A stretch of DNA of 54,440 nucleotides from Chthonomonadaceae bacterium (GTDB lineage: Bacteria; Armatimonadota; Chthonomonadetes; Chthonomonadales; Chthonomonadaceae). Under the pieces are notes generated by a model. That model was given only the letters and a program-made list of their open reading frames with translations, did not search any database and had not been told where the DNA came from. The translations under genes were made by a program, and so were the position numbers. Of this stretch, positions 1 to 54,440 are shown one piece after another (the stretch's first letter is position 1; each line of letters starts with the position of its first letter). The stretch lies in assembly GCA_025054835.1 (NCBI GenBank), contig JANWZQ010000084.1, positions 1-54,440 on the forward strand. Direction: 5' to 3'.

Positions 1-846
1 TTCATCGGCGGTGTCGACCCGGTGTCGCTCTGCATCGGCGCGACCATGGACTTTCAGCTGATCCACGACCTGTTCACCCACCTGATCGAAGGGGCGCAGA
101 TCCTTGGCGTCGACCGGGACCTGCAGGCGCAGTGGCGCAAAATTCTGGAGCGCATCCCACCCTTGCAGATCGGCAGATACGGGCAGCTGCAGGAGTGGCT
201 GGAGGACTACGAAGAGGCGGAACCGGGACACCGGCATTTTTCACACCTGTTTGCCCTTTACCCGGGTGACCAGATCACTCTGGAGGAGACACCGGAGCTG
301 GCCAGAGCGGCGCGGGTTGCTCTGGAGCGCCGGCTGGCACATAACGGGGGGCACACGGGATGGAGCCGGTCGTGGGTGGTTTGTTTCTGGGCGCGCCTGC
401 GCGAGGGAGATCATGCGGAAGAGCATCTGCGTCACCTGATCGCGGACTTCGCCACTATCAGCTTGCTCGACCTGCATCCCCCCCGGATCTTCCAGATCGA
501 TGGGAACTTCGGCGGTACTGCCGGGATCGCTGAGATGCTGTTGCAGAGCCACAGAGGGCGCTTGCGCCTCCTGCCCGCGTTACCGAAGGCCTGGCCCGAA
601 GGCTCCTTTTCCGGGTTCAAAGCGCGGGGCAACGTGACTGTAGGACTGCAGTGGCGCGATGGCCGCGCGACTGCAGGCACCCTGTTCAGCCCGAAGGCCC
701 GGGTGATCACTCTGGTACCCCCGACCGGTCAGAAGATACGCTCCGCACATGCCCGCGGGCGTTCTGTGCCCATGACAGCCGGTGCGGACAACACGATCAT
801 CCTGCGGTGCCCCGCCGGCCAGACCGTTTCGCTGGAGTTCGATTGA
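1..846 (+). CDS. GH95-type alpha-L-fucosidase, C-terminal part (5'-truncated by window)
   Basis: The frame is open from base 1, so the gene begins outside the window; 281 residues are visible. The segment around FQIDGNFGGTAGIAEMLLQS, followed by LLPALPKAWPEG and a C-terminal beta-rich stretch, matches the (alpha/alpha)6 barrel end and C-terminal domain of glycoside hydrolase family 95. These enzymes release alpha-L-fucose (or L-galactose) from glycans by an inverting mechanism. The His-rich HRHFSHLFALYPG segment is also typical of the family. Secretion cannot be judged because the N-terminus is missing. It ends 33 bp before the convergent moaC stop. Family assignment is confident; substrate is not. 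Confidence 0.85.
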   Translation, partial: FIGGVDPVSLCIGATMDFQLIHDLFTHLIEGAQILGVDRDLQAQWRKILERIPPLQIGRYGQLQEWLEDYEEAEPGHRHFSHLFALYPGDQITLEETPELARAARVALERRLAHNGGHTGWSRSWVVCFWARLREGDHAEEHLRHLIADFATISLLDLHPPRIFQIDGNFGGTAGIAEMLLQSHRGRLRLLPALPKAWPEGSFSGFKARGNVTVGLQWRDGRATAGTLFSPKARVITLVPPTGQKIRSAHARGRSVPMTAGADNTIILRCPAGQTVSLEFD

Positions 847-879
847 GATGGTACTCGAGGTGGTGCAACCGGGAGCAGG

Positions 880-1356
880 TCAGGGAATGTTTGCACGGTG
901 ATAGTCGCCGCTCTGCCCTCCCGACTTCTCGACCAGACAGATGTCGGAGATGACCGCCTCACGGTCTATCGCTTTGATCATATCGTACAGGGCGAGCGCG
1001 GCTACAGAGACCGCGGTCAATGCCTCCATTTCCACACCGGTTTTCCCGACCGTCGTTACCTCGGAGCGAATCTGCACGCCGTCGTCTTCTACGGTTAGCT
1101 CCACGTTGATGTGCGTTAGAGGCAACGGGTGGCACAGGGGGATCAGATCGGCTGTGCGCTTGGCCGCCAGCACCCCGGCGATGCGTGCAATCTCCAGCGC
1201 ATTGCCCTTCGGCACGGTGCCTCCCCGCAGGAGCGCCACGGTGTCGGCTCGCAGGCGCACCCGCCCGTGTGCCAGGGCCTGTCGCGCCGTCTCCGCTTTA
1301 TCAGAGACATCGACCATCCGGGCGCGTCCCCGATCGTCCAGATGCATGAGTTTCAC
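880..1356 (-). CDS. moaC: Cyclic pyranopterin monophosphate synthase MoaC
   Basis: MoaC converts 3',8-cyclo-7,8-dihydro-GTP to cyclic pyranopterin monophosphate in molybdenum cofactor synthesis, in the cytoplasm. The 158-aa product has the family signature VPKGNALEIARIAG, then LIPLCHPLPLTHIN, GVEMEALTAVSVAALALYDM and the IKAID motif with the catalytic lysine. The frame stays open upstream, but the protein is only MoaC-like from the GTG at 1356 (VKLMHLDDRGRARMVDVS). That GTG has an AGGAAGGA ribosome site 8 nt upstream and gives the usual family length. No other molybdopterin gene is in the window. It lies downstream of a small ORF and the 1172-aa protein on the same strand. Confidence 0.93.
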   Translation of the reverse strand: MKLMHLDDRGRARMVDVSDKAETARQALAHGRVRLRADTVALLRGGTVPKGNALEIARIAGVLAAKRTADLIPLCHPLPLTHINVELTVEDDGVQIRSEVTTVGKTGVEMEALTAVSVAALALYDMIKAIDREAVISDICLVEKSGGQSGDYHRANIP

Positions 1357-1405
1357 GGAAAACGTCCTTCCTGTTGCAGGCTCCGAGTGGCCCGGGCATC
1401 TGCTG

Positions 1406-1627
1406 TCATGGATCAGCGGTATCCAGACCTTCGACCCAGCGCTCGTAGCGGTCGATTTCGGCCTCCAGCAGGCCCACCATCTCGCTGTCGGTCTGACGGG
1501 CCTCCGCGATAGCCCCGTACAGCAGGTCATACCCCTCAATGGGGCACCCCTCCGAGGCGAACTTGCGTGCCCGTGCCCCGATCTTGTAGGCAATCATCTG
1601 TTTGACCGAAACATTTGGCCTGCGCAT
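1406..1627 (-). CDS. Small hypothetical protein
   Basis: A 73-aa protein starting MRRPNVSVKQMIAYKIGARA, followed by an acidic helical C-terminal half (EMVGLLEAEIDRYERWVEG). I do not recognise a family. An upstream in-frame ATG at 1651 would add 8 residues, but the 1627 ATG has the better AGGG-type ribosome site. It sits between the 1172-aa gene and moaC on the same strand with 50-60 bp gaps, so co-transcription is likely. The alternative reading, an N-terminal extension of moaC in the overlapping frame, has no MoaC similarity. Confidence 0.6.
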   Translation of the reverse strand: MRRPNVSVKQMIAYKIGARARKFASEGCPIEGYDLLYGAIAEARQTDSEMVGLLEAEIDRYERWVEGLDTADP

Positions 1628-1687
1628 GATCGCCCTGCCTTTCTCGTCCATCGTTCCGGGACGGATGACTCTACCCCGCAGAGATCC

Positions 1688-4600
1688 TCAGGAAGCAGAG
1701 CTTCCGTTCTCTTCACCACCCGGTGTCCCTTCTTCTCGTTGCGCCTCCTGACGACGGCGGCCCCGGCCACGCCCTCCACGTCGCCGCCGTCGGCGTCGGG
1801 GTGTGGTCGGATCGCTCCTGTCCAGAAGCCCCGCCAGCGCAGCAGGCGCTGGCGTTGTAGTGGGCACGTCGAGATAATCGAATTCCTCCGGAGGCTCCAG
1901 CTCCAACCCCTCATACGCGCTGATGTCCATGTTCAACACGGCTTCCAGTGTGGCCAGATCATCGGGCGTAGGTTGTGGGTGCTCCGGAGCCTCCTGTTCC
2001 GGAGGACTTGCCACTGCAGACAGGGGTTCCGCCCGGAGCGCGTCCTCTTCGACAGTCTGTTGCACACCGTTGAGCACAATCCGCGCTCTTCCCTCCCCCG
2101 GCAGGGTCAGGTTAGGCAATTCCCACCGCAGCATGCGCTCCAGGGGTGCGACACAGAACAGACGGGTCGTGCCGGCACGCATGAAGAAGCGGTGCTCACG
2201 CGCCTCATCGGCGATGAATTGCTGGCCCCCCAGATCGTACAGAGCGGTCGGCTCCGGCAGTTGCAGAACACGGTGCCCATCGCGCGTTGCATGCAGCATG
2301 ACCCACCCGTCACCAATGGAGACCACATCGTCACCCTGCGGAGTCCAGACATGCACGCCTGCAAAACGGCAGATGCCCCGCAACAACTCCAGAGGTAGAC
2401 AGGGGTCACCAACGAAGACGGATTGCCAGTCCCCCAGTGTTTTGACCGCCAGTGAAGTCAGACCAGACCCCTGATATTCGGCGATGGCAACGGCGTCCGG
2501 ATCATCCACGAAAAACGAAGGATTCAACCGCTCCCGGATCCCGTATTCCCGCTGCGTCATGTATGCTGTCAGGGGATGGTCGGGCTTGAGAACCCGGGAA
2601 CCCAGCTCCGAATTCCACTCCTGCTGGCGCAACGTGATGCCCACTGTTGCTGTCGCGGTCTCTTCCATCACGCCTCCGACGCCCGGCCGCTCCTCACAGG
2701 ATCCCGGCGCGTACAGCCACACCAGTGTCTTGCCATCGCGCTGCAACTTCTCATGGATAGCCTGTCGTTGCTCCACGGTCAGGCGGTAAGGGGTCAGGAA
2801 CAGGTAGAGCCGGGCGCCTGTTGGAAAGCGTGCCGACAGCAGGTCACTCTGCAGATAAACCCCGTAGGAGACCCCGGCGCGTTGCAACACGTCGCGTACC
2901 CCCTGCGTGACCCGCCGGAAGAACGGCTCGCCGCGCTGGATGTGCAGCAGGCTTTTCTCGTCAATCATCGCGATGACGTCCGGGCATCGAGGCCGCTCAT
3001 GATGTCTGAGCACCTGCGCGTAACGGCGGGCGAATCCGCCGATCCGCTCCCACAGACTGTCCTCATCCAGCCATCCCTCGCCCCACAGGTCCATGAACCC
3101 GATCCCGATGTGGTGCGTCAGCGCATATCCCATGGCACGCAGCTGGGCCTGCTCGGTGAGGAAGCGATCTCCCAGACGGGGATTGAAGTCATCTGCCGGT
3201 TGACGGGCGGGCGCAAGGTAGGTTTTGGTGTCGTCTTCCGACATCCAGAGCTTGCCGTGTATGGGAGGCGAGTCGACCGGGGCGGGCAGGGAGGCGGCCC
3301 CACCCGCCTTGCGATCACGGTAGGAGGGCGGGCCACAGATCAGATTGATGGCATTGCAGGAGAGCAGCTGATTCAGTGCCAGATGCCCGCTGAACGGGTG
3401 CCCGAACTCGAAGGTGTAGCCGTAGCAGACCGAGACCAGCGCCTGGTTCTGAGTCGCCTTCTTAACGGCGCGGGCGAGCGCGATTAACCGGCGGGCCGTT
3501 GTTTCCGACGTGAACTCGTTGAAATCGATGTAGCGCCGTTCCCGGCGCGTCTCATAGAAGGCGCGATTCTGATCGGGCTTGAGGATCAGCGGCGGGATCT
3601 CGGCGGTGTGGAACTGCACATCGCCATCGTACCACGCGGCGCGCAGCGCGACCAGGTTGTTATGATATCGCTCACGCAGCCAGTCGCGAAAAGCGTCCCG
3701 ATTGGCAATGCTGCGATCGTAGCCCAGATCTGCTGGCTGGAACCATTCGCCCCGTTCCAGATGGTAGCCAAAAACCCGTCGCCCCCACTCCTGCCGCAGG
3801 ATGTGCGCGATCAGCGTGGTGAGGGAGTGCTCAGCCTCCAGCCAGAAGCGCTCACTGGTGACCGAAGGATCGCCGGTCGTGCCGTCGGCGTAGGTGCTGA
3901 TATCGGTCGGATACTCCCGTTTCCAGCCACGAGCCGGCACAAAAATGATGCGCGGCATCACGTAGCCCTCCGGATCGGCATCCAGCACGGCACGCAGGCG
4001 GCGATCGATCTCGTCCAGCGCGGCACTGTCTTCTGTGATCGGGCAGGGCAGCTCGATCAACGTGGAGTGCAGGTGCACCCCGTGTCGAGCCGCGCGACGG
4101 ATCTGTGAAATCACCCGGGACCGGCTCTTCTCATCCTCCATATTGCCGAAGAAGAGCACCGGCGGATAGGGCACGCCATGGATATGGATCTCCGGGATAC
4201 CCTGCCGGGTGACCAGATGGGCTCCAACGGTGCGGTCTGTAGTTTCCTCTTCCTCCGTGGCGGGAGGGGACGTGACAGTGTCCGGAGCTTCTACACGCCT
4301 GTTACGGTCGCGCGCACGCTCGCGCACACGGCGCCTCCGACCGGTGGCCGGCGCTTCCGGCGTTTCCCTGCCCTTCCCATCGCGCTCTGCAGGCACGCCG
4401 GGGAGTTCTACCTGTGCGTCGAGAACAGGCAGGGCCAGAGGATCCTGCGCATCTGTAACGGGCGCGAGTCCCGCGGGCTCCTGCGAGGTAACTATCTGTT
4501 CCGGTGCGTCTGTCCGGGCCTCGGGTGCCGGCGCGATCTCCTGTGTTGGGGCCGGTTGCACAGGGACGTCCTGCGTGGGAGAGGTGGCCTCTGCAACTTT

Positions 4601-5206
4601 ACGGCGTCTCCGTCGTGGTGTCGTCGGGGGCGACGCTGCACTCTCTGTCGTCGGCATCGGAACGTCGGGCACCGGTTCTGCCGGAGCCGGCGCGTCGGCT
4701 GGTACGGTCTTGCGCGATCGCCGACGCGGTGTTTTCGGCTCAGGCGCCGGGGCCACTTCTGCAGCTCCAGACACCAGTGTGCCTTCCGATACCTCTGTCG
4801 GAGCCCCGGTGTCGGCCGGTACCACAGCACTGGTTTCGATTTTCTTGCGCGAGGACGTGGTGCGGCGGCGTGTTTTCGGCGGCGCAGGGGAAGCGTCTTC
4901 CACGACAGTGGAAGGATCGGACGGGGGCGTTTCAGGCAGTCCGGAGTGCGTTGCATCCGGTTCCAGAGGTGCGGCCGGCACCACAGCGCTTTTGCGGCGA
5001 CTGCGTGAACGTACCGGCACAACGGCAAGTGGATCGGGCCCTTCAGAGGCGGATGCTGCGGCAGTCCCTGCATCGTCGGCGCCGGATCCGGGCGACGGAT
5101 CTGCAGGCGGCGCATCCGCAACAGACGTTTCCGCAGGGAGCGTGTTGCGCGCCAGATCATCCGTTGCTGGCGCCTGCGCACCCGACGGAAACTCGTCGTA
5201 ACTCAT
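1688..5206 (-). CDS. Large GH42-like (TIM-barrel) protein with Arg-rich disordered N- and C-terminal tails
   Basis: 1172 aa. Residues about 1-325 are low-complexity Pro/Ala/Glu/Thr sequence with Arg/Lys clusters near 66-72, 111-122, 158-166, 197-203 and 289-304. From about 328 to 980 it resembles GH42-type beta-galactosidases: a TIM barrel with VFGYHLERGEWF, then FRDWLRERYHNNLVALRAAW, and the segment GKLWMSEDDTKTYLA where a nucleophile Glu could lie, then a Rossmann-like middle domain and a beta-rich end. The last 36 residues are a poly-Arg/RG tail (RRRRRRRGGRGRGRRR). There is no signal peptide, so it is probably cytoplasmic, and the tails suggest nucleic-acid or polyanion binding. The enzymatic role is inferred; catalytic residues need structural confirmation. 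The gene follows accC after 179 bp with its own -10-like element. Confidence 0.75.
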   Translation of the reverse strand: MSYDEFPSGAQAPATDDLARNTLPAETSVADAPPADPSPGSGADDAGTAAASASEGPDPLAVVPVRSRSRRKSAVVPAAPLEPDATHSGLPETPPSDPSTVVEDASPAPPKTRRRTTSSRKKIETSAVVPADTGAPTEVSEGTLVSGAAEVAPAPEPKTPRRRSRKTVPADAPAPAEPVPDVPMPTTESAASPPTTPRRRRRKVAEATSPTQDVPVQPAPTQEIAPAPEARTDAPEQIVTSQEPAGLAPVTDAQDPLALPVLDAQVELPGVPAERDGKGRETPEAPATGRRRRVRERARDRNRRVEAPDTVTSPPATEEEETTDRTVGAHLVTRQGIPEIHIHGVPYPPVLFFGNMEDEKSRSRVISQIRRAARHGVHLHSTLIELPCPITEDSAALDEIDRRLRAVLDADPEGYVMPRIIFVPARGWKREYPTDISTYADGTTGDPSVTSERFWLEAEHSLTTLIAHILRQEWGRRVFGYHLERGEWFQPADLGYDRSIANRDAFRDWLRERYHNNLVALRAAWYDGDVQFHTAEIPPLILKPDQNRAFYETRRERRYIDFNEFTSETTARRLIALARAVKKATQNQALVSVCYGYTFEFGHPFSGHLALNQLLSCNAINLICGPPSYRDRKAGGAASLPAPVDSPPIHGKLWMSEDDTKTYLAPARQPADDFNPRLGDRFLTEQAQLRAMGYALTHHIGIGFMDLWGEGWLDEDSLWERIGGFARRYAQVLRHHERPRCPDVIAMIDEKSLLHIQRGEPFFRRVTQGVRDVLQRAGVSYGVYLQSDLLSARFPTGARLYLFLTPYRLTVEQRQAIHEKLQRDGKTLVWLYAPGSCEERPGVGGVMEETATATVGITLRQQEWNSELGSRVLKPDHPLTAYMTQREYGIRERLNPSFFVDDPDAVAIAEYQGSGLTSLAVKTLGDWQSVFVGDPCLPLELLRGICRFAGVHVWTPQGDDVVSIGDGWVMLHATRDGHRVLQLPEPTALYDLGGQQFIADEAREHRFFMRAGTTRLFCVAPLERMLRWELPNLTLPGEGRARIVLNGVQQTVEEDALRAEPLSAVASPPEQEAPEHPQPTPDDLATLEAVLNMDISAYEGLELEPPEEFDYLDVPTTTPAPAALAGLLDRSDPTTPRRRRRRRGGRGRGRRRQEAQREEGTPGGEENGSSAS

Positions 5207-5305
5207 GCGCGGTTCTCCTGTATGCTCCTATGCCGGAAGAACAACCGTCCTGCAATAAACAGAAAACGCCAGAAAAATGTCACTGACGCGGGACGGATCG
5301 CTTCC

Positions 5306-5311
5306 ATTATA
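5306..5311 (-). promoter_or_regulatory. Candidate -10 element for the 1172-aa gene
   Basis: The minus strand reads TATAAT here, about 95 nt upstream of the ATG at 5206, in the 179-bp gap after accC. No good -35 is seen at 17 nt, so the promoter is weakly supported. It would allow expression separate from the efp-accC unit. Confidence 0.35.
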
Positions 5312-5385
5312 CTCTATCCCTGTGCAATGCACTATGACTGCCCGGTTGTTTTTCTGGTGGTTCCGGGGTGGCACCGGCACAGGGA

Positions 5386-6741
5386 TCAGGGCTGGTTGCT
5401 GGCGAAGATCCGGCGCTGGATGAAGTCGGTAGTCAGTTCGCCCCGCCGGTAGTACGCGTTGGAAACGATCTTGCGGCAGAAGGCAATGTTGGTCTTGATG
5501 CCCCGGATTTCCATTTCCTGCAGACAGCGTTGCATGCGTGTGATCGCCGCGGGGCGATCTTTCTCCCAGACGATCACCTTGGCCAGCAGGGGGTCGTAGT
5601 ATGGTGGGACCATGTAGCCAGCATGGATATGCGTGTCCACACGAACGCCGGGGCCTCCGGGCAGCACCAGATGCTCGATACACCCGGCGCTGGGCATGAA
5701 TTCGCGCTCGGGTTCTTCGGCGTTGATGCGGCACTCGATGGCATGTCCATGGAACGTGATCTGCTTCTGACTGAAGGGGAGGCGCTCACCGGCGGCGATA
5801 CGGATCTGCTGTTGCACCAGATCGATCCCGGTGATCATCTCCGTCACGCAGTGCTCCACCTGCAACCGCTTGTTCATCTCCATGAAATAGAAGTTGTCGT
5901 GCGCGTCTACGAGGAACTCGATGGTGCCTGCGTTGACGTACCCGATCGCTCTGGCCGCTCGCACCGCAGCCTCGCCCATGCGTCGGCGCAGATCCGGCGA
6001 GATCCCGACGGCCAGTGCCTCCTCGATGATCTTCTGGCGCCGCGGGGACTGGATGGAGCACTCGCGCTCGCCCAGATGTACCACGTTGCCGTGCGCGTCC
6101 GCCAGCACCTGCACCTCCACGTGACGCGGCTCCTCGATAAGCTTCTCCAGGTAGACCTCGGCCCGGCCAAACGCGGCAGCTGCCTCCGCACGGGCCATCT
6201 CCAGAGCGCGTGGCAACTCGTCTTCGTTCTGCACCAGACGAATGCCCCGCCCTCCACCACCGAATGCGGCTTTGACCAGCAGGGGATAGCCGTACTTCTG
6301 GGCAAACGCGAGCGCCTCCTGATCGTTGTTCAACGCGGGCGTACCCGGGACCACTGGAACACCTGCCTTCTGCATGGTAGCGCGCGCGGTCGCCTTGTCG
6401 CCCATCGCTTCCATGGCCTCGGCGGGAGGTCCGATGAACTTGACGTGGCACATCTCGCAGGCCTCGGCGAAGCTGGGGCGCTCCGACAGGAATCCGATGC
6501 CGGGATGGATCGCCTCGGCGCCGGTGATGTGCGCGGCACTGATGATGTTATGCGCGTGCAGGTAACTGTCTTTGGGGGGAGGTGGACCGATGCAGATGGC
6601 TTCATCTGCCAGCCGCACCGGCAGAGAGTCGGCATCCGCAGTGGAGTAGGCCACCACGGTACGGATCTTCATCTCCCGGCAGGCCCGGAGGATCCGCAGG
6701 GCGATTTCGCCACGATTTGCAATCAGGATCTTCTTGAACAT
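5386..6741 (-). CDS. accC: Biotin carboxylase AccC-like ATP-grasp protein with altered active-site motifs
   Basis: 451 aa, normal length for the biotin carboxylase subunit of acetyl-CoA carboxylase, which carboxylates biotin on BCCP using ATP and bicarbonate. Conserved: GDKATARATMQKAG, the GGGGRG glycine loop (KAAFGGGGRGIR), PRHVEVQVLAD, RINAEEP and PPYYDPLLAKVI. Odd: the usual CSxQRRxQK motif reads CSIQSPRRQK (residues 228-237), one residue longer; EEAP reads EEAL; and the usual EMNTR(I/L)QVEHPVTE reads EMNKRLQVEHCVTE. The bicarbonate/ATP ligands Glu, Asn, Arg and Glu of that motif and the Lys after Q236 are kept, so some catalysis is plausible. Its ATG directly follows the stop of the pseudopilin gene. 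Taken with the AccB neighbour lacking its biotin Lys, the partner and substrate are uncertain. Confidence 0.85.
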   Translation of the reverse strand: MFKKILIANRGEIALRILRACREMKIRTVVAYSTADADSLPVRLADEAICIGPPPPKDSYLHAHNIISAAHITGAEAIHPGIGFLSERPSFAEACEMCHVKFIGPPAEAMEAMGDKATARATMQKAGVPVVPGTPALNNDQEALAFAQKYGYPLLVKAAFGGGGRGIRLVQNEDELPRALEMARAEAAAAFGRAEVYLEKLIEEPRHVEVQVLADAHGNVVHLGERECSIQSPRRQKIIEEALAVGISPDLRRRMGEAAVRAARAIGYVNAGTIEFLVDAHDNFYFMEMNKRLQVEHCVTEMITGIDLVQQQIRIAAGERLPFSQKQITFHGHAIECRINAEEPEREFMPSAGCIEHLVLPGGPGVRVDTHIHAGYMVPPYYDPLLAKVIVWEKDRPAAITRMQRCLQEMEIRGIKTNIAFCRKIVSNAYYRRGELTTDFIQRRIFASNQP

Positions 6742-7134
6742 TCAGAAATTCTCATGTCCTGGATGGACACAGCGCACCGCGCCGGTCTCTGGTTCATACT
6801 GGTAGGGCTCCCCGCCCACGGCGCAGGTGAGGAGCTCTGCAGGCAATCGCAGCTCCTGCAGGGATCGGGGCAGTGTCTCTTCCGGGTCGCCAGCGCGGAA
6901 CACGTTCACTGCCTGACGCACCTGCCCGAGGTTGCTCTGACACACGGTGTCTTTTGCCACGGTGATCGGGGTGCGCGCCCGCGTGCCGTCGGGCTTCTCG
7001 CGTCCGCCGCGTCCCAGATAGAAGTAGGCCAGCCCGCCACCAATCAGCACGAGCAGAGCCACCACCAGCAGCACTTCGATCAGGGAGAAACCGGCGTGAC
7101 GCAGCGCGCGCGCACCGGATCTATGGCTGCACAT
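6742..7134 (-). CDS. Type II secretion/type IV pilin-like pseudopilin between accB and accC
   Basis: 130 aa with a short basic leader and the prepilin cleavage and methylation motif GFSLIEVLLVVALLVLIGGG, then a single hydrophobic helix and a C-terminal periplasmic domain with two cysteines (CQSNLGQVRQAVNVF and LLTCAVGGEP) and another near the end (GAVRCVHPG). This is the architecture of GspG/H-like pseudopilins or minor pilins, processed by a prepilin peptidase and assembled at the inner membrane. The accB stop TGA (7136-7134) shares its final A with the ATG, and the pilin stop abuts the accC ATG, so translation of the three genes is coupled. A GTG at 7137 is an alternative start. No other secretion or pilus gene is in the window. 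Confidence 0.85.
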   Translation of the reverse strand: MCSHRSGARALRHAGFSLIEVLLVVALLVLIGGGLAYFYLGRGGREKPDGTRARTPITVAKDTVCQSNLGQVRQAVNVFRAGDPEETLPRSLQELRLPAELLTCAVGGEPYQYEPETGAVRCVHPGHENF

Positions 7135-7604
7135 CACGCTACTCCTCCGGGCTCACTCGCAGGGCAGACCTGTAATGCAAAGAGCCGTTGTCCGTACTCC
7201 ACAGCGACTCCGTCCTCGATCATCACGTCGGTCACCACCCCCCCTTCGCTCGCCTGCACCTCATGTGCCAGGTTCATCGACTCGATTACCCCCACGACCT
7301 GTCCGGCTTTCACGGTAGCTCCCAGCCCGACCACCGGATTGACGTGGCGAAACACTCCGACCAGAGGCGCGGTCACAAAGAAGATCTGTTCCTCTCGTGC
7401 ATCTTCTGTGTCTTCCAGAAGCGTCTCTTGCAGATCTTCTATGGCCTCAGCGTCTGGATCCTCGCTGGCGAGGAGTATCGAGGGCTCTCCCGCAGAGACC
7501 GACTTGCGCAGAGTGATCCGGGCGTCTCCCTGACGCAACGTCAGTTCACGAATATTGGCCTTCTGCACCATGGCGGCCAGCCGTTCCAGCTCTTCCAGAT
7601 CCAT
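7134..7604 (-). CDS. accB: AccB-like biotinyl-domain protein lacking the biotinylated lysine
   Basis: 156 aa with the AccB layout: an N-terminal helical segment (MDLEELERLAAMVQKANIRE) and ITLRKS strand, an acidic linker (about 40-75), then a hammerhead biotinyl domain (APLVGVF, GATVKAGQVVGVIESMNLAH, DGVAVEYGQRLFAL). BCCP normally carries biotin on the Lys of E-(A/S)-M-K. Here the codon at 7274-7272 is AAC, so residue 111 is Asn. The rest of the domain is well conserved. If the base is correct the protein cannot be biotinylated at this site. It could be a regulatory pseudo-BCCP, comparable to plant BADC proteins, or serve an unknown role with the divergent AccC downstream. A single sequencing error (AAG to AAC) is the main alternative. 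Confidence 0.85.
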   Translation of the reverse strand: MDLEELERLAAMVQKANIRELTLRQGDARITLRKSVSAGEPSILLASEDPDAEAIEDLQETLLEDTEDAREEQIFFVTAPLVGVFRHVNPVVGLGATVKAGQVVGVIESMNLAHEVQASEGGVVTDVMIEDGVAVEYGQRLFALQVCPASEPGGVA

Positions 7605-7711
7605 GCTCTTCTGGTTTCCTCACTCTTCAGTTCAATTAACGGCTCTGCGTTGCCGCCCGGGTGCCAGCACCCCCTCTGACAGCGCAAGCAGACATAGCCC
7701 GGGGAAGAACA

Positions 7712-8920
7712 TCACACTTTCAGGCGAAACACCAGATACTCGAGGAAGCGTAGCGCCCACGTCATCAACACCAGTGTGAAGCTCACTATCAGGATGACTT
7801 CCACGGGCAGAGATCCGGTAACGTTGCGGGTGAGATCGGAAGCACCTGTGTTGGAGAAAGTCAGACGCCCGATCACCGTATCCAGCGTGCGGAGCAGGGT
7901 GGCGATCAGTCCGCGCAGATTCTCAAATTGCCAGAACACCAGCACCGGCACCGCCAGAGTGACCACGGGCGACAGCAACTGGTATTTCAGTCGTTGGTGT
8001 TCGTTGTAGATGATGCAGTTCTGACATCGCATCCGCTTCTGCGCTTCGGTCAGATGCGGATTGGTCGGGATGCGCACTCCACGGGGCCCCGGACGCGTCG
8101 GGATCTTTTTGCGCTCCTCCTGCTCGCTTTTGGCGATCAGGTCCCCGATGGGCACAAAGCCGGACTGCTTGCTCATGTCCGCAGGCGGTTCGGTGCCCTC
8201 ATCGCCGCCCATGGCCAGACGGATGACATTCTCTTCGCACATGCACCCGATGCGCTCTTTCCAGCACCTTGTGCGCGCGTGATAGATCGGACACTTCTTG
8301 CGCAGACTCTCCCGACAGAAGGGCAGCTGCCAGCACTTGGCAAACGCACCGATCAGTGCGGAGGGTTGACCGGCCTCCTGCTTCGCGTCTTTCCCGTAAG
8401 TGACCGCAGTCAGATCCTCCTGCCTGCCGGAGAAGATCCGTACTGCCATGCTGCGCAGCACCAGCAGAATGCCCGGCGCGCCAATCAATATGGCAGCCAG
8501 ATGGATCTCACGCAGAGTCGCCTCGGACACTCTGCCGGACATCAGGCGCGCTTTGTCCGATGTGAACAGGAAGTCCATGAGGAACTGCAGACCGAACGCC
8601 AGAAACGCCCCGAGCAGCACCAGTGCCCAGCCCAGAGAGTCCTCATCGTAGTAGAGAAAGATCGCGCTGATCAGGGTCAGGACCAGACTGATGTTCAACG
8701 CCAGCGAGAGGGTCCCGATCGTCTGCAGAGCCTGCTGTACTTCCGCGGGCGACTGGTTCGCCACATCGGCCAGCTTGCCTGTGAAAAGCCCCCAGAGCAG
8801 ATAGAGCATCAGCGCTCCGCTGACGACCACTCCCAGCTGAAACACCTTCATTGCAATGTCGCTGAGAGAGTCATAGAGAGAGCCAGAATGGCCGCCCCCG
8901 GCGCGTTGCACGTTAGACAC
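7712..8920 (-). CDS. Multi-spanning membrane protein with a central two-CW-like cysteine motif
   Basis: 402 aa, unrecognised as a whole. Hydrophobic helices lie near 27-48, 70-90, 97-118 and 139-160, then a soluble centre (about 165-315), then two more near 320-340 and 375-400. The centre has Cys196, 202, 210, 219, 226 and 228 in a CW-C-CPIY-CW arrangement (CWQLPFC, KKCPIYHARTRCW), the pattern of the two-CW motif found in some bacterial signalling proteins, and later a CQNC pair (299/302). These could bind a metal or Fe-S cluster, or form disulfides. Start is the GTG at 8920 with GGGGA upstream. It sits between efp and accB on the same strand, within a cluster that elsewhere is often simply efp-accB-accC. 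Function unknown. Confidence 0.75.
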   Translation of the reverse strand: MSNVQRAGGGHSGSLYDSLSDIAMKVFQLGVVVSGALMLYLLWGLFTGKLADVANQSPAEVQQALQTIGTLSLALNISLVLTLISAIFLYYDEDSLGWALVLLGAFLAFGLQFLMDFLFTSDKARLMSGRVSEATLREIHLAAILIGAPGILLVLRSMAVRIFSGRQEDLTAVTYGKDAKQEAGQPSALIGAFAKCWQLPFCRESLRKKCPIYHARTRCWKERIGCMCEENVIRLAMGGDEGTEPPADMSKQSGFVPIGDLIAKSEQEERKKIPTRPGPRGVRIPTNPHLTEAQKRMRCQNCIIYNEHQRLKYQLLSPVVTLAVPVLVFWQFENLRGLIATLLRTLDTVIGRLTFSNTGASDLTRNVTGSLPVEVILIVSFTLVLMTWALRFLEYLVFRLKV

Positions 8921-8966
8921 TGCGGTTCCCCTGCTTCCCTGTGGCCAGCTACTACGGACAGAAGAA

Positions 8967-9533
8967 CTACTTGACCCGTTCCAGATAGGTGTCAGTGCGC
9001 GTGTCCACCTTCACCCGATCTCCGATGTTCACGAAGAAGGGCACGTTGATGACCGCCCCGGTCTCCAGAGTTGCCGGCTTGGAGCCTCCAGCCGCCGTGT
9101 CGCCCCGCACACCGGGTTCCGTATCGGTTACGGTTAGCTCGACGAAGAAGGGCACCTCCGCACCGAGGATCTTGCCGTTGTACTCGATGACGTTGACCTC
9201 CATGCCGTCCTTGAGATACTTGATGGACTCGCCGAAGGTGCTACCGCTGACGCTCACCTGCTCGTAGGTCTCGGGATGCATCAGCACGTACTCGTCATCC
9301 TGTTTATACAGGTACTGCATGGGGTAGCGTTCCAGGATCGCCTGCTCGAACCGCTCGCCCGCGTTGAAGGTCCGATCGATCACGGCGCCCGTGCGGAGGT
9401 TCTTGAGCTTGGTGCGCATCACAGCACCGCCCTTGCCAGGCTTGTGGTGCTGGAACCAGACGATGGTGTAGATCTCACCGTCCAGGATGATGGAAACGCC
9501 ATTTTTGAAGTCGGCGGTATCAATTTTTGGCAC
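8967..9533 (-). CDS. efp: Translation elongation factor P
   Basis: 188 aa. EF-P binds the ribosome between P and E sites and relieves stalling at polyproline stretches. The start is the GTG at 9533 (VPKIDTADFKNGVSI), set by AGGAGA 7 nt upstream and the normal family length; the open frame further upstream is not EF-P-like. The three-domain layout is clear: KOW-like domain 1 with the modification-loop HKPGKGGA (Lys34), then YLYKQDDEYVLMHPETYEQ, then a C-terminal OB domain ending NVPFFVNIGDRVKVDTRTDTY. A Lys at position 34 is compatible with lysyl-type modification, but no modification enzyme gene is nearby. Neighbouring proteins have several Pro-rich tracts that would make EF-P useful. Confidence 0.95.
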   Translation of the reverse strand: MPKIDTADFKNGVSIILDGEIYTIVWFQHHKPGKGGAVMRTKLKNLRTGAVIDRTFNAGERFEQAILERYPMQYLYKQDDEYVLMHPETYEQVSVSGSTFGESIKYLKDGMEVNVIEYNGKILGAEVPFFVELTVTDTEPGVRGDTAAGGSKPATLETGAVINVPFFVNIGDRVKVDTRTDTYLERVK

Positions 9534-9611
9534 CGTCGTATCTCCTGAATGAGCCCTGCGTCCTCCGGATCCCGAAGGAGCGCGCTTCTCAAAAGCTCCG
9601 TATAGCAGGTG

Positions 9612-9617
9612 ATTATA
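9612..9617 (-). promoter_or_regulatory. Extended -10 promoter element for efp
   Basis: On the minus strand the sequence TGCTATAAT forms a consensus extended -10 (TATAAT at 9617-9612). A poor -35 (TTGCGG, about 19 nt away) is consistent with an extended -10 promoter. The predicted start is about 70 nt upstream of the efp GTG. It would drive efp and probably the accB-pilin-accC genes. Confidence 0.55.
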
Positions 9618-9690
9618 GCATACCCGACCCGGAACCCGCAAGCAAGCGCCCGTGATGCCGGGGCGCGTACAGATCCCCCGGGCAGCAGGG

Positions 9691-9696
9691 TACAAT
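9691..9696 (+). promoter_or_regulatory. Candidate -10 element for the dockerin nuclease-like gene
   Basis: TACAAT lies 55 nt upstream of the ATG at 9751 in the divergent efp intergenic region. No convincing -35 is visible, so this is tentative. Confidence 0.35.
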
Positions 9697-9750
9697 GGTT
9701 CCCGGCTGTTCCTGTAGGACTCGCATCACACCATGCAGAGGAGAAACCGC

Positions 9751-11217
9751 ATGTCTGGCAAGTTTCGCGGTTGGAGCGTCCTGCTGGGCCTTCTGCTGTG
9801 CGTCCTGCCCCTCACGGTTCGCGCACAACTGCGTATCGTCACATGGAACATCAGCAAGTACAACGGCGGTAAGCAGAGCGATATTCAGACTGCCGTGTAC
9901 GCCACGTTCAACGGGCGTTCGCTGGCACCGGACATCATCATCTGTCAGGAGTTCATGTCCAGTACGGCAGTCAACGACTTCCGTGTCGCGCTGAACACAG
10001 CACCGGGTAGCCCCGGGGACTGGGCCGCTGCGGCCTTCGTCAACGGACCGGACACCGACAGCGCTTTCTTTTACCGCACCTCAAAAGTACGCCTGCTCCA
10101 GCAGTGGGTGGTCTCGGCAGGCTCCTCCTCCAGTTCGGGCCATCCGCGTCATCTCATGCGTTACGACATCGAACTGAAGGGCTACATCAACGCGCCACCG
10201 CGCATCGCCTGCTACAGCACGCATATGAAGGCAGGCAGCACGAGCACCGATCAGATGCGCCGCCGCATCGAGGCAGAACGGATCCGTGCCAATGCCGAGA
10301 CCCTGCCACCCGACTACAGTTTCATCGTTGCCGGGGACTTCAACATTCCCGGTGCCAGCGAGGCCGCCTATGTGGAGCTGGTCAGCTCCCGGTCCAACAA
10401 CCGTGGGCGCTGCTTTGACCCGGTCAACTCGCCCGGCAACTGGAACAACAACTTCAGCTTCCGTTTCCTGCACACGCAGGACCCGGCCATTCAGATGGAT
10501 GATCGTTTCGATCAGATCCTAGTCTCCGCGGACCTGATTGATGGCAACGGTCTGGACTACATCGGCAACCCGAACTTCCCGTTCAGCACGTTCACCTGGA
10601 ATGACCCGAACCACTCCTACCGCACCTGGGGCAACGACGGGGGGAGCTACAACACGGTCCTGCGCACCACCGGAAACACCATGGTGGGACCGGCGATTGC
10701 GCAGGCACTCATCAACCTGGCGGACGGAAGCGGCCACCTGCCCGTATACCTCGAGCTCCGCCTGCCCCACCCGCTGGTCGTCATTGCGGGATCGATCAAC
10801 CTGCCCGGCAGTGCCTCACTCGCCCAGCCGCTCACCTTCGAGTTCCGTCCGACCTCCGGCGCGCCCCCGTTCACGCGCAACGTCACACTGTCCCCCTCAG
10901 GAGCGTTCACGTTCGCGGACATCCCTGTGGGCGATTACACACTGGCGGTTAAAGGAGCCCGATGGCTGCGGCAGACGGTGCCGGTGCACGCAACGCAGAA
11001 CAATGTCACCGGGATCACGCTCACACTGCCCGCCGGAGACGCCAATAACGATAACGCGGTCGATGTGCTGGATCTGGACATTCTGATCGGGGCTTTTGAC
11101 TCCGCCGAAGGCGATCCGACATGGAGTTCGGGAGCCGATTTCAACTGCGACGGGAGCATCGATGTGCTGGATCTGGATCTGCTCGTGCAGTTCTTCGATC
11201 AACTGGGCGAGAGCTAG
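9751..11217 (+). CDS. Secreted endonuclease/exonuclease/phosphatase-fold protein with C-terminal dockerin
   Basis: 488 aa from the ATG at 9751, chosen because AGAGGAGA lies 6 nt upstream; an ATG at 9733 is less likely. A signal peptide (about 1-27, LLGLLLCVLPLTVRA) precedes an EEP fold: RIVTWNIS, the metal Glu in CQEFMSS, YSTHMKAG, the GDFN motif and DRFDQILVS. The terminal catalytic motif is GSGHLP rather than SDHxP, so the Asp that orients the His is missing. A beta-sandwich-like region follows (about 335-430), then a type I dockerin with two Ca-binding repeats (GDANNDNAVDVLDLDIL and DFNCDGSIDVLDLDLL). Dockerins bind cohesins, but none is in this window. The role is extracellular; substrate (nucleic acid or phosphoester) is unknown. 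Confidence 0.85.
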   Translation: MSGKFRGWSVLLGLLLCVLPLTVRAQLRIVTWNISKYNGGKQSDIQTAVYATFNGRSLAPDIIICQEFMSSTAVNDFRVALNTAPGSPGDWAAAAFVNGPDTDSAFFYRTSKVRLLQQWVVSAGSSSSSGHPRHLMRYDIELKGYINAPPRIACYSTHMKAGSTSTDQMRRRIEAERIRANAETLPPDYSFIVAGDFNIPGASEAAYVELVSSRSNNRGRCFDPVNSPGNWNNNFSFRFLHTQDPAIQMDDRFDQILVSADLIDGNGLDYIGNPNFPFSTFTWNDPNHSYRTWGNDGGSYNTVLRTTGNTMVGPAIAQALINLADGSGHLPVYLELRLPHPLVVIAGSINLPGSASLAQPLTFEFRPTSGAPPFTRNVTLSPSGAFTFADIPVGDYTLAVKGARWLRQTVPVHATQNNVTGITLTLPAGDANNDNAVDVLDLDILIGAFDSAEGDPTWSSGADFNCDGSIDVLDLDLLVQFFDQLGES

Positions 11218-11253
11218 ATCCGTCTGTAGCGAACATCTGGAAAGGATATCCCC

Positions 11254-12099
11254 ATGTATAGCGCGTTAAGTCCCGGCGCCATTGGCGTGCGGGTCGCCAG
11301 TCTGGAAGAGGCCATCGCCGCGGCCCGGAAGGCCGGGTTTGCCGGCGTGGAGTTCTCCCCGGGAGAGGTTGCAGACCGGGTGGAGACGCAGGGAGTGGAT
11401 GCGATCCGCCGTATCTTTGAGGAAGCGGGGATACGGCCAGCGGGGTTCGGACTGCCGGTGGACTGGCGGGGCGATGAGGCCGCATGGCAACGCGATCTGG
11501 CTCTGCTGCCCCGACTTGCGCAGGCAGCGGCAGCCATCGGTGGTGGTCGCACCATGACCTGGATCATGCCCTGTTCCAACACCCTGCCTTTTCCGGAGAA
11601 CCGGGCGTTTCACGTGAAACGCTTCCAGCCTATCGCGCAGGTGCTGGCAGAACACGGGTGCCGCCTCGGTCTGGAATTCATCGGGACAAAGACCCTGCGC
11701 GATAGCCAGCAGTACCCGTTCATCTATCGCATGGAAGAGATGCTGGCGATGGCCGCGGATATCGGCCCCAATGTCGGGATATTGCTGGATACGTGGCACT
11801 GGTACACATCCGGAGGTACGCTGGAGGATCTGCGCGCGTTGCGCCCGGAGCAGGTGGTCTATGTGCATGTGAACGATGCGCCGGCGGATGTTCCTGTAGA
11901 AGCACAGATCGACAACGTGCGCGCACTGCCCGGGGAGACCGGCGTGATCGACATTGCAGGATTTCTGCAGGCCCTGCGGGACATCGGTTATAACGGCCCG
12001 GTGACCCCGGAGCCTTTCAGTGAGAAGCTGCGCGCGCTCCCTTCCGACGACGACCGTCTGCGCCTGATCGGCGAATCGATGCGGCGGATCGGCCTCTGA
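11254..12099 (+). CDS. Sugar phosphate isomerase/epimerase family TIM-barrel protein
   Basis: 281 aa with the xylose-isomerase-like (AP endonuclease 2) fold. Likely divalent metal ligands are the Glu of LGLEFIGT, the Asp of LLDTWHWY, the His of YVHVNDAP and the Glu of GPVTPEPF. Members isomerise or epimerise sugars, inositols or hydroxypyruvate; the exact substrate is not evident. AAAGGA precedes the ATG by about 8 nt. It is 36 bp downstream of the dockerin gene on the same strand. There is no signal peptide, so it is cytoplasmic. Confidence 0.82.
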   Translation: MYSALSPGAIGVRVASLEEAIAAARKAGFAGVEFSPGEVADRVETQGVDAIRRIFEEAGIRPAGFGLPVDWRGDEAAWQRDLALLPRLAQAAAAIGGGRTMTWIMPCSNTLPFPENRAFHVKRFQPIAQVLAEHGCRLGLEFIGTKTLRDSQQYPFIYRMEEMLAMAADIGPNVGILLDTWHWYTSGGTLEDLRALRPEQVVYVHVNDAPADVPVEAQIDNVRALPGETGVIDIAGFLQALRDIGYNGPVTPEPFSEKLRALPSDDDRLRLIGESMRRIGL

Positions 12100-12101
12100 G
12101 C

Positions 12102-12120
12102 GCCATACGGCCTGTATGGC
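12102..12120 (+). terminator. Hairpin after the isomerase gene, possible terminator
   Basis: GCCATAC and GTATGGC form a perfect 7-bp stem with a 5-nt loop, beginning 3 nt after the isomerase stop codon. No U-tract follows, so intrinsic termination is uncertain; it could be an mRNA-stabilising hairpin. Confidence 0.4.
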
Positions 12121-12144
12121 TCCCACAGGCACTATCTGAACCGG

Positions 12145-12158
12145 CCCTTACGTAAGGG
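12145..12158. promoter_or_regulatory. Perfect 14-bp palindrome upstream of tatA
   Basis: CCCTTACGTAAGGG is a perfect palindrome in the 190-bp gap between the isomerase and tatA. It may be an operator for a dimeric regulator. No regulator gene is adjacent, so the function is unknown. Confidence 0.3.
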
Positions 12159-12289
12159 TAATAAAGCGCGGGGCACGCTGCTACCCCGGCGGGCGCTGCT
12201 TTCGCTCCTGTCTGCTCCCTGTGCGCCTCGCCTTCCGAACGGGCCCGCAGGACGCCCACTGTCTTCAGGAGCGCACCGGAGGGAGGACC

Positions 12290-12502
12290 ATGATCGCCTT
12301 CATCAACAGCACCAACGACCTGATTTTCGTGGCACTGATCCTGTTGATATTCTTCGGTGCCAATCGCATTCCAGAGATAATGCGGGGTCTGGGCCGGGGC
12401 GTCCGGGAGTTGAAGAAAGGGTTGAGTGAAGATCCTGCGGAGCTCCCTGCCCGGGACCGTACCACGAGCGCGCCAGGTCGTAACGATCCCGGGGTCTCAT
12501 GA
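12290..12502 (+). CDS. tatA: Twin-arginine translocase subunit TatA
   Basis: 70 aa. TatA oligomers form the conduit for folded proteins with Tat signals. The N-terminal membrane helix (LIFVALILLIFFGA), the FGxxxxPE hinge (FGANRIPE) and the amphipathic helix (IMRGLGRGVRELKKGL) are canonical. The ATG at 12290 follows a strong GGAGGGAGGA site; the upstream in-frame extension is not TatA-like. The stop overlaps the ATG of the zinc-ribbon gene (ATGA). tatC is not in the window. Likely clients here include the DUF1501 and DUF1800 proteins with twin-arginine leaders. Confidence 0.9.
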   Translation: MIAFINSTNDLIFVALILLIFFGANRIPEIMRGLGRGVRELKKGLSEDPAELPARDRTTSAPGRNDPGVS

Positions 12503-12708
12503 GATCGCCCCTGCGCCACTCGACGCACACACGCCACTGCGCGCACTGTGGCCGCCCGAAGCCTCCACTCTCCTCTGTCTGCCCGCATTGCGGGTGGACT
12601 CCCGATCGCCCGGTGCCCATCCTGAGCTGCCTGATGGTCCTGATCGCGCTACTCCTGCTGGCAGGAGCCGGTCTCTGGCTGGTGGAATATCTGCGCAGTA
12701 CTCCGTGA
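12499..12708 (+). CDS. Small zinc-ribbon protein with one membrane helix
   Basis: 69 aa. The N-terminal half has two CxxC knuckles (HCAHCGRP and VCPHCGW) forming a zinc ribbon, and the C-terminal half has one strongly hydrophobic helix (LSCLMVLIALLLLAGAGLWL). It overlaps the tatA stop by 4 bp and ends 12 bp before the antiporter start, so it is translated with both. Function unknown; a membrane-tethered zinc-ribbon adaptor is the simplest description. Confidence 0.75.
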   Translation: MRSPLRHSTHTRHCAHCGRPKPPLSSVCPHCGWTPDRPVPILSCLMVLIALLLLAGAGLWLVEYLRSTP

Positions 12709-12720
12709 GGACGGCTCGTC

Positions 12721-14457
12721 TTGAGTGATCACACCTTCCTCGTCAACATGGGGATCACGCTGGTTGCGGCGATGATCGGAGGAACCGTAGCGCGTCTGCT
12801 GCGTCTCCCGGTACTGACGGGCTACCTGGCCGCCGGGATCGTTATTGGCCCTCACACTCCCGGTATTGTGGCCCACAGCGACACGGTGAACATGGTGGCC
12901 GAGCTAGGCGTTGCGCTGCTGATGTTTGCGGTCGGGGTGCACTTTTCGCTGGAGGAGTTGCGGGCAGTGCAGCGTACCGCCGTTCTGGGGGGCGCCATTC
13001 AGATCTTCGGGACCGTATTGCTGGGGTGGTTGCTCGGCCTGCAGCTGGGCTGGAGCTCCTACGGCAGCCTTTTCCTGGGTTGCGCGCTCTCGCTCTCCTC
13101 CACCGCCGTGATGATGAAAGTGCTGGAAGAGCGCGGGGAGATCGGCACGGCGCACGGCAAGGTGATGCTGGGCATCCTGATCGTGCAGGATCTTTCCCTG
13201 ATCGTTATGATCTCGCTGCTACCGGCCTTTGCCAGCGTCGCCACACAGGGGTGGAGCGCGTTACAGAGCGTCGGGATCGCAGCAGCGAAGGCCGGGGCTT
13301 TCATCGGAGTGATTGTGATGCTGGCCACGCGCACGGTACCCTACCTGATCCACCGCGTGGTGCAGTTCGGGTCTTCCGAACTGTTTCTGCTCACTGTGTT
13401 CTGCATCTGCCTGCTCACTGCCCTGGCAGCGGACCTGGCGGGCCTGGGGTTGGAGCTGGGCGCGTTCATGGCCGGGATCGTCATCTCCGAGTCCGACTAC
13501 GCGCATGAGGTGTTCTCGCAGATCCGCCCCCTGCGCGATGTGTTCGCATCCATCTTCTTCGTCTCGGTCGGCATGCTGCTGGTGCCCGGGTTCCTGCTGA
13601 CGCACTGGCAGGCGATCCTGAAGGTCGTGTTGCTGATCGTAGTCGGCAAATCCCTGCTCTCATTCTTCGCGGTCTATCTGCTGGGGTGGCATGGGCGCAC
13701 TGCTGTGCTGGCGGGTCTGGGGCTGGCACAGATCGGGGAGTTCTCTTTTGTTCTGGCAACAGTTGGAAGCAACCGGGGCCTGATCCCCGAGGAGATCGCC
13801 AGCGTGATCCTTTCCGCGGCCCTGCTCACGCTGTTCACCGCGCCCTTCGTCTTCCAGAGCGCGGTGCCCCTGTACCGCTGGCTCAACGGCGTTCCCGCGA
13901 TCTCCGCTCTTCTGAACCGCCAGAAGGGCCTTGCGGAGAACCCGGAATGGGCAGCCGACTCCGGTTGCCGCGTGCTGGTGCTGGGATACGGTCGCATCGG
14001 GCGCTATGTCTCTCAGGCCCTGCGCTCCAGGAAGGTACCCCACCTGATTGTAGACTACAACGCCAGCGTCCTGCGGGGCCTGAACGATCCCTGTGTGCAG
14101 ACCCTGTACGGCGATGCCTCCTCCCCGGTTGTTCTGCAGAAAACCCGGCCTCAGGAGATGACACTGGCCATTGTGGCCCTGCCAGAAGCGGAAGTAGTGG
14201 AGATGACTGTCCGCGCCCTGAAACGGATGGCGCCCGACCTGCCCGTGATCGCCCGGGTGCACCGGGGGATCGACATCCCGCGCATGCGGCGCGCCGGAGC
14301 CGACTCGGTCATCCATGCCGAATTCGAGGCGGGCACCGAGATGATCCGTCAGTGCCTCGATCGGCTCGGCTTCCCCGCATATGAGGTCGAGGCCTACATC
14401 CACGCGGTGCGGCAGCACCGCTACCGCAACGAGGACGCGCGTGAGGCTCCTGCCTGA
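12721..14457 (+). CDS. CPA2-family cation:proton antiporter with TrkA-N domain (KefB/YbaL-like)
   Basis: 578 aa from a TTG start, supported by GAGGA 9 nt upstream and no better start. About 12 hydrophobic helices occupy residues 1-390, including the family segment GYLAAGIVIGPHTPG and discontinuous-helix motifs LGLELGAFMAGIVIS. A cytosolic Rossmann RCK/TrkA-N domain follows (VLVLGYGRIGRYV, with GxGxxG). Such proteins exchange K+ or Na+ for H+ under nucleotide or redox control. Ion specificity is not evident. It is the last gene of the tatA unit and converges with the S55 gene 13 bp away. Confidence 0.9.
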   Translation: MSDHTFLVNMGITLVAAMIGGTVARLLRLPVLTGYLAAGIVIGPHTPGIVAHSDTVNMVAELGVALLMFAVGVHFSLEELRAVQRTAVLGGAIQIFGTVLLGWLLGLQLGWSSYGSLFLGCALSLSSTAVMMKVLEERGEIGTAHGKVMLGILIVQDLSLIVMISLLPAFASVATQGWSALQSVGIAAAKAGAFIGVIVMLATRTVPYLIHRVVQFGSSELFLLTVFCICLLTALAADLAGLGLELGAFMAGIVISESDYAHEVFSQIRPLRDVFASIFFVSVGMLLVPGFLLTHWQAILKVVLLIVVGKSLLSFFAVYLLGWHGRTAVLAGLGLAQIGEFSFVLATVGSNRGLIPEEIASVILSAALLTLFTAPFVFQSAVPLYRWLNGVPAISALLNRQKGLAENPEWAADSGCRVLVLGYGRIGRYVSQALRSRKVPHLIVDYNASVLRGLNDPCVQTLYGDASSPVVLQKTRPQEMTLAIVALPEAEVVEMTVRALKRMAPDLPVIARVHRGIDIPRMRRAGADSVIHAEFEAGTEMIRQCLDRLGFPAYEVEAYIHAVRQHRYRNEDAREAPA

Positions 14458-14470
14458 CTGCTGACACCCG

Positions 14471-17400
14471 TCAGGGGATCAGGACCTCGACCTTCTCGGT
14501 ATGGCGTGTGCCGGCTGCGTTGAACACTGCGATTTCGATGACCTGTTTCCCCGAAGGTAACGGGCCGGTTACAACAGCAAACGCCTCGCGCGGGCTATCG
14601 AAAAGGCCGTCCTTCGCGATAGCCGCCTGCCAGTTGCCGGAATTGACTCGATACTGTACAGCCGTGATGGCGATCAGGTTCTGCCGGGCGCGCCCCTCCA
14701 GCATCACACTCCGTTCTACCACCGCAGGGCGTTCCAGAGCTATCTCCGGTGCGGCGTTGGCAATGAGGAACGGCTCGGAGATCGCCTCCGCTGTCAGAGC
14801 ATCGGTCGGGTTGCTCACCGCATCGGATGCAATGACCTTGAGCAAGTACGTGCCGTCTGGCAGGGTCTGCGTGTCCAGCGAGCGCGAGGTCTCACGCAAC
14901 GCTTCGCCCGTTGCGGCGGCGAGGCGCAACCGGTAGCTCTCCAGATACGCTCGCTTCTGCGCCTCCGGCATGCCGGTGGAGTCCAGTTGCCGCTGGACCT
15001 GCTCCAGAGAGGGCAGGCCCGATCCGGCCTCCGGCTTCTGCGCATCGGGATTACCGGCCGGGAGCGAATGCCATGTAGCCCCCATGTCGCTGGAGTAAAA
15101 GAGCTGATAGGTCAGCGTGTCGCCGTCCGGGTCCGTCGCGTTCCATCGCAGGGTCTGTGAGCGCGCCCATCGCTCTCCCCCGGCAGGCGACTGGAACGTG
15201 ACGCGCGGAGCCTGATTGCGCGGCAGGTAGGTGAAACTGATCTCGCGCAACGCGGGCTCTGCCTGACCGTTGCCGGCTTTCAGGACGACCCGATACTGCA
15301 AGAAACGTCCGGGGGGACTGACCACGGTGCCCTGCAGGGGATCACTGCTGTCGCGCTGAACCTCCATCCATGGGCTCCACGTCCCGTCCGGTTCAGAAAC
15401 GTTCCCGGTGCGCGTCTCGATCCGGAGTTGCGCATCGTCTGGAGCGAGCGCACTCCACCGTACCGTTCCCCATCGGCTGATCAGGCCGGCGTCGCGCACC
15501 ACCGACTCATAGGTCCCCTGTCGTACTGCACCCTCTGGATGCTCGGTCCGGGAAGTCCAGATCTCCCCGACGTTGCCGGTACCAACCGCCACGTGACCGT
15601 CAGCCAGCACAGCCAGCGACAGGAAGTCAACCTCCTTCGGGTTGGCCAGCGGGCAGACCGTGGTAGCAGCTGGATTGGCGGCCGGCCGGATGTGATAGAC
15701 CGCGTTGACGGTAGAGGCGTAGAGTGTGCCGTCCGGAGCCGGGCGAATGGCAGTGAAGAAGGCGGTCGCCCGGTCGAACAGCATGGTCGCTTTGCCGTCG
15801 GGCGTGATGTGGTAGAGAAGCCCCCGGGGCCCGGTGCCGGCGTAGATGTTGCCCTGGGCATCCACCGCCAGTGCCGTGATCGCGTTCTCTCGAGCCGAGA
15901 ACAGCACGGTGCTCTTGCCATCCGGCGTCACCCGGTACAGGATGCCCTCGTTGCCCGCGCCGGCATACAGGTTGTCCTGCGCGTCCACTGCCAGCGCGAG
16001 AATGTAGTCTGCCGACGTTTTCAGGAAGGGAGTGAGCGCCCGTACGGTCTGTCCCGCTCGCTCTTCCCGGCTCAGGCGATATACGTTGCCGCCCGCAGGG
16101 CCTATGTACAGGTTCCCCTTGCTGTCCTCCGCCAGCGACATGATGTATTTTTCTGGCAGGGCACACATCAGGCCGAACGTGCCGTCGGGCATCACGCGAT
16201 ACAGGTGCCCCTTGACTCCGCTCCCTGCCCAGAGCGTGCCGTCGGCGGAGCGGAGCAGGCTCTGAATGGTGATCACGGGGAGTGTGGCCAGCACAGTGGT
16301 CCTGCCGTCGGGGGTGATCTTCAGGATCCGGCCCCCGGTTCCGGTTCCGGCGTACAGGTTGCCCTCTGGATCAGGAGCAAGCGACCAGACATAGGTCTCG
16401 GGAGTCGAGACCAGTTTTCTCAGCGCGGGCGTGAGACGCAGTTCACCGTTGGAGGCGATGCCAGTACCGTGGAAGCTTCCCGGAACGAGGTCGTTGCGGG
16501 CCGTCTGCCGCCAGACCCTGAGCGACCTGCCGACGGGCTTCTCGTCCGCAGGATTGGATGCCGCCGCAGGCTTCTCGCTCGGGCTGGTGCTCTGCGGGGT
16601 GTTCGCAGTGTTTCCCTGGAGGGTTCCTGTAGACCGGCTCTGCGGGGCCTCCTGCTCCGGGGCGTTACTGCTCCGCGCTCGTGTTCTCTCGTCGCTCGCA
16701 GGCCCAATGTGCCCGGAAAGCGCTGCAATCCAGCGCCGTGTGACTGCATCGTAGTCGGCAGCGAACTCCGCTGGCCCCTGCGCGGATTGCGCCAGATCCT
16801 CGGTTGTGTCGTCGAATGCCTGCGTGCGCACGTTGCCGTTGGAGGGCGAGGCCAGACCTCCACCGGGCGCGTTCAACGGTGGCGGTGTCGCGCCTCCCGC
16901 TCCACCCGTCGGTTCCTGCGTGTTCTTCCGCACGATGGTAACCTGCAGTTGTTGCACGCCACTGACCACGTATCCGGCAGGCAGCACAACCCGGACCTCA
17001 TCCCGCTCCAATCGCACTCCGGAGTTGCGTTCGGAACGCATGAGCGCCGAGAGATTGGGAGGCAGCTGGGTGAGACGTTCGCCCTCCAGGGCCGGGGCCA
17101 CCGTGTTCAGCACCAGCCGGGCCACGAGATCCGTGTTCAGAGGCTGCGCTCTGAATCGGGCCACCATCTGCTTCACACTGACAGGAGGGGGTTGCGGTTC
17201 CTGCGGCATGCTGGAGATCACCAGGGAACCGACGCGGGTGACCACCGGGGCGCCCCCGCGCACGATCAGCTGGTAACGCCCCGAGGGCGTGTTGCCCGGG
17301 ATGCGCAGGGTCAGCGTACGGTAGACGGGCTCCCGGCGGTATGGTTTGAGCACCACCCCAACCTCCAGATTGTCGCCCGGCTCGTAACGGCCCTGCTTGA

Positions 17401-18898
17401 GAAAGATGCGCTCAATGGTGGCCGTGTTGTGGCCCGCGGTGATCTCCACGGTCATGCTGCCCCCACGGATCGGCAGAGGATAGAACGGGTTACTGCTCAC
17501 GATCGCGTTGATTTCTGCCAGATCCTGCACGGCAGCGGAAGCGATCGCTTCGGCGTCAAAAACCGTGTTGGTCCGTGAGATGCGCCCGACTTCAGCGGCG
17601 TCGATCGTGGTAGTCACCCGGGCCATCACGTCGCCCGGCACGTTATGCGCCTGCCGGATCGCCTGCTGCGCCACAAGACGCATCAGCAGAGGGGTTAGCT
17701 CCGGATGCTGGAACAGGTAGGTGCGGAACGTCTGACTGCGTCGGTGCGTGTGATTGTGTACGGTGACGAAGAAGGGGATCAGAGCAGGCTTGCGATCCAG
17801 CTCCGCGCTCACAGAGAAATCGCGGTCCTGATTCAGGGTGCCCACGACGGGCCCGGCCAGCGCGATATGATGGGAGACGTCATTGCGGGCCAGAATATCG
17901 ATCACGTATGCAGAGGTGACCGCCGCCTCGGTAGCCCCCAGTCCGAACAGAGGGTGTCCGAACCCGAGCAGCCGGTTGCCCCGCCGATAGGTCACGGTGC
18001 CGGTCGCCCCGACCTGGATGTCTCCGGTGGCCAGGAACGTGCCGAACGCGGCTCCCGGCTTCAACGGGGCACCTTCGAACTTCCCGGTGCCGATCCCCGG
18101 CCCCTGGCTGACCGTCACGGCGTACCCCAGACGGTCCAGCTCTTTCTGAAACCACGTGCGCAAGGGTTCGCGCAGGCCGGTTACGCTCAGGTAGGTGGTG
18201 GCGCGATGCATCACCGCGGTATCCTGCGACGAGCGTTGCGATGTCTCCAGGGGCGCGTTCAGCACAAGGCGCGTGATACGCCGCCCTCCTGTCTCGATGG
18301 GCCGATCCAGCGTGATGACGCGGGTCCGGTAGTCTGGCCTCCACACCCGCGCACGCACATCGCGGCGCTCGCGCGGATCCGGTCGGGTGCGTGCCCGATC
18401 TTCTTCGGAAGCTGGCGTGCGATCGGCGGGGAGGAAGTAGGCAGGCTTTTGCGGGATGTTGGGATCCCACGCATCCAGCATGTCCTCGATGGGGGTCACC
18501 AGGTTGAGGGGCTCCTTCATGTTGGCCTCGCCCTGCGAGAGAGCGCCAATGAGCCGCCCCTGCACATAGATCGGGCTTCCGCTCATGCCCTGCACCAGGT
18601 TGGCCCCCCGGCGCACCACCGGGCCACTGGTGATGCGGATCATGATCAGGTCCCTACCGTTGTTCACCTTCTTGATGACCCCGACCACCTCGACGTCAAA
18701 ACGGGAGATGGTCGTGCCACGGAACGTGGACAGGCCGTACCCTTTCATCCCGGGCCGCACCTGACGCAGGGGCATCATGTCGGGAGTGAGCATGGTCCCT
18801 GCGTGTGCCTGTGCAGACAGAAAGAGGGCCATAATGCCAGGCACCCCGACGATGCTCCGGCTTCGTCGGGGGCGCAACCAACCACTGGCAACCAGCAT
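14471..18898 (-). CDS. SpoIVB-type S55 peptidase domain fused to beta-propeller and C-terminal beta-sandwich region
   Basis: 1475 aa with a signal-like hydrophobic segment (about 14-33). Residues 42-125 match the S55 (SpoIVB) serine peptidase core: PGMKGYGLSTFRGT, FDVEVVGVI, GRDLIMIRI and the nucleophile motif GMSGSPIYV (Ser106). The family's second motif, GFGHPLFGLG, is at 312-321. A linker with FN3-like beta segments (about 490-750) leads to a propeller of NHL/SMP-30-like blades near 830-1130, repeating D-x-x-G-N-L/I-Y-A-G and R-V/I-T-P-D-G. The end (about 1190-1475) is Ig/FN3-like and reads DPDGDTLTYQLFYSSD. It is probably secreted or surface-attached; target proteins are unknown. It lies 68 bp after hisI on the same strand. 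Confidence 0.8.
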   Translation of the reverse strand: MLVASGWLRPRRSRSIVGVPGIMALFLSAQAHAGTMLTPDMMPLRQVRPGMKGYGLSTFRGTTISRFDVEVVGVIKKVNNGRDLIMIRITSGPVVRRGANLVQGMSGSPIYVQGRLIGALSQGEANMKEPLNLVTPIEDMLDAWDPNIPQKPAYFLPADRTPASEEDRARTRPDPRERRDVRARVWRPDYRTRVITLDRPIETGGRRITRLVLNAPLETSQRSSQDTAVMHRATTYLSVTGLREPLRTWFQKELDRLGYAVTVSQGPGIGTGKFEGAPLKPGAAFGTFLATGDIQVGATGTVTYRRGNRLLGFGHPLFGLGATEAAVTSAYVIDILARNDVSHHIALAGPVVGTLNQDRDFSVSAELDRKPALIPFFVTVHNHTHRRSQTFRTYLFQHPELTPLLMRLVAQQAIRQAHNVPGDVMARVTTTIDAAEVGRISRTNTVFDAEAIASAAVQDLAEINAIVSSNPFYPLPIRGGSMTVEITAGHNTATIERIFLKQGRYEPGDNLEVGVVLKPYRREPVYRTLTLRIPGNTPSGRYQLIVRGGAPVVTRVGSLVISSMPQEPQPPPVSVKQMVARFRAQPLNTDLVARLVLNTVAPALEGERLTQLPPNLSALMRSERNSGVRLERDEVRVVLPAGYVVSGVQQLQVTIVRKNTQEPTGGAGGATPPPLNAPGGGLASPSNGNVRTQAFDDTTEDLAQSAQGPAEFAADYDAVTRRWIAALSGHIGPASDERTRARSSNAPEQEAPQSRSTGTLQGNTANTPQSTSPSEKPAAASNPADEKPVGRSLRVWRQTARNDLVPGSFHGTGIASNGELRLTPALRKLVSTPETYVWSLAPDPEGNLYAGTGTGGRILKITPDGRTTVLATLPVITIQSLLRSADGTLWAGSGVKGHLYRVMPDGTFGLMCALPEKYIMSLAEDSKGNLYIGPAGGNVYRLSREERAGQTVRALTPFLKTSADYILALAVDAQDNLYAGAGNEGILYRVTPDGKSTVLFSARENAITALAVDAQGNIYAGTGPRGLLYHITPDGKATMLFDRATAFFTAIRPAPDGTLYASTVNAVYHIRPAANPAATTVCPLANPKEVDFLSLAVLADGHVAVGTGNVGEIWTSRTEHPEGAVRQGTYESVVRDAGLISRWGTVRWSALAPDDAQLRIETRTGNVSEPDGTWSPWMEVQRDSSDPLQGTVVSPPGRFLQYRVVLKAGNGQAEPALREISFTYLPRNQAPRVTFQSPAGGERWARSQTLRWNATDPDGDTLTYQLFYSSDMGATWHSLPAGNPDAQKPEAGSGLPSLEQVQRQLDSTGMPEAQKRAYLESYRLRLAAATGEALRETSRSLDTQTLPDGTYLLKVIASDAVSNPTDALTAEAISEPFLIANAAPEIALERPAVVERSVMLEGRARQNLIAITAVQYRVNSGNWQAAIAKDGLFDSPREAFAVVTGPLPSGKQVIEIAVFNAAGTRHTEKVEVLIP

Positions 18899-18966
18899 AA
18901 GTAGCGATTCCTTCCTGATCCCGGTTCCGTCCTCCGGGAATGCGTATCCACCCAGCGAGCGTTTCT

Positions 18967-19353
18967 TCAGTAAGGGTCTACGAGAGGCGTGCCAATCACA
19001 TGCAACGCCTCCCCGTTCTCGACAATCTGTCGGAAGAAGCAGGAACGGTACCCTTCGTGGCAGGCCGCTCCCACCTGCTCCACCCGCACCAGCAGACAGT
19101 CCTGATCGCAGTCCACGTAGATTCCCTTTACGGTCTGCGTGAAGCCAGAGGTTTCCCCCTTCACCCAGAACTTCTGACGCGACCGGCTCCAGAACGTGAC
19201 GCGCCCGGTAGCGATGGTGCGCTCCACTGCCTCGCGGTTCATGTAGCCGACCATCAGCACGTCCCCGTTCGTTGCGTCCTGTATCACAGCCGGGATCAGG
19301 CCGTCGGCATTGTACTTCAGTTCTTCCGGTACCCGCAACGGGAGTCTCCTCAT
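18967..19353 (-). CDS. hisI: Phosphoribosyl-AMP cyclohydrolase HisI
   Basis: 128 aa. It opens the adenine ring of phosphoribosyl-AMP in histidine biosynthesis. The family core is complete: LMVGYMNREAVERTI, GRVTFWSRSRQKFWVKGETSG, the Mg-binding DCDQDC and the zinc ligands in ACHEGYRSCF. There is no fused HisE domain. It follows hisF by 12 bp, so the two are co-transcribed. No other his genes are in the window. Confidence 0.94.
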   Translation of the reverse strand: MRRLPLRVPEELKYNADGLIPAVIQDATNGDVLMVGYMNREAVERTIATGRVTFWSRSRQKFWVKGETSGFTQTVKGIYVDCDQDCLLVRVEQVGAACHEGYRSCFFRQIVENGEALHVIGTPLVDPY

Positions 19354-19365
19354 ATTATCGGTATG

Positions 19366-20136
19366 TTAACGCACACAGACACCATGTGCCCTCAAGTAGT
19401 CTTTGATCTCCGCGATAGTGTAGTGCCCGTCATGGACGATGGACGCGACGAGCGCCGCATCGGCTTTCCCGACGGTGAGGGCTTCCAGACAGTGATGCGG
19501 TGTTCCTGCTCCTCCGGAGGCGATCACTGGAATGGAGACCCGCTCGGCCACGGCCCGCGTGAGCTCCAGATCGTACCCGGCCTGTGTGCCATCCCGATCC
19601 ATGCTGGTCAGCAGGATCTCCCCGGCCCCGAGAGCTTCTGCCTGCTGCGCCCACTCCAGCGCATCTCGACCGGTGGGGGTACGTCCTCCGTGTATGAAGA
19701 CCTCCCAGCGGGGCGAGCCGTCGGCGTGCTGCCCCACTCTTCTGGGATCGATGGCCACGACCACGCACTGGCTCCCGAACTGCTGCGCGGCCTCCCGGAG
19801 GATGTCCGGGCGTTGCACGGCGGCTGTGTTGACCGCGACCTTGTCAGCTCCGGCGCGCAGGATCCTGCGGAAGTCCTCCACGCTACGGATCCCGCCGCCC
19901 ACAGTGAACGGGATGAACACCTGCTCGGCAACACGCGCCGCAACCTCCACGATCAGGTCGCGGCGCTCATGGCTGGCGGTGATGTCCAGAAAGACCAGTT
20001 CGTCCGCGCCCATTGCATCGTAGCGCGCCGCCAGCTCCACCGGATCGCCCGCGTCGCGCAGGTTCACAAAGCGGACGCCCTTGACAACCCGGCCCTCTTT
20101 CACGTCCAGACAGGGAATGATCCTCCGGGCCAGCAT
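19366..20136 (-). CDS. hisF: Imidazole glycerol phosphate synthase cyclase subunit HisF
   Basis: 256 aa (beta/alpha)8 barrel that, with HisH, makes IGP and AICAR from PRFAR and ammonia. Start [20 protein letters not shown] is canonical; the catalytic Asp of CLDV, the second acid in [11 protein letters not shown] and phosphate loops [10 protein letters not shown] and PVIASGGAG are present. The ATG at 20136 is chosen because an upstream ATG at 20148 lies inside the -10 hexamer. The mRNA is predicted to begin only about 5 nt before this ATG and no ribosome site is visible, so initiation is probably leaderless. Confidence 0.95.
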
Positions 20137-20147
20137 GATAGGCAACA

Positions 20148-20176
20148 TTATAACATAACCGGTTCCGCGTTGACAA
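20148..20176 (-). promoter_or_regulatory. hisF promoter (sigma70-type)
   Basis: Minus-strand TTGTCA (20176-20171), 17-nt spacer, TATAAT (20153-20148). The predicted start is near 20141, about 5 nt before the hisF ATG. Its -35 overlaps by 5 bp the -35 of the opposite promoter for the cyclophilin gene. Confidence 0.65.
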
Positions 20177-20199
20177 ACGCGCCTGCAAAAGCGTAGAAT
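20170..20199 (+). promoter_or_regulatory. Cyclophilin-gene promoter (sigma70-type)
   Basis: Consensus TTGACA (20170-20175), 18-nt spacer, TAGAAT (20194-20199), about 67 nt upstream of the ATG at 20267. The TTGACAA heptamer serves as -35 for both strands, so RNA polymerase cannot occupy both promoters at once. Confidence 0.65.
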
Positions 20200-20266
20200 G
20201 CCAGAGGAATTTTCGGGAAGAGGCACCGGCCTCGTCCTGATTTTCTTGTGGGAGTAGCACAGGCCT

Positions 20267-20944
20267 ATGCGTCCAGTTCTCGCGCTTGTTGCGCTGATTG
20301 CGGTCGGCATCGGGGTTGCAGCCCTGACCTCGCGCTTCCATGACGGAAACCCGCCCCTCTACGAGACCAATCAGGCGGATATGCCGGAGCCGGAAAAGAA
20401 AAACACATCGATCTCACCTGCGGAACGGGAGAAGGCGTTTGATCAGGTGAAAGAGGGGGCTATCCGGGCGACACTGGAGATCGAGGGCAAGGGTGTCATG
20501 ACGCTGGAGCTCTACCCGAAGGCCGCACCGGAAACAGTCAAGCATGTGGTGGAACTGGCCCGAAAGGGGTTCTACAACGGCATTCTGTTCCACCGCGTGG
20601 TGCCCGATTTCGTGGCTCAGGCAGGCGACCCGGTCTCCAAGAAGTATAAACCCGAGGATTTTCGCTGGATGACCCCCGAGGAAGTCGGGGCCAGGTACCA
20701 GGTGGGTATGGGAGGTTCCGGGAAGACGGTGCCTCTGGAGGCGAAGTTGCCCCATCTGCCCAACACGATCGGACTGGCCCGCGCCGACGCCCCGGACACC
20801 GGAGACAGCCAGTTCTACATCAATCTCAAGGACAACGCGTCGTTAGACAATCAGTACTGTGTCTTCGGCCGCGTGATCGCAGGAACCGATATTCCTGCGA
20901 AGATCGCCATGGGCGATCGGATCAAGCGTTTCACCGTTCCCTGA
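20267..20944 (+). CDS. Cyclophilin-type peptidyl-prolyl isomerase, membrane-anchored
   Basis: 225 aa. An N-terminal hydrophobic helix ([19 protein letters not shown]) without a clear cleavage site is followed by a 30-residue linker and a cyclophilin domain (about 65-225): [36 protein letters not shown] with the catalytic Arg, and GDSQFYINL. It isomerises X-Pro bonds during folding, probably in the periplasm and tethered to the membrane. A 10-residue-class insert ([20 protein letters not shown]) is shared with the next gene, which is a tandem paralogue. Confidence 0.9.
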
Positions 20945-20963
20945 TCGTTCCGGAGTGTTCGCA

Positions 20964-21560
20964 ATGTCTTCTCTGAGAATCGTTCTGCGTCGGATCCTGC
21001 TGGCTCTGTGCGTGCTCGGTTCGAGCAGCACGGCCATGGTAGCCAGCGCGCAGAGTAACCCCCGTGTGGAAATGGTCATCGAAAAACGTGGCACGCTGGT
21101 GATTGAGTTGTACCCGAAGGCCGCACCGAAGACCGTGGCGCACTTCCTCGCATTGACGCAGAAGAAGTTCTACGATGGGATCCTGTTCCACCGCGTGGTG
21201 CCCAACTTCGTGGCCCAGGCGGGCGATCCGGCTTCCAGAAAGTACAAACCCTCGGACCTGAACAGATTGAGCGCCGAGGAGATCGGCGCGAAGTATCAAC
21301 TGGGTACGGGGGGATCTGGCAAGACCGTGCCTCTGGAAGCTTCCCTGCCGCATGACCGGGGCACGCTGGGCCTGGCCCGCGCGCAGGACCCGAACAGCGG
21401 CGACAGTCAGTTCTTCCTGAACCTGGTCCCCAATCACAGTCTGGATGGCAACTACTGCGTGTTTGGCAAGGTGATCAGGGGACTGGACGTGATGGACCGG
21501 ATCCAGAACGGGGACCGTATCAAGTCGGTACGCGTGCTCAAAAACAGGTCGGGAAAGTAG
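20964..21560 (+). CDS. Cyclophilin-type peptidyl-prolyl isomerase, secreted
   Basis: 198 aa with a signal peptide (LALCVLGSSSTAMVASAQ) and one cyclophilin domain: [43 protein letters not shown]. The ATG at 20964 is preferred over a GTG at 20955 because GGAG lies 8 nt upstream. It starts 19 bp after the membrane-anchored paralogue and shares its insert (SRKYKPSDLNRLSAEEIGAK). The pair likely arose by tandem duplication with divergence of anchoring. Confidence 0.9.
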   Translation: MSSLRIVLRRILLALCVLGSSSTAMVASAQSNPRVEMVIEKRGTLVIELYPKAAPKTVAHFLALTQKKFYDGILFHRVVPNFVAQAGDPASRKYKPSDLNRLSAEEIGAKYQLGTGGSGKTVPLEASLPHDRGTLGLARAQDPNSGDSQFFLNLVPNHSLDGNYCVFGKVIRGLDVMDRIQNGDRIKSVRVLKNRSGK

Positions 21561-21629
21561 GCAGGGGCGTGCGCTCGACTGGCTCACGTGGCATGCCCCG
21601 CCCGGATACCTCTCAGGAGCCTGATCTTC

Positions 21630-23534
21630 ATGCTCAGCCGTCTCTGGCGACTGATGATCGGCAAGCCGTTGCGCACAGAACACGCCATGCACGAACGCTT
21701 GCCGATAGTCCTCGCCCTGCCCATATTCGCTTCTGACGCCCTCTCCTCCGTCGCTTACGCTACCGAGACGATCCTCCGCCAGTTCGAAAGCATGCACATC
21801 CGTGCAACCGACTGGGCGATCGCCCTGCCCATCAGCATCGGCATTGTAACGCTGATTATCATGGTGGTGGTCTCCTACTGGCAGGTGATTTTCGCCTATG
21901 AGAAGGGCGGCGGGTCGTACATGGTAGCACGGGAGAATCTGGGACTGTTCATGGGGCTGGTTGCTGCCTCGGCCCTGCTGGTGGATTACGTGCTGACCGT
22001 TGCTGTTAGCATTGCGGACTGCGTGGCACAGTCGGACTCGGCGCTCAATCAGGTCGGGGGACCGTGGGACGCGCTATTCGACAACAAACCTCTCTCCGCC
22101 TGCATGCTGGTACTGGTCATCCTGCTGGCAAACCTGCGTGGTGTGCGGGAGTCGGGAACCCTGTTCGCCGGGCCCTCTTACGGATTTATCACCGTGCTGG
22201 CGATCATGATCCTGGCCGGCACCTTCCGGGTCCTGAGCGGTACCCCACTGGCAGAGGACGTGACCATGCCCCCGGACACCGGGGGAGACACTCCGATCAA
22301 CGGGTTGCTCCTGCTGCGGGCCTTCGCCTCCGGGTGCGCCGCTCTGACCGGCATTGAGGCTGTATCCAACGGCGTGCAGGCGTTCCGGAAGCCCGAGGCC
22401 CGAAACGCCGCCACCACGCTGGCCATACTGGGTGGGATCCTGGCGTTCCTGTTCATCGGCATCACGTATCTGGCCGTTCAGTACCGGATCGCGCCCAGCG
22501 AGCAGGAGACCGTTGTCTCGCAGATCGCACGCGCCACTTTCGGCAAGACCGGCCCCGGTGCGGTGCTGTACTACGCGGTGCAGTTCTTCACAGCGTTGAT
22601 CCTCTTTCTGGCAGCCAACACCGCCTTCTCTGGCTTCCCCCGTCTGGGTGCCATCCTTGCGGAGGACGGCTTCCTACCCCGCCAGCTAACCTCGCTGGGC
22701 GAGCGCCTCGCGTACAATAATGGGATCTGGACGCTGGGGATCCTCGCGATCCTGTTCCTGCTGGTTTTCCACGGTGAGGCGCACGCATTGCTGCCGCTCT
22801 ACACCGTGGGCGTTTTCATTGCCTTCTCCACCGCACAGCTGGGCATGGTGCGCCGCTCCCTGCGCCAGCGCCCCATCCCCTACCCCGGACTGACGATCAA
22901 TCTGATTGGCGGGGTCGTCACCACCATTGTTCTGTTCGTGATTGCGGCGAGCAAGTTCATTGCCCGGGATCAACCCCCTCTGTTTGGCATCCCATGGCTG
23001 TATGAGGGCGCATGGATGGCTCTGCTGCTGATGGGGCTCGTGGTGGCCATGTTCTATGCGATCCACCGGCACTATGAGCTGACCGATCGGCAGCTGGCTC
23101 ATATTCCCCCGGACTATGATCGCCCTGTGCATCACACCGTGATTGTGCTCGTACCCTCCCGGGTGCATCGAGGTGTGCTGGAGGCGCTCAAGTATGCGCG
23201 CTCTCTGTCTCCGGATGCACTGGCAGTACACATCTCCTACGAGCAGGAGAAAGAGCAACGGTTGCGCGAGGCATGGAATCGCTACGGTGGCGATACCCCG
23301 CTACTGGTACTCAACTCGCCATACCGATCGCTTATCGAGCCGTTGATGCGCTACATCGAGGAAGCGGAGAAGTTGCGCGACGATGACGTGGTGACCATCG
23401 TTCTGCCGGAATTCGTGCCGGCCAAGTGGTGGCACACTTTCCTGCACAACGCTTCCGGTCTGATCATTCGCTGGCATCTGGCGCGCCGCCGAGGGATTGT
23501 GCTGGTTAACGTGCGTTACTATCTGGATGAGTGA
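21630..23534 (+). CDS. KimA-like APC superfamily transporter (probable K+ uptake)
   Basis: 634 aa. About 12 hydrophobic helices plus a C-terminal cytosolic domain (about 500-634, HHTVIVLVPSRVHRGVLEALKYAR). The N-terminal region reads IGKPLRTEHA, SDALSSVAYATE, YEKGGGSYMVARENLG and LLVDYVLTVAVSIAD, closely following the Bacillus KimA (YdaO) pattern, a K+/H+ symporter inhibited by c-di-AMP. The ATG at 21630 has AGGAG 10 nt upstream; the frame's earlier ATG is not KimA-like. No c-di-AMP riboswitch fits in the 69-bp gap after the cyclophilin. K+ as substrate is inferred from similarity; an amino-acid substrate is the alternative. Confidence 0.8.
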   Translation: MLSRLWRLMIGKPLRTEHAMHERLPIVLALPIFASDALSSVAYATETILRQFESMHIRATDWAIALPISIGIVTLIIMVVVSYWQVIFAYEKGGGSYMVARENLGLFMGLVAASALLVDYVLTVAVSIADCVAQSDSALNQVGGPWDALFDNKPLSACMLVLVILLANLRGVRESGTLFAGPSYGFITVLAIMILAGTFRVLSGTPLAEDVTMPPDTGGDTPINGLLLLRAFASGCAALTGIEAVSNGVQAFRKPEARNAATTLAILGGILAFLFIGITYLAVQYRIAPSEQETVVSQIARATFGKTGPGAVLYYAVQFFTALILFLAANTAFSGFPRLGAILAEDGFLPRQLTSLGERLAYNNGIWTLGILAILFLLVFHGEAHALLPLYTVGVFIAFSTAQLGMVRRSLRQRPIPYPGLTINLIGGVVTTIVLFVIAASKFIARDQPPLFGIPWLYEGAWMALLLMGLVVAMFYAIHRHYELTDRQLAHIPPDYDRPVHHTVIVLVPSRVHRGVLEALKYARSLSPDALAVHISYEQEKEQRLREAWNRYGGDTPLLVLNSPYRSLIEPLMRYIEEAEKLRDDDVVTIVLPEFVPAKWWHTFLHNASGLIIRWHLARRRGIVLVNVRYYLDE

Positions 23535-23538
23535 GCGT

Positions 23539-24420
23539 TCACTCGACTTCCTTGCCCAGAGCTGCAGGGGGCACCGCGCGCCCGACCACGCTGACCAGCG
23601 CGGCCAGTGTCATCAGGTAGGGCAGGCAGTCCAGCAGGAACGGGCTTGTCCACTCCACGCCCAGCCAGTGCACCTGCACACCGCTGATCTGCAACTGCGT
23701 CTGCACCGCATAGAAGAATCCAAAGAAGAGCGCGCCCAGCGACGCGCCCAGCGGGTGCCACTTTCCGAAGATCACCGCAGCAAGCGCGATGTAGCCCTTA
23801 CCCGCAGACATGTTGGAGGAGAACGTGTGCGCGTCTGACATGGAGAGGTAGGCCCCGGCCAGCGCGGCCAGCACTCCGGATAACGTCACTGCAAGGTAAC
23901 GCAATGGAACAGGCGCAACTCCTGCCATGCGTGCGCTCTCCGGGTTTTCCCCGACAGCACGCAGGCGTACCCCGAAGCGCGTTCGATGGAGCACCAACAG
24001 GGTGACGAACGGCAGGATCAGTGCCAGCCCCAGAAAGAGCCCGCCGGGCAATCCGTCGATCCGGAACCCCTGCTCGAACCAGCGCAGGGCCAGATAGCGC
24101 GTGACGCCGGAAGCCAGCAGGGTGATCCCCAGCCCGCTCACCACAGGGTTCATCCGCAGGGTCTGCGTTAGAAAAGCGTGCAACAGGCCGATTAACGCGC
24201 CGGCCAGCACCGCTCCTGCAAGCCCCATGATCGGTGCGCTCTGACCGGCCCAGGCGCCCACAAACGCGCCGGCCAGTATGAGCCCTTCCAGCGCGATGTT
24301 GATCACGCCGGCCCGTTCAGAAAGCACACCCCCCAGCGCGGCCAGCACCAGAGGCGTTGCACTGTAAAGTGTCGCCACCATCAGGGAGAGGGCCCATGTC
24401 TCCCCGCTACCGACCGGCAT
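23539..24420 (-). CDS. Nucleoside-type ABC importer permease 2 (NupQ-like)
   Basis: 293 aa, about 8-9 hydrophobic helices. The motif LSERAGVINIALEGLILAGAF is diagnostic for BPD_transp_2 permeases of BMP-dependent nucleoside importers; NPESARMAGVAP is the EAA-like loop contacting the ATPase. Start is the ATG at 24420 with a strong GGAGGAGGAG site; it overlaps the end of permease 1 by 14 bp. Third gene of the importer operon. It converges with the KimA-like gene 4 bp away. Confidence 0.88.
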   Translation of the reverse strand: MPVGSGETWALSLMVATLYSATPLVLAALGGVLSERAGVINIALEGLILAGAFVGAWAGQSAPIMGLAGAVLAGALIGLLHAFLTQTLRMNPVVSGLGITLLASGVTRYLALRWFEQGFRIDGLPGGLFLGLALILPFVTLLVLHRTRFGVRLRAVGENPESARMAGVAPVPLRYLAVTLSGVLAALAGAYLSMSDAHTFSSNMSAGKGYIALAAVIFGKWHPLGASLGALFFGFFYAVQTQLQISGVQVHWLGVEWTSPFLLDCLPYLMTLAALVSVVGRAVPPAALGKEVE

Positions 24421-25573
24421 GCTCCTCCTCCAGCAGATCTTCGTCAGAGTCCTGCACCGCGGCCACCACCTGCCGGGCAAGGGAACGTCGCGCCAGACGC
24501 ACCCCGACACACAGGATGACTATCGCCTGCACAATCACTGCGAGCGCTCGCGGCACGTTCGTCTCCAGCTCCATGAACTCGGCACCGTTGGAGAGTGCCC
24601 CGAAGAACAATGCGCTCAACGTCACGCCCATGCCGTTCAATCCGCCCAGCAGCGCCACTGCGATCCCATCGAAACCATACGTTCCGGCCAGCCCCTGCAC
24701 GTAGCGATGATGCACGCCCATCACCTCGATCGCTCCGGCTACCCCGGCCAGTGCTCCGGCCAGCGCCATGGCGCGCACCATCACCCCGGGCACGGAGATG
24801 CCCGCGGCGCGCGCCGCCTCCAGACCCTGCCCCACGGCCCGTATCTGGAAGCCCGCCGATGTGCGCCGCACCAGACAGGCTACTCCCATGGCAGCGACCA
24901 GCGCCAGCAGCAGCCCCGCAGTCAGGTTGCTTCCGGCAACCCAGGGATGCAGATGCGCTGTCGGAGCGATTGCCGCCGTCTGCGGCGCCATTTTCCGGGG
25001 ATCCGGATCCTTCAACCCGTGCGTCACCAGATAGGTGGCGAGATTGGTGGCCAGGTAGTTGAACAGGATGGTGGAGATCACCTCATGAACGCCCCGTGTT
25101 GCACGCAGGATCCCTGGCACGGCCCCCCAGGCGGCGCCGGCCAGCGCTCCGGCGCACAGCACCAGCAGCAAGTGCACCGGCCCCGGAAGCGTCCCACCGC
25201 CCGCTCCCCCGATGACGGCTGCAGCCAGCGCTCCGGCAATCATCTGCCCCTGCGCCCCGATGTTGAACAGGCCGGCACGCAACCCCAGAGCGACCGAGAG
25301 ACCGGTGAAGAGTAGAGGAGTGGACCGGGCCAGCGACTGTGCCAGATTGTAAACGTCCAGATGTCCGGTGAAGGGCCCGGCTCCGAAGGCGATCTGCCCA
25401 TCAGCCTGCGGAGGGCCAGCGCGAAGGCCCGTAGCCCCTGCCCAGAGCGCCGCGAGACCCGACAGGGCATCGTATCCCGACAGGTGCATGATCACTGCAG
25501 CCACAACCAGTGCGATCCCCACGCTGAGCAGGGCACGCGCCAGCCCGCTTCCCGGCGTAACTGCCCCGGTCAC
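24407..25573 (-). CDS. Nucleoside-type ABC importer permease 1 (NupP-like)
   Basis: 388 aa with about 10 hydrophobic helices. GLRAGLFNIGAQGQMIAGALAA is the family signature in the first half and GLEAARAAGISVPG the ATPase-coupling loop. Such permeases import purine or pyrimidine nucleosides. The start overlaps the ATPase stop by 4 bp (ATGA). The C-terminus extends some 15 acidic residues beyond the last helix (SDEDLLEEEHAG), including the ribosome site of the next gene. Confidence 0.88.
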   Translation of the reverse strand: MTGAVTPGSGLARALLSVGIALVVAAVIMHLSGYDALSGLAALWAGATGLRAGPPQADGQIAFGAGPFTGHLDVYNLAQSLARSTPLLFTGLSVALGLRAGLFNIGAQGQMIAGALAAAVIGGAGGGTLPGPVHLLLVLCAGALAGAAWGAVPGILRATRGVHEVISTILFNYLATNLATYLVTHGLKDPDPRKMAPQTAAIAPTAHLHPWVAGSNLTAGLLLALVAAMGVACLVRRTSAGFQIRAVGQGLEAARAAGISVPGVMVRAMALAGALAGVAGAIEVMGVHHRYVQGLAGTYGFDGIAVALLGGLNGMGVTLSALFFGALSNGAEFMELETNVPRALAVIVQAIVILCVGVRLARRSLARQVVAAVQDSDEDLLEEEHAGR

Positions 25574-27228
25574 GACGCTCCCTCCATCGCCTCTGCGCTA
25601 CCGGTCATCAACGCCCCGATCCGCTCTGCGCTGGCTGTGTCGCGGGGTAGCAGGCCCACAATCCGCCCGTTGAACATGACCGCCACTCGATCCGAGAGAT
25701 ACAGGAGCTCATCCAGATCCAGTGAGAAGAGCAGCACACCGGCTCCTCGCTCCCGAGCCTGTAGCAGCGTGCGATACACGAAGCGTGTGGCTTCCACGTC
25801 CAGCCCCCGGGTCGGCTGGCAGGCCACCACAAAGCGAGGCCGGCTCTCCATGGCCCGGGCGAAGACGACTTTCTGCTGGTTACCCCCGGAGAGATCGCGC
25901 ACCGGCGTCGGGACTCCCCGGAAGCCGGTGCGCACATCATAGCGTTGCACCATCTCCGCGGCCCGGCGGAACATGACAGCCGGCTTCAGCACCCATCCTC
26001 CTCCCCAGTCCTCACAGTCCTCGTGCCCGAGCAGGTAGTTTTCCGCGATATCAAAGTCCAGCACCAGGCCGGAGCGATGCCGGTCCTCCGGGATGTATGC
26101 AATGCCCTGCCGCTGTCGTGCCCGCACACGCATCCGGGTGAGTTCCACCCCGGCCAGGAAGAGCCGCCCGGTCTCCATGGGGCGCAACCCGATGATCGCC
26201 TCGGCCAGCTCCTGTTGCCCGCTCCCGTCCACGCCAGCCACCCCGACGATCTCCCCCATACCCACTTCCAGACTGACGTCCTGCACGGCCCGGGCTCCCC
26301 GCAGGTTGCGCACCGTCGCGTGCTCGATCTGGAACAGCGGGCTGCCCGAGAGCGGCCGTATCGGACGAAACACCGCAGCTTCCATTCCCGGCACAGGAAG
26401 CGCTGGATCCGGCTCCAGCTCCCCGGTCAGTGGTACGCGAAACGCCACCCCCGATCCAGAACGCGCGCCCATCATACACTGCAGCAGCGTCCGTTCGTCC
26501 GTTTCCCGGGTGACGAAATCGCCGGCGTTGCGTCCGGCACGCAACACGCTCACCGCATCGGAATGCGCCATCACCTCCCGCAGCTTGTGTGTGACGAAGA
26601 CGACCGTGGTACCCCGCTGGACCAGCCCCCTCAACAGGGCAAAGAGCGCCTCGGCCTCCTGAGGCGCGAGGGTCGCGGTGGGCTCGTCCAGCAGCAGGAT
26701 CCTCGCCCCCCGGTACAACGCCTTCAGGATCTCCACTTTCTGCTGCGCCGCTACCGAGAGCCGTTCGGCACGCTGACTCAGATCGAGCGTGCCCAGCCCC
26801 AGCTGCTTCGCCAGTGACTGGATGCGCGCCGCAGCCCGCCGCCAGTCCAGCACCCCGCCGGGCAACACGGGCTCGCTTCCCAGCACAACATTCTCCAGCA
26901 GCGACAGCGCCGGGATCAACGCGTGGTGCTGGCTCACCAGACCAATCCCGTGCCGGATCGCATCGATCGGTCCACGCAACTCCTGCGTCACTTCCTCGCC
27001 ATGAAGGAAGATACGCCCCGCGTCGGGTCGGTAGCGCCCGTACAGAATGTTGAGCAATGTGGACTTGCCAGCACCGTTCTCACCGATCACCGCATGGAAG
27101 GTCCCGGCGCGTACCTGCAGGTGCACGCCCCGATTCGCTACAACGCCGGGGAAGCGCTTCGTGATGTTTTCCATGCGAACCGCAGGAGGTGGATCGGGCA
27201 GGAGTTCGGCAACAGTGGGAGCAGACAT
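25570..27228 (-). CDS. Nucleoside-type ABC importer ATPase with two nucleotide-binding domains (NupO-like)
   Basis: 552 aa with tandem ABC domains, as in the RbsA/NupO group. Domain 1 has Walker A GENGAGKST, a signature region LSVAAQQKVEILKAL and Walker B ILLLDEPTATL. Domain 2 has a degenerate Walker A (GVDGSGQQ), signature LSGGNQQKVVFARAM and a Walker-B equivalent RFVVACQPTRGLD lacking the usual Asp-Glu. This asymmetry is normal for this class. It is first in the operon, and the two permeases follow. The BMP-type substrate lipoprotein that normally accompanies it is absent from the window, so the substrate is not defined. Confidence 0.9.
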   Translation of the reverse strand: MSAPTVAELLPDPPPAVRMENITKRFPGVVANRGVHLQVRAGTFHAVIGENGAGKSTLLNILYGRYRPDAGRIFLHGEEVTQELRGPIDAIRHGIGLVSQHHALIPALSLLENVVLGSEPVLPGGVLDWRRAAARIQSLAKQLGLGTLDLSQRAERLSVAAQQKVEILKALYRGARILLLDEPTATLAPQEAEALFALLRGLVQRGTTVVFVTHKLREVMAHSDAVSVLRAGRNAGDFVTRETDERTLLQCMMGARSGSGVAFRVPLTGELEPDPALPVPGMEAAVFRPIRPLSGSPLFQIEHATVRNLRGARAVQDVSLEVGMGEIVGVAGVDGSGQQELAEAIIGLRPMETGRLFLAGVELTRMRVRARQRQGIAYIPEDRHRSGLVLDFDIAENYLLGHEDCEDWGGGWVLKPAVMFRRAAEMVQRYDVRTGFRGVPTPVRDLSGGNQQKVVFARAMESRPRFVVACQPTRGLDVEATRFVYRTLLQARERGAGVLLFSLDLDELLYLSDRVAVMFNGRIVGLLPRDTASAERIGALMTGSAEAMEGAS

Positions 27229-27514
27229 CGATATCCTGTAGCAACTGCAGATAACACTGGCATCGTTGTGGCGAACCCGGAGGCAGTCGGGAGCACAGTC
27301 CTGCTTTACAACGCGTGATTATACCCGAAACCACCTCGCTCCGACTGCGCCCGCGCACATCAGAACTATCCGGGCAAGAACTTCGTCAATTATAGAGGCG
27401 CCTCCAGGAGTTCGCTCCGTATACCGACATATAGACTGATCTGCACAGCTGGCGCATCACCACAGACGCCGAGGCGCACCGTCCGGTCTCGGCCCCACAA
27501 CAGGAGGGAGCCGT

Positions 27515-27787
27515 ATGTCGCTTACCGAGAAGAGAAGGAGCCGTACCGATGGAGAGGCGTCAGGGCGCCCGTTCGCGCTTTCAAACCGAACCATTGTGCT
27601 GGAAGTGAACGCAGCATACAACCGGGATGATCTCCCTCTTCCTGCTCCCAATGGTCCTAACGGACGCCGGGTTCTGAATCTGGAAATGTTGATGAACCAT
27701 GCGTTCTACTGGGACTGGGTCAATGAGCGGGAAACAGAAGAGATCCTGATGCAACTTTACATCACGCGCACGCGGCGTATGCAGTAG
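27515..27787 (+). CDS. Small hypothetical protein
   Basis: 90 aa, hydrophilic, no recognised family. The ATG is preceded by AGGAGGGA at ideal spacing, and a terminator hairpin follows, so this looks like a real monocistronic gene. The centre has [19 protein letters not shown] and the C-terminal half an alpha-helical [19 protein letters not shown]. The 286-bp gap upstream separates it from the divergent ABC importer; I see no clear promoter or RNA element there. Confidence 0.6.
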
Positions 27788-27807
27788 GCCTGACGCACAC
27801 GCGCAGC

Positions 27808-27845
27808 GAGGGGCCGGCAGGACAGCTCGCCGGCCTCTTTCTCTT
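27808..27845 (+). terminator. Rho-independent terminator
   Basis: GGCCGGC (27812-27818) pairs with GCCGGCC (27829-27835), extended outward by GAG/CTC-type pairs, and is followed by TTTCTCTTT. It ends the 90-aa gene before hslV. Confidence 0.7.
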
Positions 27846-27906
27846 TCCGTTCCCATACGCCCAATTTGGGGTATCCTTTTGCCGGAAAGGTGGTCAAACA
27901 GAAACG

Positions 27907-28458
27907 ATGAAGCTCCATGCGACAACAATTGTGGCGGTTCGACGCCATGATGAGATCGCGCTTGCCGGCGATGGGCAGGTGACCCTGGGCGATACGATCC
28001 TGAAGCATTCGGCACGCAAGGTGCGCCGGCTCTACCAGAATCGGGTGCTGGCAGGCTTCGCGGGCTCCGTTGCCGACGCGCAGTCACTGGCTGACAAATT
28101 CGAGAGCAAGCTGGAAAGCACCGGTGGGAACCTGATGCGCGCGGCCGTAGAGTTCGCCCGGGAGTGGCGTACCGACCGGATGCTCCGCCGTCTGGAGGCT
28201 ATGATGATCGTCACGGACGGCAACCGCCTGTACATTCTGTCGGGTGATGGCAACGTGATTGAGCCCGATGACGGTGTCGCGGCGATCGGTTCCGGGGGCG
28301 CCATTGCCGCCGCCGCTGCCCGGGCACTGGTGCGCCACTCCGACCTGAGCGCCCGCCAGATTGTTGAAGAGGCAATGCGGATCGCTTCGGAGATGTGTGT
28401 CTACACCAACGCGCAGTTTGTCATCGACGTCCTGCCCGACCGCGACGGAGCCCGCTAG
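27907..28458 (+). CDS. hslV: HslV (ClpQ) threonine peptidase of the HslUV protease
   Basis: 183 aa. HslV forms a two-ring dodecameric peptidase driven by the HslU ATPase. The mature N-terminus would be the Thr in [13 protein letters not shown] after removal of a 5-residue propeptide, like Bacillus Cod[56 protein letters not shown] and the LPDRDG end are canonical. hslU normally follows hslV, but here the next gene is a DUF1501 protein and no hslU occurs in the window. Confidence 0.93.
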
Positions 28459-28508
28459 CCCCGGCGGTTTGATGTCGTTCACAGAAAGGCTCGATCCCGG
28501 AGACGCCC

Positions 28509-29927
28509 ATGCACTGCCAGCGATTTCATCGTCCTCTCACACGCCGCGAGATGCTCGCTACCTGCGCCAACGGGTTTGGCGCAGTCGCACTGGCCGCCCT
28601 GCTCACCGAGCAAGCACAGGCAGAGGCACGTCGTTCCCGGAGCCCGCTGGCTCCCCGTCCGCCGCACTATCCGGCCAGGGCCCGTAGCGTCATCTTCCTG
28701 TTCATGGATGGCGGCCCCTCGCAGGTCGACACCTTCGACCCGAAGCCCCGACTCGCCCGGGAGCATAGTCAGCCGATCAAAATGAAAGTGCCGGCCACGC
28801 AGTTTGACAACGTGGGCAACGTGCTGAAGTCGCCGTGGGAGTTCCGGCAGTACGGGCAGAGCGGGATCCCGGTCAGTGACCTGTTCCCGCACGTCGCGCA
28901 GTGCGTGGATGATATGGCGATCATCCGCTCCATGACCTCGGATTTCTCGGAGCACACCAACGCCAACTACTTCCTGCACTCGGGGAGCGGCATTCAGGGG
29001 CGGCCAAGCATGGGCGCATGGGCTACCTATGGCCTGGGCAGTGAGGCGCAGGACCTGCCCGGTTTCATTGTGCTCAGCAGCGGCATGATCCCCCCGGGAG
29101 GCATGGACTGTTTCACCAACGGGTTTCTCTCTGCTGCCCATCAGGGGTCCCTCTTCCGCAGTGGCAGCACCCCGGTCGCCGACCTGAAGCCGGCGGACGG
29201 TAACGTGCGCGCACAGCGGGCCCGATACGAATTGATGCGCAGACTGGACCGGTATCATCTGCAACAGCACGGCACGCATGACGCGCTCGAGTCCGCCATT
29301 ATCAACTACGAGCTCGCCTTCAAGATGCAAACAGCGGTGCCGGACCTGATGGACCTGCGCGGGGAGACCGAGGCTACCCGCCGGCTCTACGGACTGGACG
29401 ATCCGGCGACGCAGCTGTTCGGGCAGCAGTGCCTGATCGCCCGCCGACTGGTGGAACGTGGGGTGCGCTTCATTGAACTGCTCTGCCCCAACCTCGGACA
29501 CGACCGGTGGGACCAGCACAGCAACCTGCTACAGGGGCACGCCGACAACGCGCGCGCCGTGGACAAGCCCATTGCAGGACTCCTCAAAGACCTCAAGTCC
29601 CGCGGGCTTCTGGACAGCACGCTGGTCATCTGGGGTGGGGAGTTCGGCCGTACGCCAATGGCACAGGGAACCGATGGGCGGGATCATAATCCGTTCGGAT
29701 TTTCCATGTGGCTGGCCGGAGGGGGTATCCGGGGAGGCACGATCTATGGCGCTACGGACGAGTACGGCTACTTCGCGGTCGAAAACAAAGTCACCGTGCA
29801 CGACCTGCACGCCACCATGCTCCACCTGCTCGGGCTGGACCACAAGCGCCTCACCTTCCGCTATGGCGGGCGCGATATGCGGCTCACCGACGTTTACGGT
29901 GAGATCATCCGGCCCATTCTGGCCTGA
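28509..29927 (+). CDS. DUF1501 (sulfatase-like) protein with Tat-type leader
   Basis: 472 aa. A leader with TRREML and a hydrophobic stretch (GFGAVALAALLTEQAQA) suggests Tat export. The body has the alkaline-phosphatase-like fold motifs of DUF1501: SVIFLFMDGGPSQVDTFDPKP, NYFLHSG and VIWGGEFGRTPMAQGTDGRDHN, with the Asp and His metal-ligand candidates. The biochemical activity of the family is not established. Unlike the other copy at 47367-48701, it has no DUF1800 neighbour. GGAG precedes the ATG by about 7 nt. Confidence 0.87.
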   Translation: MHCQRFHRPLTRREMLATCANGFGAVALAALLTEQAQAEARRSRSPLAPRPPHYPARARSVIFLFMDGGPSQVDTFDPKPRLAREHSQPIKMKVPATQFDNVGNVLKSPWEFRQYGQSGIPVSDLFPHVAQCVDDMAIIRSMTSDFSEHTNANYFLHSGSGIQGRPSMGAWATYGLGSEAQDLPGFIVLSSGMIPPGGMDCFTNGFLSAAHQGSLFRSGSTPVADLKPADGNVRAQRARYELMRRLDRYHLQQHGTHDALESAIINYELAFKMQTAVPDLMDLRGETEATRRLYGLDDPATQLFGQQCLIARRLVERGVRFIELLCPNLGHDRWDQHSNLLQGHADNARAVDKPIAGLLKDLKSRGLLDSTLVIWGGEFGRTPMAQGTDGRDHNPFGFSMWLAGGGIRGGTIYGATDEYGYFAVENKVTVHDLHATMLHLLGLDHKRLTFRYGGRDMRLTDVYGEIIRPILA

Positions 29928-29935
29928 ACGCCGCT

Positions 29936-30829
29936 TCAGAGATCGCGTTCCACAATGTAGCGGGCAATGGCGCGCAACGGCTCGGCGCTGCTGCTGAAGT
30001 GCTCCAGTGCACGCAGGGCGGCCTCTACCTCCGCGTGCGCTCTGCGGCGTGACTCCTCCAGGCCAAAGAGCTTGGGGTAAGTGAGCTTGTCCCGGCGCTG
30101 ATCGCTGCCGACCGGCTTGCCCAGCTTCTTCTCGTCCCCGGTCACGTCCAGAATATCATCGGCGATCTGAAACGCCAGTCCGATGTGCTCTCCGTAGGCG
30201 CGCAACGCCGCAACCTGAGCCTCGCTTCCACCGGAGAGCATGGCCCCGGCCATTGCCGAGGCAGTCAGGAGCGCGCCGGTCTTGTGCGCATGGATGTAGT
30301 GCAGGGTCTCCGCAGAGACTTCCGCTCTGCCCTGCGACTCCATATCCACCACCTGCCCACCGACCATGCCCCACGTGCCGGACGCCCTGGCAATCAGGCG
30401 CAGCACGGGAAGCACGCGCTCCGGGGGCACCGTGGCCGCGTTCTCCGCGATCAGCTGAAACGCCAGCGCGAGCAGCGCGTCGCCGGCCAGCAACGCCATC
30501 GCCTCGCCGTACACCCTGTGATTGGTCAGACGTCCCCGGCGATAGTCGTCATTGTCCATGCAGGGCAGATCGTCATGGATGAGGCTGAATACATGGATGC
30601 ACTCCAGCGCGCAGGCCGTCGGCAACACGGCCGCGCTATTGCCCCCGACCGCTTCCGCGGACGCCAGCACCAGAATGGGCCGCAGGCGCTTGCCCGGAGC
30701 CAGCACACTGTAGCGAATGGCCTCATGCAATCGCTGCGGGCAGGCATCCACACCGGGGAGGTACCGGTCCAGAGCTTCCTGGATCCATTGCTGCTGCGTG
30801 CAGAGGTAGGTTGCCAGATCAAAAGTCAC
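29936..30829 (-). CDS. ispA: Short-chain polyprenyl diphosphate synthase (FPP/GGPP type)
   Basis: 297 aa. It condenses IPP with allylic diphosphates to make farnesyl or geranylgeranyl diphosphate. First Asp-rich motif DDLPCMDNDDYRRG (bacterial DDxxxxD form), GKRLRPIL for IPP binding, and second motif DDILD are all present. Start is the GTG at 30829 with AGGA 8 nt upstream, overlapping the pcp stop by 11 bp. FPP versus GGPP cannot be settled by eye; the residues before the first motif (HVFSLIHDDLPC) fit the FPP group. Confidence 0.92.
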   Translation of the reverse strand: MTFDLATYLCTQQQWIQEALDRYLPGVDACPQRLHEAIRYSVLAPGKRLRPILVLASAEAVGGNSAAVLPTACALECIHVFSLIHDDLPCMDNDDYRRGRLTNHRVYGEAMALLAGDALLALAFQLIAENAATVPPERVLPVLRLIARASGTWGMVGGQVVDMESQGRAEVSAETLHYIHAHKTGALLTASAMAGAMLSGGSEAQVAALRAYGEHIGLAFQIADDILDVTGDEKKLGKPVGSDQRRDKLTYPKLFGLEESRRRAHAEVEAALRALEHFSSSAEPLRAIARYIVERDL

Positions 30830-31478
30830 GGTCGTTGTCCTGTGCGTTGATCAGTGTGTGCAGAACGGCGCGCAACGCCGCAACCTGCCGGGCAAAGGGG
30901 AAACAGGAGGCGGTCGTCACCCCCGGGCGGAACGTCTGCTCGTCGGCTGGCACGTGCAGGAACCCGGCGCGAGCAGGATATCCGCGCGTCTGCAGATAAT
31001 GCAGAGTCAGGTAGAGCACATAGTTGCACAGGTAGTCCCCGGCATTCTGTGAAGCGACCGCCGGCAGTCCTGCGTATTCAATTGCGGCCGTCATGCGCTC
31101 GACGGGCAGGGTACAGGGCAACAGAGGTGGCCCATCGGCCACAATGGGTCCCGCTGGAGGCACATACCCGGTCACATCCGGCAGCAGGCCCACCTGGTTG
31201 CGCCCCCATTGCTCCACGCGCCAGCAACGGCTACCCTGTGCAACGCCCAGCAGGAGCACCCGATCGAACGGGCGACCTTCGCGCCCGCCAACCTCGAGAT
31301 CCGCCAGCAGGATCTGACCGGCCTCCCGAAACGCGACCGGCAACACGCGCAGAGTCAGGTCATGCCCGGGAACTGGCTCTGAGCGAAAATGGCCGATCAG
31401 TCGTTCGGTCGGGTTGCTCACAACGGAACGGAATGGGCCAAATCCGGTTAGAAGGATCTGCAAGCGGTTCGCAGCCAC
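30819..31478 (-). CDS. pcp: Pyroglutamyl-peptidase I (C15 cysteine peptidase)
   Basis: 219 aa. It removes N-terminal pyroglutamate from peptides. TGFGPFRSVVSNPTERL at the start, the catalytic Cys in NAGDYLCNYVLY, the His in GFLHVPA and a Glu in WRVEQWGRN fit the catalytic triad, though several motif positions deviate from the classic form (e.g. GVAQGSRCWRVEQ). The first standard start in the frame is GTG 31478; it has no strong ribosome site. Overlaps ispA downstream. Confidence 0.85.
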   Translation of the reverse strand: MAANRLQILLTGFGPFRSVVSNPTERLIGHFRSEPVPGHDLTLRVLPVAFREAGQILLADLEVGGREGRPFDRVLLLGVAQGSRCWRVEQWGRNQVGLLPDVTGYVPPAGPIVADGPPLLPCTLPVERMTAAIEYAGLPAVASQNAGDYLCNYVLYLTLHYLQTRGYPARAGFLHVPADEQTFRPGVTTASCFPFARQVAALRAVLHTLINAQDNDRDF

Positions 31479-31548
31479 GGTCTGTTCGCCGTCAAAGTCC
31501 CGGACTACCTCGCCACCAATCGGGCTCTCAGGGGCACGCGTCGTACAT

Positions 31549-31558
31549 TATCATGATA
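31549..31558. promoter_or_regulatory. Short palindrome in the pcp/ABC divergent region
   Basis: TATCATGATA is a perfect 10-bp palindrome in the 192-bp region between the divergent pcp and ABC exporter genes. It could be an operator or a chance match. I see nothing else clear in that region. Confidence 0.2.
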
Positions 31559-31670
31559 CCATACAGCGGCCGGGATACCCTGCCTGCACAACCCGATCAA
31601 CCGGAGGCGCGCAAGGCACAGCACGAGCGCTCTGTGCCCTTATGCCCTGCCAGAAGGTGATAATCCACGC

Positions 31671-32591
31671 ATGTCTGTTGCCTCTGTTTCCAATCTGACG
31701 GTGCGCTACGGGACGCGCACGGCACTCACGGAACTGTCGGTGGAGATCCCGGAAGGCTGTGTTGGCCTGCTCGGCCCCAACGGCGCTGGCAAATCCACCC
31801 TGATCAAGACCCTGCTGGGCTTCGTCCGACCGGCGTCCGGTACCGGCGAGGTGTTCGGTTACGACGTGATGCGGGAGCCCCTGCGCGTGCGCCAGCAGAT
31901 CGGCCTCATGCCTGAACAGGACTGTCACATCCCTGGCATGAACGCGGTCACGTTCGTCGCCTACGCCGGTGAGCTGGCAGGCATGAGCGCAAAGGACGCC
32001 CTGCGCCGCGCGCATGAGGTGCTGGAATACGCCGGTCTGGGCGAGGCCCGCTATCGCAACGTGGAGACCTATTCGACAGGCATGAAACAGCGGATCAAGC
32101 TGGCGCAGGCACTGGTGCATGGCCCCCGGCTCCTGTTTCTGGACGAGCCGACCAATGGCCTGGACCCGGCCGGGCGCGAGGAGATGCTGCACCTGATCCG
32201 GGATATCTCGCACGCCAAAGGGGTCAACGTGGTGGTCTCTTCACACCTCCTGCCTGACATCGAACGTACCTGCGATCAGGTTATCGTGATGCGCGCCGGC
32301 CGGGTCGTGCAGCATGGCGCAATCGCCACTCTGCGCCAGACGCGTGGCACGCAGATCGACGTGGAACTGCGCGTGGCCTCGGAGCCCTTCCTGGAGGCCA
32401 TCCGGGTGCGCGGGGGCACCGTTCTGTATCAGACCGGCAGTCGCTGCCGGCTGCTGTTCTCCGATCCATTGCCGGATCCCGGCCGTCTGCTGTTTGAAGC
32501 GGCCGCTGCATCCGGAGCACAGTTGCGGGGCTTTCGCCCCTCAGCACGCACACTGGAGGATATCTTTCTGGAGGCGATGGAAGAACCATGA
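31671..32591 (+). CDS. ABC exporter ATPase 1
   Basis: 306 aa with one ABC domain: Walker A GPNGAGKST, Q-loop near MPEQD, signature YSTGMKQRIKLAQAL, Walker B LLFLDEPTNGLDP and SSHLL switch His. A C-terminal extension of about 80 residues is typical of ABC-2 exporter ATPases. First gene of a four-gene unit in which each stop overlaps the next start by ATGA. Substrate unknown. Confidence 0.9.
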   Translation: MSVASVSNLTVRYGTRTALTELSVEIPEGCVGLLGPNGAGKSTLIKTLLGFVRPASGTGEVFGYDVMREPLRVRQQIGLMPEQDCHIPGMNAVTFVAYAGELAGMSAKDALRRAHEVLEYAGLGEARYRNVETYSTGMKQRIKLAQALVHGPRLLFLDEPTNGLDPAGREEMLHLIRDISHAKGVNVVVSSHLLPDIERTCDQVIVMRAGRVVQHGAIATLRQTRGTQIDVELRVASEPFLEAIRVRGGTVLYQTGSRCRLLFSDPLPDPGRLLFEAAAASGAQLRGFRPSARTLEDIFLEAMEEP

Positions 32592-33556
32592 GCCCCGACC
32601 CGAACCTGCCACTGGAACCGACTCCCTCACAGCCTATTGCCGATCTGAGCTACCGTCATTTCGATGGACCGCTGCATAACCGTACCCTGCGCTGGTGGAC
32701 CATTACCCTGGCCATGATCCGTCTGACGCTGCGCAAACCGGGCTTCTGGATCCTCGTTGCGCTGGCCATGCTGCCACATCTCATCCGGGGGTTCCAGATC
32801 TATCTGCAGTCGCAGGTCCCACAGGCTGCCCCGGACCTGACCGGCGCGAGCGGGTCACGGTTCGCCCCTCTGTTTTTTCAGGCATTCGACGGCCAGAAGT
32901 TCTTCTTCTTCCTGATTGCGTTGCAGGCTGGCGCAGGCACCATTGCCGCTGATAACCGGGCCAACGCCCTGCTGGTCTACCTGTCGAAACCGATCACCAA
33001 AGGGGACTACCTGCTTGGCAAGTGGATGTCCGTTTTCCTGACGCTGACGGCAGTGGCGCTCGTGCCAGCCCTGCTCCTCTACCTCTACTGCCTGCTGAGT
33101 TATTCCAGCAACGGTTTTCTGCATCGGGAGCCATGGTTACTTGTGCAGCTCATCGGCGCCAGTCTGGTTCCGGGCATCCTCCATAGTAGCCTGATCGTGG
33201 GCCTCTCGGCATGGTCGAAATCCCCGCGGATGGCGGGGGCCGCTTATGCGGGCCTGTATCTGGTTAGCAGCATCGTGGCCGTGACGGTCTGGGGGATCCG
33301 CTACCGGGGCGACCTGGCGCGCGGGGTTCTGGAGCGGCATCTATCTATCGACGGCGTGATCGGCGGGCTGGCGCAGAACTGCTATCAGGTCACCCTGAAG
33401 GTGCCGCAGTTCAGTCGGAGAAGCATGGAGTTCCAGCTCACGGAGATCGCTATACCGGACCTGTGGCCCCTGTTGTTGCTCGGCGCCACACTCACGGTCC
33501 TCGGGCTTGCCGCGGCCCGGGCACGCATCCACGCCGTGGAGGTCGTACGGGGATGA
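32588..33556 (+). CDS. ABC-2 type exporter permease 1
   Basis: 322 aa with about 6 hydrophobic helices, preceded by a hydrophilic Pro-rich 45-residue N-terminus. The fold matches multi-spanning ABC-2 family permeases, with NRANALLVYLSKPITKGDYLLGKW being the typical motif before the third helix. It is translationally coupled to the ATPases on both sides. Substrate unknown. Confidence 0.8.
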   Translation: MSPDPNLPLEPTPSQPIADLSYRHFDGPLHNRTLRWWTITLAMIRLTLRKPGFWILVALAMLPHLIRGFQIYLQSQVPQAAPDLTGASGSRFAPLFFQAFDGQKFFFFLIALQAGAGTIAADNRANALLVYLSKPITKGDYLLGKWMSVFLTLTAVALVPALLLYLYCLLSYSSNGFLHREPWLLVQLIGASLVPGILHSSLIVGLSAWSKSPRMAGAAYAGLYLVSSIVAVTVWGIRYRGDLARGVLERHLSIDGVIGGLAQNCYQVTLKVPQFSRRSMEFQLTEIAIPDLWPLLLLGATLTVLGLAAARARIHAVEVVRG

Positions 33557-34479
33557 TCCTTCTGGAACGCGCCTCGCGATGGTACGGGCAGATCATTGGC
33601 ATCAACGACGTGTCGTGTCAGATCGGGGCCGGCGTCACGGCACTACTCGGTCCCAATGGCGCGGGCAAATCCACCCTGATGAAACTGATCACCGGACAAC
33701 TGCGCCCAACAACCGGCCGGGTGCAGGTGCTCGGTAGAAACCCGTTTGCCAATCCCCATGTGTTCCGCCGAATGGGCTACTGCCCGGAACACGAGAACAG
33801 CTACGAGGATCTGACCGGGCGCGAGTTCGTCACCATGCTCGCCGCCATGGCAGGCCTCACCGGTTCTCTCCTGCACGCCCGCGTGCGCGAGGTGATCGAA
33901 GCTGTCGGCATGACCGCCAGCGCCGACCGCAAAATTGGCGGCTACTCCAAAGGCATGCGCCAGCGGATCAAGATCGCACAGGGCATCGTGCACGACCCGG
34001 AGGTACTGATCCTGGATGAACCGCTCAACGGGCTCGACCCGGTCGGGCGGCGCGAGATGACCGAACTGCTGCAACGCCTCGGTCAGCAGGGCAAGTGCGT
34101 CGTCGTGTCCAGCCACATCCTGTATGAGGTCGAGCAGATGACGCAGAACATCCTGCTGATGCATCGGGGGCGCCTGCTGGCACAGGGGAATATCTACACC
34201 ATCCGCGCACTGATCGATCGGCATCCGCACCGCATCCAGCTCGCCACACCGGATGGACGCGCTCTGGCCCGACGTTTGCTGGACCTGCCCTGCGTGCTCA
34301 GCGTACGTCTGAACGACGCCGGGGCCAGTGAGATCGAAATCGAAACCAGAGATCCGGAGAGCTTCTATGCGCAACTGCCCGCTCTGGTGCTTCAGGAAGG
34401 ATTTGTTATCTCGCGATTTGAGTCGCCGGATAACAATCTGGAGGCTGTGTTCCGCTATCTGGTAGGAGAAAAAGCATGA
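33553..34479 (+). CDS. ABC exporter ATPase 2
   Basis: 308 aa from the ATG at 33553, which overlaps the permease stop (ATGA); the longer open frame upstream is not ABC-like. Walker A GPNGAGKST, signature YSKGMRQRIKIAQGI, Walker B VLILDEPLNGLDP and the SSHIL switch are intact. It is a paralogue of ATPase 1, so the system may assemble as one heteromeric exporter or two related ones. Confidence 0.9.
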   Translation: MILLERASRWYGQIIGINDVSCQIGAGVTALLGPNGAGKSTLMKLITGQLRPTTGRVQVLGRNPFANPHVFRRMGYCPEHENSYEDLTGREFVTMLAAMAGLTGSLLHARVREVIEAVGMTASADRKIGGYSKGMRQRIKIAQGIVHDPEVLILDEPLNGLDPVGRREMTELLQRLGQQGKCVVVSSHILYEVEQMTQNILLMHRGRLLAQGNIYTIRALIDRHPHRIQLATPDGRALARRLLDLPCVLSVRLNDAGASEIEIETRDPESFYAQLPALVLQEGFVISRFESPDNNLEAVFRYLVGEKA

Positions 34480-35261
34480 GCGATCTGTACATCTTTCGGA
34501 ACACGCTCCGGGAACTGAACCGACCCGGCAGGCTCTGGGTCAACCTGTTGCTGGTGCTGCTGCCTGCAGCACTGGCGCTGGCGGCGCGCGCGGCCGCCGG
34601 GAGCCGCTTCCGCCCGGAAACTGTGTACGGAAACGTGGCATCCTCGCTCATCTTCGGTTTTCTGCTGGTGATCCTGGCCGTGGTCAACGGCACGGGCGTT
34701 CTCTCCCAGGAGATCGAGCAGAAAACCATCACCTACCTGCTCACCCGCCCCGTGCCCCGATGGCGTCTGCTACTCCTGAAGTTTCTGGCCGCCTTCCTGA
34801 TGGTCACGGTGACCGTGTGCGCCTCCTGTCTGCTGGTAGCCCTTACCCTGTTCGGCGTCGGCCGGCTGTCCGGGGCACCGATAGGGCGCGATCTGCTGAT
34901 CCTGCCCGTAGGCGCGCTGGCCTACGGTGCCCTGTTTGTGCTCATGGCGACCCTGCTCCAGCGCCCTCTGATGTATGGCCTGCTGTTCGCATTCGGCTGG
35001 GAGAGCTGGGTGCCGAACCTGCCCGGCTACTTCCGCCGTGTCTCACTCATGACCTATCTGCGCGTCCTCGCGCCCCACTCCCGCGAAGAGCCGGAAACGC
35101 TGGATATCGCGCAGGTGGCCACCACCCTGCCGGGCACGCAGGACGGGATCCCCCACCAGATGGCCTGGAACGTGCTGATCGGCTTCAGCGTGCTCGCGCT
35201 GATGCTGGCCCTGTACACCTTCTCCGTGCGGGAATACGTGCCCCGGGATGAAACGGGATAA
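34476..35261 (+). CDS. ABC-2 type exporter permease 2
   Basis: 261 aa with about 6 hydrophobic helices. GTGVLSQEIEQKTITYLLTRPVPRW is the ABC-2 membrane-protein motif (GxxxxExExxTxxxLL-RPV) that contacts the ATPase. It overlaps ATPase 2 by 4 bp and ends the four-gene unit, converging with the GT39-like gene 27 bp away. Confidence 0.85.
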   Translation: MSDLYIFRNTLRELNRPGRLWVNLLLVLLPAALALAARAAAGSRFRPETVYGNVASSLIFGFLLVILAVVNGTGVLSQEIEQKTITYLLTRPVPRWRLLLLKFLAAFLMVTVTVCASCLLVALTLFGVGRLSGAPIGRDLLILPVGALAYGALFVLMATLLQRPLMYGLLFAFGWESWVPNLPGYFRRVSLMTYLRVLAPHSREEPETLDIAQVATTLPGTQDGIPHQMAWNVLIGFSVLALMLALYTFSVREYVPRDETG

Positions 35262-35288
35262 ACCTGGCGCACCGCGCGTGGCGCACGG

Positions 35289-36776
35289 TCACTGTTGCTC
35301 CGGAACCCGGTACACTGCTACCTCAAAACGCACCAGTGACGGGAATAATCGGATCCGGTTGGCCGGCGTGAGGATCTCCGGGTAGCGCTCACGCCACCAC
35401 GCCACGTTCTTCGCGCCGTTCAGGATCACCAGGGCGCGTGGCGCAAAACGCTCCACCGGTGCGGTGTCGTTGCATAACCCGGGCAGAACCGGAACAGCAT
35501 GCAGACGGTTGTTCATGCAGAGACCCGGCGCCGCGTCACCGAGTACCACACTGCCCGCTGGCAGCACTGTCGCCAGCCAGCGGTCCGCGTCCCGTTGTGT
35601 GTAGCGCAGGTGGCCCAGCCAGTCTGCGATCCACAGAGTGTTGATTACGGCCCATGTGCCCAGCAATATCCTTCCTGCCCGCAGGGGCCTCGTACCGGCA
35701 GCACCCGCGCAGGCCACTCGTTCCCATCCCAGCGCGGCCAGCGCAGCCAGCGCCGGATAGAACAGCACATAGTACCGGCTGGGCGCGTAGCTCGCCATCG
35801 CGAGAAGGACCAGAGGTAGCCCCAGCCACACATGCAGAAAGGTCACACAGGCGCGCCTCTCAGGATCACGGCCTTCCCTCAGACAGAACCAGATGGCCAG
35901 CCCCACCAGCACCGGAGAGTGACCGAGCAGATAGGGAAACAAACCGGGGCGCAGGCCGAACAGCGCCGTACCGAGATTGTTGCGCAGGTCCGTCAGGCTG
36001 TGCGGCAGGAGTTGCGCGTGCAGGTAGTAGCGGCCCATACGCTCGATCTCCACCCGATTCGGCCAGTAACAGCACATCCCGTACACCAGCAAACCAGCTC
36101 CCATTCCCAGAGAAGCCATCAGGAGCGCACGCCATGCGCGTAGCCGCCACAGGACGTAGAGCGGGATCGGCAGGGCGAACAGAGTCAGTGTGCGCGTTGC
36201 ATACGCCGCACAGAGCAGCAGTCCGCAGAGGAAAAACGCGCTTGAGGAAGAAACAGCCTCCGGGCCGGATGGTGTTCGCCGAAAGCCGCAGACGAAGGCT
36301 GAGAAGGCTGCAATCAGCAGCAGAGAGGCCGGCGTGTCCATCAATGCCATACGGTTGTACAGCAGATAGACGTGATCCAGTCCCAGAAACAATGCGCCCA
36401 CACCGGCCACGCGCGGCCCGAACGCTCGACGCAACGCGCCGTAGAACAGGCCCACAGCCAGGAGACTGGCCACCACGGAGATCATGCGCGCGGGCACAGC
36501 GCCCACACCGAACGCCCGGAACACGCCCACCTGTACCGCGTGCAGAAGGGGCATCAACAACGCGTTGTGGAAATCGTCGGTACGCTCCACGCCGTAGAGC
36601 ACGCGGCTGCGCGCGTTGTGAATGTAGAACCCCTCGTCGGTCAGCAGGCCGCTGCTCCACGAGAGCCGGGGATAGGCGTCGCTGTCCAGTGCAACCAGAC
36701 GAAGGCCGGCTATGGCCCCGACTGCACACAGCATGGCCCCTGTGCGCACCCATGCGCGTGCAGGGTCGGAGCGCAC
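35289..36776 (-). CDS. GT39/PMT-like membrane glycosyltransferase
   Basis: 495 aa with about 10-12 hydrophobic helices. The first periplasmic loop has TDEGFYIHNARSRVLYG, the Asp-Glu motif of polyprenyl-phosphate-sugar-dependent glycosyltransferases (PMT/ArnT). It would transfer a sugar from a lipid carrier to protein or lipid outside the membrane. The start is a GTG immediately after the lepB stop codon (no spacer), so translation is coupled to lepB. Acceptor unknown. Confidence 0.75.
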   Translation of the reverse strand: MRSDPARAWVRTGAMLCAVGAIAGLRLVALDSDAYPRLSWSSGLLTDEGFYIHNARSRVLYGVERTDDFHNALLMPLLHAVQVGVFRAFGVGAVPARMISVVASLLAVGLFYGALRRAFGPRVAGVGALFLGLDHVYLLYNRMALMDTPASLLLIAAFSAFVCGFRRTPSGPEAVSSSSAFFLCGLLLCAAYATRTLTLFALPIPLYVLWRLRAWRALLMASLGMGAGLLVYGMCCYWPNRVEIERMGRYYLHAQLLPHSLTDLRNNLGTALFGLRPGLFPYLLGHSPVLVGLAIWFCLREGRDPERRACVTFLHVWLGLPLVLLAMASYAPSRYYVLFYPALAALAALGWERVACAGAAGTRPLRAGRILLGTWAVINTLWIADWLGHLRYTQRDADRWLATVLPAGSVVLGDAAPGLCMNNRLHAVPVLPGLCNDTAPVERFAPRALVILNGAKNVAWWRERYPEILTPANRIRLFPSLVRFEVAVYRVPEQQ

Positions 36777-37445
36777 CTACTCCCCCCGGGCCGGAGCACG
36801 CTTCAGGCCGGAACGGCCATGATACAGCACAGCAATGTACTTGCCCAGAATGTTCTCGCGCCGTACAGCGCCCCAGAAACGGCTGTCATCGCTGTTCTGG
36901 CGGTTGTCACCCAGCACAAAGTACGCGTTCGGTGGAACCCGGTAGGGCTCTCCTTCAGCGTAAGGGAAGGGTCCCACGTCGCCCGGCGTGAACGGCTCGA
37001 TCGCGTACTCCTCGTTCAACTTCTGCCCGTTGATCATCACGTCGTTGCCCACCAGCTGCACGGTCTCCCCGGGCAGGCCTACAATCCGCTTGATGAGCAC
37101 CTCGGGCACCACATCGCCCTCCATCGCTTCCCCGCTATCGGCGGCGTAGCGCGCAGCCTGTTCCGCCTGCTCCTTCGTGAGACGAAAGAGAATGATGTCT
37201 CCACGTTGCGGTTTCCGCCCGAACGCGTAGGCCAGCCAGGAACGCATGGTCACGATATTATCGCCCGGTAGCAGGTTCGGCTCCATGGACTCGGAGGGAA
37301 TGTAGGCCACGCTGAACCCGGTCGCCATGAACAGCAGCGTCAGCAGAAAAGGCAGCGTCACCCACAGACGAAACTTGCGGCGAAAACGCTCGACCCGTTC
37401 ACGCCGTCCCTGCGCATCCTCGCGAACTGTACCTGTCATTGCCAC
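36777..37445 (-). CDS. lepB: Signal peptidase I (S26)
   Basis: 222 aa. One N-terminal membrane helix (LWVTLPFLLTLLFMATGFSV), box B with the catalytic Ser (YIPSESMEPNLLPGD), the Lys in VLIKRIVGLPGE and the downstream VLGDNRQNSDDSRFWG box are all present. It cleaves signal peptides of exported proteins at the membrane. It starts 36 bp after carA and may be transcribed with the pyr genes. Confidence 0.93.
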   Translation of the reverse strand: MAMTGTVREDAQGRRERVERFRRKFRLWVTLPFLLTLLFMATGFSVAYIPSESMEPNLLPGDNIVTMRSWLAYAFGRKPQRGDIILFRLTKEQAEQAARYAADSGEAMEGDVVPEVLIKRIVGLPGETVQLVGNDVMINGQKLNEEYAIEPFTPGDVGPFPYAEGEPYRVPPNAYFVLGDNRQNSDDSRFWGAVRRENILGKYIAVLYHGRSGLKRAPARGE

Positions 37446-37481
37446 CGTGCCTGAAATTCCCGCGCCGCTGTGGAACGGGCT

Positions 37482-38612
37482 CTATCGGCGCGCACGTTCC
37501 ATGTTCTGAACGAACTTCGAGAAGAAGTAGCGACTGTCTGTCGGACCCGGAGAGGCCTCCGGGTGGTACTGAATGGTGAAGATGGGCAGTTCCCGGTGCT
37601 GCAACCCCTCCACAGTGCCGTCGTTCAGGTTGATGTGCGCTACCTCCATACCATCGCGCAACCCGTCGGGATCTACCGCGTAACCATGGTTCTGAGAAGT
37701 GATGTAGACTCGCCCGGTCTCCAGATCCTTCACCGGGTGATTGCTCCCCCGGTGCCCGAACTTGAGTTTGTAGGTGCGAGCGCCAAAAGCGTAGCCAACG
37801 ATCTGATTGCCCAGACAGACCCCCATGATCGGCTTGTGCCCGACCAGCCGACGCACCGTGTCCACCACATAGCCCAGTTGCGACGGGTCACCCGGGCCGG
37901 GCGAGAGCATCACGCCATCCGGGTTATCCCGCAGGATTTCTGCCGCACTCACCGTGCAGGGATAAACCGTGGTCTCACATCCCAGAGCAGCCAGATTACG
38001 CAGGATGTTGTACTTGACGCCACAGTCGATCAACGCGACGCGGAAGCGCACATCCGGCGATCGGGGCACATCCTCCTGCTCCCCGACCGGGATCGGGGCA
38101 CGGGCTCCGGGCACCCACCGGTAGGGCGCTTCGGTCGTCACCCGGCGGGCAAAATCGATCCCCTCGTACCCCGGTAGAGTCCTCAGACGCGCCAGAGCCT
38201 GCTCCGGGGTCTCCTCTGTGGAGATCGTTCCCATCATCACGCCACGCACACGCAACCGGCGCGTCAGAGCCCGCGTGTCCACCCCCTTGATTCCCACGAC
38301 CTGACGCTCCTTGAGGAACTGATGCAGGCTCTGCAGGGCCCTCCAGTTGCTCGGCACATCGGCCGCCTCGCGCACAATGAACCCCTCCACCTGCACGCGG
38401 CAGGACTCAAAGTCGTCCGCGTTGATCCCGTAGTTGCCGACCAACGGGTAGGTGAGCGTGACAATCTGCCCGGCGTAGGACGGATCGGTCAGGATCTCCT
38501 GATAGCCGGTCATGCCGGTATTGAAAACCACTTCACCGCAGGCGTGGCCCGGCGCTCCCAGAGACTCCCCCTCAAAGACCGTTCCGTCTTCCAGTACCAG
38601 AATGGCTCTCAT
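37482..38612 (-). CDS. carA: Carbamoyl-phosphate synthase small (glutaminase) subunit
   Basis: 376 aa. It hydrolyses glutamine to feed ammonia to CarB for carbamoyl phosphate. MRAILVLEDGTVFEGESLG is a canonical N-terminus; NTGMTGYQEILTDPSY follows; the class I amidotransferase triad is in GVCLGNQ (Cys) and YHPEASPGP (His, Glu). The start at 38612 is set by this N-terminus; an open frame extends far upstream but belongs to no family. carB is not in the window. It follows the amidohydrolase by 14 bp in the pyr operon. Confidence 0.95.
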   Translation of the reverse strand: MRAILVLEDGTVFEGESLGAPGHACGEVVFNTGMTGYQEILTDPSYAGQIVTLTYPLVGNYGINADDFESCRVQVEGFIVREAADVPSNWRALQSLHQFLKERQVVGIKGVDTRALTRRLRVRGVMMGTISTEETPEQALARLRTLPGYEGIDFARRVTTEAPYRWVPGARAPIPVGEQEDVPRSPDVRFRVALIDCGVKYNILRNLAALGCETTVYPCTVSAAEILRDNPDGVMLSPGPGDPSQLGYVVDTVRRLVGHKPIMGVCLGNQIVGYAFGARTYKLKFGHRGSNHPVKDLETGRVYITSQNHGYAVDPDGLRDGMEVAHINLNDGTVEGLQHRELPIFTIQYHPEASPGPTDSRYFFSKFVQNMERARR

Positions 38613-38626
38613 TGGTTCTCCGTCGT

Positions 38627-40273
38627 CTACCCTTCCAGTTTCTCCGCACCGTACAGGCACGCTCCCCCCACAAAAGTCGCCTCCACCTGCAGGCGCTCCC
38701 ACTCCTCCAGAGGGGTGGTGAGCGGATCGGCAGAGAGCAGCACGCAATCGGCCCATTTCCCGGGAGCGAGCGTGCCCCGATCCCGCTCCACACGGGAAGC
38801 AAACGCCGGCGCCGCCGTGTACGCGTAGAGCGCAGCCTCCGCCGACAGTCGCTCCGACGGGTTCAGCACACGCCCTGCGAGAGTCCGGCGCTCCATGGCA
38901 GCACGCAAACCATCCAGAGGTGCGCCGGGCACCACCGGGTTGTCCGAGCTGAAAGCCTGTGCCACTCCCCGCGCATCCAGTGTGGCGTAGGGTGAAAGAC
39001 GATCGGCACGCTCCTCTCCCAGTGCCGTCACGTAGGCGTCGCCCAGACGCGCAAGGAATTCCGGTTGCCCGATAGCCCAGACGTTCTGACGACGCAGGCG
39101 CGCAATCAGGTCCGGATCCAGCAACATGCAGTGCTCGATGCGATGATCCGGTCGCTGGCGGGCATGTCGGCGCTGTGCCTCCGCGTAGCAATCGAGCACC
39201 AGGCGGATAGCCGCATCCCCGATGGCGTGTGTGGCGATCTGCCACCCTGCCTCATGCGCCAGAACAATGAGATGAAGCAACTCCTCCGGCGGATGCAGCA
39301 GAATGCCACGGTGATCGCCCGGCGGATCGTGAAACGGTTCCTTCAGATAGCAGGTGCGCGTGGTGATCGCCCCGTCGGCAAACAGCTTGGCCTGTCCCAC
39401 ATGCAGGCGATGTCCGTTGACCCCGTAGGTCTTCGGCTGCATCTCCTCCGGCCGGGGAGAGGCGCCCTCACCGGCCTGATGAACCACCGTGGCCCAGTGG
39501 ACCATCAGGTTGGTCCGCACCTGCAGCACGTTGCGCGCAACCGCCTGCGCGTACCACTCGATCTCCCCGGGCTCCGTGCAGGCGTCCGTTGCACTGGTAA
39601 TGCCCCGCTCCAGCAGATACCGGCTGGCCCGCCCCAACGCTTCGACCACCTCTTCTCGCGTGGGCTCCGGAACGATCCGCTCCAGGCGCTCCCAGCTGGC
39701 TGCCTCCAGCAGGAGACCGGTCGGCTCGCCCTGCGCATCCCGCACGATCTGCCCCCCGACCGGGTCCGGCGTGTCGCGCGTGTAGCCCAGCATCTGCAAC
39801 GCCCGGGTGTTGACCACCGCCGCATGCCCCGAGGTGTGCACTACCCGCACGGGCAACACAGTAGACACCCGGTCCAGATCATAGCGCGTCAGGTGCTGCC
39901 CGTCCGGCAGACGGTTCTGATCATAGCCCGTGCCCTGAATGCAGGGTATTCCCGGTTGCTCTTCCAGCCGACGGCGCAACCGCTGGATGATCTCCTCCCG
40001 ATCTCTCACCACCGACGGCGAGAGGTCCACATGCCCCAGGTTCACCCCGAGCCAGCGCAGGTGCATGTGGCAATCGAAGAAGCCCGGCAGCAACGTACGT
40101 CCGCGCAGAGCCACCCGGCACGTGCCGGCGGTCGCCAGATGACGGACCTCATCGTCACTGCCAGCTGCCAGCACACGGCCCTCCCTGCTGACGGCAATGG
40201 CCTGCACCTGCGGGCGCTCCGCATCCATCGTCAGCACGTTGCCCCCGGTGAGTATCAGCGCCGCGCTCTCCAT
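38627..40273 (-). CDS. Amidohydrolase (YtcJ-like) in the pyr operon
   Basis: 548 aa. Metal-dependent hydrolase of the amidohydrolase superfamily, YtcJ type: HMH metal pair in LPGFFDCHMHLRW, KLFADGAITT, a metal His in QIATHAIGDAAI, HRIEHCMLLD and the SSDNPVVPG Asp. It ends with the beta-sandwich motif GTLAPGKWADCVLLSADP. Start is ATG 40273 with GAAGGGAG 6 nt upstream; an earlier in-frame ATG at 40306 is weaker. It lies between pyrC and carA with small gaps, so it shares their PyrR control. The substrate is unknown. Confidence 0.87.
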   Translation of the reverse strand: MESAALILTGGNVLTMDAERPQVQAIAVSREGRVLAAGSDDEVRHLATAGTCRVALRGRTLLPGFFDCHMHLRWLGVNLGHVDLSPSVVRDREEIIQRLRRRLEEQPGIPCIQGTGYDQNRLPDGQHLTRYDLDRVSTVLPVRVVHTSGHAAVVNTRALQMLGYTRDTPDPVGGQIVRDAQGEPTGLLLEAASWERLERIVPEPTREEVVEALGRASRYLLERGITSATDACTEPGEIEWYAQAVARNVLQVRTNLMVHWATVVHQAGEGASPRPEEMQPKTYGVNGHRLHVGQAKLFADGAITTRTCYLKEPFHDPPGDHRGILLHPPEELLHLIVLAHEAGWQIATHAIGDAAIRLVLDCYAEAQRRHARQRPDHRIEHCMLLDPDLIARLRRQNVWAIGQPEFLARLGDAYVTALGEERADRLSPYATLDARGVAQAFSSDNPVVPGAPLDGLRAAMERRTLAGRVLNPSERLSAEAALYAYTAAPAFASRVERDRGTLAPGKWADCVLLSADPLTTPLEEWERLQVEATFVGGACLYGAEKLEG

Positions 40274-40323
40274 GCTCCCTTCGCCACTGGCCCCCACAGC
40301 TCTCACATCCGGTGTCCTGCCCT

Positions 40324-41616
40324 CTACTCTGGCCTCTCAACAGGCACTACCTGTCCGCCAAGCAGGGTGCATACCACCCTCCCCTGCAACTCCATCCCGT
40401 GAAAAGGCGTGTTCTTCGAACGGGATACCATCCGGTCTCGATCCACCTGCCAGACGGCGTCCAGATCCAGCACCGTGATGTCCGCCAGAGCCCCCGGCCG
40501 AAGCGTTCCAGCACCATCAGGCAGGCGCAACACGCGTGCGGGCGCCACGGTCATTCGTGCAATCGCCTCTGGAAGGGTCAGCAAGCCGGGCCGTACCAGC
40601 GTGGTGTACACCAGCGCAAAGGACGTCTCCAGACCGATGATCCCGAAGGGCGCGGCGTCAAATTCCACGCGCTTCTCGTGCTCCGCGTGCGGCGCATGAT
40701 CCGTCACGATGCAATCGATCGTACCATCAGCCAGCCCCTCCCGGATCGCCTGACAGTCCTCGGGAGTACGCAACGGCGGGTTCATCTTGGCGTCGGTGTT
40801 GTACCCCTGACAGGCCTCTTCGGTCAGTACCCAGTGATGCGGACAGGCCTCCCCGGTCACAGGAAGCCCTTGCTGTTTGGCCTGACGCAACAGCGCCACC
40901 GTGCCCGCCGTGGAGATGTGCAACAGATGCAAACGGCAACCGGTGCACCCGGCCATCAGGATGTTACGCGCGGCTGCAATGTCTTCCGCGACGCGTGGCA
41001 TGCCCGGCACGCCCATCACCGTTGCCGTGTACCCCTCATTCATCGCGCCCCGATGCGTGAGCGCTCTGTCTTCATTGTGCGTAAGCAGGGGCAGATCCAG
41101 CATGGCGCAGTACTCCATCACCCGGCGGAGCGTCTCGGCATTCTGTAATGGAAACGCATCATCCGAGATCGCAACCACACCCGCTGCTTTCAGTTCCGCC
41201 ATCTCGGTCAGCACGTCGCCCTGCATGTCCCGCGTTGCCGCACCGATGGGATGCACACGCGCCGCGCCCACCTGTGCGGCCCGCTCCAGCACAAAGCGTA
41301 CGGTGGCTGCGGTGTCAATCGCCGGACGGGTGTTGGGCATGCAGCAAACCCGGGTGAACCCGCCCGACGCCGCGGCGCGCGTGCCACTCTCAATGTCCTC
41401 CTTGTACTCGAACCCCGGCTCACGCAGGTGCACATGCATGTCGATCAGGCCCGGAGTCACCACCTTACCCCGCACGTCGATCCGCGCCGCATCACCGACC
41501 GCTTCGCCCGGCGCCACGATCCCTGCGATCCGGTCCCCCTCGATCACCACGTCCGCCGCACGATCCAGGTCCTGCGACGGATCAATCACCCGTCCCCCGG
41601 TCAAAACTTTTCTCAT
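40324..41616 (-). CDS. pyrC: Dihydroorotase
   Basis: 430 aa. It cyclises carbamoyl aspartate to dihydroorotate. Metal motif DMHVHLREPG, then EYKEDIESGTRAAASGGFT with the candidate carboxylated Lys/bridging residues, a substrate-loop MNPPLRT and the CIVTDHAPH Asp are canonical for the class I (pyrC) long form. Start ATG 41616 has AGGA upstream and gives MRKVLTGGRVIDPSQDLD; the 15-codon open extension is not conserved. Third gene in the operon, after pyrB. Confidence 0.95.
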   Translation of the reverse strand: MRKVLTGGRVIDPSQDLDRAADVVIEGDRIAGIVAPGEAVGDAARIDVRGKVVTPGLIDMHVHLREPGFEYKEDIESGTRAAASGGFTRVCCMPNTRPAIDTAATVRFVLERAAQVGAARVHPIGAATRDMQGDVLTEMAELKAAGVVAISDDAFPLQNAETLRRVMEYCAMLDLPLLTHNEDRALTHRGAMNEGYTATVMGVPGMPRVAEDIAAARNILMAGCTGCRLHLLHISTAGTVALLRQAKQQGLPVTGEACPHHWVLTEEACQGYNTDAKMNPPLRTPEDCQAIREGLADGTIDCIVTDHAPHAEHEKRVEFDAAPFGIIGLETSFALVYTTLVRPGLLTLPEAIARMTVAPARVLRLPDGAGTLRPGALADITVLDLDAVWQVDRDRMVSRSKNTPFHGMELQGRVVCTLLGGQVVPVERPE

Positions 41617-41665
41617 GGTTCCTCGCAACGTGTCTGCAGGCAACACTCCGGGCAACGGCACACGC

Positions 41666-42601
41666 TCAGTCCTGCCCGCTCATGCCCCCGCCACCCATCA
41701 GCAGATAGAGCACCGCCATACGCACCGCCACCCCGTTGGTCACCTGCTCCTCCACCGCGCTGCGCACCCCGCAGGCCCCATCGGCCACCTCATCACTGAT
41801 CTCTACCCCCCGGTTCATCGGACCCGGGTGCAGTACCAGCACATCCGGACGAGCTACCCGCAGGCTCTGTACCGAGATCCCGAACAATCGCGAATACTCC
41901 CGCAGGCTCGGCAACAACCCTTTCTCCATCCGCTCGGTCTGCAGGCGCAACACGTTCACCACGTCCACACCCTCCAGACCGGAACGCAGATCCGTGTACA
42001 CCTGCACCGGCAGACGATCCACGTCGGCAGGCAACAACGTGCGCGGCCCGACCAGCCGCACCCGGGCTCCCATGCGCGTCAACCCCCAGATGTTGGAACG
42101 CGCCACCCGACTGTGCGCGATGTCGCCCACAATCGCCACCTCCAGCCCCTGCAACTCCCCCTTGATCTGCCGGATGGTGAACAGATCCAGCAACCCCTGC
42201 GTCGGATGCTCATGCCGCCCGTCACCGGCATTGACCACCGGAATGCGCACCTGACTGGCAATGAAATGCGCCGCCCCCGAACTGGGATGACGCACCACCA
42301 GACAGTCCGCCTGCAACGCCTGCAGCGTGCGCACCGTGTCCTTGAGACTCTCCCCCTTGGCAACCGAGGACTGCGCCACCGCGATGTTGATCGCCTCGGC
42401 GCTCATGATCTTCGCCGCCATCTCGAAAGAAGTCCGCGTGCGCGTGGAATTCTCGTAGAAGCAGGTGACCATAGCGCGCCCCCGCAACGTCGGCACTTTC
42501 TTGACCGGACGTTGCAGGATCTCTTTCAACGCCGTCGCCGTGTCAAGAAGAAAACGAATGTCGCTTTCTGAGGTTTCACGCAACGTTAACAGGTGTCTCA
42601 T
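41666..42601 (-). CDS. pyrB: Aspartate carbamoyltransferase catalytic subunit
   Basis: 311 aa. It joins carbamoyl phosphate and aspartate in the first committed step of UMP synthesis. Carbamoyl-phosphate loop YENSTRTRTSFEMAAK, the QSSVAKGESLKDTV loop, HPSSGAA and GDGRHEHPTQ are intact. Start ATG 42601 has GAGG 5 nt upstream; a GTG at 42607 is possible. No regulatory pyrI is adjacent, as in Gram-positive-style systems with PyrR. Confidence 0.95.
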   Translation of the reverse strand: MRHLLTLRETSESDIRFLLDTATALKEILQRPVKKVPTLRGRAMVTCFYENSTRTRTSFEMAAKIMSAEAINIAVAQSSVAKGESLKDTVRTLQALQADCLVVRHPSSGAAHFIASQVRIPVVNAGDGRHEHPTQGLLDLFTIRQIKGELQGLEVAIVGDIAHSRVARSNIWGLTRMGARVRLVGPRTLLPADVDRLPVQVYTDLRSGLEGVDVVNVLRLQTERMEKGLLPSLREYSRLFGISVQSLRVARPDVLVLHPGPMNRGVEISDEVADGACGVRSAVEEQVTNGVAVRMAVLYLLMGGGGMSGQD

Positions 42602-42645
42602 GGCCACCTCGAAGCCCCAGCACCGCGCCCCCGCACTGCACCGGA

Positions 42646-43272
<627 letters not shown>

Positions 43273-43320
43273 TCAGAACAGGGCCCATTGTGTTTCTGGC
43301 CCACCTTCCGTTGTCTCGCC

Positions 43321-43350
43321 CCTTTCAGCCTCACAGGACCGCTTTAAAAG
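43321..43350 (-). promoter_or_regulatory. PyrR-binding RNA element in the pyr leader
   Basis: Minus-strand RNA reads TTTTAAAG, then GGTCCTGTGAGGCTG and AAAGG, matching the PyrR anti-antiterminator consensus (GTCC-x-GTGAGGCTG flanked by A-rich and AAGG segments). It lies between the promoter and the terminator, so PyrR-UMP binding would free the terminator and lower expression of pyrR-pyrB-pyrC-amidohydrolase-carA. Confidence 0.82.
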
Positions 43351-43373
43351 GGCGCACCCGATTTCCTCCGCGC

Positions 43374-43403
43374 AGTCTAACACATTTCCGCCGCCAATGT
43401 CAA
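43374..43403 (-). promoter_or_regulatory. pyr operon promoter
   Basis: TTGACA (43403-43398), 18-nt spacer, TAGACT (43379-43374) on the minus strand. The -35 overlaps the stop codon of the upstream DUF2237 gene. Predicted start near 43367, giving a leader of about 170 nt to pyrR. Confidence 0.65.
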
Positions 43404-43789
43404 CGGCCCGCTTCCTCCGCCGGCGTATCGAGCGCATGCCGCTTCAACGCCTCCAGATCAATCCACTCCAGCGTAATCTCATGCGTCGCCTCCAGCACCA
43501 CCGGTGGCGCCACACCGGCCTCGTACGCTTCCCTCCAGCGCAACGCGCACAGACACCAGCGATCCCCCGGACGCAAACCCGGGAAGTCATACTCCGGACG
43601 CGGCGTGATCAGATCGTTGCCCCGCTCCCTGGTGAACTGCAGAAACGCCTCGGTCATCTCCGCGCACACCACATGCACCCCGTAATCCCCGGCCCCCGTG
43701 TCACAGCACCCGTTCCGATAGAACCCGGTCATGGGCGCACGCGAACAGGTCTTCAAAGGACCACCCAGAACATTCCTTGCCTTCGACAT
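43400..43789 (-). CDS. DUF2237 family protein
   Basis: 129 aa, cytoplasmic. It carries the family pattern NVLGGPLKTCS, MTGFYRNGCCDTG, DYGVHVVCAEMTEAFLQF and GDRWCLCALRWREA, with several conserved Cys that may bind a metal. The ATG at 43789 has GGAGGAG 8 nt upstream; the longer open frame upstream lacks similarity. Its function is not established. Its last codons contain the pyr promoter -35. Confidence 0.85.
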   Translation of the reverse strand: MSKARNVLGGPLKTCSRAPMTGFYRNGCCDTGAGDYGVHVVCAEMTEAFLQFTRERGNDLITPRPEYDFPGLRPGDRWCLCALRWREAYEAGVAPPVVLEATHEITLEWIDLEALKRHALDTPAEEAGR

Positions 43790-43868
43790 CCGTTCTACTC
43801 CTCCACATCCATTGGAATGCACAACACCTGCATCTACCGTGATTACGCCTGCAGAATGCCCGCCAGGT

Positions 43869-45227
43869 TCACAGTACCGCCAGCAAACGCAATAGCGTGC
43901 CGACCTCCGCTTGCTGTTCCAGATGCCAGCACCGATCCAGAACCTCCGCGATCCGCTCGGGAGGCAGGACCCCATCCGCCATGGCGCGGAACTTGTCCTC
44001 AACCTCGGCATCGGTCATCGGGTTGCGCGCATGCCCCCGGGGATAGGTCACCTCCTTCTCCCGAACCGTCCCATCCTTCAGGTGCACACGCAACCGGTTC
44101 GGAATGCCCTCCGGGTACCGCCGATTGAGCGCATCATCCGCGCGCACCTCGATCCTCTGGATCAGTGCCATCAACGCCTCATTGCCCAGATGCGCCGCAT
44201 CGAAAGAATCGAGCGTCACCCGGCCGTCCATCAACGCTACCGCGATGCAGTATGGCAAACTGTGATCGGCCGTCTCCCGGGTCGTTGGACGCCACTTCTC
44301 CGGCTCATGCCCGATGATCTCTACCGCCGCATGGAACGTCTCCACTGTGATCCGTTCGATGGCCGCGACATCCGGCAGCTCCGCGCGCAATTGCAACGCG
44401 GCGTCGATCGCACTCTGCGAATGGTACTCCGCGGGCCAGAACTTGATGCAGGTCTGATGGATCATGAAGGGAACACCGTTCCCCCCGAGCATCGGCAGGT
44501 CGAAAGGCCCGGAAACCTGCTTCCAGAAGCCCATCTGCCCCTCGAACACATCGGAAGGCCCGGTCATGCCGTACGACGCCAGCAGGGCCGCAAACACCCC
44601 GTTGCGACTGGCGTTGGCGAACGCGCACCCCTTCCAGTGCGAGAGCATCCCTACCCGGGTCTGCCGCAGGGCATTATTCGGCACACCGGCCAGCCCCAGC
44701 GCGTGCGTCAACTGCGTCGCATCCAGCCCCAGCAACTTCCCCGCAGCCAGCGCCGTGGAGAACGAGCCGTAGGTTACATGATCCCACCCCCGCGCACGAA
44801 TGCTGGCCGCATCGCACAGCCGGCACTGCACCTCATAGGCCAGCACGGTTGCCGTCAGCACCTCACGCCCGCTGGCCCCCCGCGGCTCCGCGATTGCCAG
44901 CACCGCCGCCAGATTGTCACTGGGATGCGCCGGCTCCTTCGAAAGATAGGTGTCGTTGTAGTCCAGATAGCGAAACAGCACACCATTGGCAAAAGCGGCA
45001 GTCTCAGGAGGCGCCTGATGCGTCGTGCCGATCACCGTCGCCCCGGGCGTACCTTGCTGCGTCAGCGCCAGACGCCGGGAGATCTGTGCGGGTTCGCTGT
45101 GCAACGCGCCCAGTGCGCACCCCAGCGTGTCGATCCAGCGGCGCTTCGCCTCATGCACCGTCTCCGAAGGCAGGTCCTCAAACCGCAACCCTGCGGCATA
45201 AGCACTCAATCGTTGCGCCAGATTCAT
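43869..45227 (-). CDS. MmgE/PrpD family protein
   Basis: 452 aa. PrpD is 2-methylcitrate dehydratase; relatives include aconitate decarboxylases and uncharacterised dehydratases. WIDTLGCALGALHSEPA, FLDYNDTY-type motif (RYLDYNDTYLSKEPAHPSDN), GSFSTALAAGKLLGL and ADHSLPYCIAVALMDG are family landmarks. The ATG at 45227 has AGGGAG 9 nt upstream; ATG 45233 is possible. No prpB or prpC lies nearby, so a methylcitrate role is not supported by context. Confidence 0.88.
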   Translation of the reverse strand: MNLAQRLSAYAAGLRFEDLPSETVHEAKRRWIDTLGCALGALHSEPAQISRRLALTQQGTPGATVIGTTHQAPPETAAFANGVLFRYLDYNDTYLSKEPAHPSDNLAAVLAIAEPRGASGREVLTATVLAYEVQCRLCDAASIRARGWDHVTYGSFSTALAAGKLLGLDATQLTHALGLAGVPNNALRQTRVGMLSHWKGCAFANASRNGVFAALLASYGMTGPSDVFEGQMGFWKQVSGPFDLPMLGGNGVPFMIHQTCIKFWPAEYHSQSAIDAALQLRAELPDVAAIERITVETFHAAVEIIGHEPEKWRPTTRETADHSLPYCIAVALMDGRVTLDSFDAAHLGNEALMALIQRIEVRADDALNRRYPEGIPNRLRVHLKDGTVREKEVTYPRGHARNPMTDAEVEDKFRAMADGVLPPERIAEVLDRCWHLEQQAEVGTLLRLLAVL

Positions 45228-45267
45228 GGCCATCCGCTCCCTTCCCGCATGCTCCGGCCCCGGCAGA

Positions 45268-47301
45268 TCAGAAAGAGGGTTGCAGGGTCCTTCGCGACCG
45301 TGCATGACGCCGGGCGTTCTTCAACCCGAAATGCGTGGGCCGGTACTCCCCCCGCCCGTACAGACGCATCTGATCCGCATAATGCGGGCTCGCCGGATCC
45401 TGCGCGTTGCCGTAGGGCAGAATCGACCAGGAGCGCACCCCGGAAGGATCCAGCTCCACGATCATACGGAAGCTGGACCCGCCGGTCGCCCGGATAACGC
45501 CATCCCGATAGCTCCCCCAGGTAGGCATCACCGCAACAATATCGCCCGGACCGTTGAACCCGGCCACCGGAGCCGTAACATCACCTCGTTGCGCCCGTTG
45601 CACCCGCCCCCATGGCACACGCAGAGAACCATGATCCCGCCGCACCGCCTCCGCAGCCTGCCGCAAGGCGACCAGCGCGGCCTCCTGCTCCTCCGGCGTC
45701 CAGTCACCCCCCTGTAGCGCCTTCCGCGCCAGATCCAGAGCGGGCCTGCCCGTGCGGAGCCATGCGGCATACAGAGGCGCGCCAGCAGATCCGACATCAG
45801 CGCGCCCGTTCCACCGCCTCAGAACCGCCAGCGCCTCCTGCAACCCCGATGCCCGATCCTTCCAGCGGATCGCGGCCTGCTGCAAACGGGCAACCGTCGC
45901 CAGAGCACCCGGGATCAACGTATCCGTGGCATAGCGCTTTGCCTCGGCCACGCTCACTTTCGGATCGGCGCTCAGCAGTTCCGCCAGGCGCGTATAGCGC
46001 GACGTGCGCCCGTGCGAGGTCACGTACGTCGGCCACCCCTCGGCACGGATCCCTGCCCCGACCGGCGTCAACCACGGAGCCGAATTCGCGTTCACCAGCA
46101 ACCCGGACGGCGGATCCACGATATGCGGCAGATCCTCCAGCGCCCACAGGTCACCCCACTGCGTCTTCGCAGTATCCCCGGGCACCGGGCGCTGCCAGTC
46201 CACATCCGGATCCCGACGGGGCAGATGCGCGTTGTACTGGTACCCGATCCGGCCGGTCACATCCGCATAGACGATGTTCCACATAGAGAGCCCACGCCGC
46301 TGCAGCGCAGCCCGGAACTGTCCCACGTCCCGCGCCCGCATCATCTCCAGCGTCTGCTCCAGCATGTCCCACGTGCCCAGAGACGCGATCCGTAAAGCCT
46401 GCAGACGGAAGGGCAGCAGAGGCCCCCACGCCGTCCGCCGCACCCTCTGCACCTGCGTCCGCATCTGGCCGTTCTCACGCCAGCGTAACTCCTGCGTGAC
46501 CTCCTCGAAATCTCGCCACACCCCATGGTAGCTGTACTGCTTCGGGTTATCCGGGTTCACGCGAACAGTAAACAGATCATAAAGATCCGGATCGTTGTTG
46601 GTCATACACCACGCCACCCGGTCGTTATGCCCCATCACCCCCAGGGGCGCGCCCGGCACCGTGATCCCACGAAAAACCAGCTCCGGCGTGTACAGCGCAA
46701 ACTCATACCAGAGGAACGGCTCACTCCACGGCAGGTGCGGATCCATCGACAGGATCGCGTGCCCGGAAGCAGAACGCCGGCTCGCCACAGCAAACTGATT
46801 GGAGCCCGCACCCGGCAGCAGGTTCCCGGCGATATCGTACAGAGGAAAAGCGATGTTGATCAGCTGCGCATTCGCCAGCACATCCACCAGCGTGAAGGGC
46901 TCCACCCAGTCCGGAAGGCGCGCCCTCTGCTCCTCGAGTGCCCGATTGGCCCCCGCACAGAACGCTGTGAGCAGCTCCGCCAGCGGCCCGGACAGAGTCC
47001 GCGCCCTCTGCTCCGCAAGCGCCTCAATCCCCAGCGAGCGGATCAGGCCATCCTGCAACAGAAGCCGGCGCCCGTCCACCTCGGCCAGACGCCCGCGAGC
47101 CAGCCTGTAATTGCGCGCCATCTGCACCGCGCAGTCCTGCGCCATCACATAGCCCAGACCGTAGAGCGCAGACCGGAGTGACGGGGCCTCGATCGAGGGC
47201 ACCCCGAAGGCGTCCCGATAGATTGTCACCTGCGCCGGGCACGCCATCGACCGCGGCAGACAGACCCACAACCAGATCCACAGCCAGATCCTGACGCGCA
47301 C
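45268..47301 (-). CDS. Penicillin acylase family (Ntn hydrolase) precursor
   Basis: 677 aa from a GTG at 47301, chosen for the GGGAGG site 5 nt upstream and a short signal peptide (WLWIWLWVCLPRSMACPA). Penicillin/AHL/cephalosporin acylases are autoprocessed to alpha and beta chains with an N-terminal Ser nucleophile. Here GAGSNQFAV gives Ser167 as the predicted beta-chain start, with the following DPHLPW and LGVMGHNDRVAWCMTNNDPD motifs conserved. It is presumably periplasmic. Substrate (beta-lactam, acyl-homoserine lactone or other amide) cannot be read from sequence. Confidence 0.9.
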   Translation of the reverse strand: MRVRIWLWIWLWVCLPRSMACPAQVTIYRDAFGVPSIEAPSLRSALYGLGYVMAQDCAVQMARNYRLARGRLAEVDGRRLLLQDGLIRSLGIEALAEQRARTLSGPLAELLTAFCAGANRALEEQRARLPDWVEPFTLVDVLANAQLINIAFPLYDIAGNLLPGAGSNQFAVASRRSASGHAILSMDPHLPWSEPFLWYEFALYTPELVFRGITVPGAPLGVMGHNDRVAWCMTNNDPDLYDLFTVRVNPDNPKQYSYHGVWRDFEEVTQELRWRENGQMRTQVQRVRRTAWGPLLPFRLQALRIASLGTWDMLEQTLEMMRARDVGQFRAALQRRGLSMWNIVYADVTGRIGYQYNAHLPRRDPDVDWQRPVPGDTAKTQWGDLWALEDLPHIVDPPSGLLVNANSAPWLTPVGAGIRAEGWPTYVTSHGRTSRYTRLAELLSADPKVSVAEAKRYATDTLIPGALATVARLQQAAIRWKDRASGLQEALAVLRRWNGRADVGSAGAPLYAAWLRTGRPALDLARKALQGGDWTPEEQEAALVALRQAAEAVRRDHGSLRVPWGRVQRAQRGDVTAPVAGFNGPGDIVAVMPTWGSYRDGVIRATGGSSFRMIVELDPSGVRSWSILPYGNAQDPASPHYADQMRLYGRGEYRPTHFGLKNARRHARSRRTLQPSF

Positions 47302-47366
47302 AACATCCTCCCGGAACGGAATACCCGCCCGCTCGTTCGACGCCGGCCCGCCCGATCCCTGCGCGA

Positions 47367-48701
47367 CTACCCGGGACGCACCACGCCGCGCATGCGTGGC
47401 ACATACCCCGGAAAGACCTCCTGCAGAGCCGGGTTCTTCAGCCGATACCGGACAACCTCGGCCAGAACATCCCGGTAGTCGGTCGTTACGCGCAGGTCGC
47501 CGCCATCCTCCAGCCGATCCTTCGCCAGCGTAGGCCATTCCGCATGTACCCTGCCCCCCACCACGTGCGCGCCCAGCAACAGCATCACGCTGGCCCGTCC
47601 GTGATCGGTGCCCAGACTGTAGTTCTCATAGGCCCGCCGGCCGAACTCCGTCATCACCAGGAGCGTGGTGTGCTGCGCCCGGGGCCCCAGATCCGTGAGG
47701 AATGCGGCCAGCGTATCCCCGAGGATCTGCAGGAGCCGGGGTTGCAGTCCGGTGTCACGCCCCTGCCCGAAGTGCGTGTCCCACCCCCCCATGTCCAGGC
47801 AGGCCACCTCGAGCCCCGCATCGGCCTTGATCAGACAGGCCACCTGCTGGAACGCCCGGCCCAGCACATCGTCCGGGTACTGCGCGCCCGGCGCCGGCCG
47901 GTAATTCGCAGGATCAATCTGCCGCACAGCCTCCATGGCTGCCAGCGACTCACGCCCACCGCGCACCACCGGATCCTCCGGAGCGCCGCCCGCCCCGCGG
48001 TACAGCGCGCGCAACGTCTGCGTCAACGCATCGGTCCGATCCTGATGATCCCGGGCGTGCGCCTCCTCCGGTAGCTCTGTTCGGGGTGCAACCAGACGGA
48101 ACTCACTCAGATGTTGCAACGCCGTCACCGTTGTGGCGCCGCGCAACGAGTCAGGCAGCGTGTCGCTGATCGCCACGGCCCGCAGGGGCGACTCCACCTC
48201 CCGGGCCGTGGCCGCCAGATGCCTGCCCAGCCAGCCACTGGCCACACCGGTTCCCGCGTGCAACCCGCGCTCCATCGTGGCCATCGCCTCGAAGTGCGAG
48301 CGCGTGTGATCCCCCGAACCAACCGCATGCACCACAGCCATCCACCCATCCCGATAGTACGGCAGCAGCGCGCCCAGCGCCGGGTGCAATCCAAAAAACC
48401 CGTCCAGATCGAGCGCCCGCGCACCGACCGGTTGCGTGCGATCCCCCGGCGGAGCAATTGCCAGTGTGGGCCGCAACCGGTAGTAGTCGTCCTCCCCGAA
48501 GGGAACCACCATGTTCAAACCGTCTGCCCCCCCGCGTAGAAAGAGACAGACCAGCGTGTCCGCCCCGCGCTGCCCCGGCCCCGGACCGAACACTGCGCTG
48601 GCCCATGCGCTCCCCGACCGGTGGGTGCCGGCCACCACACACCCGGTCGCGGCCAGTGCCGCTCCCGACAGTATCTGTCTGCGTGTCCATCGACGCTTCA
48701 T
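47367..48701 (-). CDS. DUF1501 protein with Tat/lipoprotein-type leader
   Basis: 444 aa. The leader MKRRWTRRQILSGAALAATG has a twin-arginine motif and a Cys after ATG that could be a lipobox. The body carries LVCLFLRGGADGLNMVVP, GDHTRSHFEAM, CLDMGGWDTHFGQG and VMTEFGRRAYENYSLGTDHG, typical of DUF1501. ATG 48701 has AGGAG 8 nt upstream. It follows the DUF1800 gene by 127 bp; this pair is commonly co-encoded and likely works together outside the cytoplasm. Activity unknown. Confidence 0.9.
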   Translation of the reverse strand: MKRRWTRRQILSGAALAATGCVVAGTHRSGSAWASAVFGPGPGQRGADTLVCLFLRGGADGLNMVVPFGEDDYYRLRPTLAIAPPGDRTQPVGARALDLDGFFGLHPALGALLPYYRDGWMAVVHAVGSGDHTRSHFEAMATMERGLHAGTGVASGWLGRHLAATAREVESPLRAVAISDTLPDSLRGATTVTALQHLSEFRLVAPRTELPEEAHARDHQDRTDALTQTLRALYRGAGGAPEDPVVRGGRESLAAMEAVRQIDPANYRPAPGAQYPDDVLGRAFQQVACLIKADAGLEVACLDMGGWDTHFGQGRDTGLQPRLLQILGDTLAAFLTDLGPRAQHTTLLVMTEFGRRAYENYSLGTDHGRASVMLLLGAHVVGGRVHAEWPTLAKDRLEDGGDLRVTTDYRDVLAEVVRYRLKNPALQEVFPGYVPRMRGVVRPG

Positions 48702-48828
48702 GTGCTCCACTCCTGCTCCTGTGCCCTGACACTCCTTCCGACTGCCGCCCTCATCCCCTGTCTATCACAGCACGGTCCCCGATGGAGCATGGCAGCACCC
48801 CATCGCAATCAGAGCCGCAGACCTCCCG

Positions 48829-50376
48829 TCAGGCGCGCCACTGAAACACCGGCGACGCCAGCAACAGGCCTGCCACCTCCGCCATGACCCTGCTGGAAGC
48901 AAGGCCGGATCCCCGTGCCCGCTTCACATGCTCTCGCACTCGCTCACGAACGAGTTGTACATCCCCATCCTCCGGATCCCGGTTCAACGTGACCTGAATC
49001 AGTGCATCCACAGCGTCCGGATCCGTGCGCGCACCCAGCGCTCGCAACGCCTGCTGCAGATCCACCCGCGTGCCCGCAATGGCGTTGGCCGCAAGCGCCA
49101 GCGCAAAGTTCCACCGGGGCAACAACGTGCCGGTCCACGCGGCCGTCCGATCCGGGTAGCCGTCCGGCAGCGGCCACTGGTAGAGCGGCTGCCCCATGGC
49201 CTGCAGGTGCTGCTGTACGCCCGCCCCTCCGTCTGTATCAGCCGCAAGGGCGCGCAGTGCCGAGACCAGATAGTCCAGCGGCCGCTTGATCAGGGGCCGC
49301 ACAGGCTCCTGCGCCACAAGTCCGTCCAGCAGAATGGGTCGGAGCATGGCCCGGATGTCCGTATCGTGGCGCAGGTAGGCCCTTGCAGCCCTCTCCACAA
49401 TCCCGGCAGGCTCACTCCCCAGAAAACGGCGGCAGAGCTTGCGGCTCAGGAAACGCGCCGTAGCAGGATGCACCGCCAGCCGCTCCAGAATAGCCTCGGC
49501 ATCGCGCTTCCCTCCCCCGGGCGCGATCCGCAGGTTCAGGAACGGAATGAACTTCTCACCCGAATCATGCAACTCTGGCCGGAACACAAACTGCCCCCGC
49601 TCAAAACCCTCCCGGATCGTCCACCCGGTGAAACAGCGCGCCACCTGCTGAATGTCCTCCAGCGTGTAGCCGCTCTCCACGCCCACGGTGTGCAGCTCCA
49701 GCAGCTCACGCGCGTAGTTCTCATTGGCGATCCCCTTGCGGTTCTGCTCGTTGTCCAGATAAGCGAGCATGGCCGGGCTGTGCGCGGAGCGGAACAGCAG
49801 GTCCCGAAAACGGCCCATCGCATGCGGGCGGATCACCTGCTCGGCGTCCATCGGGATCAGAACGCGCCCGTCCTTCTTGATCGCATAGATGTTGAAGTGG
49901 TTCGTCCAGAAATCGCAGAGCGCCTCGCGCAGCTGCCGGCGACTGTACACCGCGCGCAGGAGCATCGCCTGCTGTATCTCGGTCAGCAGCTGGCCGTCTG
50001 GATAGCTGAACAGCATGTCCGGCGCCTCCGACTGCCACTGCAGCACGTCCAGACCGTCCACACGCCAGCGGACCGCGGGATCTTCCTCCACACGATCGGC
50101 CAGCTGCTCCTCCAGATAGTTCCGCGGGCCCATGGCGACTACCCGCGCAATGTCCCCCGGTCGGGGTCCAAAACCGGCGCGTTGTAGCACGAGCCGGGCC
50201 TCCGCTACCGCCCGACGATCACCCGGCAACGGAGCGAACATGGCCGGCAGCGGCCCGGTAACCCGACGTACCTGCTCCCGGACCATGGCGCACCCGGTAA
50301 GGCCCGCGGCCACAGCGCCAGCTCCCGCAACCGCACCCACCCGGTGTACGGACGCCCGGCGTCTCGCCCCCTCCAT
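48829..50376 (-). CDS. DUF1800 protein, predicted exported
   Basis: 515 aa. Start ATG 50376 is preferred: GGAGGG lies 7 nt upstream and the leader (MEGARRRASVHRVGAVAGAG) has a basic RRR stretch and hydrophobic segment ending LTGC, fitting a Tat- or lipoprotein-type signal. Other in-frame ATGs at 50442 and 50460 are weaker. Family motifs include LRAVYSRRQLREALCDFWTNHFNIY, ENYARELLELHTVGV and FTGWTIREGF. DUF1800 proteins accompany DUF1501 proteins; activity is not established. Confidence 0.9.
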   Translation of the reverse strand: MEGARRRASVHRVGAVAGAGAVAAGLTGCAMVREQVRRVTGPLPAMFAPLPGDRRAVAEARLVLQRAGFGPRPGDIARVVAMGPRNYLEEQLADRVEEDPAVRWRVDGLDVLQWQSEAPDMLFSYPDGQLLTEIQQAMLLRAVYSRRQLREALCDFWTNHFNIYAIKKDGRVLIPMDAEQVIRPHAMGRFRDLLFRSAHSPAMLAYLDNEQNRKGIANENYARELLELHTVGVESGYTLEDIQQVARCFTGWTIREGFERGQFVFRPELHDSGEKFIPFLNLRIAPGGGKRDAEAILERLAVHPATARFLSRKLCRRFLGSEPAGIVERAARAYLRHDTDIRAMLRPILLDGLVAQEPVRPLIKRPLDYLVSALRALAADTDGGAGVQQHLQAMGQPLYQWPLPDGYPDRTAAWTGTLLPRWNFALALAANAIAGTRVDLQQALRALGARTDPDAVDALIQVTLNRDPEDGDVQLVRERVREHVKRARGSGLASSRVMAEVAGLLLASPVFQWRA

Positions 50377-50462
50377 GCAGGAACCCTCCACGGGAGCGCA
50401 CTCCGGCGCGTTCCTGCTCCTCTCGTGCACTTCGCTTTGCATGTGCCGGTACTCCCGCATGT

Positions 50463-50987
50463 TCAGGACTGCTCACAGGTCGGTACCGGCGCAGTCGCCG
50501 GCAGCACGCGTGGGCGCCACGGCCACACCGCGCGGAACCCTGCCCCCGCCGCAAAGATCATGGACACGGGCGCAAAGATCATCCACCCGATCCACGGGAA
50601 ACCGAGGGCCAGACTGTACGCGATGCTCCCGCGCACCAGCGCACCGAAGGAAGTGCGTGCCCCGGTCATCTCACTCATCCGGCGGCCCATCAGCGCCGCC
50701 ACGCCGGCCGCACCTACCGTCATCACCGCCAGCAACACCGACATCAACAGGAAGCCCAGCAGCTTCGCCAGGGGCTGCGGCGCTCCCGCCAGAAACAGGC
50801 CCACGAAGAACAGCAGGGCCAGGCCTACCCCGCGCAGCAGGCACCGCTTCGGGTTCGTCTCTAGCTCATACTCGGCGCGCCCCGTCTGCTGGGGCAGGAG
50901 CAACGCGACGGAGACCAGCAGTCCCGCCCACGTGGCTACCAGTGCCGTCACAATCGCCACAGAAATCTGCACCTGTGCCAGTGTCAT
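50463..50987 (-). CDS. Hypothetical membrane protein
   Basis: 174 aa with about four hydrophobic helices (near 10-30, 50-70, 75-100, 125-160). No recognised family. ATG 50987 has GAGAGGA 8 nt upstream; an ATG at 51014 would add 9 residues. It precedes DUF1800 by less than 100 bp and probably heads that operon. It is divergent from marR across a 223-bp region containing the palindromic operator. Confidence 0.7.
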   Translation of the reverse strand: MTLAQVQISVAIVTALVATWAGLLVSVALLLPQQTGRAEYELETNPKRCLLRGVGLALLFFVGLFLAGAPQPLAKLLGFLLMSVLLAVMTVGAAGVAALMGRRMSEMTGARTSFGALVRGSIAYSLALGFPWIGWMIFAPVSMIFAAGAGFRAVWPWRPRVLPATAPVPTCEQS

Positions 50988-51138
50988 CGCTTGTTTCCTC
51001 TCTGTTTTCTGCACATGATGCTCTGTGCAGCGCCCGGCTGCCAGAACTCACAACTAACATACCCTGCCGTTGTAACCTGCGTTTCGCCGGTTTCGGCTGG
51101 TTCCGTGCAACATGCGGACGTTGTGGCGCGTAAAAAAT

Positions 51139-51165
51139 TTTGAAGTTAAGTATCTTAGCTTCAAA
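51139..51165. promoter_or_regulatory. MarR-type palindromic operator
   Basis: TTTGAAGTTAAG and CTTAGCTTCAAA, separated by TAT, match as inverted repeats at 11 of 12 positions. It lies in a very AT-rich stretch 46 bp before the marR start, against a GC-rich background. This is the expected form of an autoregulatory site for the adjacent MarR protein. Confidence 0.65.
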
Positions 51166-51170
51166 TTAAA

Positions 51171-51188
51171 TATCTTGATTCCAAAATA
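51171..51188. promoter_or_regulatory. Second imperfect palindrome before marR
   Basis: TATCTTG (51171-51177) and CAAAATA (51182-51188) form an imperfect inverted repeat. Together with the first site, 20-nt direct repeats beginning TTAAGTATCTT and TTAAATATCTT run through the region, suggesting tandem regulator binding. Confidence 0.45.
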
Positions 51189-51210
51189 ATTGGGTGCGAG
51201 GTCACACAGG

Positions 51211-51699
51211 ATGCCCGCTTCCATGGAAACCGAACGCGCTCTGCACCTGTTCCGTGTGCTGGCCCGTTGCGCCCGGAGCGTGATGGAACACGCACGACAG
51301 GACATTGTGGCGCAGGGGATGAAGCCGACCGAGTTTGCCGTGATGGAGCTGCTCTATCACAGAGGGCCGACACCACTGGGCGACATCGCCCGGCGGATCC
51401 TGCTGACGACCGGAGGCGTGACCCATGTGATCGATCAGCTGGAGAAACGGCAGTGGATCCGCCGGGTGCCCTGCGAGAAGGATCGGCGGGTTCTGTTCGC
51501 CGAGCTGACCGAGGCAGGGCGCCAGAAGATGGATGCGCTTTTCCCCGCGCACGCGGAACGGATCGTCCGGGCGGTCAGTGCGCTGGACCCGACGGAGCAG
51601 CTGATGGCAATCCAGCTGCTGCGTAAGCTCGGGCTCGGTGCGCAGGCGTTGCTGGAGCAGGAAGGGGGAACGCGGGATCGGTCACAGGACCTCGCCTGA
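51211..51699 (+). CDS. MarR family transcriptional regulator
   Basis: 162 aa. Winged-helix dimer regulator: VMELLYHRGPTPLGDIARRI (helix 2-3 region), recognition helix LLTTGGVTHVIDQLEK and wing VPCEKDRRVLFAELTEAGR. Cys20 and Cys88 could sense electrophiles or quinones, which is an inference. ATG 51211 has GAGG 9 nt upstream. It is 9 bp before wrbA, so the pair is co-transcribed, and the AT-rich palindromes upstream likely bind this protein. Confidence 0.9.
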   Translation: MPASMETERALHLFRVLARCARSVMEHARQDIVAQGMKPTEFAVMELLYHRGPTPLGDIARRILLTTGGVTHVIDQLEKRQWIRRVPCEKDRRVLFAELTEAGRQKMDALFPAHAERIVRAVSALDPTEQLMAIQLLRKLGLGAQALLEQEGGTRDRSQDLA

Positions 51700-51708
51700 A
51701 AGGGATGA

Positions 51709-52341
51709 ATGACCATGAGCGACGTCAACGTTCTGATCGTTTTCTACTCCCGTAACGGGAACACGGCGCAGCTGGCCGAGGCGATCGCTGAGGGAGCCCG
51801 GGAGGAGGGCGCCCACGTGATCCTGCGGCGCGCACGGGATATTGTTGCGGAGGAGATCATTGCCAGTGTGCCCGGCTGGAAGGAGAACCGGGAGCGCATG
51901 GAGGCCCGGTATGCCGCTCCTACTCCGGAGGATGCAGCGAACGCGGACGCCATCATTTTTGGCACGCCCACGCGCTTCGGCAATATCTCTGCCGAGCTGA
52001 AGGCCTATGTGGATTCTCTCGGGGGCCTCTGGGCCCGCGGGGCGTTGAACGGGAAGGCCGGGAGTGTTTTCGTCTCCACCTCCTCCACACACGGGGGCAA
52101 TGAGAGCACGTTGCTGAGCATGTACCACTTTCTGGCGCATCTGGGCATGGTGATTGTACCGACGGGATATACGGATCCTGCGCTCTTTGCGGCCGGCACG
52201 CCCTACGGGGCCAGCTCGGTTTCGGGGGCTGGCGGGGATCAGGCGCCCACGCCCGAGGATCTGAGCGTGGCGCGTCATCAGGGGAGGCTGGTCACGCGGG
52301 TTGCCCGGGCTTTGAAGCAGGGTATGCGTGCGAACGGATAA
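51709..52341 (+). CDS. wrbA: NAD(P)H:quinone oxidoreductase, WrbA type
   Basis: 210 aa flavodoxin-like FMN enzyme that reduces quinones by two electrons. FMN loop YSRNGNTAQLAEAIAEG, PTRFGNISAELKAYVDSLGGLW, and STHGGNESTLLS are canonical WrbA motifs, as is GASSVSGAGGDQAPTPEDL. ATG 51709 is used; ATG 51715 is an alternative. Pairing with a MarR regulator matches quinone/electrophile-responsive operons in other bacteria. Confidence 0.93.
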   Translation: MTMSDVNVLIVFYSRNGNTAQLAEAIAEGAREEGAHVILRRARDIVAEEIIASVPGWKENRERMEARYAAPTPEDAANADAIIFGTPTRFGNISAELKAYVDSLGGLWARGALNGKAGSVFVSTSSTHGGNESTLLSMYHFLAHLGMVIVPTGYTDPALFAAGTPYGASSVSGAGGDQAPTPEDLSVARHQGRLVTRVARALKQGMRANG

Positions 52342-52434
52342 ACGCCAGAGGCGGGAACATCGGACATCGGGTGGTCGGGAGAAGCGTTGCGGGTGTTTCT
52401 GATGCGCTGGCGCTTCCACGCCACATGGGATACA

Positions 52435-52475
52435 GGGGCCGGCTTCCGTGCACAAGGGCAGTGTGAGCCGGCCTC
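52435..52475. terminator. Hairpin between convergent wrbA and HDOD genes
   Basis: GGCCGGCT (52437-52444) and AGCCGGCC (52466-52473) form an 8-bp perfect stem. No U-tract follows on either strand, so bidirectional termination is possible but not proven. Confidence 0.4.
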
Positions 52476-52483
52476 TGGAGCGC

Positions 52484-53389
52484 CTATTTGCCTTCCCGGG
52501 CGATGCGCAGGAGCTCCTCACAGGCCCGCACCTGTGTCTGCAGTTCCGTTCGAGCCCACTCCCAGTCGGCTTCGGTGAACTGCAGGCGTTCGGCCACTTT
52601 TGGCGCGAGCTGCGGGGGCTGCGTGTGCTCCGAGGGTGTGAACCCTGCCTGCCAGGCCAGCCAGTCGGCAGCATGGACGATGCCGACCAGATCGAAGAAT
52701 TCTTTCTGGCTCTCCGGGTTGTGGTGGCCACTCATCATCGCAGTGACATGGGCCGGGAAGTTCCAGAACTCGGCGATCCGGCGGCCCACGGTCACGTGAT
52801 CGATGCCCAGCACCATCGTTTCGGCCTCGCACGCAGTCTTTTGCTCCCGTGCGGCGAAGGCCATGGCGACGGCATACTGTACGGGGAAGTAGCTGTCCAG
52901 AAACAGTGCGCCCAGGTCATGCAGCAACCCGCCGATGAACGCCTCCTCGGGCAGGTTGCGGTTTCCTCCCGGGCGTTTGCGCGCGATGAGGCTTCCGGCG
53001 ACGGCAGCGGCGACGGCGTGCTCCCAGAACTGTACCCGGTTCAGCCCGTAGGGCATGCTCTTCTGTGTGAGCAGGCCGAACGCGGAGACTCCCAGCACCA
53101 GATTGCGTACCGTGTTGAACCCCAGAATGATCACGGCCTGTGTGATGGTGCTGATCTTTTTGGGGAAACCGTAGTAGGCCGAGTTGACGATGCGCAGGAT
53201 CTTGGAGGCCAGTCCCTGATCCATTACGATCAGTCGGTTCAACTCTTCGGCCGAGGTATCCGGGTCGTTGAGCTCCTCCATGATCCGGGTGACCACCGCC
53301 GGCAGGGGCGGCAGGTCAGCCAGTTTCTTCTCCAGAGTTTGCTGGAAGACGGCGCGGTCTATGCGAATGGATTTGACGTCAGGCGGCAT
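52484..53389 (-). CDS. HDOD-domain signalling protein
   Basis: 301 aa. The HDOD fold (about 20-215) is seen in LPPLPAVVTRIMEELND, MDQGLASKILRIVNSAYYGFPKKISTI and AFIGGLLHDLGALFL, a degenerate HD-type domain used in signalling, often with chemotaxis or second-messenger pathways. The start ATG 53389 overlaps the cheA stop by 11 bp, and AAAGGA precedes it, so the two are coupled. Exact output is unknown. Confidence 0.88.
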   Translation of the reverse strand: MPPDVKSIRIDRAVFQQTLEKKLADLPPLPAVVTRIMEELNDPDTSAEELNRLIVMDQGLASKILRIVNSAYYGFPKKISTITQAVIILGFNTVRNLVLGVSAFGLLTQKSMPYGLNRVQFWEHAVAAAVAGSLIARKRPGGNRNLPEEAFIGGLLHDLGALFLDSYFPVQYAVAMAFAAREQKTACEAETMVLGIDHVTVGRRIAEFWNFPAHVTAMMSGHHNPESQKEFFDLVGIVHAADWLAWQAGFTPSEHTQPPQLAPKVAERLQFTEADWEWARTELQTQVRACEELLRIAREGK

Positions 53390-54440
53390 GAGCTTTTCCT
53401 TTCTCCGCGGCAGCACAGGCGACGACCCCGTTGATGTCCATGATCAGGGCCACACGGCCGTCGCCCAGGATGGTGGCGCCAGAGATCCCCGGGATCTCGC
53501 CGAGGAACTTGCCCAGCGTCTTGATGACGACTTCCTGTTCGCCGATCAAGGTGTCCACCATCAGGCCGTAGTGCTTTCCGGCATGTCCCACGATGACCAC
53601 GTAGCGCACGGCATCCGATGCTGTGACGCGCTCCTGGACCACAGCCACGTTCGGGGACTCCAGTTCGGCAGTCCGGGTCGTTTTGCGCGTTGCGACGGAG
53701 CGCGTGCCCCGTTGTGGAGCTCGGACGCTGTTCCGGCGGGACCGTTTTGTCGGCGTTCCGGCGGGCAGTTCCGGATCTGTTGCCGGTTCTACAGGTGCTG
53801 GCTCTGTCCGGTACAGTGTGCGCTCTGCCGGGGTAGTGCCCTGATCCAGCTGGAACACTTCGCGCAGGCGAATAATCGGCAGGACCCGGCCGCGCTGCAT
53901 GATGACCTCCTGATGATTGACCAGATGGATGTCGCGTTCCGCGATCCGTATGGTCTCTACCACGGAGGCCAGAGGCATGGCGTAGACGCCTCCTGCAACG
54001 TTGACCAGCAGTCCGCGAATGATCGCCAGAGTCAGCGGCATCTTGATGGTGAAGCGCGATCCCATGCCGGGGCGGCTTTCGATGTCGATCTGGGCTCCGA
54101 GCTTCTGCAGGTTGCTCCGCACGATGTCCATGCCGACGCCACGCCCGGAGACGTCCGAGACTACTTTTGCCGTGGAGAAGCCGGGCATGAAAATGATGTT
54201 GAGTGCCTCGCGATCGGAGAGGCGTGCTGCCGCCTCCTCGGTGAGTAGTCCTTTCTTGACCGCGCTGGCGCGCAGTTTTTCCGGGTCCATTCCGCGGCCA
54301 TCGTCTTCGATGGTGATGACGATGTGGTTTTCGGCATGGCAGGCGGCCAGGCGTACGGTTCCGACGCGGGGTTTGCCGGCCTGTTCGCGCTCTTCAGGTA
54401 GCTCAATGCCGTGGTCCACGCTGTTGCGCAGCATGTGGAT
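53379..54440 (-). CDS. cheA: Chemotaxis histidine kinase CheA, C-terminal part (5' end outside window)
   Basis: 353 residues visible. The HATPase has the N-box (HMLRNSVDHGIE), DDGRGMDPEKL and GRGVGMDIVRSNL; the C-terminal P5/CheW-like domain has LAIIRGLLVNVAGGVYAMPLA and HYGLMVDTLIGEQEVVIKTLG. An unusual insertion of about 80 residues (53601-53843) splits P5. It is Arg/Thr/Ser-rich (TKRSRRNSVRAPQRGTRSVA) and looks disordered. HisKA, P1 and P2 are outside the window. Followed by the HDOD gene with overlap. Confidence 0.92.
   Translation of the reverse strand: MHMLRNSVDHGIELPEEREQAGKPRVGTVRLAACHAENHIVITIEDDGRGMDPEKLRASAVKKGLLTEEAAARLSDREALNIIFMPGFSTAKVVSDVSGRGVGMDIVRSNLQKLGAQIDIESRPGMGSRFTIKMPLTLAIIRGLLVNVAGGVYAMPLASVVETIRIAERDIHLVNHQEVIMQRGRVLPIIRLREVFQLDQGTTPAERTLYRTEPAPVEPATDPELPAGTPTKRSRRNSVRAPQRGTRSVATRKTTRTAELESPNVAVVQERVTASDAVRYVVIVGHAGKHYGLMVDTLIGEQEVVIKTLGKFLGEIPGISGATILGDGRVALIMDINGVVACAAAEKGKAHAA

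Follow-up and report, generated by a model that had tools for sequence, protein, structure and literature searches.

AccB2, an AccB paralogue without the biotinyl lysine in the accC cluster of Armatimonadota: a possible bacterial counterpart of plant BADC proteins

Acetyl-CoA carboxylase (ACC) commits carbon to fatty acids, and its regulation in bacteria is only partly understood. A biotin carboxyl carrier protein (BCCP) lacking the biotinyl lysine is unable to carry CO2 at the usual position, and the question that we address here is what such a protein might be doing next to the gene for biotin carboxylase (BC). The case is a 54,440-nucleotide stretch of DNA from a Chthonomonadaceae bacterium (hereafter the window; contig C170 of a 3.7 Mb genome that is 97% complete), for which a preliminary description had reported an AccB homologue with asparagine in place of the biotinyl lysine, encoded beside accC. 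The first part of this description was borne out: the open reading frame is real and codes for a full-length AccB homologue, and reading its translation directly gives the hairpin I-E-S-M-N-L-A-H, with residue 111 being Asn (codon AAC). The second part was borne out too: the gene, accB2, lies near an intact accC, with a prepilin-like gene sitting between the two (Table 1).

Table 1. Coordinates of accB2, its parts and its neighbours in the window
Feature	Position	Strand	Basis or remark
accB2, BCCP paralogue without biotinyl lysine, 156 aa	7134..7604	(-)	profile matches
ESMN motif, biotinylation hairpin, residues 108-111	7272..7283	(-)	Asn codon AAC at 7274-7272
N-terminal helix and beta hairpin, residues 1-33, conserved AccB N-terminal region	7506..7604	(-)	model and profile
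Hammerhead (biotinyl) barrel, residues 76-145, without thumb insertion	7170..7379	(-)	Pfam, alignment, model, Foldseek
accC, biotin carboxylase, catalytic residues kept	5386..6741	(-)	over TIGR00514 cut-off
Prepilin-like gene between accB2 and accC	6742..7137	(-)	profile match
Gene with hydrophobic stretches, 402 aa, usually between efp and accB2	7712..8920	(-)	position
efp, elongation factor P	8967..9695	(-)	profile match

AccB2 is built as an AccB throughout: an AccB-type N-terminal region is followed by an acidic linker of low conservation and then by the hammerhead barrel, with a Pfam Biotin_lipoyl match at residues 77-144 (1.4e-11). The BCCP model TIGR00531 aligns to residues 1-144 with 79 bits, which is less than the cut-off of 115.2; this shortfall is weak as a criterion, since the canonical paralogue of the same genome, AccB1, likewise scores under the cut-off (100.6 bits). 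A profile of AccB2 and its orthologues aligns over positions 1-140 (E 1.1e-33) with the full-length Escherichia coli AccB of 4hr7, a crystal structure of BCCP with BC, and a profile of the AccB N-terminal region finds matches across the AccB2 set. In good agreement, a monomer model of modest confidence (overall pLDDT 63, built from three sequences) consists of a helix at residues 3-15 and strands at 20-25 and 28-33 (pLDDT about 63-70) followed by the barrel (about 70-82), and its best Foldseek matches are all BCCPs (5gua, 2evb, 1bdo and 4hr7). Two features of a functional BCCP are, however, absent from the window protein: the biotinylatable lysine of the E-A/S-M-K motif, here ESMN, and the thumb, where alignment to AccB1 leaves a five-residue gap. 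Judging from the established chemistry of biotinylation, Asn111 would leave AccB2 of the window unmodified.

The preliminary description had proposed a search of the genome for a second accB with the normal motif, and such a gene was found: a canonical AccB1 (EAMKV, thumb present) is encoded on contig C84 (G000:C84). This rules out AccB2 as the sole AccB of the genome, and since AccB1 is present, AccB2 would not be the carrier of this organism's ACC, for which AccB1 is the obvious candidate. The accA and accD genes reside on contig C39, both scoring over their cut-offs, and birA is present as well. The genome holds three BC genes: accC of the window, which exceeds the TIGR00514 accC equivalog cut-off (656 vs 626.5 bits), a paralogue on C67 that stays under it (588.8 bits), and a third on C46, within a long frame that encodes several domains, a biotinyl domain among them.

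How widespread is this arrangement? In a first sample of Armatimonadota all 61 genomes searched yielded a match, usually two per genome, and the aligned matches sort into two groups, AccB1 and AccB2; a second phylum-wide sample raised AccB2 to 119 loci from 38 families. AccB1 keeps the lysine in 56 out of 56 cases. AccB2, by contrast, has lysine at 47 loci, glycine at 29, arginine at 22, asparagine at 6, aspartate at 5, threonine at 4 and serine and histidine at 3 each. Thus, while AccB2 shares with canonical bacterial AccB (TIGR00531) the two-part architecture and the full-length profile match to the E. coli protein, it differs from it in the lack of lysine (72/119 loci), in the lack of a thumb in many members and, in the window, in a score under the curated cut-off. 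The distance to the site is 29 in AccB1 and 24 in most Lys-bearing and one third of Lys-less AccB2. By family, 22 of the 38 have no member with lysine (e.g. f14, 8/8 Gly; f6, 6/6 Gly; f22, 5/5 Arg; f15 and f28, also devoid of any lysine), six are mixed and ten carry lysine throughout (among them f8, f24 and f31-f33).

This distribution bears directly on whether the asparagine codon is a sequencing or assembly error. The missing lysine of the window is read from one genome, and AAC is one base away from AAG; recurrence at 71 other loci of the phylum nevertheless leads us to reject a single-base AAC/AAG error, and with seven different residues overall and many codons at least two changes away from AAA or AAG, we regard an error of any kind at this codon as barely credible.

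In the first sample, AccB1 is present in every Lys-less genome that is at least 90% complete. A repeated search of genomes seemingly devoid of AccB1 recovered it in G032, G044 and G057 and gave no clear AccB1 in G012, G019 and G058 (93%, 64% and 80% complete, respectively); AccB2 of G012 has the lysine. Note that AccB2 of families f11, f22 and f30 (e.g. L074, L140 and L257) reads EALRK or EALGK, with a lysine one residue past the site and the hairpin length unchanged. The absence of modification is less certain in these families, the window protein not being among them, since the later lysine could pass for a shifted site. The xALG forms appear to be a distinct end state that was reached more than once.

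In the AccB tree of the first sample a single branch divides AccB1 from AccB2 (support 97, or 71 with AccB of Clostridia placed on the AccB1 side), which makes the duplication older than the families. On the AccC tree, a quick tree with many weak forks that makes all counts of changes approximate, the lysine/non-lysine state changed at least 15 times and the residue letters 25 times; were lysine ancestral and never regained, 17 losses would be required. The preliminary description had asked whether asparagine is conserved among relatives and had held that lysine in related genomes would undo its reading. Asparagine itself is not conserved, while loss of the lysine does recur, and lysine is indeed found in 7 of the 15 members of the window's own family, including the neighbour G005. 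Its partial presence there does not overturn the reading of AccB2 as a lysine-less paralogue, because the site changed at least 15 times and the canonical paralogue never lost its lysine.

Repeated, scattered loss at the same site could also mean that AccB2 is a redundant second carrier on its way out, with the loss of lysine being neutral decay since AccB1, always with its lysine, suffices. The residues flanking the site are relaxed, as this explanation would have it: the Met just before the site is found in 31 of 72 Lys-less AccB2, compared with 40 of 47 AccB2 that have lysine and with 55 of 56 AccB1. Site 111 itself ranks 47th of the 68 barrel columns by conservation in AccB2 and is invariant in AccB1. 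From these alignments, the recognition context around the site is seen to decay after the lysine is lost. The rest of the protein behaves differently. Nei-Gojobori estimates on congeneric or near pairs of Lys-less AccB2, several of them with saturated dS, give dN/dS of 0.05-0.13 (g2, g23), 0.22 (G017/G019), 0.23 (G021/G029) and 0.30 (G031/G045), similar to those of AccB1 in such of these pairs as have the AccB1 sequence from both members. Lys-less AccB2 is maintained by purifying selection. Furthermore, reading frames are intact in families that are entirely Lys-less (f14, f6, f22, f28 and f15), and the place and order of the gene are conserved over the phylum, to a depth at which pseudogenes would not last. 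The dN/dS values together with synteny lead us to reject a pseudogene and contradict simple decay, and we consider a carrier losing its function to be highly improbable.

The gene order efp-(membrane gene)-accB2-prepilin-accC is conserved across the phylum. Of the 119 AccB2 loci, 107 have accC nearby, 106 a prepilin-like gene, 99 efp and 70 the membrane gene; contig ends account for some of the absences. In the window, accB2 and the prepilin-like gene share four nucleotides (GTGA) and the stop codon of the latter directly abuts the ATG of accC, which makes it probable that accB2, the prepilin-like gene and accC are translationally coupled. The product of the membrane gene had no match in Pfam or NCBIfam. 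In the efp frame, EFP homology begins near residue 58, and the true start is probably internal to the annotated frame. The prepilin-like gene, usually between accB2 and accC, is an odd and long-standing partner for an operon of fatty-acid synthesis. Elsewhere in the window, positions 1688-5206 hold a 1172-aa frame whose N-terminal part is long and rich in Pro and Ala and whose C-terminus is Arg-rich.

Such conserved company raises the possibility that AccB2 acts outside ACC, for instance with the prepilin-like gene or the membrane gene, both of which recur beside it. Its tightest linkage is nevertheless to accC, the BC of ACC, and AccB2 retains the barrel as well as the AccB N-terminal region, so we hold a role outside ACC to be improbable. 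AccC itself has intact active-site segments (the ATP-grasp glycines, the Lys of the R-H-Q-K loop, E-M-N-x-R-x-Q-V-E-H and G-V-R), whether or not AccB2 of the species has the lysine. The AccC catalytic loop is one residue longer in most of the phylum (ECSIQSPRRQK in the window vs ECSIQRRHQK in a paralogous BC, L178:3851-5422), and in the first sample this insertion is absent from f4, f11, f12, f22 and G049.

In Firmicutes, among others, accB likewise adjoins accC (PMC5437119), and an AccB of Clostridia that adjoins accC (L042) has the VEYG segment in common with AccB2. In the first sample, the stretch examined around each AccB1 gene contains no accC. Since adjacency of accB and accC is ordinary, it is the copy in the ordinary place that lost the lysine and the solitary copy that kept it.

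The preliminary description had compared the Lys-less AccB with the BADC proteins of plants, and on the side of distribution, paralogy, synteny and purifying selection the comparison gains support, with the regulator function as its putative side. BADCs are BCCP homologues without the biotinylation lysine that occur beside true BCCP, to which they are 25-30% identical; they bind both BC and BCCP and are reported as an inhibitor that competes for BC and as an assembly glue (PMC11926652; PMC7712654). Similarly to BADC1-3 of the heteromeric plastid ACC, AccB2 is a hammerhead BCCP homologue that lacks the lysine with a canonical BCCP alongside, and by sequence it coexists with a multi-subunit ACC (AccB1, accA, accD, accC and birA). 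Unlike BADC, AccB2 is bacterial, is encoded in the accC cluster, and has lost its lysine many times while keeping it in some lineages. The Lys-bearing AccB2 orthologues within the same phylum suggest an origin independent of the plant BADC lineage. There is also a point against a BADC-like reading: BADC3 of Arabidopsis contacts the thumb of its partner BCCP, and AccB2 often lacks this feature. The partner candidate here, AccB1, retains it.

We infer, and consider reasonably probable, that AccB2 of the window carries no biotin and serves AccC as a structural or regulatory partner, working like plant BADC. AccB2 would be made together with AccC and would bind it, and probably AccB1 too, with the contacts made by the AccB-type N-terminal region as well as by the empty hammerhead domain. 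Bound in this way, it would set the occupancy of AccC by biotinylated AccB1 or keep the AccC-AccB1 subcomplex together, while CO2 would be carried by AccB1, encoded elsewhere; its effect could be that of an assembly aid or that of a brake. The wider proposition is one to which we give an even chance: that Armatimonadota possess a BADC-like ACC subunit which arose by an ancient accB duplication, after which the copy in the accC cluster turned into a non-biotinylated regulator or scaffold and shed its lysine some 15 or more times, in parallel to the plant plastid enzyme. Lys-bearing AccB2 (about 40%) may be a working second carrier in the lineages that have it, and the ancestral function common to AccB2 need not be BADC-like.

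The main rival to a partner of AccC is that, after AccB1 took over carriage, AccB2 was kept solely as a biotin-independent autoregulator of the efp-accB2-accC cluster. Autoregulation of accBC has been proposed for E. coli AccB, which when overexpressed represses accBC through its N-terminal domain (PMC3896788; PMC11602165). AccB2, for its part, is encoded within the accC cluster and has retained the N-terminal region. If only the N-terminal region mattered, however, there would be no need for the hammerhead, whose barrel glycines together with the VEYGQ segment are the best-conserved portion of AccB2 (G83, G95, G122, V135, E136, G138 and L141 vary little or not at all). Moreover, even E. coli AccB is without a known DNA-binding motif (PMC11602165). 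We therefore regard autoregulation as the sole function as rather unlikely.

Other non-catalytic proteins associated with carboxylases offer looser comparisons with an AccC partner of this kind. YqhY, encoded by the third gene of the Bacillus subtilis accBC-yqhY operon, is a proposed ACC modulator (PMC5437119); like AccB2 it is encoded with accC, but by description it belongs to the Asp23 family and is not an AccB homologue. Bacterial acyl-CoA carboxylases have non-catalytic 'glue' subunits needed for assembly and activation, as mentioned in PMC11926652, and by this description they resemble the role proposed for AccB2. Chloroflexus is ruled out as a precedent, since the BCCPs in the Chloroflexus ACC paper retain the E-X-M-K-M motif. 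In the open-access part of the literature that was searched we found no description of a Lys-less bacterial AccB.

As read from these genomes, most of Armatimonadota keeps an accC-linked AccB2 from which the lysine has been lost repeatedly while selection persists. A word of caution follows for annotation: an accB adjoining accC is not necessarily the biotin carrier. Lys-bearing and Lys-less orthologues in neighbouring genera constitute a natural experiment on an empty BCCP, and the AccB2 proteins are producible in E. coli. AccB2 recalls a regulator or assembly factor whose only described examples come from plants; a 2025 paper calls BADC proteins unique to the plant enzyme (PMC11926652).
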